Shown: positions 1 to 50,861 of the stretch, in pieces
Numbering within the stretch: position 1 is the stretch's first letter
Layout of the letters: every line of letters starts with the position of its first letter
Assembly (NCBI GenBank): GCA_009773355.1
Contig: WRPG01000062.1
Span: 1 to 50,861 of the forward strand
Length of the DNA: 50,861 bases
Source of the DNA: Limisphaerales bacterium
GTDB lineage: Bacteria; Verrucomicrobiota; Verrucomicrobiia; Limisphaerales; SXTU01
Reading direction: 5' to 3'
Position numbers and translations under genes: made by a program
The notes under the pieces: model-generated
What the model was told of the DNA's origin: nothing
Seen by the model: only the letters and a program-made list of their open reading frames with translations
Database searches by the model: none

Positions 1-2171
1 CCCGCGTCCTCCGGCTGCGAGGCCACGAAGGCCCGCTGGTGCGCGGCGGCGCGCTTGAAGTCGCGCGTGGCGGCGAGCACCTGCGCGGCCAGCTCGTGCG
101 CCGCCGGCTCGGCGCTGTCCGCAAGGCGCTGGAGCACCGCGAGCGCGTCGCGCGGGCGGTTCGCGCGGACGAGCAGCCGCGCGTAGGCGAGGCCGTGCGA
201 GGTGTTCGCCGGTTCCTTCAGATGGAGCTTCTCGTAGAGCACCATCGCGGCCTGCCAGTTGCCGTTCGCCTCATACACGCTCGCGACACTCGCGATGAGG
301 CCGAGCTTCTCGACCAGCTCCGGCGTCAGCTCGGTCGTTACAAACCGCTCCGCATCGGTCAGCCGTTTCGCTTGCAGCAGCAGGCTCAGGTAAAACTTCG
401 TCAACTCGTCGTCGCTCCGCAGCTCGGAGTGCGGACGGAGCGCATCGGCGGCATCGCTGAACTGGCCGTCGTCCGAAAGCGAATAGACCAGTTGCCGCCG
501 CAGCGTCGCATCCTGCGGAAACTTCGCCACGCCCCGCTGCAACGCCGCGCGCACCTTCTCCGGGCGGTTGGCGACGCCGTGGAAATACGCGAGGCGCTGA
601 TAGTCCTTCGAGGTCGGCTGCGGGTTGCGGCCCAGCCAAAGCTCCAGGCCATCCGCCGCGACGCCCAGTTGCCCCATGCTTTCCGCGAGCGTGAGGAAGC
701 CCTCGACCGTCGTCTTCTCCGGCGCGCGCTGCACGACCTGCTGATAGTGCGTGAGCGACTTCGCGTAATCGCCGAGCCGGAAGTAGCACTCGGCCAGCTC
801 CCCCAGCGTGGCGACATCGCCGGGCTGCGCCCGCTGGATGCGAAGCAGCACCGGCAACGCGCGGTCATAGTGCGCGAGGTCGAGCAGGAGCCGCGCGTAT
901 TCCTTCAGCAGCGGCGTGCCCGCGCCCGGCTCGCGGATGAGGCTCTGGTAATAGGCGTCCGCCTGCTCGAAGTTGCCGATGCTCGCCTCCAGCCGCGCGA
1001 GAAACGGCGCGTGCTTCTTCCGGTCGAGGAGCTTGCCCGCGTCCGCCAGCGCCTTGGCGAGGTCCGCGTCGCGATACAGGCCGGGCGCGAGCGCGATGAG
1101 CCGCTCGATGGCGGCGGGTTCCTTGAGGCGGAGCGCGATGAGGTAGTGGTCGAAGGCGTCGTTCGGCAGCGTGTTCCACTCGTAGAACTGCGCGAGCCGC
1201 TGATGGTTGACGGCGACATTCGGCTCCAGCGCGACGATTTGCCGGAACGCGGCGATGGCCGCCTTCTGGTCGCCGCTCGCGAGCGCCAGTTCCGCCAGCA
1301 TCCGCCACAGCTCCAGGTTCTCCGGCTGCGCGGCGGCACGCTTCTGAATCTCCGGCAGCAGTTCGCGGATGCGGTCGGACTCGCGCGCGGTGGTCATCAG
1401 CAAACTGAACAGACGCTCCCGGTCCGCCGGCTCGACCACCGCCATCAGCTCGCGGATCGCCTCATACGCCAGACCGGGCTGGCCCGTCTCGCGCAGCAGC
1501 GTGATGCGTTCCCACGCGAGACGCGGCGAGACACGCACGAGCGGCCGGCCCGTGCGGCGCGCGAACTCGTCCACCGCGCGCAGCCCCAGCGCGGGCTGGC
1601 CCGCCGACCGCGTGAGCGCGATGAGCCGGGTGGTGGTGGCGTCGGTCGGGTTTGCCTGCCAGTGCTGCGCGTAAATTTGCATGGCGAGCACGGGCTTCGC
1701 GGCGGCGAGCGCCTTCTTCACCAGCGCCTCGAACAGCGGCGCGCGGACCACGGCGGGCAGCCGGGGCATCACCGGACCGAGCAACTGCCAGGCGGCCTCC
1801 GCGTCCCGCACCTGGTCGAGCAGCGCGGAGATTTCCGTCATGAACTCGCCCTCGAACTTGAACGGCGCGGCGATCTCACAGGCGCGCGCGAGCAGGTTGC
1901 GCAAGGCGACCGGGTCGTCCGCCGCGAGGAGCCGGCGCTCCAACTGGATTTCCAGCAGCGCGAAGCGGCGGGCGTCCTTGGCGCGGTCCTTGTCCGGCAG
2001 CTTGCGGAGCGTTTCGAGCGCCTTGCCCCAAGCCTTGTCCGCGAGCTGGCGCTCCAGCAGGCCGCGATCCGACGGCACGAACCAGAACGCGAGAAACACG
2101 ACCAGCAGCACTCCGCCGACGATGAGTGCGGGCGAGAAGACCAAGGTTGGTTGTTTGGCGGGCCGGGCCAT
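1..2171 (-). CDS. pelB: PelB-like TPR outer-membrane export protein, N-terminal part (runs off the left edge)
   Basis: An open frame of 723 codons begins with ATG at 2171 and stays open to the window edge, so the C-terminus is missing. The protein starts with a short basic cytoplasmic stretch, one hydrophobic segment (about residues 12-32, FSPALIVGGVLLVVFLAFWF), then a long all-helical region with repeated TPR-type pairs such as LAELALASGDQKAAIAAFRQ and LAECYFRLGDYAKSLTHYQQ. Known PelB proteins have an inner-membrane helix, many periplasmic TPRs and a C-terminal beta-barrel through which Pel leaves the cell. The barrel would lie outside the window and is not seen. The gene follows a pelA-like gene on the same strand after 127 bases, the order of canonical pel operons, and this is the main reason for the name. 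A generic TPR protein is the alternative. Confidence 0.75.
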   Translation of the reverse strand, partial: MARPAKQPTLVFSPALIVGGVLLVVFLAFWFVPSDRGLLERQLADKAWGKALETLRKLPDKDRAKDARRFALLEIQLERRLLAADDPVALRNLLARACEIAAPFKFEGEFMTEISALLDQVRDAEAAWQLLGPVMPRLPAVVRAPLFEALVKKALAAAKPVLAMQIYAQHWQANPTDATTTRLIALTRSAGQPALGLRAVDEFARRTGRPLVRVSPRLAWERITLLRETGQPGLAYEAIRELMAVVEPADRERLFSLLMTTARESDRIRELLPEIQKRAAAQPENLELWRMLAELALASGDQKAAIAAFRQIVALEPNVAVNHQRLAQFYEWNTLPNDAFDHYLIALRLKEPAAIERLIALAPGLYRDADLAKALADAGKLLDRKKHAPFLARLEASIGNFEQADAYYQSLIREPGAGTPLLKEYARLLLDLAHYDRALPVLLRIQRAQPGDVATLGELAECYFRLGDYAKSLTHYQQVVQRAPEKTTVEGFLTLAESMGQLGVAADGLELWLGRNPQPTSKDYQRLAYFHGVANRPEKVRAALQRGVAKFPQDATLRRQLVYSLSDDGQFSDAADALRPHSELRSDDELTKFYLSLLLQAKRLTDAERFVTTELTPELVEKLGLIASVASVYEANGNWQAAMVLYEKLHLKEPANTSHGLAYARLLVRANRPRDALAVLQRLADSAEPAAHELAAQVLAATRDFKRAAAHQRAFVASQPEDA

Positions 2172-2298
2172 CAGTGCGTCGCGCTGGCGGGGAGATTACC
2201 TCGTGGAGCAGGATTAGGAGTAGGATTAAGCGCAGGATTTCCAGAGCAGACGTATCTGGCTGAACGGCCCTCTGCCCTGCTCGTAATCCAGCCCCACC

Positions 2299-5200
2299 TC
2301 ACAGCCGCACCTCCACCTTCGCCTCGCCCGGCAGCTCCATCTTCAACATGCCGCCCGCACCGGTCTGCCACGAGGAAGTCCGGCCATTGACGGTGATGCT
2401 TGCGGTCGCACGCGCAGGCAGGCCGGCGAGCGTGACCTGGCAGGCGCGCACATCGCGGACGGTGAAGGCGGCCTCGCGCGCGGCGAGCTTGCTGAACTGG
2501 ATTTCCGCCGTGCTGGCTTCGAGGCGCAGATGCGCGCCGGGCCGCTCGGTCAAGACCAGTTCCACGCGCGGCGAGCCATCGGTGTGGACGTAGAGCGCGT
2601 CCCCGCTCACGCGCCACCCGGTGACGCCCCGGCTGGCGGCGAGGTCGGGCACGAGCGCGGATTTTGGCAGACGGAACGTGCGCAGTGCGCCGCTGTTCAC
2701 CAGCGTCCAGCGCGTGTCCGACTGGCGGAAGACGCGCGTGGCGCGGGCGTCGCGCACGAGGCGGGCGTAGTCGGAGGCGGTGATGGAGTGCAGCTCCTGC
2801 TTCAGCGCCCACTCGAAGAGCCGCGTGAGCGCGTTGAGCGAGGCGAGGTTGTCGCCGCTGTAGAAATGGAAGTAGATGTTGACCGGCTTGAGGCGGCGCG
2901 GGCGCTCCATCCGCTCGAAGCCATCCTCCGCCAGCACGAAACCGCCGAAGAACGGCGACTCCGTGTCGCCGCTCACGGCCCAGCGCTCGCGGTAGATGTT
3001 CTCGTTCTCGTTGGCGGCGGTGATTTGCAGCTCGCCGTCCCACGGCAGCGCACGCGCGGAGACGCGCGTGACGGACGGGCGCTTGCGGCTCATCGCGGTC
3101 TCGCCGCCGTTCATGTTCTCGAGGCCCAGCTCCCGCACGAGGCGCAGCGCCTCCGGCCAGGGACGGCAGTTGCCGGACCAGAGGAAGAGTTTCACCGGCT
3201 TGCCCGGCGGACACAGCTCGCGCTCGATGTAGCGCACGGAGCCTTCAATTTCCCGGCGCAGCTCGACGCCGGTGTGGTTCAGCGGCTCGGCCAGCAGCAG
3301 GTTCGCGCGCTTGTAGTCGCGCACCGTGCGGTCGCCGGCGTTCCAATAAAACGGATGCGTGTAGGCGTGCGACGCGGCCTCGACCTTCGGCATCGCCAGC
3401 ACTTCGCGGGCCTGGCGGGCAAGCAGCGCGGCGTCGCCGGGCTTCTGGTCCACGACCAGCCCGCGGATTTCCGCCTCGATGAACGACACGGTGAACGGAA
3501 ACGGATACTTCTTGATGACGCGCTCGACGATGAGTTCACCGGAGCGTCGGCCCGGCTCCACGCTGGACACATGACGGAAGCCATCGCCGTCAATGTGCGA
3601 GAAGAAAATCCGCACGCCGTCGCACGTGGTGGTGTCCGGCACCGGCAGCACGGCGCGGCCCAGCGCGGCGTGAAAGAAGTAAAACGGGTCCACCAGCCAC
3701 AGCTCGTCGAGGTCGGGCCGGCGGAACAGCGCGTAAGGGTCGAGCAGCATCCCGCCCCACGGCGCGATGAAGAGCGGGTCGAACTGCGCGCCGTCCGCCG
3801 TGGCCAGCGAGAGCAGCACCTCGCTCCCGGCGGGCGCGCGCAGCTCGCGGAACCCGGCGGGCGTGAGATTCAGCGGAGCCTCGAAGTTGAGCTGCTTCGC
3901 GGTCGTCACCGCGCGCAGGCCCGTCACGCTCTTCACCGAACGCCCCGTGCCGCCGCAGCCGAACGCCTTGAGCACGCGCTCATTGAGGGCGTCGTCCGTG
4001 AAGGGCAGCGCCCCGAAGAAGATGACTTTGCGCCCGCGCTGCTGCTGCGCGATGAGCCAGTCCGCGACGGCGGCCTCCTTCGCCCGGGGAATGTGCAGGT
4101 AACGGTCGAGGAGGATGGCGGCGTATTTGGCGTCGAGTTCGGCGGGCAGCTCGTGGGTGTGGACATTGTGATAGTCCACTTCGTAGCCGAGCCATTCGAG
4201 CGACATCTGCGCGACCATCGCGGTGCCGCTGTCAATTGGCCAGCGCACCAAGTCCTCCACATCTGGCTCGGCGTTGCCGAAGAGGGTGAAAATCCAGCGC
4301 GGGACTTCGCCGGCCGGCAGGGGAGTGGCGGGCAGGATGGCGCGCGGGGCCGCAGCCGGCGGCGCGATCACGACCGGCAGCGCGGGCGGCAGCGTGGGCA
4401 CGGTCTTGGGAGCGGGTGCGGGCGCGAGCGCGGCGCGCTTCGGTGGTTTCGGCGCGAGGAACTTCCCGTCCAGTTCCACCGTGCTGATGAAGGGCGTGAA
4501 ACCCTCCGCCGCGATGCGCCGCGCCGTGGCTTCCGCCAGCTTCGGGTCCACCGGGTCCACGTAGTCCACCACATACACCGGCACGCCAGCCTGGCTGATG
4601 GTGCGGAGGATGTTGAGCAGCCAGTCCGTGCCCGTCGGCGCCTCCGGCACATACTTCTTCGCGGCGAAGTCGTATTTCTGGAACACCGACTCGGCGAGCA
4701 CGCCGTCCACGCTGCCGGTCAGCCGGGCGAGCATCGGGAAGCCGCGGTTGAGGATGATCTTGTGCTGCGGAAACTTCGCCTTGAGCTGCTTGATGAGCGC
4801 CACGAGGCCGTCGCGAAATGCCGCACCGCGCTGCGGGAACTTTTTCTCCAGCAGCTCGACACTGTCCGCCGTGTCGAGGAAGAAGCCGCCGAAGCCCTTC
4901 TGCGCCGCGCGGGCCGCCAGCGTGTTCACCACGAAATCCGCCCACGCCGGCTGCGACACGTCCGCGAAGTCGCCCTGCCAGATGTCGTTCTTCCCGAGCA
5001 GCGGGATTTTCCGCGCCGCGACCTCGTGGCGATACGCCGCATCCTTCGCCACCTCCACGACGCTGAGGTAGGCGTAAGCCGGGTGACCCGCGCGCTTGAG
5101 TTCCGCCACGTCCACGCGCGCGTCCGGGCTGAGGATGGAGAAGTCAAAGTCGCGCAGGGCGGCGGCGTCCGGCGTGAGAGAGTAATTGATGCAGAACATC

Positions 5201-5301
5201 GCAGCCCGAACGGACAGGGCCGAAAGGAGCAGGGCGAGCGCAAGCGCGCCCCCAGCGGCAAGACTGGCGGGCCGACGCGACCGCTGGCAGGACAGGCTCA
5301 T
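2299..5301 (-). CDS. pelA: PelA-like periplasmic polysaccharide hydrolase/deacetylase
   Basis: The protein has 1000 residues from ATG at 5301. That start is chosen because it gives a clear signal peptide (SRRPASLAAGGALALALLLS, cleavage near residue 34); the frame opens further upstream but that part is basic and non-conserved. Residues of about 36-285 match the GH114/GH166 alpha-1,4-polygalactosaminidase-like TIM barrel, with GFFLDTAD and GVLAES (the Glu near residue 204 is a plausible catalytic acid). A middle Rossmann-like segment follows (about 330-470). A CE18-type polysaccharide deacetylase has SHIDGDGF near 567 and HAYTH near 648, which look like the metal-binding Asp and HxxxH residues. 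A beta-rich C-terminal tail ends the protein. This order matches PelA, which trims and partly deacetylates Pel in the periplasm. P. aeruginosa PelA is similar in length (about 950 residues). The next gene is pelB-like. Confidence 0.87.
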   Translation of the reverse strand: MSLSCQRSRRPASLAAGGALALALLLSALSVRAAMFCINYSLTPDAAALRDFDFSILSPDARVDVAELKRAGHPAYAYLSVVEVAKDAAYRHEVAARKIPLLGKNDIWQGDFADVSQPAWADFVVNTLAARAAQKGFGGFFLDTADSVELLEKKFPQRGAAFRDGLVALIKQLKAKFPQHKIILNRGFPMLARLTGSVDGVLAESVFQKYDFAAKKYVPEAPTGTDWLLNILRTISQAGVPVYVVDYVDPVDPKLAEATARRIAAEGFTPFISTVELDGKFLAPKPPKRAALAPAPAPKTVPTLPPALPVVIAPPAAAPRAILPATPLPAGEVPRWIFTLFGNAEPDVEDLVRWPIDSGTAMVAQMSLEWLGYEVDYHNVHTHELPAELDAKYAAILLDRYLHIPRAKEAAVADWLIAQQQRGRKVIFFGALPFTDDALNERVLKAFGCGGTGRSVKSVTGLRAVTTAKQLNFEAPLNLTPAGFRELRAPAGSEVLLSLATADGAQFDPLFIAPWGGMLLDPYALFRRPDLDELWLVDPFYFFHAALGRAVLPVPDTTTCDGVRIFFSHIDGDGFRHVSSVEPGRRSGELIVERVIKKYPFPFTVSFIEAEIRGLVVDQKPGDAALLARQAREVLAMPKVEAASHAYTHPFYWNAGDRTVRDYKRANLLLAEPLNHTGVELRREIEGSVRYIERELCPPGKPVKLFLWSGNCRPWPEALRLVRELGLENMNGGETAMSRKRPSVTRVSARALPWDGELQITAANENENIYRERWAVSGDTESPFFGGFVLAEDGFERMERPRRLKPVNIYFHFYSGDNLASLNALTRLFEWALKQELHSITASDYARLVRDARATRVFRQSDTRWTLVNSGALRTFRLPKSALVPDLAASRGVTGWRVSGDALYVHTDGSPRVELVLTERPGAHLRLEASTAEIQFSKLAAREAAFTVRDVRACQVTLAGLPARATASITVNGRTSSWQTGAGGMLKMELPGEAKVEVRL

Positions 5302-5431
5302 TCCGGTAGCAAGTGACGGGAGGATAAAACGCCAGCCCGCCAAGTAAAGCCGTGACCCAGCCGTTGAAAAGCCGGCCAAGCGCGGGCGGCAGGCGAGCCT
5401 GCGAGTGCGCCGGCTCCGGGGCCAACCGGTT

Positions 5432-6382
5432 TCAACCCGCCTGCTTCCTCCGCCGCAGCCGGGCGAAGGGGCGGTGTTTCTCGTGAAGTTCATCGTCCGG
5501 GCTGAAGACGATGAGATTGCCGTCGGCCGGGATGCGCATCGGGCGCGGCCAGCCGCCGCGCGTGAGGGCGTAGGGGTGATAACCGTGCGCGGTAATCTGC
5601 TCGAAGAGCGCCTCGCGGCTGGAACCAACCTCCTCCAGCATGTCGCCGCGCACTTCGATGAGCAGCAGCGGGCGCAACTGGCGCAGCGTCTCCGTCATGC
5701 CGCGCAGCACGAACGGCTCGTGGCCCTCGACGTCAATCTTGAGCACGTCCAGCCGGGTCACGCCGCGCTCCCGCAGGTAGCGGTCGAGCGTGGTGCAGTC
5801 CACGCGCTCGGTGGCGTGGTTCTCGCGATAGACGAGGCTCACCGAAGCGGTGCCGGCGTTGGCCTCCGCGCCGAGGTTGATCTCCATCGTGCCCGCGCGG
5901 TCGGTGATGATGAGCCGCTCGGGGACGACGTTCTGGAGCTGGTTGCGCTCAAGGTTGGACCGCAGGTCGGCGTGCTGCTCGGAGACCGGCTCGAAGGCGT
6001 GGACCTTGCCGGCCTGGCCGACAATGGGCGCGGCGAGCAGGGTGTAATAGCCGACGTTGGAGCCGACATCGAAGAAGACCATGCCGGGCTGGAGGTAGCG
6101 GCGGATGAACTTGGACTCCTTGCGCTCGTAGTTGGGGCCGTTCCACCAGATGGCGTTCTGCACCTCGTCCCAGAGCTTGCAGTTGATGCGCATCCCGCGC
6201 GCGAGCCTGATGACCTGCTGCTTGCGCGTGCGCAGCAGCCAGCGCTCGAAGATGAAGCCGGTGACGCGCCACTTGCCGCGAAAGTAGGGCGTCCGGCGCG
6301 AGAGAAAGCCCAGCGCGCCCAGCAGCGGGCCGACGCGCCGGGGCGGGCCGGCGGCGGAAGGAGGATTGGTGGCGTGGCCCAT
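5432..6382 (-). CDS. FkbM family SAM-dependent methyltransferase
   Basis: The protein has 316 residues from ATG at 6382; an in-frame TTG at 6433 is a possible longer start. The class I methyltransferase motif I is clear (FFDVGSNVGYYTLLAA), followed by HAFEPVSEQ, which fits the ribose-binding acidic loop, and the FkbM hallmark VLKIDVEGHE with IEV further on. FkbM-family enzymes methylate hydroxyl groups of sugars, polyketides or lipids; the substrate cannot be read from sequence. It lies directly upstream of the pelA-like gene on the same strand with a 130-base gap, so a role in modifying an exopolysaccharide or another surface glycan is possible but is only inferred. No signal peptide or membrane segment is seen. 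Confidence 0.88.
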   Translation of the reverse strand: MGHATNPPSAAGPPRRVGPLLGALGFLSRRTPYFRGKWRVTGFIFERWLLRTRKQQVIRLARGMRINCKLWDEVQNAIWWNGPNYERKESKFIRRYLQPGMVFFDVGSNVGYYTLLAAPIVGQAGKVHAFEPVSEQHADLRSNLERNQLQNVVPERLIITDRAGTMEINLGAEANAGTASVSLVYRENHATERVDCTTLDRYLRERGVTRLDVLKIDVEGHEPFVLRGMTETLRQLRPLLLIEVRGDMLEEVGSSREALFEQITAHGYHPYALTRGGWPRPMRIPADGNLIVFSPDDELHEKHRPFARLRRRKQAG

Positions 6383-6475
6383 GCGTGCGCTGGCTGGCGG
6401 CGCATGGTGGTGGGAAGGAAATCCGCGCGTCAACCGAATCCCCGCCCGGCGAAACCGGCCGGCCCGGGGCCGGGC

Positions 6476-7114
6476 CTACTTCTGATTGGCCGGCGCGGGC
6501 GCGGGCGGCGTTTGCAGCGCCCCGGCCGGGGCGGTGGCATTCAACTGGGAGATGATCTCCTCGGTGAGGTCGGGCAGGCTGGCGTTGAAGAGGAGGATGG
6601 GCGTGCCGACGGCGCTCTCGGCGGCGCTGTCCAGGACGGCGGCATAGCCGGCGGCGCGGGCCTTCTTGTTCAGGACCTCGCGGATCTCGGTGACGATCTT
6701 GTCCCGCATGTTGCGCTGCGATTCCCCGAGCTGGGTGCGCGCGCTGCGGTCAAACTGCCCGATGCTCTGCTCGATCTCCTGCAGCTCGCGCAGCTTGGTC
6801 TCGGCGGATTTCTTGCGCTTCTCACGCTCCTCCACGGACACGGCGGAGTCGCTCGCGCTCTCCAGCAGCTTTTTGTATTCGTCGCCGGACTTCTGGTAAT
6901 CGGTGACCATGTCTTTGCGCTTCTTGTCCAGCTCGCCGGCGCGCTCCTTGAGGTTGAGGTCCGCCTGCTTGGTCTTCCAATAGCCGTCGAAGACCTTCTT
7001 GAGGTCCACGATGGCAATGGCACCGGCGGCGGACGCAGGGCGGTCGGCGGATTGCCCGCCCGTCACGAGGGCAAGGACGAGGGCGGCGAGGCAGAGCAGG
7101 GAGAGCGGTTTCAT
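6476..7114 (-). CDS. OmpH/Skp-family periplasmic chaperone
   Basis: The protein has 212 residues from ATG at 7114, chosen because it starts a signal peptide (MKPLSLLCLAALVLALVTGG); an upstream in-frame start would add a non-hydrophobic leader. Mature residues begin with IAIVDLKKVFDGYWKTKQA, the N-terminal strand and helix typical of Skp/OmpH. A long charged coiled coil follows (roughly 45-140), with a C-terminal part (AAGYAAVLDSAAE) that returns to the small beta body. Skp holds unfolded outer-membrane proteins in the periplasm and hands them to BamA, and the gene stands immediately downstream of bamA, the common arrangement. The Ala/Pro-rich tail (PAGALQTPPAPAPANQK) is a short low-complexity extension. 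Family assignment is firm; individual function is inferred. Confidence 0.9.
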   Translation of the reverse strand: MKPLSLLCLAALVLALVTGGQSADRPASAAGAIAIVDLKKVFDGYWKTKQADLNLKERAGELDKKRKDMVTDYQKSGDEYKKLLESASDSAVSVEEREKRKKSAETKLRELQEIEQSIGQFDRSARTQLGESQRNMRDKIVTEIREVLNKKARAAGYAAVLDSAAESAVGTPILLFNASLPDLTEEIISQLNATAPAGALQTPPAPAPANQK

Positions 7115-7207
7115 TGAGGAAAAGAGATGGGGATTACGACCGGGATCAGGCAGCGGAGCCGCCGACTGGCGGCGGGCGTTCGCTTGAGCCTGGTCGCCTT
7201 TCACGGC

Positions 7208-9538
7208 TCAGAAGTCGCGGGTGAAGCCCACGTCGAAGTTGAACCGGCCGCCCTTGTTCTGGTTGCGGTCGGCGGTGATGGGAATGCCGTAGTCCAGGCG
7301 CAGCGGGCCGAGGTTCGGGATGTTGATGCGGAAGCCAAAGCCGACGTTGTCCTGGTAGAGCCGCTCGCCGCGCGCGGTGTTCGGGTTGAAGCTGAAGGAG
7401 CTGCTGTAGACATTGCCGATGTCATAGAACATCGCGAACCGCAGCCGTTCAATGAGCGGGATGTTGTATTCCACCGAGCCAAGCCAGTAGGTGTTGCCGC
7501 CGAACGGCTCGTTGAGCGAGTCGCGCGGGGAGACGTCCGCGAAGCGGTAGCCGCGCAGGGTCCGCGGGCCGCCGAGGAAGTAGCGGTTGAAGAGCGTGAC
7601 CCGGTCGCCGTTGAACGCCTGGACGGAGCCGATGCGCCCGAGGATTTCCCACGTCTGACCCTCCCAGAAGCCGGGGAGGTATTGGGAGCCGCGCAGTTCG
7701 AGCCGGTAGAAATCCGCCTCGCCGCCGACCGGCCCGCCGGCCAGCTCGCTGATCAGCTCCACGCGCTGGCCGCCGGTCGGCACCAGGCCGCCCTTGCGCG
7801 CGTCGTAGGTGATGCCCGCACCGATCTTGGAGACGAGTTGCGTGCCCGCCTCGGCCTTCAACTCCGGCGAGGCGGCGGGATCCACGTTCTTGATGCCCAC
7901 GTCCTCGATCGTGTAGCTGACATTGCCCCGGAAGAAGTCCGTCCACAGCGCGCGCTCCAGACTCAGGCGCATGCCGGTCTGGACCTCGTCGTAGAGCGAG
8001 CTTTGGAAGCTCGTGTTGCGATGGTAGAGATCCACGCCAAACGCCAGCTTGCGGTCGAGGAACCACGGCTCGACAAAGCTCAACAGGTAGTCCTGCCGGC
8101 GCGAACCGTAGCTGGCGCGCAGGCGCATCTTCTGGCCCGCCCCGGTGAACCACGGCGGGTTGAACAGGTCGAAGTTGCCCTGGCTCACCTCGACGAAGCC
8201 CACGACGCTTTCCACCGAGCTGAAGCCCGCGCCCACGGACATGTTGCCGGTGTTCTTCTCCTCGACGCCCACGACGAGGTTCTTGCGGTTCGGCACGTCG
8301 GTCGGCTCCGGCTGGAGGTCCACCTTCTCGAAGTAGTTCAGGTTTTCCAGGCGCTGCTTGGAGAGCTTGACGCGCACCATGTCGAAGGTCTCGCCGGGGG
8401 AGATGGCCAGCTCGCGGCGCAGCACCTTGTCCTTGGTCTTGACGTTGCCCTTGATCTCGATCTTCTCGACGAAGGACTTGTCCTTCTCGTCCACCTGGTA
8501 GGTGACGTCCATGTTGCCCGTCTCGGTGTTGGGCGTGCGGACGGCCGTAATCCGGGAGTCAATGTAGCCCTTGGAGCCGTAGAAATCGCGGATGGTGTCC
8601 ACGTCCTTGCGCTGGCCGTCGGGCGTGAAGGTCTGGCCCGCCGTCATCTTGATGTCCTTCTCAATCTCCGCGCTGGGGAAGAGGCTGTTGCCCTTCACGG
8701 CGACGGCCCCCACCTTGTATTGCTTGCCCTCGAAGAGCTGGAACTTGATGACCAGCCGGCTGGGCTGCGGATACTCGAAGCTCACCTCCTTGATCTCGAA
8801 GTCGAGGTAGCCCTTGTTCCGGTAGAACTCCGCCAGCTTCTCCTTGTCGTCGTCGAACTGGTCGTCCTTGAACTTGTCCGTGCCGGTGAGCCAGGAGAAA
8901 AACCACTTCTCCTTCGTCTTGAGCTGCTTGGCCAGCTCCTTCTCGGTGAAGGCCGCCGCCCCGTTGAACTGGATGTCCACGATCTTGACCTTCGGCGCCT
9001 CCGTGATCTCGAAAGTGATGCTGCACCGGCCCGCCAGCTCGTTGGGCTGGATCTTGTATTCGACTGTGGTGCGCTGGTAGCCGGACTTCTGGTAGCTCTT
9101 CTGAATCGTCTGCGCGTCCGCGAACAGCTTCCGCTCGTCCATCGGCTCGCCGATCTTCGCCTTGATCTGCTTCTGCAGCTTGGCGGTGCTGAACTTGGTG
9201 TTGCCGGTGAACTTGATGTCCGTGAGCAGCATCTTGCCCTGCACCACGTAAATGAGCTTCACTCCGCCATCCACCCGCTCCTCGGCCACGCGGATGTTGT
9301 AGAAATAACCCGTGTTGTAGAGGTTGCGCACGTCGTCATCCACGCTGGTCTTCACCAGCGGGTCGCCGACCTTCACGCGGATGTTGGCGCGGATCAGCTC
9401 GTCGCTGGCGGCGGCGGGGCCGACGTGGCGGACCTCGATCTGCTGCACGCGCTGGGGCGCGACCTGGGCGCGCGATTGCGGCACCCAGTAAATGAGCAGG
9501 GCAAGGAGAAGGCAGGAGCGGCGGAGCAACGGTTTCAT
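7208..9538 (-). CDS. bamA: Outer membrane protein assembly factor BamA
   Basis: The protein has 776 residues from ATG at 9538, with a signal peptide (RSCLLLALLIYWVPQSRAQ). Five POTRA-like repeats fill residues of about 28-430, each with the typical GNTKFS, FNGAAAFTE, VKGNSLFP and IKGNVKTKD turns. The C-terminal half is an Omp85 beta-barrel of alternating aromatic strands. The LRGYRF motif near residue 660 corresponds to the conserved VRGF/Y of barrel loop L6, and the chain ends in Phe (DVGFTRDF), the usual insertion signal. BamA inserts beta-barrel proteins into the outer membrane. It lies between dnaB and an OmpH/Skp chaperone gene on the same strand. Length is close to other BamA proteins (about 800). 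Confidence 0.96.
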   Translation of the reverse strand: MKPLLRRSCLLLALLIYWVPQSRAQVAPQRVQQIEVRHVGPAAASDELIRANIRVKVGDPLVKTSVDDDVRNLYNTGYFYNIRVAEERVDGGVKLIYVVQGKMLLTDIKFTGNTKFSTAKLQKQIKAKIGEPMDERKLFADAQTIQKSYQKSGYQRTTVEYKIQPNELAGRCSITFEITEAPKVKIVDIQFNGAAAFTEKELAKQLKTKEKWFFSWLTGTDKFKDDQFDDDKEKLAEFYRNKGYLDFEIKEVSFEYPQPSRLVIKFQLFEGKQYKVGAVAVKGNSLFPSAEIEKDIKMTAGQTFTPDGQRKDVDTIRDFYGSKGYIDSRITAVRTPNTETGNMDVTYQVDEKDKSFVEKIEIKGNVKTKDKVLRRELAISPGETFDMVRVKLSKQRLENLNYFEKVDLQPEPTDVPNRKNLVVGVEEKNTGNMSVGAGFSSVESVVGFVEVSQGNFDLFNPPWFTGAGQKMRLRASYGSRRQDYLLSFVEPWFLDRKLAFGVDLYHRNTSFQSSLYDEVQTGMRLSLERALWTDFFRGNVSYTIEDVGIKNVDPAASPELKAEAGTQLVSKIGAGITYDARKGGLVPTGGQRVELISELAGGPVGGEADFYRLELRGSQYLPGFWEGQTWEILGRIGSVQAFNGDRVTLFNRYFLGGPRTLRGYRFADVSPRDSLNEPFGGNTYWLGSVEYNIPLIERLRFAMFYDIGNVYSSSFSFNPNTARGERLYQDNVGFGFRINIPNLGPLRLDYGIPITADRNQNKGGRFNFDVGFTRDF

Positions 9539-9612
9539 GGTCTGGTCAGCTCAGAGGCGGCAGTTAAACCACAGCCGGGCGCGGATGAACACTGTTTTTT
9601 GCCGCCGGCAAC

Positions 9613-12600
9613 TCAGTCCCGGGGCGCGTCCTCATCGGCGACCTTGGCGGCGTTCTCGAAGCGGGTGAAGCCTTTGAGGAAGGTCAGATGAACATCGCCG
9701 GTCGGGCCGTTGCGCTGCTTGGCGATGAGCAGGTTCACCGGCACGGCGTCGTAGTTGGGCTGCTCGCCGGGGTCTTCGTCGTCCTCCTTGCCCATCTTCG
9801 GCTTGTAGAGCAGGCCCACGAGGTCGGCGTCCTGTTCGATGGAGCCGGACTCGCGGAGGTCGGAGAGCTTGGGCTTCTCGCCGGGACCGCGCTTCTCCAG
9901 TTCGCGGTTGAGCTGGGCGAGGACGATGATCGGCACCTTGAGTTCCTTGGCGAGCGCCTTGATGCCTTGTGAGATGTCGGCGATTTCCTGCTGGCGGTTC
10001 TCCGCCTTCTTGGCGGTGCTGCGGAGGAGCTGGAGATAATCAATAACGAACAGCTTCACGTCGTGCTGCTGGTGCATCCGGCGGGCTTTGGCGCGGAGCT
10101 GGAGGATGCTGAGGCCGGCGGTGTCGTCAATGAAGAGCGGGCAGCCCGCCATCTTGCCGGCGACGGCGGTGAGCTTGGGAAAATCGCGCTCGGCGAGGAA
10201 GCCCTCGCGGATGTCGCGCAGGTTCACGCGGGCGCGCGAGCAGAGCATGCGCAGCACGAGCGAGTCGGCGGACATTTCCAGGCTGAACACGCCCACGGGC
10301 AGCCGCAGGTCCATCGCGACGTGCTCGGCGATGTTCATGGCGAGGGAGGTGTTGTGAACACAGATGTCGTTGGCGATGAAGTTGTGGGTGCCGGGGATGG
10401 TCAGGTCGTAGACCTGTTTCGCCCCGAGCGGCTCAATGGACTCAACCCGATCCCAGAACACGTCGCTCGCGGCAAGATGCGCAAACTCCGCATTGTTGAG
10501 CGCCTGGGCAAACTGGGCGAGGCGCGGGCGGGACAAAGACCGCTTCCCCACATGAACATTGGTCCAGCCGCGAATCCCGGCCCGCCGCGCCAGCGCCGAC
10601 CACGACTCCACACCTTTCGCCGCCGCAAGGCGCGGCCAAATACTCTTTGGAATCAAATCCACATTGGTCTGCCGGCGGCGGGAGGACAGTGCGCGCCGAA
10701 CGCGCCCGACCGCCTCTTCCTTGCCGAAGATCCCGATTTCCGAAGCAAAGCGCGATAATGACTCGCGGTCGGTCACTTCAAGCTGGAAGCTGCCGCGCCA
10801 CTCACCCTCATAGCGGACCCGCTTGGCCCGGCGGCGGACGGTGATACCGAAACGCAGCAGCAAATGCTGTATCTGGCGAGCCATGCGGACGCTGACGGTG
10901 GCATAGCCGATTTGCGGTGCACCGTTGCGGTCCACGGAAGCCCAGCCATCCGTGGCAAAGAGGCGGTTGAGGAACAAGGCCAGTTGCGCGCGCGGCAATG
11001 TGAACACCGGCGGCGGGAGATGTTTCTGCCATGCATCCGCACCCGCCAGGCCCAGCTTCTCCAGCCAGAGCGCGAGCGGATTGCGAGCGTTGGCGCTGAT
11101 CGCCTCGCGGTCGGAATCAGCCAGCTCTTCACCATGCACATTCAAATGGCGGCAAAGCTCCGCCCAATGCCCTTCATCCGGCACGCAGCGCCCTCGCTGC
11201 CACGCCGTCAGCGATGACGGGCTGGCATCAATCGCCAGCGCCACGCTGCGCGCCGAAACTCGCCGGGACCGCAGCAGCCGTCGCAGCCGTCCTGCAAACC
11301 GTGCGCGGCCCTGCTCCACTTGCGCCGCGTCAGATGACACGCGGAGCGAGGGCGTGCGCGTGCCGCGCGAATCGAACTCCCGCACCGTCAGCCCGCCAAA
11401 TTCAGCCGCCGCCTCGGCGAATTCCCGCCGGATGCGCTGGTTCCCGTTGGTGAAGCTCGGCGAAGAGCGCGTCAGACAGCCGTCACCGAGCAGGTAGGCG
11501 AGCAGTTTCACTTCGCACTCCCGCCGAGCTTGGCTGCCGAAGACAGGCAACGCGCGCGGCACGGCGATGAAGTCCCCCGCGCGCAACTCGCCCAACGGCT
11601 TCCAACCATCCAGCGTCAGAAACGGATGCGGTTGCGTGGCTTCAACCTCGCGCCCCAGCCGCGTAGTCACCCGGAAGACCGGCTTGTGCCCGTCGTCCAC
11701 AAAACCCGATGGTGAGGCAGGCACTATCTTGAAATCTTCTCGCACCGTGAACAGCGCTGCCTGCTTCGCCTGAAACAGTTCCTCAATCGTGGCGAGTCGT
11801 CCATCCGCCAGCAGAATTTCCGATGCGGCGCTCAGGCACTTGCCCATCGAAGGCCGCGCGGCGATGACGATCATTTCCCCGCCGTGGAAGCCGGTGGTCA
11901 TCTTGTCCAAGTCCGTGAACCCGGTGGCGATGCCCGTGGTCTGGCCCTGCCGCGAGTGGAAGTCCTCGATCTGCGCGATGGCCTTGTGGACAAGGTCCTT
12001 CATCACGAGGCTGACGGTCTCCTCGCGCTCCTCGCTGATGTGGAGGACTTCCTTCTCCACTTCGTCGAGCAGGGACTCCACGTCGCCTTGCTGCTCCTCG
12101 TCGTAGATGCGCCCGATGACGCTGGAGCAGGTCTGGATCATCCGCCGGAGCAGGTGCTTCTCGACCACGATGTCCGCGTAGAAAGGCAGGTTCGCCGCCG
12201 AGGGTGTGGCGTCCACGAGCGCGGTGAGGTAGGCCACGCCGCCGATGGCGTCGAGCTGGCCCTTGTCCTTGAGCCGCTGGCGCACGGTGATGAGGTCAAT
12301 CGCCTCCTTCGCGTCATACATCGCCACGAGCGTCTCGTAGAGCGACTGGTGGCGGAGGTCGTAGAAGGCGGCGGAGGCTCCCGCGTGGGGATTGGGCGTG
12401 GGCGCGTCGCGGCGGCTCGACGGGGCGTTGGTGCTGTCATCGCGGCGGGATTTGAACTTCTCGACGCAGGTGCCGATGGCGGCGTTGGGATCGAGCAACA
12501 TGCAGCCCAGCACGCCTTGCTCGGCCTCAATGGAATGCGGCGGCAGGCGGTCAACCTTCGAGAGGTCAATGGCAACGTCCTTCCGGCGGCGCGTGCGCTT

Positions 12601-12654
12601 CAGGTCCGGCGGGGCGGACGACGGCTCGACGGGCAGGTCAACGGAATCAATCAC
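9613..12654 (-). CDS. dnaB: Replicative DNA helicase DnaB with an intein in the Walker A motif
   Basis: The 1013-residue precursor starts at GTG 12654. Residues 1-272 and 769-1013 together form a normal 517-residue DnaB: N-terminal domain with LPPHSIEAEQGVLGCML, linker helix, then the RecA-like ATPase with ARPSMGK (interrupted), IDYLQLL (Walker B), AQLNRELEKR, SDLRESGSIEQDAD and AKQRNGPTGDV. Residues 273-768 are an intein placed exactly between Lys and Thr of the P-loop, so helicase activity needs splicing. DnaB unwinds DNA ahead of the replication fork. The N-terminal domain also carries a short insertion (about residues 69-94, Ser/Arg/Pro-rich) not expected in the family. The gene is followed by bamA after 74 bases. 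Confidence 0.96.
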   Translation of the reverse strand: MIDSVDLPVEPSSAPPDLKRTRRRKDVAIDLSKVDRLPPHSIEAEQGVLGCMLLDPNAAIGTCVEKFKSRRDDSTNAPSSRRDAPTPNPHAGASAAFYDLRHQSLYETLVAMYDAKEAIDLITVRQRLKDKGQLDAIGGVAYLTALVDATPSAANLPFYADIVVEKHLLRRMIQTCSSVIGRIYDEEQQGDVESLLDEVEKEVLHISEEREETVSLVMKDLVHKAIAQIEDFHSRQGQTTGIATGFTDLDKMTTGFHGGEMIVIAARPSMGKCLSAASEILLADGRLATIEELFQAKQAALFTVREDFKIVPASPSGFVDDGHKPVFRVTTRLGREVEATQPHPFLTLDGWKPLGELRAGDFIAVPRALPVFGSQARRECEVKLLAYLLGDGCLTRSSPSFTNGNQRIRREFAEAAAEFGGLTVREFDSRGTRTPSLRVSSDAAQVEQGRARFAGRLRRLLRSRRVSARSVALAIDASPSSLTAWQRGRCVPDEGHWAELCRHLNVHGEELADSDREAISANARNPLALWLEKLGLAGADAWQKHLPPPVFTLPRAQLALFLNRLFATDGWASVDRNGAPQIGYATVSVRMARQIQHLLLRFGITVRRRAKRVRYEGEWRGSFQLEVTDRESLSRFASEIGIFGKEEAVGRVRRALSSRRRQTNVDLIPKSIWPRLAAAKGVESWSALARRAGIRGWTNVHVGKRSLSRPRLAQFAQALNNAEFAHLAASDVFWDRVESIEPLGAKQVYDLTIPGTHNFIANDICVHNTSLAMNIAEHVAMDLRLPVGVFSLEMSADSLVLRMLCSRARVNLRDIREGFLAERDFPKLTAVAGKMAGCPLFIDDTAGLSILQLRAKARRMHQQHDVKLFVIDYLQLLRSTAKKAENRQQEIADISQGIKALAKELKVPIIVLAQLNRELEKRGPGEKPKLSDLRESGSIEQDADLVGLLYKPKMGKEDDEDPGEQPNYDAVPVNLLIAKQRNGPTGDVHLTFLKGFTRFENAAKVADEDAPRD
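10351..11838 (-). mobile_element. DnaB intein with LAGLIDADG homing endonuclease
   Basis: This 496-residue intein (precursor residues 273-768) begins with Cys (CLSAASEILLADG) and ends with YDLTIPGTHNFIANDICVHN, followed by Thr as the first residue of the C-extein. The Cys1, the TQPH block-B motif, and the terminal His-Asn are intact, so it appears able to splice. Two LAGLIDADG-type helices are seen, LLAYLLGDGCL near 384 and LALFLNRLFATDGWA near 558, with their acidic residues kept, suggesting an intact homing endonuclease. Between them lies an unusually long spacer containing a helix-turn-helix-like stretch (ARSVALAIDASPSSLTAWQR), and a second HTH-like stretch (SWSALARRAGIRGWTNVHVG) lies before the C-terminal splicing block. 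The insertion point is a known DnaB intein site. Confidence 0.95.
12373..12450. repeat. In-frame low-complexity insertion in the DnaB N-terminal domain
   Basis: This stretch encodes about 26 Ser/Arg/Asp/Pro-rich residues (DDSTNAPSSRRDAPTPNPHA) between the helices ending KFK and beginning AAFYDLRHQ, where DnaB proteins normally have a short turn. The DNA contains the word tcgcggcgg twice. It resembles a short repeat element inserted in frame, but only this one copy is seen here, so its nature is uncertain. Confidence 0.4.
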
Positions 12655-12727
12655 GGGTAGAGGAGAAGGGAAAGTCGCCGTAATAGCAGTAGGAACTTAT
12701 TGAAAGTATTCACAAGCCAGCCCACTC

Positions 12728-12961
12728 GTGAACAAGTTCGGGTTGCACAGCCAAATCTCCATGCACTACGTTCGCCTCGTGAGCACGGCTCTCGAACCAG
12801 CGAAGAAGTCCAAGCTATCCAAGGTCAGCGTGGAAGCGGGCGATCGGCTACTGAAAGCCGTGAAGGAAAAGATGCTCAAAGAACATGGTCGGATTGATGA
12901 GGCCGACCTCCGGCGACGTGGTTACAGCGAAGCAACCATAGAGCGTCTCAACTCGCTCTGA
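12728..12961 (+). CDS. Small hypothetical protein
   Basis: The frame encodes 77 residues from GTG 12728, or 66 from ATG 12761; the start is not certain. The C-terminal half looks protein-like, with amphipathic helices and a compact HGRIDEADLRRRGYSEATIE segment that could be a small helical fold. No family is recognised. It is transcribed divergently from dnaB and points towards another small gene on the opposite strand, the two stops being 9 bases apart. Base composition is visibly lower in GC than the neighbouring genes, which may mean recent acquisition. It could be half of a small two-gene module, but nothing in the sequence proves this. Confidence 0.5.
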   Translation: MNKFGLHSQISMHYVRLVSTALEPAKKSKLSKVSVEAGDRLLKAVKEKMLKEHGRIDEADLRRRGYSEATIERLNSL

Positions 12962-12970
12962 ACAAGCTGC

Positions 12971-13174
12971 TCAACCGTTCTTCCTCAGGTCAAGAAACTC
13001 CCTCACGGTGATTCCAAGGAGCGGAGCGTAGTCCCTTGCAATTCGTCGAACCTCCCGGTGCGGAACGCCCCGGCAGAGGTTGCGCACGATTTCGATGGTG
13101 GGCATCCCCATCTCCCGCGCCAGACGCACTATTTCCTCCGCTTCAGTCCATCTCAGTTGGCCGTCGTTACTCAT
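12971..13174 (-). CDS. Small hypothetical helical protein
   Basis: The frame encodes 67 residues from ATG 13174. The sequence (EEIVRLAREMGMPTIEIVRN, then VPHREVRRIARDYAPLLGIT) predicts two or three amphipathic helices and could be a small DNA- or protein-binding fold; no family is recognised. The hexamer TATAAC lies only a few bases before the ATG, so the transcript might be nearly leaderless. The gene converges with the small ORF at 12728-12961 and shares its lower GC content. It could also be a decayed fragment of a larger gene. Confidence 0.5.
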   Translation of the reverse strand: MSNDGQLRWTEAEEIVRLAREMGMPTIEIVRNLCRGVPHREVRRIARDYAPLLGITVREFLDLRKNG

Positions 13175-13300
13175 GCGTTATAGAGCAGAAAGGAATTCCC
13201 AGCAGAGAGCACGTCGAAGTTGTTGGCAGCAATTAACAGGCTGTTCACAATCCCGCGTCGGGGCTTTCACCGTAAGGAATTTCCCGGCCCGAAAATCAGA

Positions 13301-13328
13301 TTGTCACGCCCCGGCCCGCTGTTACATT
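13301..13328 (+). promoter_or_regulatory. Putative sigma-70-type promoter for the small gene/pyrR unit
   Basis: TTGTCA (13301-13306) and TACATT (13323-13328) are separated by 16 bases and lie 34 bases upstream of the ATG at 13363. This is a consensus-like pair in an otherwise GC-rich region, found by eye only. Confidence 0.45.
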
Positions 13329-13362
13329 CCGCTGCCATTGCAGACCGGCAACCGTGGCTGAT

Positions 13363-13584
13363 ATGTCAAATAACCCTGGCCAGACGGGCGGCGACGACGA
13401 GTGGGTCAAGAACTCGTCGCTCTACCGCGAGTTCCTCGCCGAGCGCGAGGAGATCATGAAGCACAAGTGGATTGAGTCCGAGAAGGCCCAGCACGATGTC
13501 GGCTTCGAGCGGGCGCTGACGGATTGGATCGTCAAGCACCGCGCCAAGTGGCGCAAGTCGCGCCACGCCCAGGGCCAGAACTGA
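13363..13584 (+). CDS. Small conserved hypothetical protein
   Basis: The protein has 73 residues from ATG 13363; a GTG three codons upstream is an alternative. It is hydrophilic with no membrane segment. The segment [20 protein letters not shown] followed by [16 protein letters not shown] resembles, from memory, a short conserved protein found across Verrucomicrobiota and some Planctomycetota; its function is unknown to me. It is preceded by a plausible promoter and followed after 44 bases by pyrR on the same strand, so the two are probably co-transcribed. Confidence 0.75.
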
Positions 13585-13628
13585 TTCTTCCCGCCGGCTC
13601 CTCCGCTCCCGTCTCGGTTCCTCCCGTC

Positions 13629-14174
13629 ATGCCAGATTCGCTTCTCCTTAACGCCGCCGCGCTTTCCCGGGCGCTCACGCGCATCGCCCACGAGATCGTC
13701 GAGCGCAACGAGGCCGGCGCGGACGTGGTCCTGGTGGGCGTGCAGACCGGTGGCGTGCATCTGGCCCGCCGGCTCGCCAAAACCCTCGGCGATCTCTGGA
13801 GCCAGCCCGTTCCGTGCGGCTCGCTCGACGTGAACATGCACCGCGACGATCTGGGCCACCAACTCGCGCCCACCGTCCACCCCACGCAAATCCCCGGCGA
13901 CATCACCGGCAAGACCGTCGTCCTCGTGGACGACGTGCTCTTCAGCGGCCGCACCACGCGCGCCGCGCTCGACGCGCTCAACGACTTCGGCCGCCCCCGC
14001 CGCGTGCAGCTCGCCGTGCTGATTGACCGCGGCCACCGCGAGCTGCCCATCAAGGCGGACTTCGTGGGCAAGAACATCCCCACCCGCGCCAACGAGCGCG
14101 TGAACGTGAAGCTCAAGGAAGCCGACGGCGAGGATGGCGTGTGGCTGGTGAAGAACGGGACGGCGGTCAGTTGA
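13629..14174 (+). CDS. pyrR: PyrR bifunctional pyrimidine regulator / uracil phosphoribosyltransferase
   Basis: The protein has 181 residues from ATG 13629 ([20 protein letters not shown]), the expected start for this family; the frame is open further upstream but the extra sequence is non-conserved. The PRPP-binding motif [20 protein letters not shown] near residue 97, [15 protein letters not shown] near 37, the [11 protein letters not shown] segment and the [19 protein letters not shown] segment are all typical of PyrR. In other bacteria PyrR binds pyr mRNA to cause attenuation and has uracil phosphoribosyltransferase activity. Here it precedes pyrB, separated by 362 bases that hold a small gene on the other strand. 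No clear anti-terminator/terminator pair was found in front of pyrB by eye. Its last 8 bases overlap the end of that opposite gene. Confidence 0.92.
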
Positions 14175-14373
14175 CTGCCATGTCCGTCACCAAGGGGATG
14201 TCCACGATGCGGTAGCCGCCGCCCGCCTCGAAGACGATGAAGGTCTTGCCCTCGGGGTGAAGGGCGATGCGATCCTGCGCGGTGATTTGGATTTGCACGC
14301 CACTGGTCAACCGGACGGTAAAGGGGCGAAATGGGCGGGTTTCAACTGCCGTCTTGATGGCCTCAGTTGTCAT
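14167..14373 (-). CDS. Small conserved hypothetical protein ([14 protein letters not shown] type)
   Basis: The protein has 68 residues from ATG 14373. The opening [20 protein letters not shown], followed by a small beta-rich region ending [17 protein letters not shown], matches a short protein type I remember as common in Planctomycetota and Verrucomicrobiota genomes, often near toxin-antitoxin or regulatory genes; no function is established that I know. It lies between pyrR and pyrB on the opposite strand, and its 3' end overlaps the pyrR stop by 8 bases. It is the only minus-strand gene in this stretch, so its insertion may have split a pyrR-pyrB operon. Confidence 0.75.
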
Positions 14374-14536
14374 GGTTGAAGCGTAGCATCCGGCGGCGAC
14401 AAACCAAGCCCAGGTTTTCGACGCCTTGACTTCCGGCATCGTGTCCACCGCCCGGCGCCATGCATCGGGTTCGGTCGAGTATTGGCTTTCCAACCCTCCA
14501 CGACTCCATTACTCCATCACCCCAGCCGCGACGCGC

Positions 14537-15484
14537 ATGACCTGGAACCGCCAACACCTCCTCGACATCGAATCCCTTTCCGCCGACGAGATCACCGCCG
14601 TCCTCGACACCGCCCGGCAGTTCAAGGCCGTCGGCGAGCGCGCCATCAAGAAAGTCCCGGCCCTGCGCGGCAAGACCGTCGTCAACCTCTTCGTCGAGCC
14701 GAGCACGCGCACGCGCATCAGCTTCGAGCTGGCCGCCATCCGCCTCAGCGCTGACGTGATCAACTTCGGGGCCGAGGCCAGTTCGCTCAAGAAAGGCGAG
14801 ACGCTCAAGGACACCGCGCGCAACCTTGAGGCGCTCAACGCCGACATCATCATCATCCGCCACAGCGCCACCGGCGCGCCGCACTTCCTCTCCCGCGTGC
14901 TCAATGCCCACGTCGTCAACGCCGGCGACGGCGCGCATGAGCACCCCACGCAGGCGCTGCTCGACACGTTCACGATCCGCGAGCACCGGGGGAAGATCGC
15001 CGGTCTCAACGTCACCATCCTCGGCGACATTCTCTACAGCCGCGTCGCGCGCTCGAACATCTGGGCGCTGCTCAAGCTCGGCGCGAACGTCACGCTCTGC
15101 GGGCCGAGCACGCTCGTCCCGCGCGTCTTCGAGCAGATGGGCTGCCGCGTCACCTACAACGTGGACGAGGCCATCGCCGACGCGGATGTCATCAACCTCC
15201 TGCGCATCCAGCACGAGCGGCAGCGCAAGACCATGTTCCCCAGCATCGGCGAATACGCCGCGCTCTTCGGCCTGACCCACGCGCGCTTTGCCAGGACCCG
15301 GCCCGACGCGCTCATCATGCACCCCGGCCCCATCAACCGGGGCGTCGAGATCGCCAGCGACCTCGCCGACTGCGGGCGCTCCGTGATTCTGGAGCAGGTC
15401 ACCAACGGCCTCGCCGTCCGCATGGCCGTGCTCTACCTCATCAACGGCGGCAAGGGCGCGCAGGAACTCGGCGGGCTGAACTAA
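14537..15484 (+). CDS. pyrB: Aspartate carbamoyltransferase catalytic subunit
   Basis: The protein has 315 residues from ATG 14537, where the conserved N-terminus begins ([20 protein letters not shown]). The carbamoyl-phosphate site STRTR (residues 56-60, in [16 protein letters not shown]), the [19 protein letters not shown] lysine segment, [18 protein letters not shown] and the aspartate-domain [12 protein letters not shown] are all present. The enzyme joins carbamoyl phosphate and aspartate in the first committed step of pyrimidine synthesis. Length fits the family. pyrR lies upstream on the same strand, which suggests pyrimidine-dependent control. No pyrI regulatory subunit is seen, as is usual for PyrR-type organisms. 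A short inverted repeat (cgggct/agcccg) spans the stop codon. Confidence 0.96.
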
Positions 15485-15832
15485 GCCCGAATTCCGAAGC
15501 TGGCCGAAACGAACGAAAGAAAGCGAAAGCAGCGCTTGGCGAACCCGGGGCGGAACGGTTTTCTCCACGCTTTCCCGGTTGCCGTCCCAACTCTTTTCCG
15601 CCGCTTGCGTTTCTTTTGGCCATTCCAGCGCGGGCGGCCACCGAAACGGGGCGAACCCTTCCTGGCGCACGCACCCGCAAAGCGGCCCGGCGGGCCGCGC
15701 TCCGGGGAGGACTGGGGACCAGCCCCGGATGCCCCGTCCTTGGGGGACCGGCGGCTGGGTTGACGGGAACCACGGGCGGGCGTATAAAGCTCCCGTCCAG
15801 CACAACCAACCAAACCACCAGTTCCACCCCCG
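15485..15832. other. Non-coding region between pyrB and the prepilin-like pair
   Basis: No convincing gene is seen in these 348 bases. There is an imperfect long inverted repeat between roughly 15496-15535 and 15600-15630 (purine-rich aaagaaa words pairing with tttcttt words), and a 7-bp perfect hairpin at 15682-15698 (gcggccc/gggccgc). A good promoter lies near the right end. Confidence 0.55.
15760..15788 (+). promoter_or_regulatory. Putative sigma-70-type promoter for the prepilin-like genes
   Basis: TTGACG (15760-15765) and TATAAA (15783-15788) are spaced by exactly 17 bases, giving a predicted start about 38 bases upstream of the ATG at 15833. It is the best promoter-like pair noticed in the window. 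Confidence 0.6.
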
Positions 15833-16609
15833 ATGAAAGCCAACCCCCGCCGAAGCGGCCAGGCACGCTTTGCCCTCGCCTTCACCCTCATCGAACTCCT
15901 CGTCGTCATCGCCATCATCGCCATTTTGGCCGGGATGCTCCTGCCGGCGCTGGGCAAGGCCAAGCAGAAGGCCATGGCCACGCAGTGCCTCTCGAACCAG
16001 AAGCAGCTTGGCCTCGGCTGGATGCTTTACGCGGAGGACTACGACGGCAAACTTGCCAACAACTATGGTTGGGGCGGCCCCGGCTACGGCTCGGGCACCA
16101 CCCCCACATTGGTGAACGGCAAGTTCGAGTTTAATTGGGCAGTGGGAAACATGAAGATCGCCACTCATGCGAGCAATGAAACCTACGTGACCCTGGCCCA
16201 ATTGGGCCGTTACATGGGCGGCTCCGCCAAGGTTTTTTCCTGCCCAAAGCCGGACAAGGCACCGGGCACCACCACGACCGTTTTCCCCAAGTATGCGCGA
16301 AACTTTTCCATGAACCGGGGTGTGGGCTTCGCCGCCGCCACCATCACGTTTCCGCGCATGGACACCTTCCGAAAGCCGGCGGATACTTTCGTGTTTCTGG
16401 AAGAGGGGTTGGAGTCCATAGACGACGGCTCGTGGTTCATGAACGGCAACGCCAATGCCTTCCAGACCGGCAACGAAAAGCCCGCCACCTATCACGCGAA
16501 CAGTGGTGGCCTGATCTACGCGGACGGGCATTCCGTGCTCTACAAGTGGAATGCGCGCATCCCGACCAGTAACGATTACGTGCGGCTTTACGGCCAGTAT
16601 GCCCCGTAA
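15833..16609 (+). CDS. Prepilin-type N-terminal cleavage/methylation and H-X9-DG domain protein
   Basis: The protein has 258 residues from ATG 15833. After a short basic leader comes the type IV prepilin-like motif [20 protein letters not shown] (about residues 20-39), with cleavage expected before Phe and the Glu at +5. Near the C-terminus the H-X9-DG motif is present ([14 protein letters not shown]). PVC bacteria carry many such pseudopilin-like proteins; they are processed by prepilin peptidase and probably extracellular or periplasmic, but the function of most is unknown. The globular part is rich in Gly, Asn and aromatic residues. It is followed after 34 bases by a paralogue, and a strong promoter-like sequence lies upstream, so the two are probably one transcription unit. 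Confidence 0.9.
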
Positions 16610-16643
16610 CCTCGGCCGAAGCTCCTCCCAACCCAACCAACCC

Positions 16644-17480
16644 ATGCGCCCCAACCCCGCATCCGTCCGCAGCTCCGCCTTCACCCTCATCGAACTCCTT
16701 GTCGTCATCGCCATCATCGCGATCCTGGCGGGGATGCTCCTGCCGGCCTTGAGCAAGGCCAAGGAAAAGGCGACCGGCATCAAGTGCGTCAACAACATGA
16801 AGCAGTTAGGGCTAGCTTGGAGCCTCTACAGCTCCGACCAAGATGGAAGGCTAATTAACAACTATGCCGCAGTGAACGGGAGTTGGGTGCTCGGAAACAT
16901 GAGCATTGCGACCGCAAACACGGTGGCCAACACCAACATTCAACACTTGATTGACACCGCATTCGTCCAAACCGGGAACAGGTTCACCAATCTTACGCTG
17001 GGCCGGGAGCTATCCGGGAACTTTGGCGTGTTCAAGTGCCCAGCCGACAAGAGTCAAGATCGCGGCAACAAGGGGAATCGGGTCAGGAGCGTCGCCATGA
17101 ACCAAGGCGTTGGATTCAACGTGACGGCAACGTGGCTTCCCGCCACCGCCGGCTGGAAGACCTATCGCCGGGATGTGGACATAACCTCTCGAACCTTCGT
17201 CTTTGTGGATGAGCACCCGCAGAGCATCAACGATGGGGGGTTCGCAGTCCGGGGAGTAGACCCGGCTCAGCCGGGGACTTGGGGGTTGGTGGACTTCCCC
17301 GCCGTTTATCACAACAAAGCCAGCTCATTTAACTTTGGGGACGGGCATGCAGAAATTAAGCGTTGGCAAGATGGCACCACCACCAGGCTTATTAATTACT
17401 CCGGGCCGCAGATCGGCGGCTGGACTCCCCTGCCCAACAATCCTGATTCGCTCTGGCTGTCCCAAGCGGCCACTGAGTAG
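16644..17480 (+). CDS. Prepilin-type N-terminal cleavage/methylation and H-X9-DG domain protein (second copy)
   Basis: The protein has 278 residues from ATG 16644, which leaves a short basic leader before [20 protein letters not shown] (about 16-35). The H-X9-DG motif is [14 protein letters not shown] near residue 225. It is a paralogue of the preceding protein: shared pieces include [22 protein letters not shown] versus the matching [21 protein letters not shown] region. Its middle part is lower in GC and less similar, so the pair is not a recent exact duplication. Both are probably exported pseudopilin-like proteins of unknown role. Confidence 0.9.
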
Positions 17481-17707
17481 CCCCTCCGGAGGCTTGTCAG
17501 TCCTTCCTTCGGTCGCGCCGGGCATGTGTCCTGTTCGGCTGCCCCCATGTCCCGGCAGACCCGACCTCTGCCTGATGAGGCCAGCTTTGGGTCCGGTTGC
17601 ACCAGTCCCATGCCCGATGGCAGCCGCCTTTCGCTCGGCCCGGCGATCTCAGGACTCGCTGAATTAACCTTCCGCCCAGCCCGGCCCCCTGCTACAAGGT
17701 GCGCCAC

Positions 17708-18523
17708 ATGGCCTCCGAACTCACCCTGGGCTTCCTCGGCGCGGGCAAGATGGCGACCGCCCTCGCGCGCGGCTTCATCGCCGCCCGGCTCACCAGCGCC
17801 AAAAGCATCGTCGCCAGCGACGTGATGGAGGGCGCGCGCAAGGCGTTCGCGGACGAGACGGGCGTGAAGCCGATGCCCACGAACCTCGCCGTGTGCAAGG
17901 CCGCCCACACCCTCCTGCTGGCCGTGAAGCCCGACCAGGTGGCCGGCGTGCTGGCCGAAATCCGCGACCACCTCACGCCCCGGCACCTGCTCATCTCCAT
18001 CGCCGCCGGCGTGCCGCTGGCGAAGCTGGAGGCCGGCCTGTTCCCCGGCGCGCGGGTCATCCGCGTGATGCCGAACACGCCCGCGCTCGTCGGCGCGTCC
18101 GCCAGCGCCTTCGCCGCCGGCACGCACGCCACGGCGACGGACGCGGCGCTCGCGCAGAAGCTTTTCTCCGCCGTGGGCGTGGCGCTGCCCGTGAAGGAAT
18201 CGCTCCTCGACGCCGTGACCGGCCTGAGCGGCAGCGGCCCGGCCTACGGGTATCAAATCATCGAGGCCCTCAGCGACGGCGGCGTGGCGGCCGGCCTGCC
18301 CCGCGACGTGGCGACCAAGCTCGCCGCGCAGACGCTCCTTGGCGCGGCCAAGATGGTCCTCGAAACCGGCCTGCATCCCGGCGCGCTCAAGGACATGGTC
18401 ACGAGTCCCGGCGGCACGACCATCGAGGGCCTGCATGAGCTGGAGAAGGCCGGCGTGCGCGGCGGCCTGATGAACGCCGTCCGCGCAGCGGCGGAGAAGT
18501 CCAGGAAGCTCGGGCAGGGCTGA
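17708..18523 (+). CDS. proC: Pyrroline-5-carboxylate reductase
   Basis: The protein has 271 residues from ATG 17708. It opens with the Rossmann NAD(P)-binding motif LGFLGAGKMATALARGF, continues with AVKPDQVAGVLAEI and VIRVMPNTPALVGASAS, and ends in the proline-biosynthesis signature region: GLSGSGPAYGYQIIEALSDG, then SPGGTTIEGLHELEKAGVR. The enzyme reduces pyrroline-5-carboxylate to proline in the cytoplasm, the last step of proline synthesis. Length is standard. It stands alone on the plus strand, with 227 bases upstream in which no gene is seen and a repeat-rich region downstream. Confidence 0.96.
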   Translation: MASELTLGFLGAGKMATALARGFIAARLTSAKSIVASDVMEGARKAFADETGVKPMPTNLAVCKAAHTLLLAVKPDQVAGVLAEIRDHLTPRHLLISIAAGVPLAKLEAGLFPGARVIRVMPNTPALVGASASAFAAGTHATATDAALAQKLFSAVGVALPVKESLLDAVTGLSGSGPAYGYQIIEALSDGGVAAGLPRDVATKLAAQTLLGAAKMVLETGLHPGALKDMVTSPGGTTIEGLHELEKAGVRGGLMNAVRAAAEKSRKLGQG

Positions 18524-18574
18524 GTCACAGACTGACGGCCGCACCAGGTCAGGACACCGCCGACGCCTTTTCCA

Positions 18575-18660
18575 TGAACCTGGTAGGGCCGACCTGCTGG
18601 TCGGCCACCATGCACCTCAGCCAGCCGAGGCCGCGCAGCAGCGCGGCCCTACCAAGTTCA
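18575..18660. repeat. 86-bp element with terminal inverted repeats and two inner hairpins
   Basis: The left end tgaacctggtagggccg pairs with the right end cggccctaccaagttca with one mismatch over 17 bases. Inside are two perfect 8-bp hairpins, ggccgacc/ggtcggcc and ggccgcgc/gcgcggcc. There is no coding capacity; it looks like a REP- or MITE-type element. Confidence 0.8.
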
Positions 18661-18691
18661 GGGGCTGAACCTACCAAGTTCAGGGGCTGAA
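18649..18691. repeat. Tandem duplication of a 21-bp word (period 22)
   Basis: The word beginning ctaccaagttcagggg occurs at 18649-18669 and again, unchanged, at 18671-18691. The first copy forms the right end of the neighbouring inverted-repeat element, so the duplication probably copied that end. Confidence 0.85.
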
Positions 18692-18739
18692 ATCGCGGGC
18701 TTTGGCAGCTCGTGGCTTCTTTCCCTGAACCGGGATGCT

Positions 18740-18801
18740 GGCAGGAAGATTTGGGGCAGGAAAATTGAAGCGGAAATCTTCCTGCCCCTAATTTTCCTGC
18801 C
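18740..18801. repeat. 62-bp palindromic ggcaggaa-type element
   Basis: Two words, ggcaggaagatt and ggggcaggaaaatt, on the left pair with aatcttcctgcc and ccctaattttcctgcc on the right, forming a long near-perfect hairpin. Similar gcaggaaaat words are, from memory, dispersed in PVC genomes. Confidence 0.8.
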
Positions 18802-18975
18802 ATCGTCCTTTTCAGGTCATGGTCCCAATGCGCGGCTTGCGGGCCGTGGCGGCCACCCCTGAACCGGTGGCGGCGGTCGGTGACCGCCGACCGGGGCGTC
18901 CCTCGCGCGCAGGCGGCCCGCCGCGCGGTTGATTGTCCGCGACGGACGCGACCGGATGCGGTAATCAGTCCGCCC

Positions 18976-20001
18976 GTGCAGATCAATCCGCCCTTCCGCT
19001 TCGTCATCGTCGGCTCCGGCAACATCAGCCGCACCTACCTGAAGGCCATCGCGAACCTGCCCGGCGTCGAGGTGGCGGGCGTTGTCTCGCGCGGCGGACG
19101 CCGGCCGGAGGGGTTGCCGGCGGGCGCGGGGGTGTTTCCGTCTCTGGCGGCGGTGAGTGTCCCGTTCGATGCGGTCATCCTCACCACGCCCAATGGCCTG
19201 CATCATCAGGGGGCCACCGAGGCCGCCGCGCTCGGCAAGCATGTGCTCACGGAGAAGGTCCTGGAAATCTCCACCGCCGCGATGGACCGCATGACGCGCG
19301 CGTGCCGCGACGCCGGCGTGAAGCTCGCCGTGACTTACCAGCGCCGCATGAGCCCGGACAACCTCGCCGTGAAGCGGCTGCTCGACGCGGGCCGGCTCGG
19401 GCGCGTGTTCGCGGCGGACATGACGGTGAAGTTCTGGCGCGACGCGGCCTACTACCGCTCCGGCGCGTATCGCGGCACGCGCGCGGTGGATGGCGGCGGG
19501 GCCTTCACCCAGCAGGCCGCGCACAACGCCGACCTGCTCTGCTGGTTTTTCGGGATGCCGGACAAGGTCGTGAGCCTCTGCGACCGCTTCGTGCATGACA
19601 TCGAGGTCGAGGACCACGGCGTCGCGCTGCTGCACTACCCGAACGGGATGATCGGCACCTTCACGGCGTCCACGGCCTGCCGGCCCGGCTTCCCGACGCG
19701 CCTGGAAATCCACGCCGCCGCCGGCTCCATCGTGATGGAGAACGACTGCATCACGCGCTGGGAAATCGAGGGCATCGCGAATCCGGCGGAGAAGAAGTTC
19801 CAGGTCCACGACGGCGCGGCGAGCGCGGCGGTCGCGGACACCGCCGGCCACGAGGCCATCATCCGTGATTTCGTCGAGGCGATTCGCGCGGGACGAGAGC
19901 CGGCCGTCCCCGCCGAGTCCGGGCGGCTCGCCTCGGAACTCATCCTCCAGATCTACGGCAACAACCTGCTGAACCAGCCGGGCCGGGCGGTCTCGCCGTG
20001 A
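18976..20001 (+). CDS. Gfo/Idh/MocA family oxidoreductase
   Basis: The protein has 341 residues from GTG 18976, chosen because the Rossmann fold begins soon after (FRFVIVGSGNISRTYLKAI); a longer frame opens at 18880 with non-conserved Arg-rich sequence. Other family marks are LTTPNGLHHQGATEAAALGK and VLTEKVLEIS, the position of the catalytic EKP motif (here EKV), then FTQQAAHNADLL, where His is typical of the active site. Family members oxidise or reduce sugars and related polyols with NAD(P); the substrate is unknown. No signal peptide is seen, so it is probably cytoplasmic. purA converges from the right with a 37-base gap. Confidence 0.9.
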   Translation: MQINPPFRFVIVGSGNISRTYLKAIANLPGVEVAGVVSRGGRRPEGLPAGAGVFPSLAAVSVPFDAVILTTPNGLHHQGATEAAALGKHVLTEKVLEISTAAMDRMTRACRDAGVKLAVTYQRRMSPDNLAVKRLLDAGRLGRVFAADMTVKFWRDAAYYRSGAYRGTRAVDGGGAFTQQAAHNADLLCWFFGMPDKVVSLCDRFVHDIEVEDHGVALLHYPNGMIGTFTASTACRPGFPTRLEIHAAAGSIVMENDCITRWEIEGIANPAEKKFQVHDGAASAAVADTAGHEAIIRDFVEAIRAGREPAVPAESGRLASELILQIYGNNLLNQPGRAVSP

Positions 20002-20038
20002 TGGTCCGCCAGCAGCGAAGGTGGCTGGCCGAAGCCGG

Positions 20039-21313
<1,275 letters not shown>

Positions 21314-21338
21314 TCAAATCGAATCGCGACAATAAAAA

Positions 21339-21363
21339 GGCCCCGAACTGTAAATTCGGGGCC
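21339..21363 (-). terminator. Intrinsic-terminator-like hairpin in the purA leader
   Basis: On the minus strand a perfect 9-bp stem (ggccccgaa/ttcggggcc, 7-base loop) is followed directly by ttttta. It has the form of a Rho-independent terminator but stands 29 bases upstream of purA, with no minus-strand gene before it, so it could be an attenuator or the end of a very short RNA. Confidence 0.7.
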
Positions 21364-21386
21364 AAACGCTCGGTATTTACGGGCGG

Positions 21387-21415
21387 ACGCTAGGGAGGCA
21401 GGGCGGTGAAGTCAA
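21387..21415 (-). promoter_or_regulatory. Putative promoter for purA
   Basis: On the minus strand TTGACT (21415-21410) and TAGCGT (21392-21387) are spaced by 17 bases. Transcription would start near 21380, only about 20 bases before the terminator-like hairpin. Confidence 0.5.
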
Positions 21416-21527
21416 TGCCACTTTCTTCCGCCGGCGACTGCGCGGAGGGCTTGCCGGAGCGGCCGCCAGCCGCCAGTATTCGTTGAAACATTGCCTCCGC
21501 CGGCCGCGTCGAAGACATGGCCAAAAC

Positions 21528-24479
21528 ATGACCAAAGTGAAATCCATCGTGTCGAAGCTGGTGTCGGTGTGTGCCGCAGGCGGCTTGTCGCTGTCCGCCA
21601 CGGCGCAGAGCCAGCCCGACGGCGTCGAGTTCTTCGAGAAGAAGATCCGCCCGCTGCTGGCCGAGCATTGCCACGAGTGCCACGCGGTCGGCAAGAAGCT
21701 CAAGGGCGGGCTGGCCCTCGACTCGCGCGACGGCTGGATGAAGGGCGGCGACTCCGGCATGACACTCGTGCCCGGCGACCCCGAGGCCTCGCTGCTCATC
21801 AAGGCGGTGCGCTACAAGGACAAGGAGTTTCAGATGCCGCCGAAGCGAAAGCTGTCGGACGCGCAGATCGCCGACTTCGAGCAATGGGTGAAGCTCGGCG
21901 CGCCCGACCCGCGCACCGGCGGCGCGGCGCTCGCGCGGAAGGAAATCAACATCGCCGAGGGCCGGAAGCACTGGGCGTATCAGTTGCCAAAGAAGCCGAC
22001 GCCGCCCGCCGTGAAGGACACCGCCTGGCCGCGCAATGACGTGGACCGCTTCATCCTCGCCAAGCTGGAGGAAAAGAGTCTCAAGCCCTCGACCGACGCG
22101 GACCCGGTCACGCTCGTCCGCCGGATTTACTTCGACCTCATCGGCCTCCCTCCGACGCCGGAGCAAGTGGATGCGTTCCTGCGCGACTTCTCACTTTCTC
22201 ACCCTCCCACTCTCACACCTGCTCCGTTCAAGGCAGGTGAGCAGGCGGGAAAGCGGGAAAGTGAGAACGGAGCGGTCGTGCGGCTCGTTGACCAACTCCT
22301 AGCCTCCCCGCACTTCGGCGAACGCTGGGGCCGTCACTGGCTGGACGTGGTGCGTTACGCGGAGTCGCTCACCCTGCGCGGCTTCGTGATGAAGGAAGCC
22401 TGGCGCTACCGCGACTACGTCATCGCCAGCTTCAACACGGACAAGCCCTACGACCGTTTCCTCCGTGAGCAGGTCGCCGGCGATCTGCTGCCGCACCAGT
22501 CCGTCCCGCAGCACCAGCAGCAGCTCGTGGCCACCGCCTTCCTGACGCTCGGCAACACGAACCTCGAGGAGCAGCAAAAGAAGCAGCTCGACATGGACGT
22601 GGTGGACGAGCAGCTCGACACCCTCGGCAAGGCCTTCCTCGCCCAGACCATCGGCTGCGCCCGCTGCCACGACCACAAGTTCGACCCCATCCCCACGCGC
22701 GATTACTACGCGCTGGCTGGCATCCTCAAAAGCTCGAAAACGCTCGAACACTCGAACGTAAGCAAGTGGCTGGAGTTCCCATTGCCCATGCCGCCGGGCG
22801 AGGACAAGGAATTTGCCGCGCACGACAAGGCCGTCGCCAAACTCACCGCCAGCATCAAGGCCGCGAAGGAGTCCGCCAACATCGCCATCGCCAAGCAGGC
22901 CACGCTGCCCAGCGGCGCGCTCGACGCGAAGGTGCTCGCGGGTGTCGTGGTGGACGACGAGCAGGCGAAGAAGGTCGGCAGTTGGACCGGCTCCCGCGCG
23001 ACGAAGACTTTCGTGGGCGAAGGCTACCTGCACGACAGCAACGAGGGCAAAGGCTCCAAGACCATCACCTTCCAACCGGACAACCTGCGCGCCGGCAAAT
23101 ACGAGGTCCGCCTCGCCTACAGCCCCGGCAAGTCCCGCTCACCCAGCACGCCGGTCACCGTTTTCAGCGCGGACGGGGAGAAAACCCTTCGCGTTGACCA
23201 GAGCATTGACCCGCCCATCGAGGGCCGCTTCGTGTCCCTCGGTCAGTTCCGCTTCGAGCAGAACAGCGCGGGCTTTGTCCTCGTTGGCACCGAGGGCACC
23301 AAGGGCCATGTGACCGCGGACGCCGTGCAGTTCGTGCCCGTTGGGCTGCTGGCCGAGGCTCCCGCCGCGCCCGGCCCGGCCGACGCGGCGAAGAAGGACA
23401 AGCCGGACCTTTCTGAAACGGTGAAGAAGATGGAAGCCGAGCTGAAGAAGCTGGAGGCGTCCGGGCCGAAGCGCCCGATGTTCATGTCCGTGAAGGAGGA
23501 AAATCCGGCCGACACGCAGATTCATGTGCGCGGCAGTGTCAACAACCTTGGCGCAAAAGTGCCGCGCGGCTTTCTGCAAGTCGCCAGCCACGGCCCGGCC
23601 CCGAAGATTTCCGAGCAGGAAAGCGGCCGCCGCGAACTGGGCGACTGGCTCGCGAGCCGTGACAACCCGCTCACCGCCCGCGTCTTTGTGAACCGCGCGT
23701 GGACCTGGCTCTTCGGCACCGGCCTCGTGCGCAGCGCGGACAACTTCGGCACCACCGGCGACGCGCCGACGCACCCCGAACTGCTCGACCACCTCGCCGT
23801 CCGCTTCATGGACGGCGGCTGGTCCGTGAAGAAGCTCGTGCGGGAGCTGGTTCTGAGCCGGGCTTACCAGCAGGCCTCGGTCGGCTTGACTGGGCCGCAA
23901 CTCGCCGCCGGTTTGGCAGCCGACCCCGAGAACAAACTTCTCTGGCACGCGAACCGCCGGAAGCTCGACGCCGAGTCCATCCGCGACACCGTCCTCCAAG
24001 TCAGCGGCCAGCTCGACCTCGCGCAGGGCGGCCCGCTCATCAAGCCCGGCACCAGCGCCGACTACGGCTACAAGCACACCGACACGCGCCGCAGCGTCTA
24101 TTCGCCCGTGCTGCGCAACTCGCTGCCCGAGCTGTTCGAGGCGTTCGACTTCGCCGACCCCAGCCTCGTCGTGGGCAAGCGCAGCGACAGCACCGTCGCC
24201 CCGCAGGCGCTCTTCATGATGAACCACCCGTGGGTGATGGAGCAGTCGCAGTCCGCCGCGCAGAAGCTGCTGGCCGGCAAGCTTGCCGACGACCGCGAGC
24301 GCGTCGCCCGCGCCTATCGCCTCGTGCTGGGCCGCGCGCCCACCGACGGCGAAGTCACCCTCGCGCTGAAATTCCTCCCAGCGGAGTCTTCCGCGAGCGA
24401 GTCTGCGAAACGCCTTGAAGCCTGGGGCCGTTTCTACCAGGCACTCTTTGCCTCCGTGGATTTCCGTTACTTGAACTGA
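21528..24479 (+). CDS. Planctomycete-type cytochrome, DUF1549/DUF1553 domain protein
   Basis: The protein has 983 residues from ATG 21528, with a signal-peptide-like start (IVSKLVSVCAAGGLSLSATA). A planctomycete cytochrome C domain with CHECH (about residue 49) is followed by DUF1549 with RNDVDRFILAKLEEK, WGRHWLDVVRYAES and a second CARCH site. A beta-rich insert (about 465-590) resembles a golvesin-type domain. DUF1553 with LADWLASRDNPLTARVFVNR-like sequence ends the protein. These proteins are common in PVC bacteria, often paired with DUF1501 proteins, and are thought to act in the periplasm on polysaccharides, but no reaction is proven. A 76-bp palindrome (22190-22265) is inserted in frame at about residues 221-246. 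The next genes follow after 10 bases. Confidence 0.93.
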   Translation: MTKVKSIVSKLVSVCAAGGLSLSATAQSQPDGVEFFEKKIRPLLAEHCHECHAVGKKLKGGLALDSRDGWMKGGDSGMTLVPGDPEASLLIKAVRYKDKEFQMPPKRKLSDAQIADFEQWVKLGAPDPRTGGAALARKEINIAEGRKHWAYQLPKKPTPPAVKDTAWPRNDVDRFILAKLEEKSLKPSTDADPVTLVRRIYFDLIGLPPTPEQVDAFLRDFSLSHPPTLTPAPFKAGEQAGKRESENGAVVRLVDQLLASPHFGERWGRHWLDVVRYAESLTLRGFVMKEAWRYRDYVIASFNTDKPYDRFLREQVAGDLLPHQSVPQHQQQLVATAFLTLGNTNLEEQQKKQLDMDVVDEQLDTLGKAFLAQTIGCARCHDHKFDPIPTRDYYALAGILKSSKTLEHSNVSKWLEFPLPMPPGEDKEFAAHDKAVAKLTASIKAAKESANIAIAKQATLPSGALDAKVLAGVVVDDEQAKKVGSWTGSRATKTFVGEGYLHDSNEGKGSKTITFQPDNLRAGKYEVRLAYSPGKSRSPSTPVTVFSADGEKTLRVDQSIDPPIEGRFVSLGQFRFEQNSAGFVLVGTEGTKGHVTADAVQFVPVGLLAEAPAAPGPADAAKKDKPDLSETVKKMEAELKKLEASGPKRPMFMSVKEENPADTQIHVRGSVNNLGAKVPRGFLQVASHGPAPKISEQESGRRELGDWLASRDNPLTARVFVNRAWTWLFGTGLVRSADNFGTTGDAPTHPELLDHLAVRFMDGGWSVKKLVRELVLSRAYQQASVGLTGPQLAAGLAADPENKLLWHANRRKLDAESIRDTVLQVSGQLDLAQGGPLIKPGTSADYGYKHTDTRRSVYSPVLRNSLPELFEAFDFADPSLVVGKRSDSTVAPQALFMMNHPWVMEQSQSAAQKLLAGKLADDRERVARAYRLVLGRAPTDGEVTLALKFLPAESSASESAKRLEAWGRFYQALFASVDFRYLN
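22190..22265. repeat. 76-bp palindromic element inserted in frame in the DUF1549/DUF1553 gene
   Basis: The outer arms ctcactttc (22190-22198) and gaaagtgag (22257-22265) are perfectly complementary, as are the inner arms cctgctc (22218-22224) and gagcagg (22239-22245). The encoded residues (SLSHPPTLTPAPFKAGEQAG and after) interrupt the conserved DUF1549 region between AFLRDF and VVRLVDQLL. Confidence 0.8.
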
Positions 24480-24489
24480 GTCCACCCTC

Positions 24490-24612
24490 ATGCAGCTATC
24501 CCAGCCAGCCACTCCGCCAAAGCTGCGCGCGAACTACGACTTCAACCGTGGCGAGCGTGGCAAATACGCAAGGCCGATCAGGCCGACAGCCAGCGCGCAG
24601 AGTCCGATGTGA
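24490..24612 (+). CDS. Tiny ORF, possible remnant of a YDFxxGxRGKY-type protein
   Basis: The frame encodes 40 residues from ATG 24490, starting 10 bases after the preceding stop. The core LRANYDFNRGERGKYARPI closely resembles the start of a small protein type (YDFS-G-RGKY) that I remember from many bacteria, some next to nuclease or toxin genes. The usual following strand-rich part is absent, so this is either a short form or a truncated remnant. It lies 46 bases upstream of a Uma2 family gene on the same strand. Confidence 0.5.
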   Translation: MQLSQPATPPKLRANYDFNRGERGKYARPIRPTASAQSPM

Positions 24613-24658
24613 AATGGCCGATTGAATCCCATCGCGTCCTGACGCATCTTCACCCCGT

Positions 24659-25381
24659 ATGTTGGCCCTCCAAAGCGAACCCAAGCCGGCCCCGGCCAAG
24701 ACCGCGCCGCCCGCCGCGCCCGCGCGCCTGCCCGTGCTGGCGAACGGGGATTTGCTGCACTCCAAGGAGTTCCTCCGCCGCTACGACCGGATGCCGGACG
24801 TGAAGAAGGCGGAGCTGATTGAAGGAGTTGTTTTTATGGGCTCGCCCGTCAGCACGTCACACGCGAGGCCGGATATGATTATCCACGCTTGGCTTCTCAC
24901 TTATTCGGCCCGCACGCCAGGCACCGAAGCGCTCGCCAACGTTACTGTCATCCTCGACTCCCAGAACACCGTGCAGCCGGATTCGCTCCTGCGCTTGCTG
25001 CCCGCCCGCAACGGTCGCACGCAGGAAACCGAGGCCAAACTCATCTTCGGCCCGCCCGAACTCATCGTAGAAATTGCCGCCAGCAGCGCCTCGATTGACG
25101 CGCACAAGAAGCTCGCCGCCTACCAGCGCTCCGGCGTCGCCGAATACCTGCTCTGGCGCGTGGACGAGGGGCGCTTCGACTGGTTCCACCTGGAGGACGA
25201 GCAATACGTCGCCGCCCAGCCGGACGCGGCGGGCATCCTGCGCAGCCGCGTTTTCCCCGGCCTGCAAGTCTCGCTGGCCGCGCTGCTCGCCGGTGATTCC
25301 GCCGGGGTGCTCGCCAGCTTGCAGGAAGGCCTCGCCTCTCCCGCCCACGCCGAATTCGTCCGTGCCTTCACCGCTCAATAA
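24659..25381 (+). CDS. Uma2 family (DUF820) putative endonuclease
   Basis: The protein has 240 residues from ATG 24659; an Ala/Pro-rich leader of about 25 residues precedes the conserved part. Uma2 marks are YDRMPDVKKAELIEGVVFMG near residue 42, then NTVQPDSLLRL, PPELIVEIAASSASIDAHKK and YQRSGVAEYLLWRVDEG. The Asp, Glu and Lys of these pieces form the PD-(D/E)xK-type site. Uma2 proteins are very numerous in cyanobacteria and PVC bacteria; their substrate is not known. The gene sits inside a DUF1549/DUF1553-DUF1501 pair, which normally is adjacent, and ends 6 bases before DUF1501. A tiny ORF with a YDFNRGERGKY core stands just upstream. Confidence 0.9.
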   Translation: MLALQSEPKPAPAKTAPPAAPARLPVLANGDLLHSKEFLRRYDRMPDVKKAELIEGVVFMGSPVSTSHARPDMIIHAWLLTYSARTPGTEALANVTVILDSQNTVQPDSLLRLLPARNGRTQETEAKLIFGPPELIVEIAASSASIDAHKKLAAYQRSGVAEYLLWRVDEGRFDWFHLEDEQYVAAQPDAAGILRSRVFPGLQVSLAALLAGDSAGVLASLQEGLASPAHAEFVRAFTAQ

Positions 25382-25387
25382 CTTCCC

Positions 25388-26812
25388 ATGAACGCCCCGC
25401 TCTTCACCCGCCGCCACGCGCTGCAATCCCTCGCCTGCGGCTTTGGCTCGCTCGCCTTCACCGGCATCGCCCAGCGCGCCGCCGCCGCCGCGAACCCGCT
25501 CGCCCCGCGCCAGCCGCACCACGAGCCGCGCGCCAAGAGCGTCATCTTCCTCTTCATGCAGGGCGGCGTGAGCCATGTGGATTCCTTCGATTACAAGCCG
25601 CTGCTCGAAGCAAAGGACGGCCAGCTCATGGGCTTCAACGACGCGCGCAAGATCGCCAACTCCGGCAAGCGCGAGGAGTCCACGCAGCGCGTGATGAAGC
25701 CGCTCTGGCAGTTCAACCAGCACGGCCAGTCCGGCCGCTGGGGCAGCGAGCTGTTCCCGGAAGTCGCCCGCCACGCGGACGACCTGACGCTCATCCATTC
25801 GATGCACACCGAGGGCATCGCGCACGGCCCGGCCACGCTCTTCCTGCACTGCGGCGCGACGCAGTTCATCCGCCCGAGCATGGGCTCGTGGGTCAGCTAC
25901 GGCCTCGGCGCGGAGAACGAGAACCTCCCCGCCTTCGTCAGCCTCAGCCCGAGCGCCGGCAACGGCGGCCCGCGCAACTACGGCAACGCCTTTCTGCCGC
26001 CCGTCTTCCAGGGCACCGGCATCGGCAAGGCCGGCACACCCATCATCGAGTCCACCATCCGCAACCTGACGAATCCGAAACTCTCGCCCGCCGAGCAGCG
26101 CCGGAACTTTGACTTCCTCCAGGAACTCAACGCCGAGCAGCTCAAGAAATCTCCCGGCGACGCGGAGTTGGAAGCGGTCATCGCCAGCTACGAGCTGGCG
26201 TGGCGGATGCAGAACAACGCGCCCGACACGCTCGACTTGAGCAAGGAAACCGAGGCCACGAAGAAGCTCTACGGCATCGGCGAGGCCAAAACCGACAACT
26301 TTGGCCGCCAGTGCCTCATGGCCCGCCGCCTCGTCGAGTCCGGCGTGCGCTACATCCAGGTCACCTATGGCGACAACACCGCGAACCCCGCCTGGGACCA
26401 GCACTCGAACATGCCCAAGCACAAGGACCACGCCCTCGCGGTGGACAAGCCCATCGCCGGCCTGCTGGAAGACCTGAAGGCGCGCGGCCTGCTGGAGGAC
26501 ACCATCGTCTGGTGGGGCGGCGAGTTCGGTCGCACGCCGTATGCGGAGAAGAACGGCACGGGCCGCGACCACAACGCCGGCGGCTTCACCGTCTGGCTCG
26601 CGGGCGGCGGCTTCAAGCCCGGCCTCAGCTACGGCGCGACCGATGAGTGGGGCCACCTCGCCGTCGAGAACAAGGTCCACATGCACGACCTGCACGCGAC
26701 CATCCTCCACCAGCTCGGCCTCGATCACGAGAAGCTCACCTACCGCTTCGACGGTCGCGACTACCGCCTCACCGACGTGCATGGGCACGTGGTGAAGGAA
26801 GTCCTGGCGTAG
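25388..26812 (+). CDS. DUF1501 domain-containing exported protein
   Basis: The protein has 474 residues from ATG 25388. The N-terminus has a twin-arginine-like export signal (FTRRHALQSLACGFGSLAFT). DUF1501 marks are SVIFLFMQGGVSHVDSFDYK, LTLIHSMHTEGIAHGPATLF, GRQCLMARRLVESGVRYIQV and VWWGGEFGRTPYAEKNGTGR followed by DHNAGGFTVWLAGGG. The fold is related to sulfatases and alkaline phosphatases; conserved Asp and His residues are kept, but the substrate is unknown. DUF1501 proteins are typical partners of DUF1549/DUF1553 cytochromes in PVC bacteria, and that gene lies upstream in the same cluster. A dispersed repeat begins 7 bases after the stop. Confidence 0.93.
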   Translation: MNAPLFTRRHALQSLACGFGSLAFTGIAQRAAAAANPLAPRQPHHEPRAKSVIFLFMQGGVSHVDSFDYKPLLEAKDGQLMGFNDARKIANSGKREESTQRVMKPLWQFNQHGQSGRWGSELFPEVARHADDLTLIHSMHTEGIAHGPATLFLHCGATQFIRPSMGSWVSYGLGAENENLPAFVSLSPSAGNGGPRNYGNAFLPPVFQGTGIGKAGTPIIESTIRNLTNPKLSPAEQRRNFDFLQELNAEQLKKSPGDAELEAVIASYELAWRMQNNAPDTLDLSKETEATKKLYGIGEAKTDNFGRQCLMARRLVESGVRYIQVTYGDNTANPAWDQHSNMPKHKDHALAVDKPIAGLLEDLKARGLLEDTIVWWGGEFGRTPYAEKNGTGRDHNAGGFTVWLAGGGFKPGLSYGATDEWGHLAVENKVHMHDLHATILHQLGLDHEKLTYRFDGRDYRLTDVHGHVVKEVLA

Positions 26813-26818
26813 CCCGCC

Positions 26819-26915
26819 AAGTAGGTCAGCGCTTCCAGCCTGACCTTCCATTCAACTTCCTCCGCTCAAGCGGATTCTTTGGTCAGAAGGACAGGCGGGG
26901 CGCGCTGTCCTACTT
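26819..26915. repeat. 97-bp dispersed repeat, copy 1
   Basis: It starts aagtaggtcagcgc and ends with the complement of aagtaggacagcgc, so the ends form an imperfect inverted repeat of nearly 30 bases. A second copy in the same orientation is at 29888-29983. The inner part also contains ccgctcaagcgg, a small palindrome shared by both copies. Confidence 0.9.
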
Positions 26916-26964
26916 TGATTCCCCGCTAGACAAATCCCCCGTCCAGCGGCGTCCTCTTGCAGAG

Positions 26965-27474
26965 ATGCCGCCCCCGGACCTCGCCCGCCTCTACGACGAG
27001 CACGCGTCGGCGCTCTTCGCCTTCGCGCTGAACGTCACGCGGCACGAGGCCGACACGCGGGACGTGCTGCAAGAAGTCTTCCGCAAGCTCGCCGCCCGGC
27101 CCGAACTGCTCCGCGCCGTCCGTGACGAACGCGGCTTCCTGCTCCGCCTCGCGCACCACGCGGCCATTGACCAGATGCGCCGGCGCGGCACGCGCGAGCG
27201 CAACCACGAGCAGTTCGCCACCGAGTCCATCGCGCTCTTCGCCCTGACCGCCGACCCGGACGAAGCTGCCTTCCGCCGCGAGCTGGCCGAGGCAATGGGC
27301 GAACTGCCCGTGGAGCAACGCACTGTCGTCCACTTGAAACTCTGGGAAGGCCTGACCTTCGAGCAGATCGCCGCCGCGCTGGACATCCCGCTCAACACCG
27401 CTGCCAGCCGCCACCGCTACGGACTAGACAAACTCCGCGCCCGCCTGCGTCCCCTCTACGACGAAATCAAATGA
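26965..27474 (+). CDS. ECF-type RNA polymerase sigma factor
   Basis: The protein has 169 residues from ATG 26965. Region 2 is visible as LARLYDEHASALFAFALNVT followed by EADTRDVLQEVFRKLAARPE and ERGFLLRLAHHAAIDQMRRR; region 4 is LPVEQRTVVHLKLWEGLTFE followed by QIAAALDIPLNTAASRHRYG, a helix-turn-helix for the -35 element. No region 3 lies between, as in ECF sigma factors. Short extracytoplasmic-function sigma factors direct polymerase to stress or envelope genes and are usually held by a membrane anti-sigma factor. The following gene encodes a single-membrane-segment protein that could be this partner. The two are separated by 163 bases that contain a palindromic repeat. Confidence 0.92.
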   Translation: MPPPDLARLYDEHASALFAFALNVTRHEADTRDVLQEVFRKLAARPELLRAVRDERGFLLRLAHHAAIDQMRRRGTRERNHEQFATESIALFALTADPDEAAFRRELAEAMGELPVEQRTVVHLKLWEGLTFEQIAAALDIPLNTAASRHRYGLDKLRARLRPLYDEIK

Positions 27475-27489
27475 AGGCACTGAAGCAAA

Positions 27490-27588
27490 CGCTCAACGTC
27501 CAACACTCAACGTCCAACGCCCAGAGCCGCACCCGGACGCCCTTCGCCCCCGTTGAATGTTGGAAGTTGAGCGTTGGACGTTGGACGT
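27490..27588. repeat. Imperfect palindromic caacgtccaac-type element
   Basis: The left arm (27490-27520) contains ctcaacgtccaacactcaac; the right arm (27551-27588) carries matching gttgagcgttggacgttgga. The arms pair over about 25 bases with some mismatches. It lies between the ECF sigma gene and the next gene. Similar words are, from memory, frequent in Verrucomicrobiota genomes. Confidence 0.75.
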
Positions 27589-27637
27589 CTCCCCCTTCCT
27601 TCTCTGTGTCCTCTGCACCCTTTCGCGGCCCACTCCC

Positions 27638-28117
27638 ATGAACCCCGACCCCTTCGAGCACCGCCTCTCCCGCCAACCCCTCCGCCCCGTCCCCGCCGAG
27701 TGGCGCGCGGAAGTGCTCGCCCGTGCCGGCGACTTGCAGTCGCCGTCTGTGGCTTCGACAACGGCCCTCGACGGCGGTTGCAAACCGCCGGCACGGCCCT
27801 CGGCCCCATCTCCTATCTCCCAACTCCCATCTCCCGCGCCCTGGTGGCACGAATGGCTCTGGCCCTGCCCGCAAGCCTGGGCCAGCCTCGCCGCTGTGTG
27901 GGTGCTTGCGCTGTTTTTTCATGCCACCGCGCCGGATGTCGCACCGCCTGCAGCCCGTGTCGCAGTGCAGGCCACTCCACAGCAACTGCTCGCGCTCCTC
28001 AGGACAGGAACTTCGCTCCAAACGGAGCACTCGGAGGTCAAGCTGCAGCCCGCGAACCTCCCGCCTGACAAGCCCAAACCCCGGAGCGAACGTCGCTCAT
28101 CGACGAACGTCGCCTGA
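27638..28117 (+). CDS. Putative anti-sigma or sigma-associated membrane protein
   Basis: The protein has 159 residues from ATG 27638. It begins FEHRLSRQPLRPVPAEWRAE, a start I have seen beside ECF sigma genes in Verrucomicrobiota, then has a low-complexity stretch, a single membrane segment (AWASLAAVWVLALFFHA) and an unstructured C-terminus. The placement after the sigma gene and the cytoplasmic-helix/membrane layout suggest an anti-sigma role, but no zinc-binding HxxxCxxC motif is seen. Residues of about 29-52 are encoded by a nested palindromic repeat inserted in frame. The stop is 3 bases before the next ATG, so the two genes are translationally close. Confidence 0.65.
   Translation: MNPDPFEHRLSRQPLRPVPAEWRAEVLARAGDLQSPSVASTTALDGGCKPPARPSAPSPISQLPSPAPWWHEWLWPCPQAWASLAAVWVLALFFHATAPDVAPPAARVAVQATPQQLLALLRTGTSLQTEHSEVKLQPANLPPDKPKPRSERRSSTNVA
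27723..27794. repeat. Nested palindromic element, copy inside the putative anti-sigma gene
   Basis: The arms gtgccggcgacttgcagtcg (27723 on) and the region ending aaaccgccggcac (to 27794) are inverted repeats of 25 bases with compensated differences. Each arm is itself a hairpin: ggcgact/agtcgcc in the left, ggcggtt/aaccgcc in the right. Related copies are at 31099-31194 and 46050-46155. Confidence 0.85.
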
Positions 28118-28120
28118 CAC

Positions 28121-29893
28121 ATGAACACGCCGCTACCCAACCCCTCGCGCCGGCGGATCATCTACTCCGTGGTCATCCTTCTGGCCGCCGCTGGAACTAG
28201 CGGCATCCTGCTTCGCACCTTATTTTACGGCTCGCCCCGCAGCGTGCCTCACCCTTTGGAGAATCTTCTTCCGCTTGCGTTCGCTTTGGCCGTCGCTCTG
28301 TTTGTTGCGGTCGTCGGATTTTGGCCGTGGCTCACGCAATGGATTCGGCAACGGATTTTCCAGCGCAAGACGGGACGCGCGTTGCTATGGGCCACCGTCG
28401 CACTGGCCTCACTTGTGGTCCTCTTCTACACCGAGGAGCGCTGGCGCGGCAGTCGCGCCCTGACGAAGCTCCGATCCGAGGCTACAGCGCGGGGCGAAAA
28501 GCTAGACCTTGCTTCACTGGCACCGCCGCCGGTGCCCGAGGACCAGAACTTCGCTATGACGCCTTTACTGGCATGGCTCAACGATTACGAGTTTTCGACG
28601 AACCGTTTTTGGGATGGCATCCGCGTCCGGGATTCAGCGGCTGAACAACGTGCGAAGGCCATGCAAATCCCCCGCTTCAACTTCAAACATGATGCGCTTG
28701 CTGGTTGGCAGTCTGGTCAACGAACTGACCTCGTGGCCTTGCGGGACTACTACGCGAAAATCTCGCACGTCTTCCCCAACGCTTCTACCACCTCCAATCC
28801 CGCAGCGGACCTGCTGGTGATGCTGGAAAAGTTTGCAGCCGAGCTCGCCGAGCTACACCGGGCGATGGACCGGCCACACACGCGCTTCGCGTGGCACTAC
28901 GGGGACGGATTTTTCGCGCAGCTCGGTCCGGATAGATGTGGTCAGGTTCTGCGCGACATCTCGCACATTGTGCGACTCCATGCATTGGCGGAGATTGCAG
29001 CCGGACGCGGTGACGCAGCGATTGCGGACACGCTGCTGTTGCTTCGGCTCGCGGATGCGCAGCGCGGCGAGCCTTTCATGCTGGGATCTCAACACCGCCG
29101 GCTTGCGCTGCTTCAAGTCCCGCTCCAGGTCATTTGGGAAGGGCTGACCGCTCGCGTTTGGACTGATCCCCAAATCGCCGCAATCCAGGCCGAACTGAGC
29201 CGCGTTGACCTTATTTCTGAATGGCAGAATGCGACTCGTGGTGAGGCGATTGTGATGACGCAACTCCTTCAGTTCTTCTCCTCCTTGAAGTTGACAACCG
29301 TCTCCTCATCGCCCGAAGCGCCGGGGAACCGCGCCGGAGAGAAGTTTCTTTTTGCGCTCATCTCCACCGCTTACCCAAGCGGTTGGAGCTACCAAAGCCA
29401 GGTGGCGTGCCACCGGTGGTTTGAACTCGCGGCTCCGCCGGCGGGAGACAACGAGCGGCGGCGTCTCTTCATCGAGCCTGTGTATCGTCCGGATTGGAAC
29501 TTCCGGAGTATGCCGTTCGACCCGGTCTTCCGCACGTTCATCGTGCCCAAGCTGGAGGAACTTGGACGCGATGCCTCGCTTGAGTTTCCCTACACGCAGA
29601 TGGCTGTGAACCAAGCCGTGCTCGCGTGCGCGATCGAGCGACATCGGCTGGCGACTGGGTCTTTCCCGGAGACGCTCGACTCGCTTGTGCCACGCTTTCT
29701 TACGGTGGTGCCGCGCGACCTCAACGCACAACGACTCAAATACCGCCGCACTGAGAGTGGGCAGTTCGTCCTTTACTCTACCGGCTGGAACGGAAAGGAC
29801 GACGGCGGCAGACACGAACCGCCGAAGCATAGCTTTGCCTACGCTGTGGTTGGCGAGGATGACTGGGCTTGGCCCTACCCGCAGCCCAAGTAG
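28121..29893 (+). CDS. Hypothetical membrane-anchored protein, 590 residues
   Basis: The protein starts at ATG 28121, 3 bases after the preceding stop, so it is probably co-translated with the putative anti-sigma gene. Three hydrophobic segments stand at the N-terminus (about residues 13-33, 47-68 and 87-103), followed by a long soluble part, mostly helical, with pieces such as LAPPPVPEDQNFAMTPLLAW and QMAVNQAVLACAIERHRLAT followed by GSFPETLDSLVPRFL. The last part (ACAIERHRLATGSFPETLDS) resembles the end of type II secretion pseudopilin-like domains common in PVC proteins. No enzyme motif is recognised. GC is lower than in neighbouring genes. Its stop codon, tag, is supplied by the downstream dispersed repeat, which starts inside the final codons. 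Confidence 0.8.
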   Translation: MNTPLPNPSRRRIIYSVVILLAAAGTSGILLRTLFYGSPRSVPHPLENLLPLAFALAVALFVAVVGFWPWLTQWIRQRIFQRKTGRALLWATVALASLVVLFYTEERWRGSRALTKLRSEATARGEKLDLASLAPPPVPEDQNFAMTPLLAWLNDYEFSTNRFWDGIRVRDSAAEQRAKAMQIPRFNFKHDALAGWQSGQRTDLVALRDYYAKISHVFPNASTTSNPAADLLVMLEKFAAELAELHRAMDRPHTRFAWHYGDGFFAQLGPDRCGQVLRDISHIVRLHALAEIAAGRGDAAIADTLLLLRLADAQRGEPFMLGSQHRRLALLQVPLQVIWEGLTARVWTDPQIAAIQAELSRVDLISEWQNATRGEAIVMTQLLQFFSSLKLTTVSSSPEAPGNRAGEKFLFALISTAYPSGWSYQSQVACHRWFELAAPPAGDNERRRLFIEPVYRPDWNFRSMPFDPVFRTFIVPKLEELGRDASLEFPYTQMAVNQAVLACAIERHRLATGSFPETLDSLVPRFLTVVPRDLNAQRLKYRRTESGQFVLYSTGWNGKDDGGRHEPPKHSFAYAVVGEDDWAWPYPQPK

Positions 29894-29983
29894 GTCAGCG
29901 CTTCCAGCCTGACCTTCCATTTCAAGAACCCGCTCAAGCGGAATCTGAAGTCAGAGGGACAGGCGAGACGCGCTGTCCTACTT
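29888..29983. repeat. 97-bp-type dispersed repeat, copy 2
   Basis: Same family and orientation as 26819-26915 (aagtaggtcagcgcttccag at the left, cgcgctgtcctactt at the right). It overlaps the last codons and supplies the tag stop of the upstream gene. Confidence 0.9.
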
Positions 29984-30082
29984 GTTCTGCCTGCAATCGC
30001 TTCACCGCAATTGCTTCGCTCAACATACGCCGCAGAAACTTCGATTCACGGTCCCGGCGTGCGCGCGTTCATCTTCGCGCGC

Positions 30083-30985
30083 ATGAAAACAAATCCGTCG
30101 GCACAAACCTCTTCGTCCTCCCGTCTTCACTTGCCGCTGGCCGCGCTGCTGGCTGTCGCGCTGTTTGCCGCCGGCTGTCATGTGCTGGACCACGGCAACT
30201 CCCGGAAGCGGCACAACTCCAGCCTCGTGGACTATCTCTACCCGCGCGGCAACCACGACCGTCCGACAAAACCGGCGGTGCCCACGCTCACGTTGCCGCT
30301 GAAGGTCGGCATCGCGTGGGTGCCGGAGGCCACCGGCAGCAAGGACCAGTATCGTCCGCGCGACCCCGTGCTCACCGAGGCGCGCCGGAAGGAACTGGCC
30401 GAGGCCGTCATCCCGCATTTCAAGAAGTATCCCTTCATCAGCTCCATCCAGACCATTCCCACCGCCTATCTGACACCAGGCGGCGGATTCGAAAACCTGG
30501 ACCAGCTCCGCGCGTTGCTCGGCGTGGATGTGATTGCGCTGTTGTCATTCGACCAGTTGCAGACCTCGGAGAGCACCGAGCTGTCGGTGCTCTACTGGAC
30601 CATCGTGGGCGCCTACATCATCCCTGCCGAGGCGAACCGCACGCACACGATGGTGGACGCGGCGGTGTTCGACATCGCCAGCCGGCAGCTCCTCTTCCGC
30701 GCGCCGGGCACGAGCAAGTCCGAGGGGCTCGCCACGCCAGTGCGCACCGATGACCGGCTGCGGGTGAAGAGCGACCAAGGGTTCTCGAAGGCCGCGACGA
30801 ACATGGTGGCGAATCTGAAAATGGAACTCGCCGCGTTTCAGCAGCGCATCAAGGAGCGGCCCGAAACCGCGCGCATCGTCCGCTCGCCCGGCTACACGGG
30901 TGGCGGGGCGTTCGGGTGGGAACACGCCGGGTTGCTGGGCGGCATGGTGCTGCTGGGGATGCTGCTGCAACGGCGACGCGAATGA
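30083..30985 (+). CDS. Rhombotarget-type lipoprotein with GlyGly-CTERM tail
   Basis: The protein has 300 residues from ATG 30083. The N-terminus has a lipoprotein signal (LAALLAVALFAAGC, lipidated Cys near residue 33). The middle contains LKVGIAWVPEATGSKDQYRP, PHFKKYPFISSIQTIPTAYL and ALLGVDVIALLSFDQLQTSE, a mixed alpha/beta domain typical of rhombotarget lipoproteins. The C-terminus is a GlyGly-CTERM-like signal: YTGGGAFGWEHAGLLGGMVL, a hydrophobic segment, then RRRE. Such tails are cleaved by the rhomboid protease rhombosortase, which is encoded by the next gene, 65 bases downstream. Being both lipidated at the N-terminus and tagged at the C-terminus, it may be processed at both ends. The biological role of the family is not known. 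Confidence 0.85.
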   Translation: MKTNPSAQTSSSSRLHLPLAALLAVALFAAGCHVLDHGNSRKRHNSSLVDYLYPRGNHDRPTKPAVPTLTLPLKVGIAWVPEATGSKDQYRPRDPVLTEARRKELAEAVIPHFKKYPFISSIQTIPTAYLTPGGGFENLDQLRALLGVDVIALLSFDQLQTSESTELSVLYWTIVGAYIIPAEANRTHTMVDAAVFDIASRQLLFRAPGTSKSEGLATPVRTDDRLRVKSDQGFSKAATNMVANLKMELAAFQQRIKERPETARIVRSPGYTGGGAFGWEHAGLLGGMVLLGMLLQRRRE

Positions 30986-31050
30986 GAGCCGGCCGCATCG
31001 GCGAAGTGGGAGCGCGAGGCTGAACCACTAACCCGCACTGACCCGCACTA

Positions 31051-31830
31051 ATGGAAACCCACTTTGAGCAAACCAACGCAGCGCGCAGCGTTGCGGCCGT
31101 GCCGGCGGCTTGCAGCCGCCGTCCGGGGCAGGCGGAAGTTCGAGCGCGCGCTGACTTGCTCATGCGCAACGCGGCGGCTGCAAGCCGCCGGCACAGGTTC
31201 GCGTGGTTGCTCGCACTGGCGGTGCTGGCGACATTCTCGCCGGGTTTCCATGTGGGATTCGTATTGGACCGCGAGGCGCTCGCCGCAGGCGAAGTGTGGC
31301 GGCTGTGGACGGGGCATCTCGCGCACTTCTCCCTGAGTCATTTGCTGGCGGACACGGCGGTCTTCGCGCTGCTGGCTGTGGCGTTGCGGCGGGCTGGGGA
31401 GTGCTCACTTGGACGCGTGCTGTTCCTCGGTGCGGTGGTGTTGAGCGGAAGTTTGCTCCTTTGCGATGTCTGGCTCTCGCGCTTCGGCGGACTCTCCGGG
31501 CTGAACGCACTCCTGCTGGGCCGGCTCGCGGTGCGATGGTTTCAGGCGGGCGGACGGCTGCGGGTGCTCGGACTGGTGCTGCTCGCGATCGCGGCCGGGA
31601 AGTTCACGCTCGACTCCGTCGGATTGGGCGGGACGGGAGTTGAGTTTGGTTCCATCACCGTGGTGCCGAGCCACTTGAGCCACTGGCTCGGATTGTTCTG
31701 GGGATTGGTTTTGCCCGTGACCACTCAGGCGAAGAAAACCTTCTCCGCCGTGCGGCGGAGCATCCAGTCGCGGTCGCGGGCCGAGAGGAAGTCGAGGCGG
31801 TCGCGGATGAGCGCGACGGAGTCGGCGTAG
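31051..31830 (+). CDS. rrtA: Rhombosortase-type rhomboid intramembrane protease
   Basis: The protein has 259 residues from ATG 31051; another in-frame ATG at 31162 is possible. The rhomboid core is clear: VWRLWTGHLAHFSLSHLLAD (residues 82-101), the catalytic GLSG with Ser149 (FGGLSGLNALLLG), and the His of VPSHLSHWLG (208 or 211), each in a predicted membrane segment. Rhombosortases cut GlyGly-CTERM tails, and a rhombotarget lipoprotein is encoded just upstream. Residues of about 17-48 are encoded by a nested palindromic repeat, so the true N-terminus is uncertain. After the last membrane helix a basic tail of about 35 residues runs antisense into the end of the convergent amidohydrolase gene (106 bases of overlap). 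Confidence 0.85.
   Translation: METHFEQTNAARSVAAVPAACSRRPGQAEVRARADLLMRNAAAASRRHRFAWLLALAVLATFSPGFHVGFVLDREALAAGEVWRLWTGHLAHFSLSHLLADTAVFALLAVALRRAGECSLGRVLFLGAVVLSGSLLLCDVWLSRFGGLSGLNALLLGRLAVRWFQAGGRLRVLGLVLLAIAAGKFTLDSVGLGGTGVEFGSITVVPSHLSHWLGLFWGLVLPVTTQAKKTFSAVRRSIQSRSRAERKSRRSRMSATESA
31099..31194. repeat. Nested palindromic element, copy at the rhombosortase N-terminus
   Basis: The arms 31099-31121 (gtgccggcggcttgcagccg on) and 31172-31194 (ending aagccgccggcac) are perfect inverted repeats of 23 bases. Each arm is itself a hairpin. Same family as 27723-27794 and 46050-46155. Confidence 0.9.
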
Positions 31831-32666
31831 GTGTGGCCGCGCTGGACTTGGTAGGGACAGTCGGTGGCCCACATGAGGCGTTGCGGGCCGAAGGTGTCGC
31901 GGAGGCGGCGGATCATCGGGCCGAAGTCGAGGTAGGGGGCGCGCTTCTGGCCGAACGCGTAGAAGGCCGAGGCCTTCACATGGACGTGCGGGAACTTCGC
32001 CAGCGCACAGAGGGCGGCGATGTCGGCCTCAAGGAATTCGCCGCTCACGCCGATGCGCGCGAAGTGGTCTATCACCACGCGGGTGCGCGGGAACTTCGCG
32101 CACATGGCCGCGATGCCAGGGAGCGCGTTGGGGCCGATGAGCGGGCAGAGGGCGAGGCCGTCGTCGCCGACGCACCTCCACATCTCGGTCATGCCGGGCG
32201 AGCCGAGCCAGGCGTCCACGGTTTGCGAGCCAGGGTTGATGCGGAAGCCGCGCACGCCCTGCTTCGCCAACGTGCGCATCGCGTCCTGCGGACGCGCGGC
32301 GGAGTCGTCCACGATGCCCACGCCGGCGAACACGCCGGGGAAGCGGCGCATGGCGTCGAGCATGTAGCGGTTGTCGAAGCGGTAGAAACTCATCTGGATG
32401 AGCACGACACGCGTGACGCCGTTGGGGCGCGCGAGGGCGAGCAGTTCTTCTGGCGTGAAGCTCGGCGGCTGCATGGCGGACTTCTGGAAGCCGGCGGCCA
32501 GCGGAAAGGCGTTGGTGTCCGGCGTCCAGACATGGACGTGCGCGTCAATAAAGCCTTGCTTCAAGGAAGCGTCCGGCGTCGCGCAGCCGGCCAGCGCGCC
32601 GGCGGTCAGGGCGGTGGAGGCGGCGAGGAACTCACGGCGGGACTGGAGGTGCGGCAGTTGTTTCAT
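31725..32666 (-). CDS. Exported amidohydrolase (TIM-barrel metal-dependent hydrolase)
   Basis: The protein has 313 residues from ATG 32666. The N-terminus combines a twin-arginine motif (SRREFLAAST) with a lipobox (AGALAGC), so it is probably exported by Tat and lipid-anchored. The amidohydrolase family 2 fold is marked by FIDAHVHVW, VVLIQMSFYRFDNRYMLDAM, VVIDHFARIGV, VHVKASAFYAF and RLMWATDCPY, which hold the metal-binding His and Asp residues. Members hydrolyse lactones or decarboxylate aromatic acids; the substrate here is unknown. It converges with the rhombosortase gene and its last 106 bases overlap that gene on the opposite strand. It is divergent from accA. Confidence 0.9.
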   Translation of the reverse strand: MKQLPHLQSRREFLAASTALTAGALAGCATPDASLKQGFIDAHVHVWTPDTNAFPLAAGFQKSAMQPPSFTPEELLALARPNGVTRVVLIQMSFYRFDNRYMLDAMRRFPGVFAGVGIVDDSAARPQDAMRTLAKQGVRGFRINPGSQTVDAWLGSPGMTEMWRCVGDDGLALCPLIGPNALPGIAAMCAKFPRTRVVIDHFARIGVSGEFLEADIAALCALAKFPHVHVKASAFYAFGQKRAPYLDFGPMIRRLRDTFGPQRLMWATDCPYQVQRGHTYADSVALIRDRLDFLSARDRDWMLRRTAEKVFFA

Positions 32667-32794
32667 GGCGGATGCCGGCAGGCTAGAAGCCGGGGCCGAA
32701 GGCTGTCAACGACGGCGGGTTGCTTTCGCAGGCGAGATCGCAGCGAGCCGGCTCGCGGGGACGCTCGCCCCACCAAGCGAGGCGGGAATTCGCG

Positions 32795-32823
32795 TTGCCA
32801 CCTTTTCGCCTGCTCCCTAAGCT
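32795..32823 (+). promoter_or_regulatory. Putative promoter for accA
   Basis: TTGCCA (32795-32800) and TAAGCT (32818-32823) are spaced by 17 bases, with the ATG only 9 bases after the -10 element, so the mRNA would be nearly leaderless. It was found by eye and is of low certainty. Confidence 0.35.
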
Positions 32824-32832
32824 CGCCAGCGC

Positions 32833-33834
32833 ATGAAACATCAGCTCGAGTTCGAGAAGCCCATCATCGAGTTGCAGCGCAAGCTCGACGAGTTGAAGAA
32901 GCACCCGGAGAAGCATTCCATCGGCATCAACCTCGACGAGGAGGTTCAGCAGATGGAGCGGAAGATGGAGGAGACGCGGCGGCAGATTTACCTGAACCTC
33001 ACGCCCTGGCAGCGGGTCATGCTCGCGCGGCATCCCAAGCGGCCTTACACGCTCGACTACTTCCGCACGGTCTTCACGGACTTCTCCGAGCTGCACGGCG
33101 ACCGGCTTTACTCCGATGACCGCGCGATGGTCGCGGGCTTCGCGAAGCTGGCGGGCCGACCGGTCATGGTCATCGGCACGCAGAAAGGCCGCGACACGAA
33201 GGAAAACATCCTGCGCAACTTCGGCTCCGCGCATCCCGAGGGCTACCGCAAGGCGCTCCGGCTCATGCGGCTGGCGGACAAGTTCAGCCTGCCCATCATC
33301 ACGCTGATTGACACGGCGGGCGCGTATCCCGGCATCGGCGCGGAGGAGCGGCACATTGCCGAGGCCATCGCGGTGAACCTGCGCGAGATGACGCTGCTGG
33401 AAGTGCCGGTGATCGCCGTGGTCATCGGCGAAGGCGGCTCCGGCGGCGCGCTGGGCATCGGCGTGGCGGACCGGGTTTTGATTTTGGAGAACTCGTATTA
33501 CTCGGTCATCAGCCCGGAGGGTTGCGCGGCGATTTTGTGGAAGGACCGCGCCGCCGCGTCCAAGGCCGCTGAGGCGCTCAAGATCACGGCGAAGGACTTG
33601 CTCGAACTTGGCCTCGTGGACGAAATCGTCCCCGAACCGCTCGGCGGCGCGCACAACGACCTGACCACGACCGCTGCGACCGTGCAGAAGCACCTGCTCA
33701 AGCACCTCGCCCAGCTCGACGCGCTCTCCACCAGCGAGCGGCTGCGCCAACGCTACGGGAAATACCGGCACTTCGGCCATTTCCACGAGACCGCACCGTT
33801 GGGCGGAACCACGCTTCAGACGCAACCGGCTTGA
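32833..33834 (+). CDS. accA: Acetyl-CoA carboxylase carboxyltransferase subunit alpha
   Basis: The protein has 333 residues from ATG 32833. It begins LEFEKPIIELQRKLDELKKH, the coiled N-terminus of AccA, and contains WQRVMLARHPKRPYTLDYFR, FTELHGDR-like FSELHGDRLYSDD, IGTQKGRDTKENILRNFGSA, LPIITLIDTAGAYPGIGAEE and VIGEGGSGGALGIGVADRVL with ENSYYSVISPEGCAAILW. With AccD it moves the carboxyl group from carboxybiotin to acetyl-CoA to make malonyl-CoA for fatty-acid synthesis. Length is standard. It is a single gene here, with accD elsewhere. A short inverted repeat (cgcaacc/ggttgcg) flanks the stop. Confidence 0.96.
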   Translation: MKHQLEFEKPIIELQRKLDELKKHPEKHSIGINLDEEVQQMERKMEETRRQIYLNLTPWQRVMLARHPKRPYTLDYFRTVFTDFSELHGDRLYSDDRAMVAGFAKLAGRPVMVIGTQKGRDTKENILRNFGSAHPEGYRKALRLMRLADKFSLPIITLIDTAGAYPGIGAEERHIAEAIAVNLREMTLLEVPVIAVVIGEGGSGGALGIGVADRVLILENSYYSVISPEGCAAILWKDRAAASKAAEALKITAKDLLELGLVDEIVPEPLGGAHNDLTTTAATVQKHLLKHLAQLDALSTSERLRQRYGKYRHFGHFHETAPLGGTTLQTQPA

Positions 33835-33993
33835 TTCAGGCGGGTTGCGTGACGGTTTGGCAAATCCAGGCACCCAGGACTTGTGCAATGCGCCGACCTC
33901 GTGCACTCTCCTCCCGTCGTGGCGTCAAGGACGCGACCGGTTAGAACCAATCCCCGTTCGCGGACGCTCACTGACAGACAGACTTTTTGAGAC

Positions 33994-35067
33994 ATGGCTA
34001 GTTTCGTAGATTTGATTCGCGGTTTGGTGGATGACGGCGAGGAGCTGAAAGCCTCGGCGCGCTTCCGCTTGGGCAAGCTCATCGCCAAGGGCGGCATGGG
34101 TGTGGTGTATGAGGCCGAGCAAATCGGTGCGTATGGCTTCGCTAAGAAAGTCGCGCTCAAGCTCATCGAGCCGTCCACCGCCGGCCAGTCCGAGGTGGTG
34201 AAGGCGTTCATCGGCGAGGCTCGGCTCGTGGCTCGGCTCGTGCATCCGAACATCGCGCAGGTCTACAACCTGGGCCGGACCTCCAACCACATCTTCATCG
34301 TGATGGAGTATGTGCATGGGCTGAACTGCCAGGAACTGCTCGCGCGGCTGGCGTCGCAGGGCGCGCGGCTGCCACGGGACTTTGCGGTCTACATCGTCCA
34401 TCGCGTGCTGCGCGGACTGGCGTATGCCCACGGTCTCAGCGGCGACGACGGCAAGCCGCTGGGCCTCGTGCATCGCGACGCGCACTTGCGCAACATCCTC
34501 GTCAGCTTCCAGGGCGACGTGAAGCTCACCGACTTCGGCATCGCGCGCGCGCGCGGCTTCCTGCCCAAGGACAGCCCCGATGTCATCGTGGGCCGGCCGG
34601 ACTTCATGAGCCCCGAGCAAATCACCGGCAAGGCGCTGGACCTGCGCTCGGACGTGTTCACCGCCGGCGTGGCGCTCGCGACGTTGCTGCTGAACCACAA
34701 TCCCTTTGCCGGCGAAAACCTCGACGACACCCGCCGTCGCATCACGGAGGCGCCGTTGCCGGACTTTGCGGTGCTGGACAGCCGCATAGACCCGGAACTG
34801 CACCAGATTCTCCAGCGCGCGCTCGAGCGCGATCCCGCGCAACGCTACCCGAGCGCCGAGGCGATGATGGATGACGTGGAGCGCTACCTCTTCATCAACC
34901 GCGTCGGCCCGAACACCGAGAGCCTGCGCCGTTTCATGCAGGACCTGGTCTCGCCGCTGGACGACACGCGCATCCTCCGGCGCGATGAGCTCGACGTGCC
35001 GCCCTTGGAGGACACCCAGCAGACGATCCTGCCCGCGAGCAACTCGCTTCCGCTGGTGGGGGTGTAA
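33994..35067 (+). CDS. Serine/threonine-type protein kinase with an atypical catalytic loop
   Basis: The protein has 357 residues from ATG 33994. Kinase motifs in order are the glycine-rich loop LIAKGGMGVVYEAEQ (29-43), VALK with Lys56, helix C Glu75, HRDAHLRN (160-167), DFG (180-182), MSPEQ (205-209) and SDVFTAGVALATLL. The catalytic loop is unusual: HRDxKxxN is expected for Ser/Thr kinases, but here the Lys position is His and an Arg stands two before Asn, as in the HRDLAARN loop of tyrosine kinases. All other catalytic residues are present. No membrane segment or sensor domain is seen; the tail (about 300-357) is short and acidic. It is probably a cytoplasmic Hanks-type kinase with unknown target, in a single-gene unit. 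Confidence 0.9.
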   Translation: MASFVDLIRGLVDDGEELKASARFRLGKLIAKGGMGVVYEAEQIGAYGFAKKVALKLIEPSTAGQSEVVKAFIGEARLVARLVHPNIAQVYNLGRTSNHIFIVMEYVHGLNCQELLARLASQGARLPRDFAVYIVHRVLRGLAYAHGLSGDDGKPLGLVHRDAHLRNILVSFQGDVKLTDFGIARARGFLPKDSPDVIVGRPDFMSPEQITGKALDLRSDVFTAGVALATLLLNHNPFAGENLDDTRRRITEAPLPDFAVLDSRIDPELHQILQRALERDPAQRYPSAEAMMDDVERYLFINRVGPNTESLRRFMQDLVSPLDDTRILRRDELDVPPLEDTQQTILPASNSLPLVGV

Positions 35068-35124
35068 GGACGGTTGCGCAGAAACGCGCTTTCCCTCCGC
35101 TGCGCCGGCCGCTATACGAGGCGC

Positions 35125-35985
35125 ATGAAACACGTCGCTTCCGCGCTCGCGCTCCTTTCGTTCCTCAGCCTCGCCGCCTCCGCCGCTGACACCGGCACGG
35201 GCGCGAGCTTCAAAGGCCCCATCGGCCTCCAGCTCTACAGCCTGCGCGGCATCGCCACGCAGAACCCGCCCAAGGCCCTCGCGCAGACCAAGGACTTCGG
35301 CCTCACGCTCGTCGAGACCGCCGGCACCTACAACCTGCCGCCGGAGAAGTTCAAGGCGCTCCTCGCCGAGCACGGCCTGAAGCCCATCAGCGGCCACTTC
35401 CCCTACGACCGCTGGAAGACTGAGCCGGAGAAGGTGCTCGCCGAGGCCAAGGCCACCGGCCTGCAATACGCCGGCTGCGCGTGGATCACCCACAAAGCCC
35501 CGTTCAGCGAGGCCGCCGCGCGCGACGCCATCGCCACCTTCAACAAGGCCGGCGAACTCGGCGCGAAGCTGGGCATCAAGGTCTTCTACCACGCGCATGG
35601 CTTCGAGTTCCACCCGCACGCCGGCGGCACGCTGATGGATTTGCTCATTGCGGAGACCAACCCGAAGCACGTGAGCTTCCAGATGGACGTGCTCTGGGTC
35701 GTCTTCCCCGGCCAGGACCCCGTGCAATGGCTCAAGAAGTATCCCGGCCGCTGGGAGCTGATGCACCTCAAAGACCTGAAGAAGGGCGTGAAGACCGGCG
35801 ACCTCTCCGGCAAGACCGACGTGACCAACGACGTGCCGCTGGGCACCGGCCAGATGAACTGGCCCGCCATCCTCAAGGCCGCCAAGGAAAGCGGCGTGAA
35901 ATACTACTTCATCGAGGACGAGTCTCCGACCGTGGTGGAGCAGGTGCCGCAGACGTTGAAGTATCTGGGGCAGGTGAAGTTTTAG
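35125..35985 (+). CDS. Secreted sugar phosphate isomerase/epimerase-like protein (xylose isomerase-like TIM barrel)
   Basis: The protein has 286 residues from ATG 35125, which opens a signal peptide (MKHVASALALLSFLSLAASA). The xylose-isomerase-like AP2 TIM barrel is seen in GLQLYSLRGI, LVETAGTYNLPPEKFKALLA, GLKPISGHFPYDRW, KVFYHAHGFEF, FQMDVLWVVFPGQDP, ELMHLKDLKKG and YYFIEDESP, where His, Glu and Asp residues are placed like metal ligands. PVC genomes have many exported members; they probably act on sugars in the periplasm but no substrate is known. It lies 54 bases upstream of a large cytochrome/dehydrogenase-like gene on the same strand, which suggests a shared carbohydrate-related role. 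Confidence 0.9.
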   Translation: MKHVASALALLSFLSLAASAADTGTGASFKGPIGLQLYSLRGIATQNPPKALAQTKDFGLTLVETAGTYNLPPEKFKALLAEHGLKPISGHFPYDRWKTEPEKVLAEAKATGLQYAGCAWITHKAPFSEAAARDAIATFNKAGELGAKLGIKVFYHAHGFEFHPHAGGTLMDLLIAETNPKHVSFQMDVLWVVFPGQDPVQWLKKYPGRWELMHLKDLKKGVKTGDLSGKTDVTNDVPLGTGQMNWPAILKAAKESGVKYYFIEDESPTVVEQVPQTLKYLGQVKF

Positions 35986-36039
35986 ACCCGCCTTGGTCGC
36001 GAATACCAAGCCCCTCTCGGCGTCCGCTCTAGCCGCTTT

Positions 36040-38685
36040 ATGAATCGCCTCCGCCTGTCCGCCCTCCTCCTCGCCTGCGCCGTCTCCGCTTTCGCGCAGA
36101 ACAAGCCCGAGGAGTTCCCCAAGCAGCCCGACGTGCCCGCGCTGTCGCCCGCCGAGCAGCTCAAGAAGTTCCAGCTCCCGCCCGGCTACAAGCTCGAACT
36201 GGTTCTCGCCGAGCCGCACATCAAGGAGCCGGTCGTCGCGGTCTTCGATGGCAACGGGCGCATGTTCGTCGCCGAGATGCGCACCTACATGCAGGACATT
36301 GACGGCACGGGTGAGATCACCAACCGCAGCCGCGTCTCGCTCCACTGGTCCAGCAAGGGTGATGGCAAATTCGACAAGCACACCGTCTTCGCCGACCAAC
36401 TCAAGCTGCCGCGCATGATTCTCCCGCTCGGCCCCGGCGAGCTGCTCATCAACGAGACGGACACGCAGGACATCTTCCTTTGGCGCGACAAGGACGGCGA
36501 CGGCGTGGCCGACGAGAAGAAGCTCTGGTATGCCGGCGGCCCGCGCGGCGGCAACATGGAGCACCAGCAGTCCGGCCTCATCTGGGCCACGGACAACTGG
36601 CTTTACATGACCTACAACTCGTGGCGTCTGCGCTGGCAGGGCTACGACAAGGAGCCGCTAAAGGAATCCACGCCCGGCAACGGCGGCCAGTGGGGTCTCA
36701 CGCAGGACGACTGGGGCAAGCCCTGGTATGTGAACGCCGGCGGCGAACGCGGCCCGCTTAACTTCCAGACGCACATCTACTACGCCGCGCTGAACACGAA
36801 GGACCAGTTCGTCGGCGACTACGCCAGCGTGTGGCCGCTGGTCGGCCTCGCGGACGTGCAGGGCGGCCCGCCGCGCTTCCGCCCGGAGGACAAGACGCTG
36901 AACCATTTCACCGCGACGTGCGGCGCGGAGGTGTTCCGCGGCGACCGGCTGCCGGCAGACTTGCGCGGCGACCTGATCTTCTCCGAGCCGGTGGGCCGCC
37001 TCATCCGCCGCACGAAGATTGAGGTGAAGGACGGCGTCACGCGCCTGAGCAACCCCTACGAGTCCGCGAAGGGCGAGTTCATCCGCAGCACCGACCCGAA
37101 CTTCCGCGTGGTCAACCTGAACACCGCGCCCGACGGCACGCTGTATCTCGTGGACATGTATCGCGGCATCATCCAGGAGGGCAACTGGACGCGCGAAGGC
37201 AGCTATCTGCGCAAGGCCATCCAACAGCACGGCCTCGACAAGAACTTCGGGCGCGGCCGCATCTGGCAGCTCGTCCACGACGGCTTCAAGCCCGGTCCGC
37301 AGCCAAAGATGGACGCCGAGAAGTCCGCCGACCTCGTCGCGCACCTCGCGCATCCGAACGGCTGGTGGCGCGACACCGCCCAGCGCACGCTCGCCATCCG
37401 CGCTGACAAATCCGTTGCACCCGCGTTGCAAAGCATGGCCCGCTCGCACGCGAGCCCGCTGGCCCGGATGCACGCCATCTGGACCCTCGACGGCCTCGGC
37501 GCGCTGGACGCCGCGTTCGCCCGCGAGAAGTTGAAGGACGCGCATCCGCAGGTCCGCATCGCCGCGTTGCGTGCGAGCGAGACGCTCTACAAGGCCGGCG
37601 ATAAATCCTTCGAGGCCGACTTCGCCGCGCTCGGGAAAAGCGCCGACGCCGACCTCGCGTGGCAGGCGTTGCTCACCGCCCGCGCGCTCAACGTGCCGAA
37701 CGCGAAACAGGCCATCACGAGCGCCGTGCTCGCGACGAACGCGCCGCCCGTCGTGGTCGCGCTCGGCAAGAGCCTGCTCGCGCCGCCCACGAGCTGGCCG
37801 CGCGAGTTCAGCGGCGCGGACAAGACGCTGCTTACGAAGGGCGAGGGCATTTTTCAGGAGCTGTGCTTCGCCTGCCACGGCTTCGACGGACGCGGCATGA
37901 CGGTCGAGGGCGCGAAGCCCGGCACCACGCTCGCGCCATCGCTCGCCGGTTCGCCGCGCGTCGCCGGCCAGCGCGAGGCGCTCATCCACATTCTGCTCAA
38001 GGGCCTCGCCGGCCCCATCAACGGCAAAACCTACGAGGCGCTGATGGTTCCCATGGAGAGCAACGACGACGCGTGGATTGCCGCCGTAGGCAGCTACGTG
38101 CGGAACAGCTTCGGCAACAAGGGCGGGATGATTTCGGTGAAGGAAGTCGCTGACCTGCGCGCGAAGTCGAAGATTCGCACCCAGCCGTGGACCGTCGAGG
38201 AACTCCTCGCCGCGCTGCCGAACCCGCCGCTGATGAACCGCAAGCAGTGGAAGCTCACCGCCAGCCACAACGCCGCCGCGCTCTCCCTCGCCGTGGACGG
38301 CACCGCCAGCACGCGTTATGACACGCGGACTTCGCAGGAGCCGGGCATGTGGGTGCAAGTCGAACTGCCCGCCGAGACCGCCATCACCGGCTTGCGTTTG
38401 GATGCGACCGGGTCGGGTGGTGACTACCCGCGCGGCTACAAGGTGGAACTGTCCGGCGACGGCCAGACTTGGGGCAAGCCCGTCGCCACCGGCGAAGGCA
38501 AGTCCGGGCTGACGGAAATCAAACTGCCGCCCACGAAGACCAAGTTCATCCGCATCACCCAGACCGGCAGCGTGAAAGGCCTCTTCTGGTCCATCCACGA
38601 ACTCGACGTGCTCTCGGACACCAAGGGCCAGATCACCGAAGGCAAGGCGACGGCGAAGAAGCTGGACCCGAAGGATTTTCAGTAG
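36040..38685 (+). CDS. PVC-type heme-binding CxxCH protein with propeller, HEAT, cytochrome c and discoidin-like domains
   Basis: The protein has 881 residues from ATG 36040 with a signal peptide (LRLSALLLACAVSAFAQ). Order of parts: a beta-propeller like sorbosone/glucose dehydrogenases (about 45-420; GYKLELVLAEPHIKEPVVAV, TAPDGTLYLVDMYRGIIQEG), HEAT-like helical repeats (about 430-590), a cytochrome c domain with CFACH near 611, and a C-terminal F5/8-type (discoidin) beta-sandwich (about 735-860; AVDGTASTRYDTRTSQEPGM, VELPAETAITGLRLD). Such membrane-bound-dehydrogenase-like proteins are abundant in Planctomycetota and Verrucomicrobiota and are thought to oxidise sugars in the periplasm. The discoidin part could bind glycans. 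The gene follows a secreted isomerase-like gene. Confidence 0.92.
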   Translation: MNRLRLSALLLACAVSAFAQNKPEEFPKQPDVPALSPAEQLKKFQLPPGYKLELVLAEPHIKEPVVAVFDGNGRMFVAEMRTYMQDIDGTGEITNRSRVSLHWSSKGDGKFDKHTVFADQLKLPRMILPLGPGELLINETDTQDIFLWRDKDGDGVADEKKLWYAGGPRGGNMEHQQSGLIWATDNWLYMTYNSWRLRWQGYDKEPLKESTPGNGGQWGLTQDDWGKPWYVNAGGERGPLNFQTHIYYAALNTKDQFVGDYASVWPLVGLADVQGGPPRFRPEDKTLNHFTATCGAEVFRGDRLPADLRGDLIFSEPVGRLIRRTKIEVKDGVTRLSNPYESAKGEFIRSTDPNFRVVNLNTAPDGTLYLVDMYRGIIQEGNWTREGSYLRKAIQQHGLDKNFGRGRIWQLVHDGFKPGPQPKMDAEKSADLVAHLAHPNGWWRDTAQRTLAIRADKSVAPALQSMARSHASPLARMHAIWTLDGLGALDAAFAREKLKDAHPQVRIAALRASETLYKAGDKSFEADFAALGKSADADLAWQALLTARALNVPNAKQAITSAVLATNAPPVVVALGKSLLAPPTSWPREFSGADKTLLTKGEGIFQELCFACHGFDGRGMTVEGAKPGTTLAPSLAGSPRVAGQREALIHILLKGLAGPINGKTYEALMVPMESNDDAWIAAVGSYVRNSFGNKGGMISVKEVADLRAKSKIRTQPWTVEELLAALPNPPLMNRKQWKLTASHNAAALSLAVDGTASTRYDTRTSQEPGMWVQVELPAETAITGLRLDATGSGGDYPRGYKVELSGDGQTWGKPVATGEGKSGLTEIKLPPTKTKFIRITQTGSVKGLFWSIHELDVLSDTKGQITEGKATAKKLDPKDFQ

Positions 38686-38783
38686 GCCGCGCTCTCTTCG
38701 GTGGCCGCTTGCCCTGGCTGCCCGACACGGGAATTGACGACGGTGAGCCGTTGGGCTACCGAGCGCGCAAGAATTTACCCATT

Positions 38784-40391
38784 ATGCGCGTCCGGCTTCT
38801 TTCTCCAGCCCTGGCTCTCCTTGCCGCCATCGCTTTCGCCTCGTTGGCGGCGGAACCTCCGGTAACAACCTGGCCGCGCGTTGACCAGCCGCTGGCCATT
38901 CCGGCGGCGACGGCACCGCGGCTTGGCACGGGCGATTTTTCCATTGCCGTGTGGGCGCGGGCGGATGCGGCGGACCGCATCACCGGCGACTTGGTGAGCC
39001 AATACGATGCGCGGCGGCGGCGCGGCTTCCACCTCACGCTCAAGAGCAATCCCGGCGTCACCACGAGCCAGGCGAACTGGCGGCATTTGCAGTTCGGCAT
39101 TGATGATGACCAACCCGGCGCGTGGCGCGACTGCGGGCGGCCGGGGAAGGCGATCTTCGCCTTCGCGATGACGACGCACGCGGGCGTGTTGTATGCGGGC
39201 ACCTGCGAGCCGGGCTTGGGCGAAGCGGGCCGCGTGTATCGCTACGAAGGCGGCGAGCGGTGGAGCGATTGCGGTGTCCTCGACGGCTGCAATGCCGTGA
39301 CCGCGATGGCGGCGCACGACGGCGCGCTGTTTGCGGGCACGGGGAAGTATCGCGTGGCGGGGTCGGCCCTGCCGGAGTCGGAAAACAAACGGCTCGGCGG
39401 GCGCGTCTTCCGGCACGAAGGCGGCACCAGGTGGACCGACTGCGGCCAGTTGCCGGACACGGAGGCGGTGGGCGGGCTGGTCGTCTTTCAAGGCCGGCTT
39501 TATGCCTCGTCGCTCTACAAGCCGGCGGGCTTCTTCCGTTACGAGGGCGGCACGCGGTGGACGCGGCTGCCGGACGCCATCGGGCCGGATTACCAGACGG
39601 GCCAGCCGGGGCCGCGCCGCGTGGTGTCGCTCACCGTTCACGAAGGCCATCTCTACGCCACGAGCTACGATGGCGGCCGCGTGTATCGCTTCGACGGCAA
39701 GGCGTGGACGGATTGCGGCCAGCTCGGCGACAACACGCAGACTTACGCCTTCACCCGTTACGAGGGCCGGCTGCACGTCGCCACCTGGCGCAGCGGGCGC
39801 GTGTTCCGTTTTGAGGAGGTCGGCCGCTGGACGGACATTGGCCGGCTTGGCGAGGAACTGGAGGTGATGGGCATGGTGGTTCACAACGGCCGCTTCATCG
39901 CCGGCACCTTGCCGCTCGCGCAGGTCCACGCTTACGACGGCGAAGGCAAATGGTCGCTCTGGCAGCGGCTCGACCACACGCCGAACGTGGAGTATCGCCG
40001 CGCGTGGACGATGGCCGAGCACGCGGGCGAGGTGTTTTGCAGCACGTTGCCGTCCGGGAAGATTTTCGCCGCGCGGCAAGGACGGCAGGTGTCGTGGGAC
40101 CACGCGCTGCCGTCCGGCTGGCATCACGTCGCCGCCGTGAAGACCGCAGGCCGCCTCACGTTGCACGTGGATGGCAGGCAAGTCGCGCAGAGCGATGGCT
40201 TCGACGCCGCAACGTGGAATCTCGACAGCGACGCGCCGTTGCGGCTCGGCACGGGAATGAACGGGCCTTTCAATGGCCAGCTCGCGGATTTGCAACTTCA
40301 TCGCCGCGCGCTCGCCGCCAAGGAAATTGAGCGACTGGCGGCGAGGAAACCCGCAGTGCCCCCGACGGGCTTACCCGCTTCACCCAAATGA
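38784..40391 (+). CDS. Secreted LamG-type protein with an inserted beta-propeller
   Basis: The protein has 535 residues from ATG 38784, which starts a signal peptide (LLSPALALLAAIAFASLAAE). Residues of about 25-110 look like the first half of a LamG/concanavalin-type domain (GTGDFSIAVWARADAADRIT, then RRRRGFHLTLKSNPG). Residues of about 112-430 contain five to six repeats with GRVYRYEGG-RW-DCG, LYAGTCEPG, LYASSLYK and LYATSYDGGRVYRFDGK, a kelch-like propeller. The second half of LamG returns at about 435-520 (GWHHVAAVKTAGRLTLHVDG, LRLGTGMNGPFNGQLADLQL). This suggests a propeller nested in a LamG fold. Function is unknown; glycan or protein binding is plausible. A sulfatase gene follows 28 bases later. 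Confidence 0.82.
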   Translation: MRVRLLSPALALLAAIAFASLAAEPPVTTWPRVDQPLAIPAATAPRLGTGDFSIAVWARADAADRITGDLVSQYDARRRRGFHLTLKSNPGVTTSQANWRHLQFGIDDDQPGAWRDCGRPGKAIFAFAMTTHAGVLYAGTCEPGLGEAGRVYRYEGGERWSDCGVLDGCNAVTAMAAHDGALFAGTGKYRVAGSALPESENKRLGGRVFRHEGGTRWTDCGQLPDTEAVGGLVVFQGRLYASSLYKPAGFFRYEGGTRWTRLPDAIGPDYQTGQPGPRRVVSLTVHEGHLYATSYDGGRVYRFDGKAWTDCGQLGDNTQTYAFTRYEGRLHVATWRSGRVFRFEEVGRWTDIGRLGEELEVMGMVVHNGRFIAGTLPLAQVHAYDGEGKWSLWQRLDHTPNVEYRRAWTMAEHAGEVFCSTLPSGKIFAARQGRQVSWDHALPSGWHHVAAVKTAGRLTLHVDGRQVAQSDGFDAATWNLDSDAPLRLGTGMNGPFNGQLADLQLHRRALAAKEIERLAARKPAVPPTGLPASPK

Positions 40392-40419
40392 CGTGCTGCG
40401 AAATGTTCTCCCCGCGCCT

Positions 40420-41784
40420 ATGAAACTCGCCCGCACCGCCATCGCGCTCGCCGCGCTCCTCCTGACCGCCGTCGCCGGCCTCGCCGCCCCCGCCGCCCGC
40501 CCCAACATCGTCTTCGTGCTCGTGGACGACATGGGCTATGCGGACCTCGGCTGCTATGGCGCGAAGGACATCCGCACGCCGCACATTGACCGGCTCGCGC
40601 GCGAGGGCGTGCGCTTCACCGACTTTTACTCGAACGCCCCGGTCTGCACGCCGACGCGCTGCGGCTTCATCACGGGCCGCTGGCAGCAACGCGTCGGCAT
40701 CGAATGGGCGCTCGGCTTCTCGGCGGATTCCTTCCGCCGCCGGGATAACGAGTGGGTCCGCGAGCCGGACATGCACGCGCTGGGTTTGCCGACGAGCGTT
40801 CCGACTTTGCCCAAGCTGCTCAAGGCCGCCGGCTATGCAACCGGCGCGTTCGGCAAGTGGCACCTTGGCTACCGCGATGAGTTCAACCCGACCAAGCACG
40901 GCTTCGACGAATACTTCGGCGAACTGCTCGGCCACAGCGACTATTACAACCACGCCTACTACGATGGCACCTACGCGCTGCGCGACGGCCTCAAACCGGT
41001 GAAGGTCGAGGGCTATCTCACCGACCTGCTGAACCGGCGCGCCACCGACTTCATCCGTCGCCACGCGCGCGAGCCGTTCTTCCTCTACGTGCCGCACCTC
41101 GCGGTGCATGTGCCGTTCCAGCCGCCGGGCCGGCCCAAGCCGAGCGTGACGAAGGCGAACATGTATGACGGCACGCGGCGCGATTACGCCGCAATGCTTG
41201 AGAAAGTGGACGAGGGTGTCGGCATGATGCTCGCCGAGTTGGAGAAGCACGGCCTGCTCGACAACACGCTCTTCGTCCTGAGCAGCGACAACGGCGGCGA
41301 ACGGCTCTCCGACAACGGCCCGCTGGCGCACAAGAAAAGCACGCTCTGGGAAGGCGGCATCCATGTGCCGTGCGTGATGCGCTGGCCTGCGAAATTGCCG
41401 AAGGGAAAAGTGACCAGCCAGCCCGGCATCACGATGGACCTGAGCGCGACCTTTGCCGCCGTCGCCGGGGCGAGGCCGGCGGCGAATCACGTCTTCGATG
41501 GCATCAATCTGCTGCCCATCCTCACGGGTGCGCAGCCGGAGCGGGAGCGCACGTTCTTCTGGCGCATTGACCGCACGGGCCGGAAGCAGAAGGCCGTGCG
41601 CCACGGCGACTGGAAATACCTTCAGGATGGGAATGTGGAACTGCTCTTCAACCTCAAGGACGACATCGGTGAGCGCCGTGACGTGTATCGCCACCATCCG
41701 CAGGTGATGACCGACCTCAAGCAACGCCTCGCCGCGTGGGAAGCCGACCTGGCGAAGCACCAGCCGGAATTCCTCGTGAAGTGA
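40420..41784 (+). CDS. Secreted sulfatase (arylsulfatase family)
   Basis: The protein has 454 residues from ATG 40420 with a signal peptide (ARTAIALAALLLTAVAGLAA). Sulfatase motifs are FVLVDDMGYADLGCYG with metal-binding Asp36/Asp37, VCTPTRCGFITGRW with Cys76, the residue converted to formylglycine (CxPxR), GKWHLG and SSDNGGE with metal-binding Asp-Asn, then KKSTLWEGGIHVPCVM. The order and length are standard. It hydrolyses sulfate esters, most likely of a sulfated polysaccharide, outside the cytoplasm. It follows the LamG/propeller gene after 28 bases. Activity would need a formylglycine-generating enzyme, not present in this window. Confidence 0.93.
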   Translation: MKLARTAIALAALLLTAVAGLAAPAARPNIVFVLVDDMGYADLGCYGAKDIRTPHIDRLAREGVRFTDFYSNAPVCTPTRCGFITGRWQQRVGIEWALGFSADSFRRRDNEWVREPDMHALGLPTSVPTLPKLLKAAGYATGAFGKWHLGYRDEFNPTKHGFDEYFGELLGHSDYYNHAYYDGTYALRDGLKPVKVEGYLTDLLNRRATDFIRRHAREPFFLYVPHLAVHVPFQPPGRPKPSVTKANMYDGTRRDYAAMLEKVDEGVGMMLAELEKHGLLDNTLFVLSSDNGGERLSDNGPLAHKKSTLWEGGIHVPCVMRWPAKLPKGKVTSQPGITMDLSATFAAVAGARPAANHVFDGINLLPILTGAQPERERTFFWRIDRTGRKQKAVRHGDWKYLQDGNVELLFNLKDDIGERRDVYRHHPQVMTDLKQRLAAWEADLAKHQPEFLVK

Positions 41785-41798
41785 GCCGCCGAGGGCTT

Positions 41799-41863
41799 GC
41801 CACAAAAAGGCACAAAAGGCGCAAAGAGGAATTCCTTTGTGCCTCTTTGCGCCTTCTTGTGGC
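41799..41863. terminator. Long palindrome between convergent genes, possible bidirectional terminator
   Basis: The left arm begins gccacaaaaaggcacaaaag and the right arm ends cgccttcttgtggc; outer 7 bases are complementary and most of the inner part pairs too. It sits between the sulfatase stop (41784) and the ruvB stop (41865-41863), where a terminator for both strands is expected. Such gcacaaa words may also be a dispersed repeat. Confidence 0.6.
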
Positions 41864-42879
41864 TAAAACAAACTCGCCTGCTTCCCGCCCGCCGGCTTCA
41901 GCCCGAGCTTCTTGAAGCTCAACTCCGTCGCCACGCGGCCCTGCGGGGTGCGCTGGAGGTAGCCTTCCATGATGAGGTAAGGCTCATAGACTTCCTCGAT
42001 GGTGTCCGGCTCCTCGCCCACTGCGACGGCGAGGGAACTCACGCCCACGGGGCCGCCGCCGAACTTCACGATGACGGTTTCGAGGATGCGCTTGTCCATC
42101 TCGTCGAGGCCGTTCTGATCAATCTCCAGCATGGCCAGCGCCTTGTCGGCGACGGTCTCGGTGATGCGGCCATCATGACGAACCTGCGCGTAGTCGCGCA
42201 CCCGGCGGAGGAGGTTGTTCGAGATGCGCGGCGTGCCACGGCTGCGCCGGGCGATTTCATGCGCGCCCGTCTCGTCAATTTCCACGTTCAGCAGGCGTGC
42301 GGAGCGGACGACGATTTTCTGGAGCTGCGCGGCATCGTAGTAGTCCAGCCGCTCGCGCATCCCGAAGCGCGTGAGCAGCGGCGCGGAGAGCAGGCCGCTG
42401 CGGGTGGTCGCGCCGATGAGCGTGAAGCGCGGCAGATTCAGCCGCACGCTGCGGGCGTTCGGCCCCTGGTCAATGATGATGTCCAGCTTGAAGTCCTCCA
42501 TCGCCGGGTAGAGATACTCCTCGATGGTCTTTTGCAGCCGGTGGATTTCGTCAATGAAGAGGACATCACCCTCCTCCAAATTCGTGAGCAGGCCCGCGAG
42601 GTCGGCGGCCTTCTCGATGGTCGGGCCGCTGGTGGCCTTGACGTTCGCGCCCATCGCCTTCGCAAGAATGTTGGCAATGGTCGTCTTGCCCAAGCCGGGC
42701 GGGCCGCTGAGAAGAATATGGTCGAGCGCCTCACCGCGCTGCTTGGCGGCCTGCACGGAGATTTCCAAGCGCTCCTTCACCTTCGCCTGGCCGGTGAAGT
42801 CCGCGAACACCGACGGACGCAGCGTCGTTTCCAGCGCCGGTTCGGGATTGTTCAGGGTGGCAAGCGGTCGGTCGGCCAT
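41863..42879 (-). CDS. ruvB: Holliday junction branch migration DNA helicase RuvB
   Basis: The protein has 338 residues from ATG 42879. The family start [20 protein letters not shown] is followed by the Walker A motif GPPGLGKT (59-66), [20 protein letters not shown], Walker [30 protein letters not shown] (with the sensor Arg) and the winged-helix C-terminal domain ([40 protein letters not shown]). RuvB rings drive branch migration of Holliday junctions together with RuvA. No ruvA or ruvC is next to it. It overlaps the end of a long palindrome, and the next gene on the same strand lies 39 bases upstream. Confidence 0.97.
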
Positions 42880-42918
42880 CGCGCGAGAGGATGCGAGAGC
42901 CGGCGCGGCAGCGGCAAG

Positions 42919-43905
42919 TCACTTCTCCGGCGCGGCGGGCTTTTCGGCGGCGGGTTTCACATCCTCGGCCTTGTGACCGGAAATGTGTGCGCCCTGTTGA
43001 ATCCACCGGATGACGTGCATCACCTCGTCGGGCGTGAGCGAGCCTTTGCCCGTGGGCGGCATCACATCGTCATCGGCTGGCGGCAGGAGGATGAGGCGGA
43101 CGAGATTGCTGGCGAACGGGTCGCCGGGCTTGACCGCGAGCTTGTCGCTGTCGCCGCCCTTGAGCGCGATGGCGGGCTGGTCCATGCGATACTTGCCCTT
43201 CTGCTTCTCCGGCCCGTGGCAGTTCAGGCATTTCGTGTCGAAGATCGGCTTCACCTTTTCGAGGTAGAACTTCTCCTGCTCGTTGCCGCCGGCGGCATCC
43301 GAAGCCGTCGCGGCAACCGGCTCCTCCTCCACCATCGCCTTCACGAACTCCGGCGCGTTCTTGGTCAGGTAATTCGAGCCGTGCGTGAGGTTGCCCCCCT
43401 CATGCCCGGCGATGACCAGCAGGGCAATGTTCCCGAGCAGCAGCACGCGGTAGCCGCCCCGCAGGAGCGGCCGGGGCGCGTCGCCATCGGCCTCGCGATA
43501 GCCGAGCCACTGGAGCACGAGCGTTACGACGGTGAGCACGCCCACGGCGATGCCGTAGTTCTTGTGCGCGGCGAGCGTCTGCGGGTCGTATTCCGCGCCG
43601 CTCGCGCGCAACATGCCCAGCACGATGGTCAGGACGGTCGTGGCGACGCTCAGGCTGAGCATCAGCGTGATGACGGGCTGCACATTGGCCTTCGGTCGCC
43701 ACAGGTAGAAAAGGTCCACGAGGAAGGCCATCGTCACAAAGCCAATCGGGAAGTGCAGCAGGATGGAGTGGAACGGGCCAAGGAACGGCTGCCATTGGAA
43801 AATCCCGCCGCCGCGCTCCGCCGCCAGCAGCTCCGGGACGATGACCACCACCAGCCCCATCGCGAGCCAAACCGTCAGGCGCGTCATGCCAAATCGTGTT
43901 CTCAT
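42919..43905 (-). CDS. DUF2231 membrane protein with C-terminal planctomycete-type cytochrome c
   Basis: The protein has 328 residues from ATG 43905. The N-terminal half has a signal-like helix and about four membrane segments with FHSILLHFPIGFVTMAFLVD, the DUF2231 mark with a His likely to be a heme or metal ligand, and LLLGNIALLVIAGHEGGNLT. The C-terminal half is a cytochrome c domain with KCLNCHGPEKQKGKYRMDQP (CLNCH), MPPTGKGSLTPDEVMHVIRW and an Ala/Pro-rich tail. It is probably an inner-membrane electron carrier with the heme outside the cytoplasm. The gene is followed by ruvB on the same strand. Relatives in PVC genomes are common but of unknown role. Confidence 0.9.
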   Translation of the reverse strand: MRTRFGMTRLTVWLAMGLVVVIVPELLAAERGGGIFQWQPFLGPFHSILLHFPIGFVTMAFLVDLFYLWRPKANVQPVITLMLSLSVATTVLTIVLGMLRASGAEYDPQTLAAHKNYGIAVGVLTVVTLVLQWLGYREADGDAPRPLLRGGYRVLLLGNIALLVIAGHEGGNLTHGSNYLTKNAPEFVKAMVEEEPVAATASDAAGGNEQEKFYLEKVKPIFDTKCLNCHGPEKQKGKYRMDQPAIALKGGDSDKLAVKPGDPFASNLVRLILLPPADDDVMPPTGKGSLTPDEVMHVIRWIQQGAHISGHKAEDVKPAAEKPAAPEK

Positions 43906-44033
43906 AGCGTGTGCGTCCCGGACATCGCCTGGTCACAGGCGGACGCAACGGGACTTAACGGGAGGGCTGACGAAGCGCAGCGGAATCAGACCATGCCAAA
44001 ATTGCCCAAGGCACCGCAGCGCTTGGCTTGCGC

Positions 44034-45905
44034 CTACTGCACGACGAGGTCGAATGCGAGGCTGCGGTTGAGCAGCGGGGCAAGCGCCGCCGAAAGTTCT
44101 GCCCAAGTCAGGTCTGGCGCGGCCAGCACGAGCGGGCGCGGGGCGGCGAGCCGGCCATCGGCCAGCAGGGACTCCAGCGCCGCCGTATTGGGCAACTCGA
44201 TGAGCGCGGCCTTGGCAATCTCCGGCGCGCTGAACATCGCCTCGATGCCGGGGCGCTGCGGGTCGGGCAGGCGGCGCGCAGCGGCGAGCTTCACGGCACC
44301 GCCGGACTTGGTCACGCGGAGCACGAGATTCGCGGGAATGACGGTGGCCGGGAAGGTGACGCTGCTGAAGGCGGTCGAGTCGGCGTTGAAGAGCGTCGTG
44401 GACGGCGCGTTGTCGAGATTCGCGTGCAGCGGCGCGATGGCGGCAAGCGCGGTGGCGACGTGCCGCAACGGCGTGCCCGGCTCGGGCTTCAGGCTGGCGG
44501 CCACGTCCCAGCCGAGGTGACGGCGCACGGCGATGACCTCGCCGAACTGCGCGGCGGGCGGGAGCGGGCGGCCCGCGAAGGCGGCGACGAGCGCGGCGTC
44601 ATTGAACTCGAACTTGCCGTCGGGCCACACGCGCAGGCTCAAGTCCACGCGGCCCGGCTTGGGCGAAAGCGGCTTCAACGCGGCGGCGGTGCGGAGGTCG
44701 GCGGTGAGCTTCGCCGCGGCGGGCGAGAGCGTGGCGGGGTCCACGGCGCGGAGCGGGCCGGCCAGTTCGCCGAGGTAAAGGCGGAGCAGCTTGAGCGGTT
44801 CGTTGCGCGCGCCGGTGAGCGGCTTGTCGGCGGCAGCGCGCACGAGCTGCGTCACCAGCTCGCGGTCGAGCTGCCAGGTGACCGGGATGAGGTTCGAGGG
44901 GACGCGCAGGGAACCGGAGGTTTCGCGCAAGTCCACGAAGACCTGGTAGGCGCCGAACGGCTCGCCAACGAAGAGTTCGTGGCTGAACAGAACTTCGCGC
45001 TCAACGAAGCTGCCGGAGGGAATGCGCAGCGACTCCGCCGGGCCGAGGTCCGGCTCGGTGAACGGAACCACGCGGGTGCCGTTGGTGGCGACCAGCCACA
45101 AGTCGAGGCACGCCGGCCAGTCGAGGCGCTGCTCGGCACGGCTGGTGTTGGTGAGCCGGAGTTTGAGCGGCGCGGGCTGGAAGGGCACGAGCTTCGCCGG
45201 GCCGGCGAGTTCGAGGCGCAACTGCCGCGTGGCCGCGCGCGCGGCGCGCTCGGCGAGATAGTCGGCGACGGACAGGAGGCTGAGTTCCAGCTCGGTGCTG
45301 GTGGTGCGGCCGTTCCAGAGCGCGACGCCGCGCGGCATCTGCGGGCGTTGCTTGGGCTGCACGCCGAGATACTGTGCGTGAAGCCGGTAGTCGCCGGTGA
45401 ACTCCGCCTTCACCCAGTCGGCCAGCCGCGTGCTGAACTCCTGCGTCGCGCCGGGCGCGAGCCGCACCGCGCGCGCGAACTGGTGCGCCTGCGCCGGGCC
45501 GGCGACGGTGGACTCGACGGTAAGCTCGCCGAGCTTGCGGGTCTGCTTGCAGTGGTCGCACTTGGGGCTGTAGATGCCGGAGCCGGGGCCGGTGTGCGGC
45601 GGCACGATGCCGGTGACAGGCGGCGGCGGGCCTTGGCGCTTCATCTCGACCTTTCCGTTGTTGCGGCAGCAGCCCTCCCACATGAACGCGAGCGCCTGCG
45701 TCGAGGTGTTCGTGAAGCGCCAGACCAGTTGCGTCGGGTCGCCGATGACGTGGGTCTGCGCGGGCGGGATGGAAATCTCGACGCGAACCGGCTCGTTGGA
45801 GGCGGGCCGGGCGGAGGGGCGAAGCAGCGGCGGCGGGGCGGGCTGGGCGAAGGCAGGCGTGCCGCAACCGAGAAAGAACATCAGCAGGGCAAACCAGCGG
45901 ACCAT
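44034..45905 (-). CDS. Hypothetical secreted protein with CC and CxxC cysteines
   Basis: The protein has 623 residues from ATG 45905, chosen for its signal peptide (WFALLMFFLGCGTPAFAQ); a longer frame upstream is mostly palindromic repeat. The Cys within the signal could be a lipobox Cys, but the context (FFLGC) is atypical. The mature part has beta-rich segments (about 40-330) resembling immunoglobulin-like export domains: VRVEISIPPAQTHVIGDPTQ followed by LVWRFTNTSTQALAFMWEGC, and LRLTNTSRAEQRLDWPACLD. The cysteines CC and, 37 residues later, CDHC (CxxC, no following His, so not heme c) may bind a metal. The C-terminal part (about 330-623) is Ala/Leu-rich. No family is recognised. Confidence 0.75.
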   Translation of the reverse strand: MVRWFALLMFFLGCGTPAFAQPAPPPLLRPSARPASNEPVRVEISIPPAQTHVIGDPTQLVWRFTNTSTQALAFMWEGCCRNNGKVEMKRQGPPPPVTGIVPPHTGPGSGIYSPKCDHCKQTRKLGELTVESTVAGPAQAHQFARAVRLAPGATQEFSTRLADWVKAEFTGDYRLHAQYLGVQPKQRPQMPRGVALWNGRTTSTELELSLLSVADYLAERAARAATRQLRLELAGPAKLVPFQPAPLKLRLTNTSRAEQRLDWPACLDLWLVATNGTRVVPFTEPDLGPAESLRIPSGSFVEREVLFSHELFVGEPFGAYQVFVDLRETSGSLRVPSNLIPVTWQLDRELVTQLVRAAADKPLTGARNEPLKLLRLYLGELAGPLRAVDPATLSPAAAKLTADLRTAAALKPLSPKPGRVDLSLRVWPDGKFEFNDAALVAAFAGRPLPPAAQFGEVIAVRRHLGWDVAASLKPEPGTPLRHVATALAAIAPLHANLDNAPSTTLFNADSTAFSSVTFPATVIPANLVLRVTKSGGAVKLAAARRLPDPQRPGIEAMFSAPEIAKAALIELPNTAALESLLADGRLAAPRPLVLAAPDLTWAELSAALAPLLNRSLAFDLVVQ

Positions 45906-45917
45906 CGCGCGGCGAAG

Positions 45918-45984
45918 GGAGCGCAGGTGTCCAACCTGCGCGGGCGGCAGGCGCACGAACGCGCAGGTTGGACACCTGCGCTCC
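45918..45984. repeat. Perfect 24-bp inverted repeat with a 19-base loop
   Basis: The arms 45918-45941 (ggagcgcaggtgtccaacct on) and 45961-45984 (ending gacacctgcgctcc) are exactly complementary. It begins 12 bases upstream of the minus-strand ATG at 45905, so in that mRNA it would form a strong stem near the start codon. No second copy is seen in the window. Confidence 0.9.
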
Positions 45985-46049
45985 GGTTCGGTGATTGGCA
46001 TCGCGCGCCATTGGTAGCATGGGAAGCGGCGCGGAGCGAATTCTGTCCG

Positions 46050-46155
46050 CCCCCGTGCCGGCGATTTGCAATCGCCGTCCTGAGCGTTGAGCCAGCAAGG
46101 CATCGCCGAACTGTTGTTCGTCTCGGACGGCGATTGCAAATCGCCGGCACGGGGG
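46050..46155. repeat. Nested palindromic element, perfect 31-bp arms
   Basis: The arms 46050-46080 and 46125-46155 are exactly complementary over 31 bases with a 44-base loop. The core is ggcgatttgcaatcgcc in one arm and ggcgattgcaaatcgcc in the other, each a hairpin by itself. Same family as 27723-27794 and 31099-31194. Confidence 0.93.
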
Positions 46156-46212
46156 AGTTCGCCGCGCTTGGCAGACGGGGACGTTTCCGCGACTGTCTCC
46201 CGCACCACGCTT

Positions 46213-47724
46213 ATGAACTCACGCCGTTTCATACTCACCATTCTGTTTGCCGCGCTGGCCCCGTTCGGCCCGCTGCGCGCCGCCGATGCCCTGAAGCCGA
46301 ATTTCATTCTCATCAACATTGACGACCTGGGCTACGCGGACATCGAACCGTTCGGCTCGAAGCTCAACCGCACGCCGCATCTGAACCGCCTCGCCGCCGA
46401 GGGGATGAAGCTCACGAGCTTCTACGGCGCGCCCGTGTGCTCGCCCTCGCGCGCGGCGTTGATGACCGGCTGCTACCCGAAGCGCGCGCTGCCGATTCCT
46501 CATGTGCTCTTCCCGGCGGGCGCGGTGGGGTTGAATCCGAACGAGCGCACGGTCGCAGAAGTGTTGAAGGACGCCGGCTACGCGACCGGCTGCATCGGCA
46601 AGTGGCATCTCGGCGACCAGCCGGAGTTTCTCCCGACGCGGCAGGGCTTCGACTACTACCTCGGCATCCCCTACTCGAACGACATGGGCCCGGCGGAGGA
46701 CGGCTCGAAGAGCGACCTCGGCGCGAAGCTGCCCGAGCCGAAACTCGCCAACCTCACCGGCAACGACGAGGCCGGCCTGCGCGGCCAGAGCCAGCCGCCG
46801 CTGCCGCTGCTGGAGAACGAGCGGGTCATCGCGCGCGTGCGGCAGGAGGAGCAGCAGGGCATCGTCGAGCGCTACACCACGGCGGCGGTGAAGTTAATCC
46901 GCGCGCACAAGGACCGCCGGTTCTTCCTCTACCTGCCGCACAACGCCGTCCATTTCCCGCTCTATCCGGGCAAGGCGTTTCAAGGGAAGTCGCGCAACGG
47001 CCTCTACGGCGACTGGGTCGAGGAGATGGACTGGAGCATCGGGCAGGTGATGGGCGCGCTGCGCGAATTGAAGCTCGACCGCAACACGCTGGTCCTCTTC
47101 ACGTCGGACAACGGCGGCACCGGGCGGGCGGTGAACGCGCCGTTGCGCGGCTTCAAGGCCAGCACCTGGGAAGGCGGCATCCGCGTGCCGACCATCGCCT
47201 GGTGGCCGGGCAAGATTCCGGCGGGTGCGAGCAGCGGAGCCATCGCGAGCATGATGGATGTGCTGCCGACCTTCGCGAAACTGGCCGGGGGCGTGGTGCC
47301 GGGCGACCGGAAGATTGACGGCATTGACCTCTGGTCCGTGCTCTCCGGCAAGGCGCAGGACTCGGGCCGCGAAGCCTTCTACTACTTCCGCGGCCCGGTG
47401 CTTGAAGCGGTGCGCTCCGGGCCGTGGAAGCTCCACCTCATCGCGCGCGGCCCGACCGGCCCGAAGGCGAAGCAGGCCAAGGACGCCGGCGAGCAGCCGC
47501 CCATCCTGCACCACCTCGACACCGACATCGGCGAGACGAGGAACGTCGCCGCCGCGAACCCCGACGTGGTGAAGCGCCTGCAAGCCCTCGCGGACAAGAT
47601 GGGCGCGGACCTTGGCGCAACGCAGTTCGGAGCCGGCTCGCGTCCGCTGGGCCGGGTGGAAAGACCGCAACCGCTGATTGGCCGCGACGGAAAGATCCGC
47701 GCGGGCTTCGAGCCAGGGCGGTGA
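46213..47724 (+). CDS. Secreted sulfatase (second copy)
   Basis: The protein has 503 residues from ATG 46213 with a signal peptide (RFILTILFAALAPFGPLRAA). Motifs are LINIDDLGYADIEPFG with the metal-binding Asp pair, VCSPSRAALMTGCYP with Cys76 as the formylglycine site (CxPxR), GCIGKWHLGDQPEFLPTRQG, PHNAVHFPLYPGKAF and FTSDNGGTGRAVNAPLRGFK. It is a separate branch from the sulfatase at 40420, with a longer C-terminal part. It acts outside the cytoplasm on sulfate esters of unknown substrates. The long frame upstream of the ATG is mostly the palindromic repeat and is not counted. Confidence 0.93.
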   Translation: MNSRRFILTILFAALAPFGPLRAADALKPNFILINIDDLGYADIEPFGSKLNRTPHLNRLAAEGMKLTSFYGAPVCSPSRAALMTGCYPKRALPIPHVLFPAGAVGLNPNERTVAEVLKDAGYATGCIGKWHLGDQPEFLPTRQGFDYYLGIPYSNDMGPAEDGSKSDLGAKLPEPKLANLTGNDEAGLRGQSQPPLPLLENERVIARVRQEEQQGIVERYTTAAVKLIRAHKDRRFFLYLPHNAVHFPLYPGKAFQGKSRNGLYGDWVEEMDWSIGQVMGALRELKLDRNTLVLFTSDNGGTGRAVNAPLRGFKASTWEGGIRVPTIAWWPGKIPAGASSGAIASMMDVLPTFAKLAGGVVPGDRKIDGIDLWSVLSGKAQDSGREAFYYFRGPVLEAVRSGPWKLHLIARGPTGPKAKQAKDAGEQPPILHHLDTDIGETRNVAAANPDVVKRLQALADKMGADLGATQFGAGSRPLGRVERPQPLIGRDGKIRAGFEPGR

Positions 47725-47750
47725 GCGGCGACGGGGCGGGAAAATGAAAG

Positions 47751-47778
47751 CCCGCCCCGCGTCGAAACGCGGAGCGGG
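47751..47778. terminator. Hairpin between convergent sulfatase and EF-hand genes
   Basis: The sequence cccgccccgcgt pairs with acgcggagcggg around a CGAA loop, with one bulged base on each side. It lies between the stops of the two convergent genes. On the minus strand it is followed by a weak T-rich run (ctttcatttt), so it may end the EF-hand transcript. Confidence 0.6.
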
Positions 47779-47825
47779 TCAAACCTAACCAAAGGCGGAC
47801 TCAACTCCGCCAAGGGGATCAAGGC

Positions 47826-48077
47826 CTACTTGTTCTTCTTCTTGCCGCCGAGGCGGACGCCGGCGTCCTTGGCCTTCTTCTTGTCGTCGTCGCTGATCTT
47901 GGCGGCCTCGCCTTCATCGAGCTTGCCGTCCTTGTTGGTGTCGTATTTCTCGGTCAGCTCCTTGCGGACCTTCTCCGCTTCCGGGGAGAGGGGCTTCTTT
48001 TCCTTCTTCTCGGCGGCGCTGACGGTGAGGGCCGACGCGGTCAAAAGGCCGAGGGCGATAAGGGCGAGCTTCTTCAT
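47826..48077 (-). CDS. Small exported EF-hand protein
   Basis: The protein has 83 residues from ATG 48077. It has a signal peptide (KKLALIALGLLTASALTVSA), a Lys/Glu-rich linker, and one canonical calcium-binding EF-hand loop, DTNKDGKLDEGE (residues 46-57, with Asp, Asn, Asp and a Glu at position 12), then a basic tail (RLGGKKKNK). A single EF-hand can pair with another copy. It is probably a periplasmic or secreted calcium-binding protein; the partner is unknown. The leader is AC-rich (aacaacaacaaacgcag). It precedes a hairpin on its own strand and is converged on by a sulfatase gene. Confidence 0.88.
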   Translation of the reverse strand: MKKLALIALGLLTASALTVSAAEKKEKKPLSPEAEKVRKELTEKYDTNKDGKLDEGEAAKISDDDKKKAKDAGVRLGGKKKNK

Positions 48078-48223
48078 GATGTTTGTTCTGCGTTTGTTGT
48101 TGTTAGCGCCGGCACGGGCCGGCGAGGAGGGCAGACGGAGGGCTGGCGAGGAAGGTTACGGGGGCATAGCCCCGCCAAGCCAAGCGGGCCAGTCGTCCAA
48201 AACGAAGCCCCCCCGAAAGCAGC

Positions 48224-48246
48224 GAGGCCGCCTCGCGGGCGGCCTC
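48224..48246 (-). terminator. Hairpin after the coiled-coil gene
   Basis: A perfect 9-bp stem (gaggccgcc/ggcggcctc, loop tcgcg) lies 28 bases beyond the stop of the coiled-coil gene on the minus strand. It has no clear U-run, so its function as a terminator is uncertain. Confidence 0.5.
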
Positions 48247-48274
48247 GGCGGGTGAAATCCGACTCACGCCAGGC

Positions 48275-50861
48275 TCATGGCTCGGCGAGGATCTTGGCGC
48301 GCTCCTGATGATACTGGCGCGGGGTGATCTTGTCCGTGAGGTATTGCTGCAGGAGTTCCTTCAACCGCTGCTCCTTGGGCTTCACGGGACCTTTCTTGGT
48401 GGTGGTGGGTGCTGCCGGGGCGGTCGGGGCGGGAGCCTTGGTGGTGGCGGCACCGGGCGTGGTTGACGGCGCGGCGGGCGCTGGCTTCTTGGCAGCCGCA
48501 GCCTTGCGCTCGGCCTCGGCGCGCTGGCGCTCCATCTCCTTCAAGCGGGCCTCGGTCTCAGCCTGCTTCTTCGCCTCGGCCTTCTTTGCCGCCTCGGCGT
48601 CGGCTTTGGCTTTGGCTTCGGCCTTCTTCTGCGCCTCAACGGCTTCCTTGGCCTTGCGATCGGCTTCCGCCGCCATGCGCTTGGCCTCGGCGTCGGCCTT
48701 GGCCTTGGCCTCGGCTTCCATCTTGACGCGGAGGGCGGCGGCCTCGCGCTCGAAGCGCGCGGCGTCCTCTTGCGCCTTCATCGAGGCCTTGAGCGCGGTC
48801 TCAGCGGCGGCCTTGGCCTTCTTGTCGGCCTCCAGTTTCGCCTTGGCCTCGGCCTGGGCGCGCATGGCGGCCTCCTCCTGCGATTTGCGGAGCGCGGTTT
48901 CCTGCGCCTCGCGAACGCGACGCTCCTCATCCATTTTCTGTTTGGCGAGGCGCTCCGATTCGGCGGCGGCCTTGCGCTGCATTTCAAGTTTCGCCCTGGC
49001 TTCCGCCTCGGCCTGACGGGCGGCCTCAAGCTGGGCCTTGCGGGCGGTCTCGATCCGGGCCTCGGCGGCGGCCTTGGCCTGACGCGCGTGTTCGGCGGCC
49101 AGTTTGGCGCGGGTTTCGGCTTCGGCCTCCTGCGCCTTGCGTTTGGCCTCGGCCTCGGCGGCGGTCTTCTTCGCGGCCTCCTCGCGGGCCTTCAGGTCGG
49201 CGCGGGCCTGGGCCTCGGCGGCGTCGCGGGCTTTCTTGTCCGCCTCGGCCTTGAGCTTCGCGTCGGCGTCGGCTTTCTTTTTGGCTTCCACCTGAGCCTT
49301 GGCCTCGGCGGCTTTCCGTTCGGTTTCAAGCTTGGCTTTGAGTTCAGCGTCGCGCTTTGCCTGGCGGTCAGTTGCCTCCTTGGCTTGCTTGTCGGCCGCC
49401 ATCTTCGCCTTGGCGTCAGCGGCCGCCTTCCGGTCGGCTTCCAGCTTGGCCTTGCGGTCAGCCTCGGCCTTTTTCTCGGCATCAACTTTCGCCTTGGCCT
49501 CCGCAGCCTTGCGATCCGCCTCGGCCTTCTTGTCCGCCTCCATCTTCAACTTCGCGGCCTCGGCGGCCTTCTTGTCGGCTTCCAGCCTGGCCTTGCGCTC
49601 GACCTCGGCCTTGCGTTCGGCTTCGAGCTTGGCGGCCTTCTCGGCGGCGGACCGGGCCTTGGCGTCGGCCTCGGCTTTGCGCTCCGCCTCCAGACGGGCC
49701 ATGCGCTCGGCCTCCAGTTTCTTGTCGGCCTCGGCCTTGGCTTTCGCCGCTGCGGCTTTGGCCTGCTGATCGGAAGTGGTGGGAGCCTTCGGAGTGGAGG
49801 CCTTCGGAGTTGGAGCGGCGGCGGGCGCGGGTGCCGGCTTGGGCTGGGCGGCCATCTTGGACTTGGCAGCGGCGGCCTGTTTCTCCGCCTCCGCTTTGGC
49901 CTTCTTGTCGGCTTCCATTTTGGCCTTGGCTGTTGCTGCCGCCTTGTCGGCCTCGAGTTTGGCGAGGCGCTCGGCCTCCGCCTTGGCCTTCTTCTCAGCC
50001 TCCATCCTGGCCTTGGCTTCGGCGGCGGATTTCTTCTCCGCGTCGAGCCGGGCCAGGCGTTCAGCTTGGGCTTTCTTCTCGGCTTCCAGCTTGGCCTTCT
50101 TGTCGGCCTCCAGCTTCGCCTTGCGATCCAGTTCGGCTTTCTTGGCGGCTTCCTCGGCGGCCTTGGCACGGGCGGCGTCTTCCATCGCCTTCGCGCGCTT
50201 GGCGGCCTCGGCCTCCGTCTTGGCCTTGGCTTCCATCGCGGTCTTGGCCTTGCGGTCGGATTCGGCTTTTGCCTCGGCCTCGGCCTTCATGCGGCGCTCG
50301 GCTTCGAGCTTGGCCTTGCGATCTGCCTCGGCCCTGGCCTCCGCCTCGGCCTTCATCTTTTTCTCTGCTTCCAATTTTGCCTTGGCCTCGGCGGCGGCCT
50401 TTTTGTCGGCCTCAAGTTTCGCGAGCCGGTCGGCTTCCGCCTTGGCCTTCGCGTCGGCGGCGGCCTTGGCTTTGGCCGCTTCGGCTTCGGCCTTGGCTTT
50501 CTTCTCCTGCTCGGCCTTGGCCTTGGCCTCCTGTTCCGCCTTGGCTTTGGCGGCGGCGGCGGCCAGGGCCTTCGCGTTGTCGGCGGCAGCTTGGGCGGCG
50601 CGGACGGCGTCGGCCTCGATGGAGGCTTTCTTGCCCGCTTCAAGACGGGCGAGCTGGGCGACTTCGGCCTTCTGCTTCGCGGCGGTGGCGGCGGTCGCGG
50701 CTGCCTGGTCGGCGGCGGCGTGGTCAGCCTTTGCCTTTTGGAAGGCGGCCTCAGCGGACTTGAGGGCGGTGGCAGCGGCCTGCTCGGCGCGGGCCTTGGC
50801 CTGCTCATCCGCCTGCGCGGCGGCGAGCGTGGTGGCGGCGGTGGCAGCGGCGGTGGGCGCG
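48275..50861 (-). CDS. Very long Ala/Lys/Glu coiled-coil protein, C-terminal part (start lies beyond the right edge)
   Basis: The frame is open from the right edge to the stop at 48275 (861 residues visible); the real start is outside. Nearly the whole visible part is repeats of the type KAEADRKAKLEADKKAAAEA with heptad-like Lys/Glu/Ala spacing, interrupted once by a Pro/Ala-rich hinge (near 49775-49855, KPAPAPAAAPTPKASTPKAP). A second Pro/Thr/Ala linker (near 48390-48480) leads to a short C-terminal domain, EQRLKELLQQYLTDKITPRQ with YHQERAKILAEP, which resembles the SHOCT-like ending seen in several Verrucomicrobiota proteins. The layout is TolA-like, but no TolA C-terminal domain is seen. 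A structural or envelope-spanning role is possible; the function is unknown. Confidence 0.85.
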   Translation of the reverse strand, partial: APTAAATAATTLAAAQADEQAKARAEQAAATALKSAEAAFQKAKADHAAADQAAATAATAAKQKAEVAQLARLEAGKKASIEADAVRAAQAAADNAKALAAAAAKAKAEQEAKAKAEQEKKAKAEAEAAKAKAAADAKAKAEADRLAKLEADKKAAAEAKAKLEAEKKMKAEAEARAEADRKAKLEAERRMKAEAEAKAESDRKAKTAMEAKAKTEAEAAKRAKAMEDAARAKAAEEAAKKAELDRKAKLEADKKAKLEAEKKAQAERLARLDAEKKSAAEAKARMEAEKKAKAEAERLAKLEADKAAATAKAKMEADKKAKAEAEKQAAAAKSKMAAQPKPAPAPAAAPTPKASTPKAPTTSDQQAKAAAAKAKAEADKKLEAERMARLEAERKAEADAKARSAAEKAAKLEAERKAEVERKARLEADKKAAEAAKLKMEADKKAEADRKAAEAKAKVDAEKKAEADRKAKLEADRKAAADAKAKMAADKQAKEATDRQAKRDAELKAKLETERKAAEAKAQVEAKKKADADAKLKAEADKKARDAAEAQARADLKAREEAAKKTAAEAEAKRKAQEAEAETRAKLAAEHARQAKAAAEARIETARKAQLEAARQAEAEARAKLEMQRKAAAESERLAKQKMDEERRVREAQETALRKSQEEAAMRAQAEAKAKLEADKKAKAAAETALKASMKAQEDAARFEREAAALRVKMEAEAKAKADAEAKRMAAEADRKAKEAVEAQKKAEAKAKADAEAAKKAEAKKQAETEARLKEMERQRAEAERKAAAAKKPAPAAPSTTPGAATTKAPAPTAPAAPTTTKKGPVKPKEQRLKELLQQYLTDKITPRQYHQERAKILAEP

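Follow-up and report, generated by a model that had tools for sequence, protein, structure and literature searches.

The window, which is the whole stretch of 50,861 nucleotides analysed here, very probably contains one end, PelA-PelB1, of a Pel exopolysaccharide system that is complete in the genome but, in this uncultured genus, no longer forms its ancestral pelA-B1-B2-C-D-E-F-G operon and is split into three loci. Judged by its genes, the Pel system of the genus is best read as a working and inherited system with a broken-up operon. Because the window comprises the entire contig C152 of a draft genome (G000, 6.16 Mb in 162 contigs), the rest of the pel set was sought across this genome. It belongs to the Verrucomicrobiota and is of the PVC type, as an earlier note made from the sequence had supposed. 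The window encodes the following features on the minus strand:

2299..5301 (-): pelA, periplasmic Pel hydrolase/deacetylase of 1000 aa (PDB and model matches, dN/dS)
4453..5196 (-): GH166 (alpha-1,4-N-acetylgalactosaminidase) part of PelA (match to the Pseudomonas aeruginosa GH166 domain 5tcb, E=2.6e-31; alignment A3)
2740..3645 (-): CE21-type deacetylase part of PelA, limits approximate (alignment to 9cgy)
3583..3597 (-): HIDGD motif of PelA with H569, D571, and D573 (9cgy alignment; invariant in A3)
3355..3369 (-): HxxxH metal site of PelA with H645 and H649 (9cgy alignment)
1..2171 (-): pelB1, the PelB half with the inner-membrane helix and the TPRs, truncated at the contig end (TPR families)
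5432-6433 (-): FkbM methyltransferase (family search)

The gene at 2299-5301(-) is a true pelA encoding a GH166 and a CE21 part with the full set of catalytic residues. The solved structure of Pseudomonas thermotolerans PelA (9cgy) aligns to both halves of the protein (E=1.9e-110), and the Pfam GH114 family matches as well (1.4e-14). The comparison of the predicted structure and its sites, which the earlier note had proposed, supports this assignment: the AF2 model (pLDDT 80) has 9cgy as top PDB match (E=9.5e-68), the three top matches being 9cgy, 5tcb, and 5tsy, and the residues of the HIDGD and HxxxH motifs align. Residue equivalences were obtained by counting along the alignments to 9cgy and to the P. 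aeruginosa GH166 domain. In the GH166 part, D143 corresponds to P. aeruginosa D160 and E204 to E218, and both are invariant in alignment A3. In the deacetylase part, H569, D571, and D573 correspond to H526, D528, and D530, H645 and H649 to H600 and H604, E767 to E723, and H812 to H761. Of these, D528 is the base, D530 binds the metal, and H600 and H604 are metal ligands (PMC12022489). Alignment A3 shows little or no variation at the listed catalytic residues, with the exception of H649. This second metal-binding histidine of HxxxH is replaced by Q in two PelA proteins:

L061:9526-12600: PelA of G145, a congener, with Q for the second HxxxH histidine
L077:1629-4436: PelA of G172, with the same replacement

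On the minus strand PelA is followed after 127 bases by a PelB-type protein with a membrane helix and TPRs, as the earlier note had described; the frames and the PDB and family matches confirm this far beyond chance. The pelB1 frame starts at 2171(-) and is still open where the contig ends at position 1, 723 aa later. Its product has a single N-terminal hydrophobic helix and many TPRs (family search), and the full-length frames of the congeners (about 761 aa) likewise comprise an N-terminal membrane helix and TPRs without a barrel. The last 27 codons are encoded at bases 3-86 of another contig of the same genome, C13, whose start must therefore lie about 30 bp from the left end of the window. 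There the second half follows:

G000:C13:249-2951: pelB2, barrel half of PelB

In the congeners pelB2 is also the next gene after pelB1, in the same direction. Its product, 555-930 aa long, carries a signal peptide and TPRs and has a C-terminal barrel whose last residues are aromatic-F. The AF2 model of PelB2 has a pLDDT of 53 overall: the first 400 residues are poorly modelled, and only the TPRs and the barrel are good. TPRs and 15 strands are visible in it, and the fold search ranks the PelB barrel 9h80_M as its top PDB match (E=5e-12); the search of the PDB by sequence alone gave only TPR matches. Thus, the inner-membrane helix, the TPR scaffold, and the C-terminal barrel that define PelB are found in two adjacent genes instead of one polypeptide. 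Beyond pelB2, C13 encodes a PLP decarboxylase and other genes but no pelC, and none of the genes pelC to pelG was found next to pelA-B1-B2 in the window or its continuation. The PLP decarboxylase, of the ornithine/DAP type, is often located 3' of pelB2 (e.g. L149:3076-4425).

The earlier note had regarded the lack of pelC-G to the left of position 1, or a PelB frame without a C-terminal porin domain, as speaking against Pel. Literally, both were found: C13 carries none of these genes, and pelB1 has no porin. However, the porin is encoded by the adjacent pelB2 and the other genes are present elsewhere in the genome, so that the Pel reading survives. What had been taken for the start of a pel operon does have the pelA-pelB order, but it does not belong to a pelABCDEFG operon, the remaining genes being found at two other loci of the genome:

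G000:C52 (locus L003) 8696-9388 (-): pelC
G000:C52 (locus L003) 7075-8544 (-): pelD
G000:C52 (locus L003) 5864-6976 (-): putative pelE
G000:C52 (locus L003) 3925-5571 (-): pelF
G000:C62, L004:10486-11865: pelG, alone (PelG exporter family PF16933)

PelC has the lipobox (..ALAGC) of an outer-membrane lipoprotein and matches the solved PelC structures 5t11/5t10 (E=1.3e-16) and 9h80 (2e-10). PelF matches DUF3492 (E=7e-84) and GT4 as expected for this glycosyltransferase, and PelG matches PF16933 with E=1.9e-124; both are present in one copy each. PelD is only weakly matched by sequence (solved PelD E=0.0024 with the RxxD aligned, GAF_3 just over the cut-off, Pfam PelD_GGDEF below it). Its architecture consists of membrane helices, a GAF domain, and a GGDEF-like domain with the RxxD c-di-GMP site, which is kept in all Verrucomicrobiota PelD proteins aligned. 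Between its membrane segments PelD (L003:7078-8544 in G000) contains about 43 inserted residues in G000, G126, G145, G161, and G197, which G077, G186, and other families do not have. A putative PelE was assigned by its place between pelD and pelF and by its membrane helices and TPRs, both of which fit; there is no family model. The tetranucleotide profiles of the four pel contigs match each other. Neither a riboswitch nor any other Rfam RNA was matched at the three loci. The FkbM methyltransferase, which according to the earlier note could modify the Pel product, is not supported as a member of the system and is not a conserved neighbour, as no fkbM match is found near pelA in any congener. 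The window also encodes a replicative helicase DnaB (9613-12654, minus strand), which is split by an intein that combines splicing and LAGLIDADG domains and has a helix-turn-helix match.

By analogy to Pseudomonas and from what is established for Pel (PMC7112168, PMC12022489, PMC12141448), PelF would polymerise a GalNAc-type polymer, and PelD, PelE, and PelG would form an inner-membrane complex that is turned on by c-di-GMP at the RxxD site of PelD. In the periplasm PelA would partially deacetylate and cut the polymer, which could then be exported through PelB1 (inner-membrane helix and TPRs), PelB2 (TPRs and a 16-strand-type barrel), and the PelC ring. The two PelB halves are supposed to act jointly, the product would be a partly deacetylated alpha-1,4-GalNAc polymer, and a role in biofilms is presumed. 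It could also be that the system works but makes a polymer other than Pel, with a different sugar or modification. The authors of PMC7112194 caution that divergent pel loci may produce other polymers, and the PelF proteins here are distant from the Betaproteobacterial PelFs that served as outgroup in the tree. However, D143 and E204 of the GH166 part, the CE21 site, and the RxxD of PelD are all retained, which points to a substrate of the GalNAc type and an unchanged switch, and another polymer seems rather unlikely.

PelG is present in eight of the eleven genomes of the genus that were compared, and in all eight (G000, G077, G105, G126, G145, G161, G186, G197) PelA, PelF, and PelG are encoded at separate places. 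The genomes compared are mostly fragmented MAGs and linkage was derived from contig coordinates; as far as the contigs extend, the modules have the constant content AB1B2, CDEF, and G. The canonical contiguous pelABCDEFG operon is found neither in G000 nor in its seven congeners. Given that pelB1 of the window stops at a contig edge and that G000 consists of 162 contigs, an ordinary operon could have been broken at contig ends or mis-joined. This explanation is largely refuted and extremely unlikely: in G077 each of the three loci has other genes on both sides within its contig (58, 51, and 90 kb), in G186 the AB1B2 and CDEF modules are 21 kb apart on a single contig, and C13 passes from pelB2 into other genes. 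In addition, the same divergent agmatine deiminase adjoins pelCDEF in six independently assembled genomes, which is wherever the contig reaches (G000, G077, G145, G161, G186, G197). This agmatine-deiminase-type gene faces pelC (L062:5239-6402) and is, like the PLP decarboxylase near pelB2, a polyamine-type enzyme. In G145 and G105 pelG adjoins galM-like and AMP-ligase genes, and in G000 the homologous pair is located beyond mutS from pelCDEF, an arrangement suggesting that the distance between pelG and pelF was formerly only about 10 kb. Several public MAGs of the genus are mistitled as Proteobacteria, Klebsiella pneumoniae, or Akkermansia muciniphila (L083, L084, L086, L087).

Outside the genus, pelF and pelG are adjacent in all eleven pel-positive Verrucomicrobiota (G091, G111, G114, G172, G412, G432, G469, G517, G531, G564, and, across a contig gap, G134), and an intact pelA-B1-B2-C-D-E-F-G operon is found in G469 (on one contig) and G114. 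The contrast of none of eight to eleven of eleven probably goes back to a single event on the stem lineage of the genus, and therefore no p-value is claimed. G432, from another family of the class, is also dispersed, with AB1B2 on one contig and DEFG on another (L130-L133), and carries in addition two proteins encoded on their own, a PelA of the deacetylase type and one protein of the GH166 type. A PelA-like protein without the GH166 part is encoded in Verrucomicrobiaceae MAGs (L096:9764-16492, also L095 and L097), where membrane-TPR and TPR-barrel proteins follow and pelC-G are absent within the DNA examined.

Within the phylum the occurrence of Pel is rare and patchy, with PelG above the cut-off in 7 of 388 genomes, as might be expected if the three modules had been gained separately by horizontal transfer. 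However, the PelA, PelF, and PelG trees agree in placing the genus as one clade among the operon-keeping families of its order, which makes separate gains very unlikely. Just as improbable is that the genes are decaying remnants of an operon that was scattered because it was no longer needed. Three genomes of the genus lack PelG, two of which, where checked, also lack PelA and PelF, and G048 and G036 of the same order carry pel remnants. But the genes are intact in eight species, and pairwise dN/dS values against G000 are between 0.06 and 0.32 (pelA, B1, D, F, G; 0.16-0.26 for pelA within the genus) with no internal stops, showing purifying selection. In G048 an N-terminal fragment of pelA abuts a C-terminal fragment of pelG (contig C15, L080:8046-8452), as if the operon in between had been deleted.

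An inherited Pel system with a broken-up operon means that a set of Pel genes need not form an operon to be complete and under selection. Surveys demanding contiguous operons would overlook or misjudge such dispersed sets. The relatives with intact operons in the same order provide a clean case for what follows operon loss in a multi-protein envelope machine. With the stable three-way split, export and modification by AB1B2, c-di-GMP-gated synthesis by CDEF, and transport by PelG may each be driven by a promoter of their own. This is a speculative and improbable idea; if true, the control of Pel assembly would be unlike that of every operon-encoded Pel system.

Parts of this arrangement have already been published: PelA in Verrucomicrobiota (PMC12022489) and, for other taxa, both the fission of pelB and rearrangements of pel genes (PMC7112194). 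The earlier note had expected a locus here to broaden the range of Pel, which does not hold given the known Verrucomicrobiota PelA homologues, full-length as here. Text searches of the literature found no description of a complete Pel set in three loci across a genus, which does not prove its absence. Compared to the P. aeruginosa pelABCDEFG operon, all seven functions are present, PelE putatively, with the same order of the two PelA enzymes and the same catalytic residues, a PelC lipoprotein, a GAF-GGDEF PelD with RxxD, and the PelF and PelG families. However, the genus has three loci and PelB as two proteins, and the long proline-rich N-terminal region of pelB2 is unlike P. aeruginosa. In pel operons of aquatic thermophiles PelB is likewise split into separate genes and rearrangements occur (PMC7112194, Fig 5 iii), but there the fission was described for one operon neighbourhood, whereas the dispersal here is genus-wide. 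The Gram-positive pelDEADAFG operon shares the PelD, PelF, and PelG core and the c-di-GMP control but has no PelB and PelC (PMC7112168), while the genus keeps the outer-membrane parts. Every PelA with a searchable genome has been found to sit in a pel operon (PMC12022489), to which the genus is the exception.
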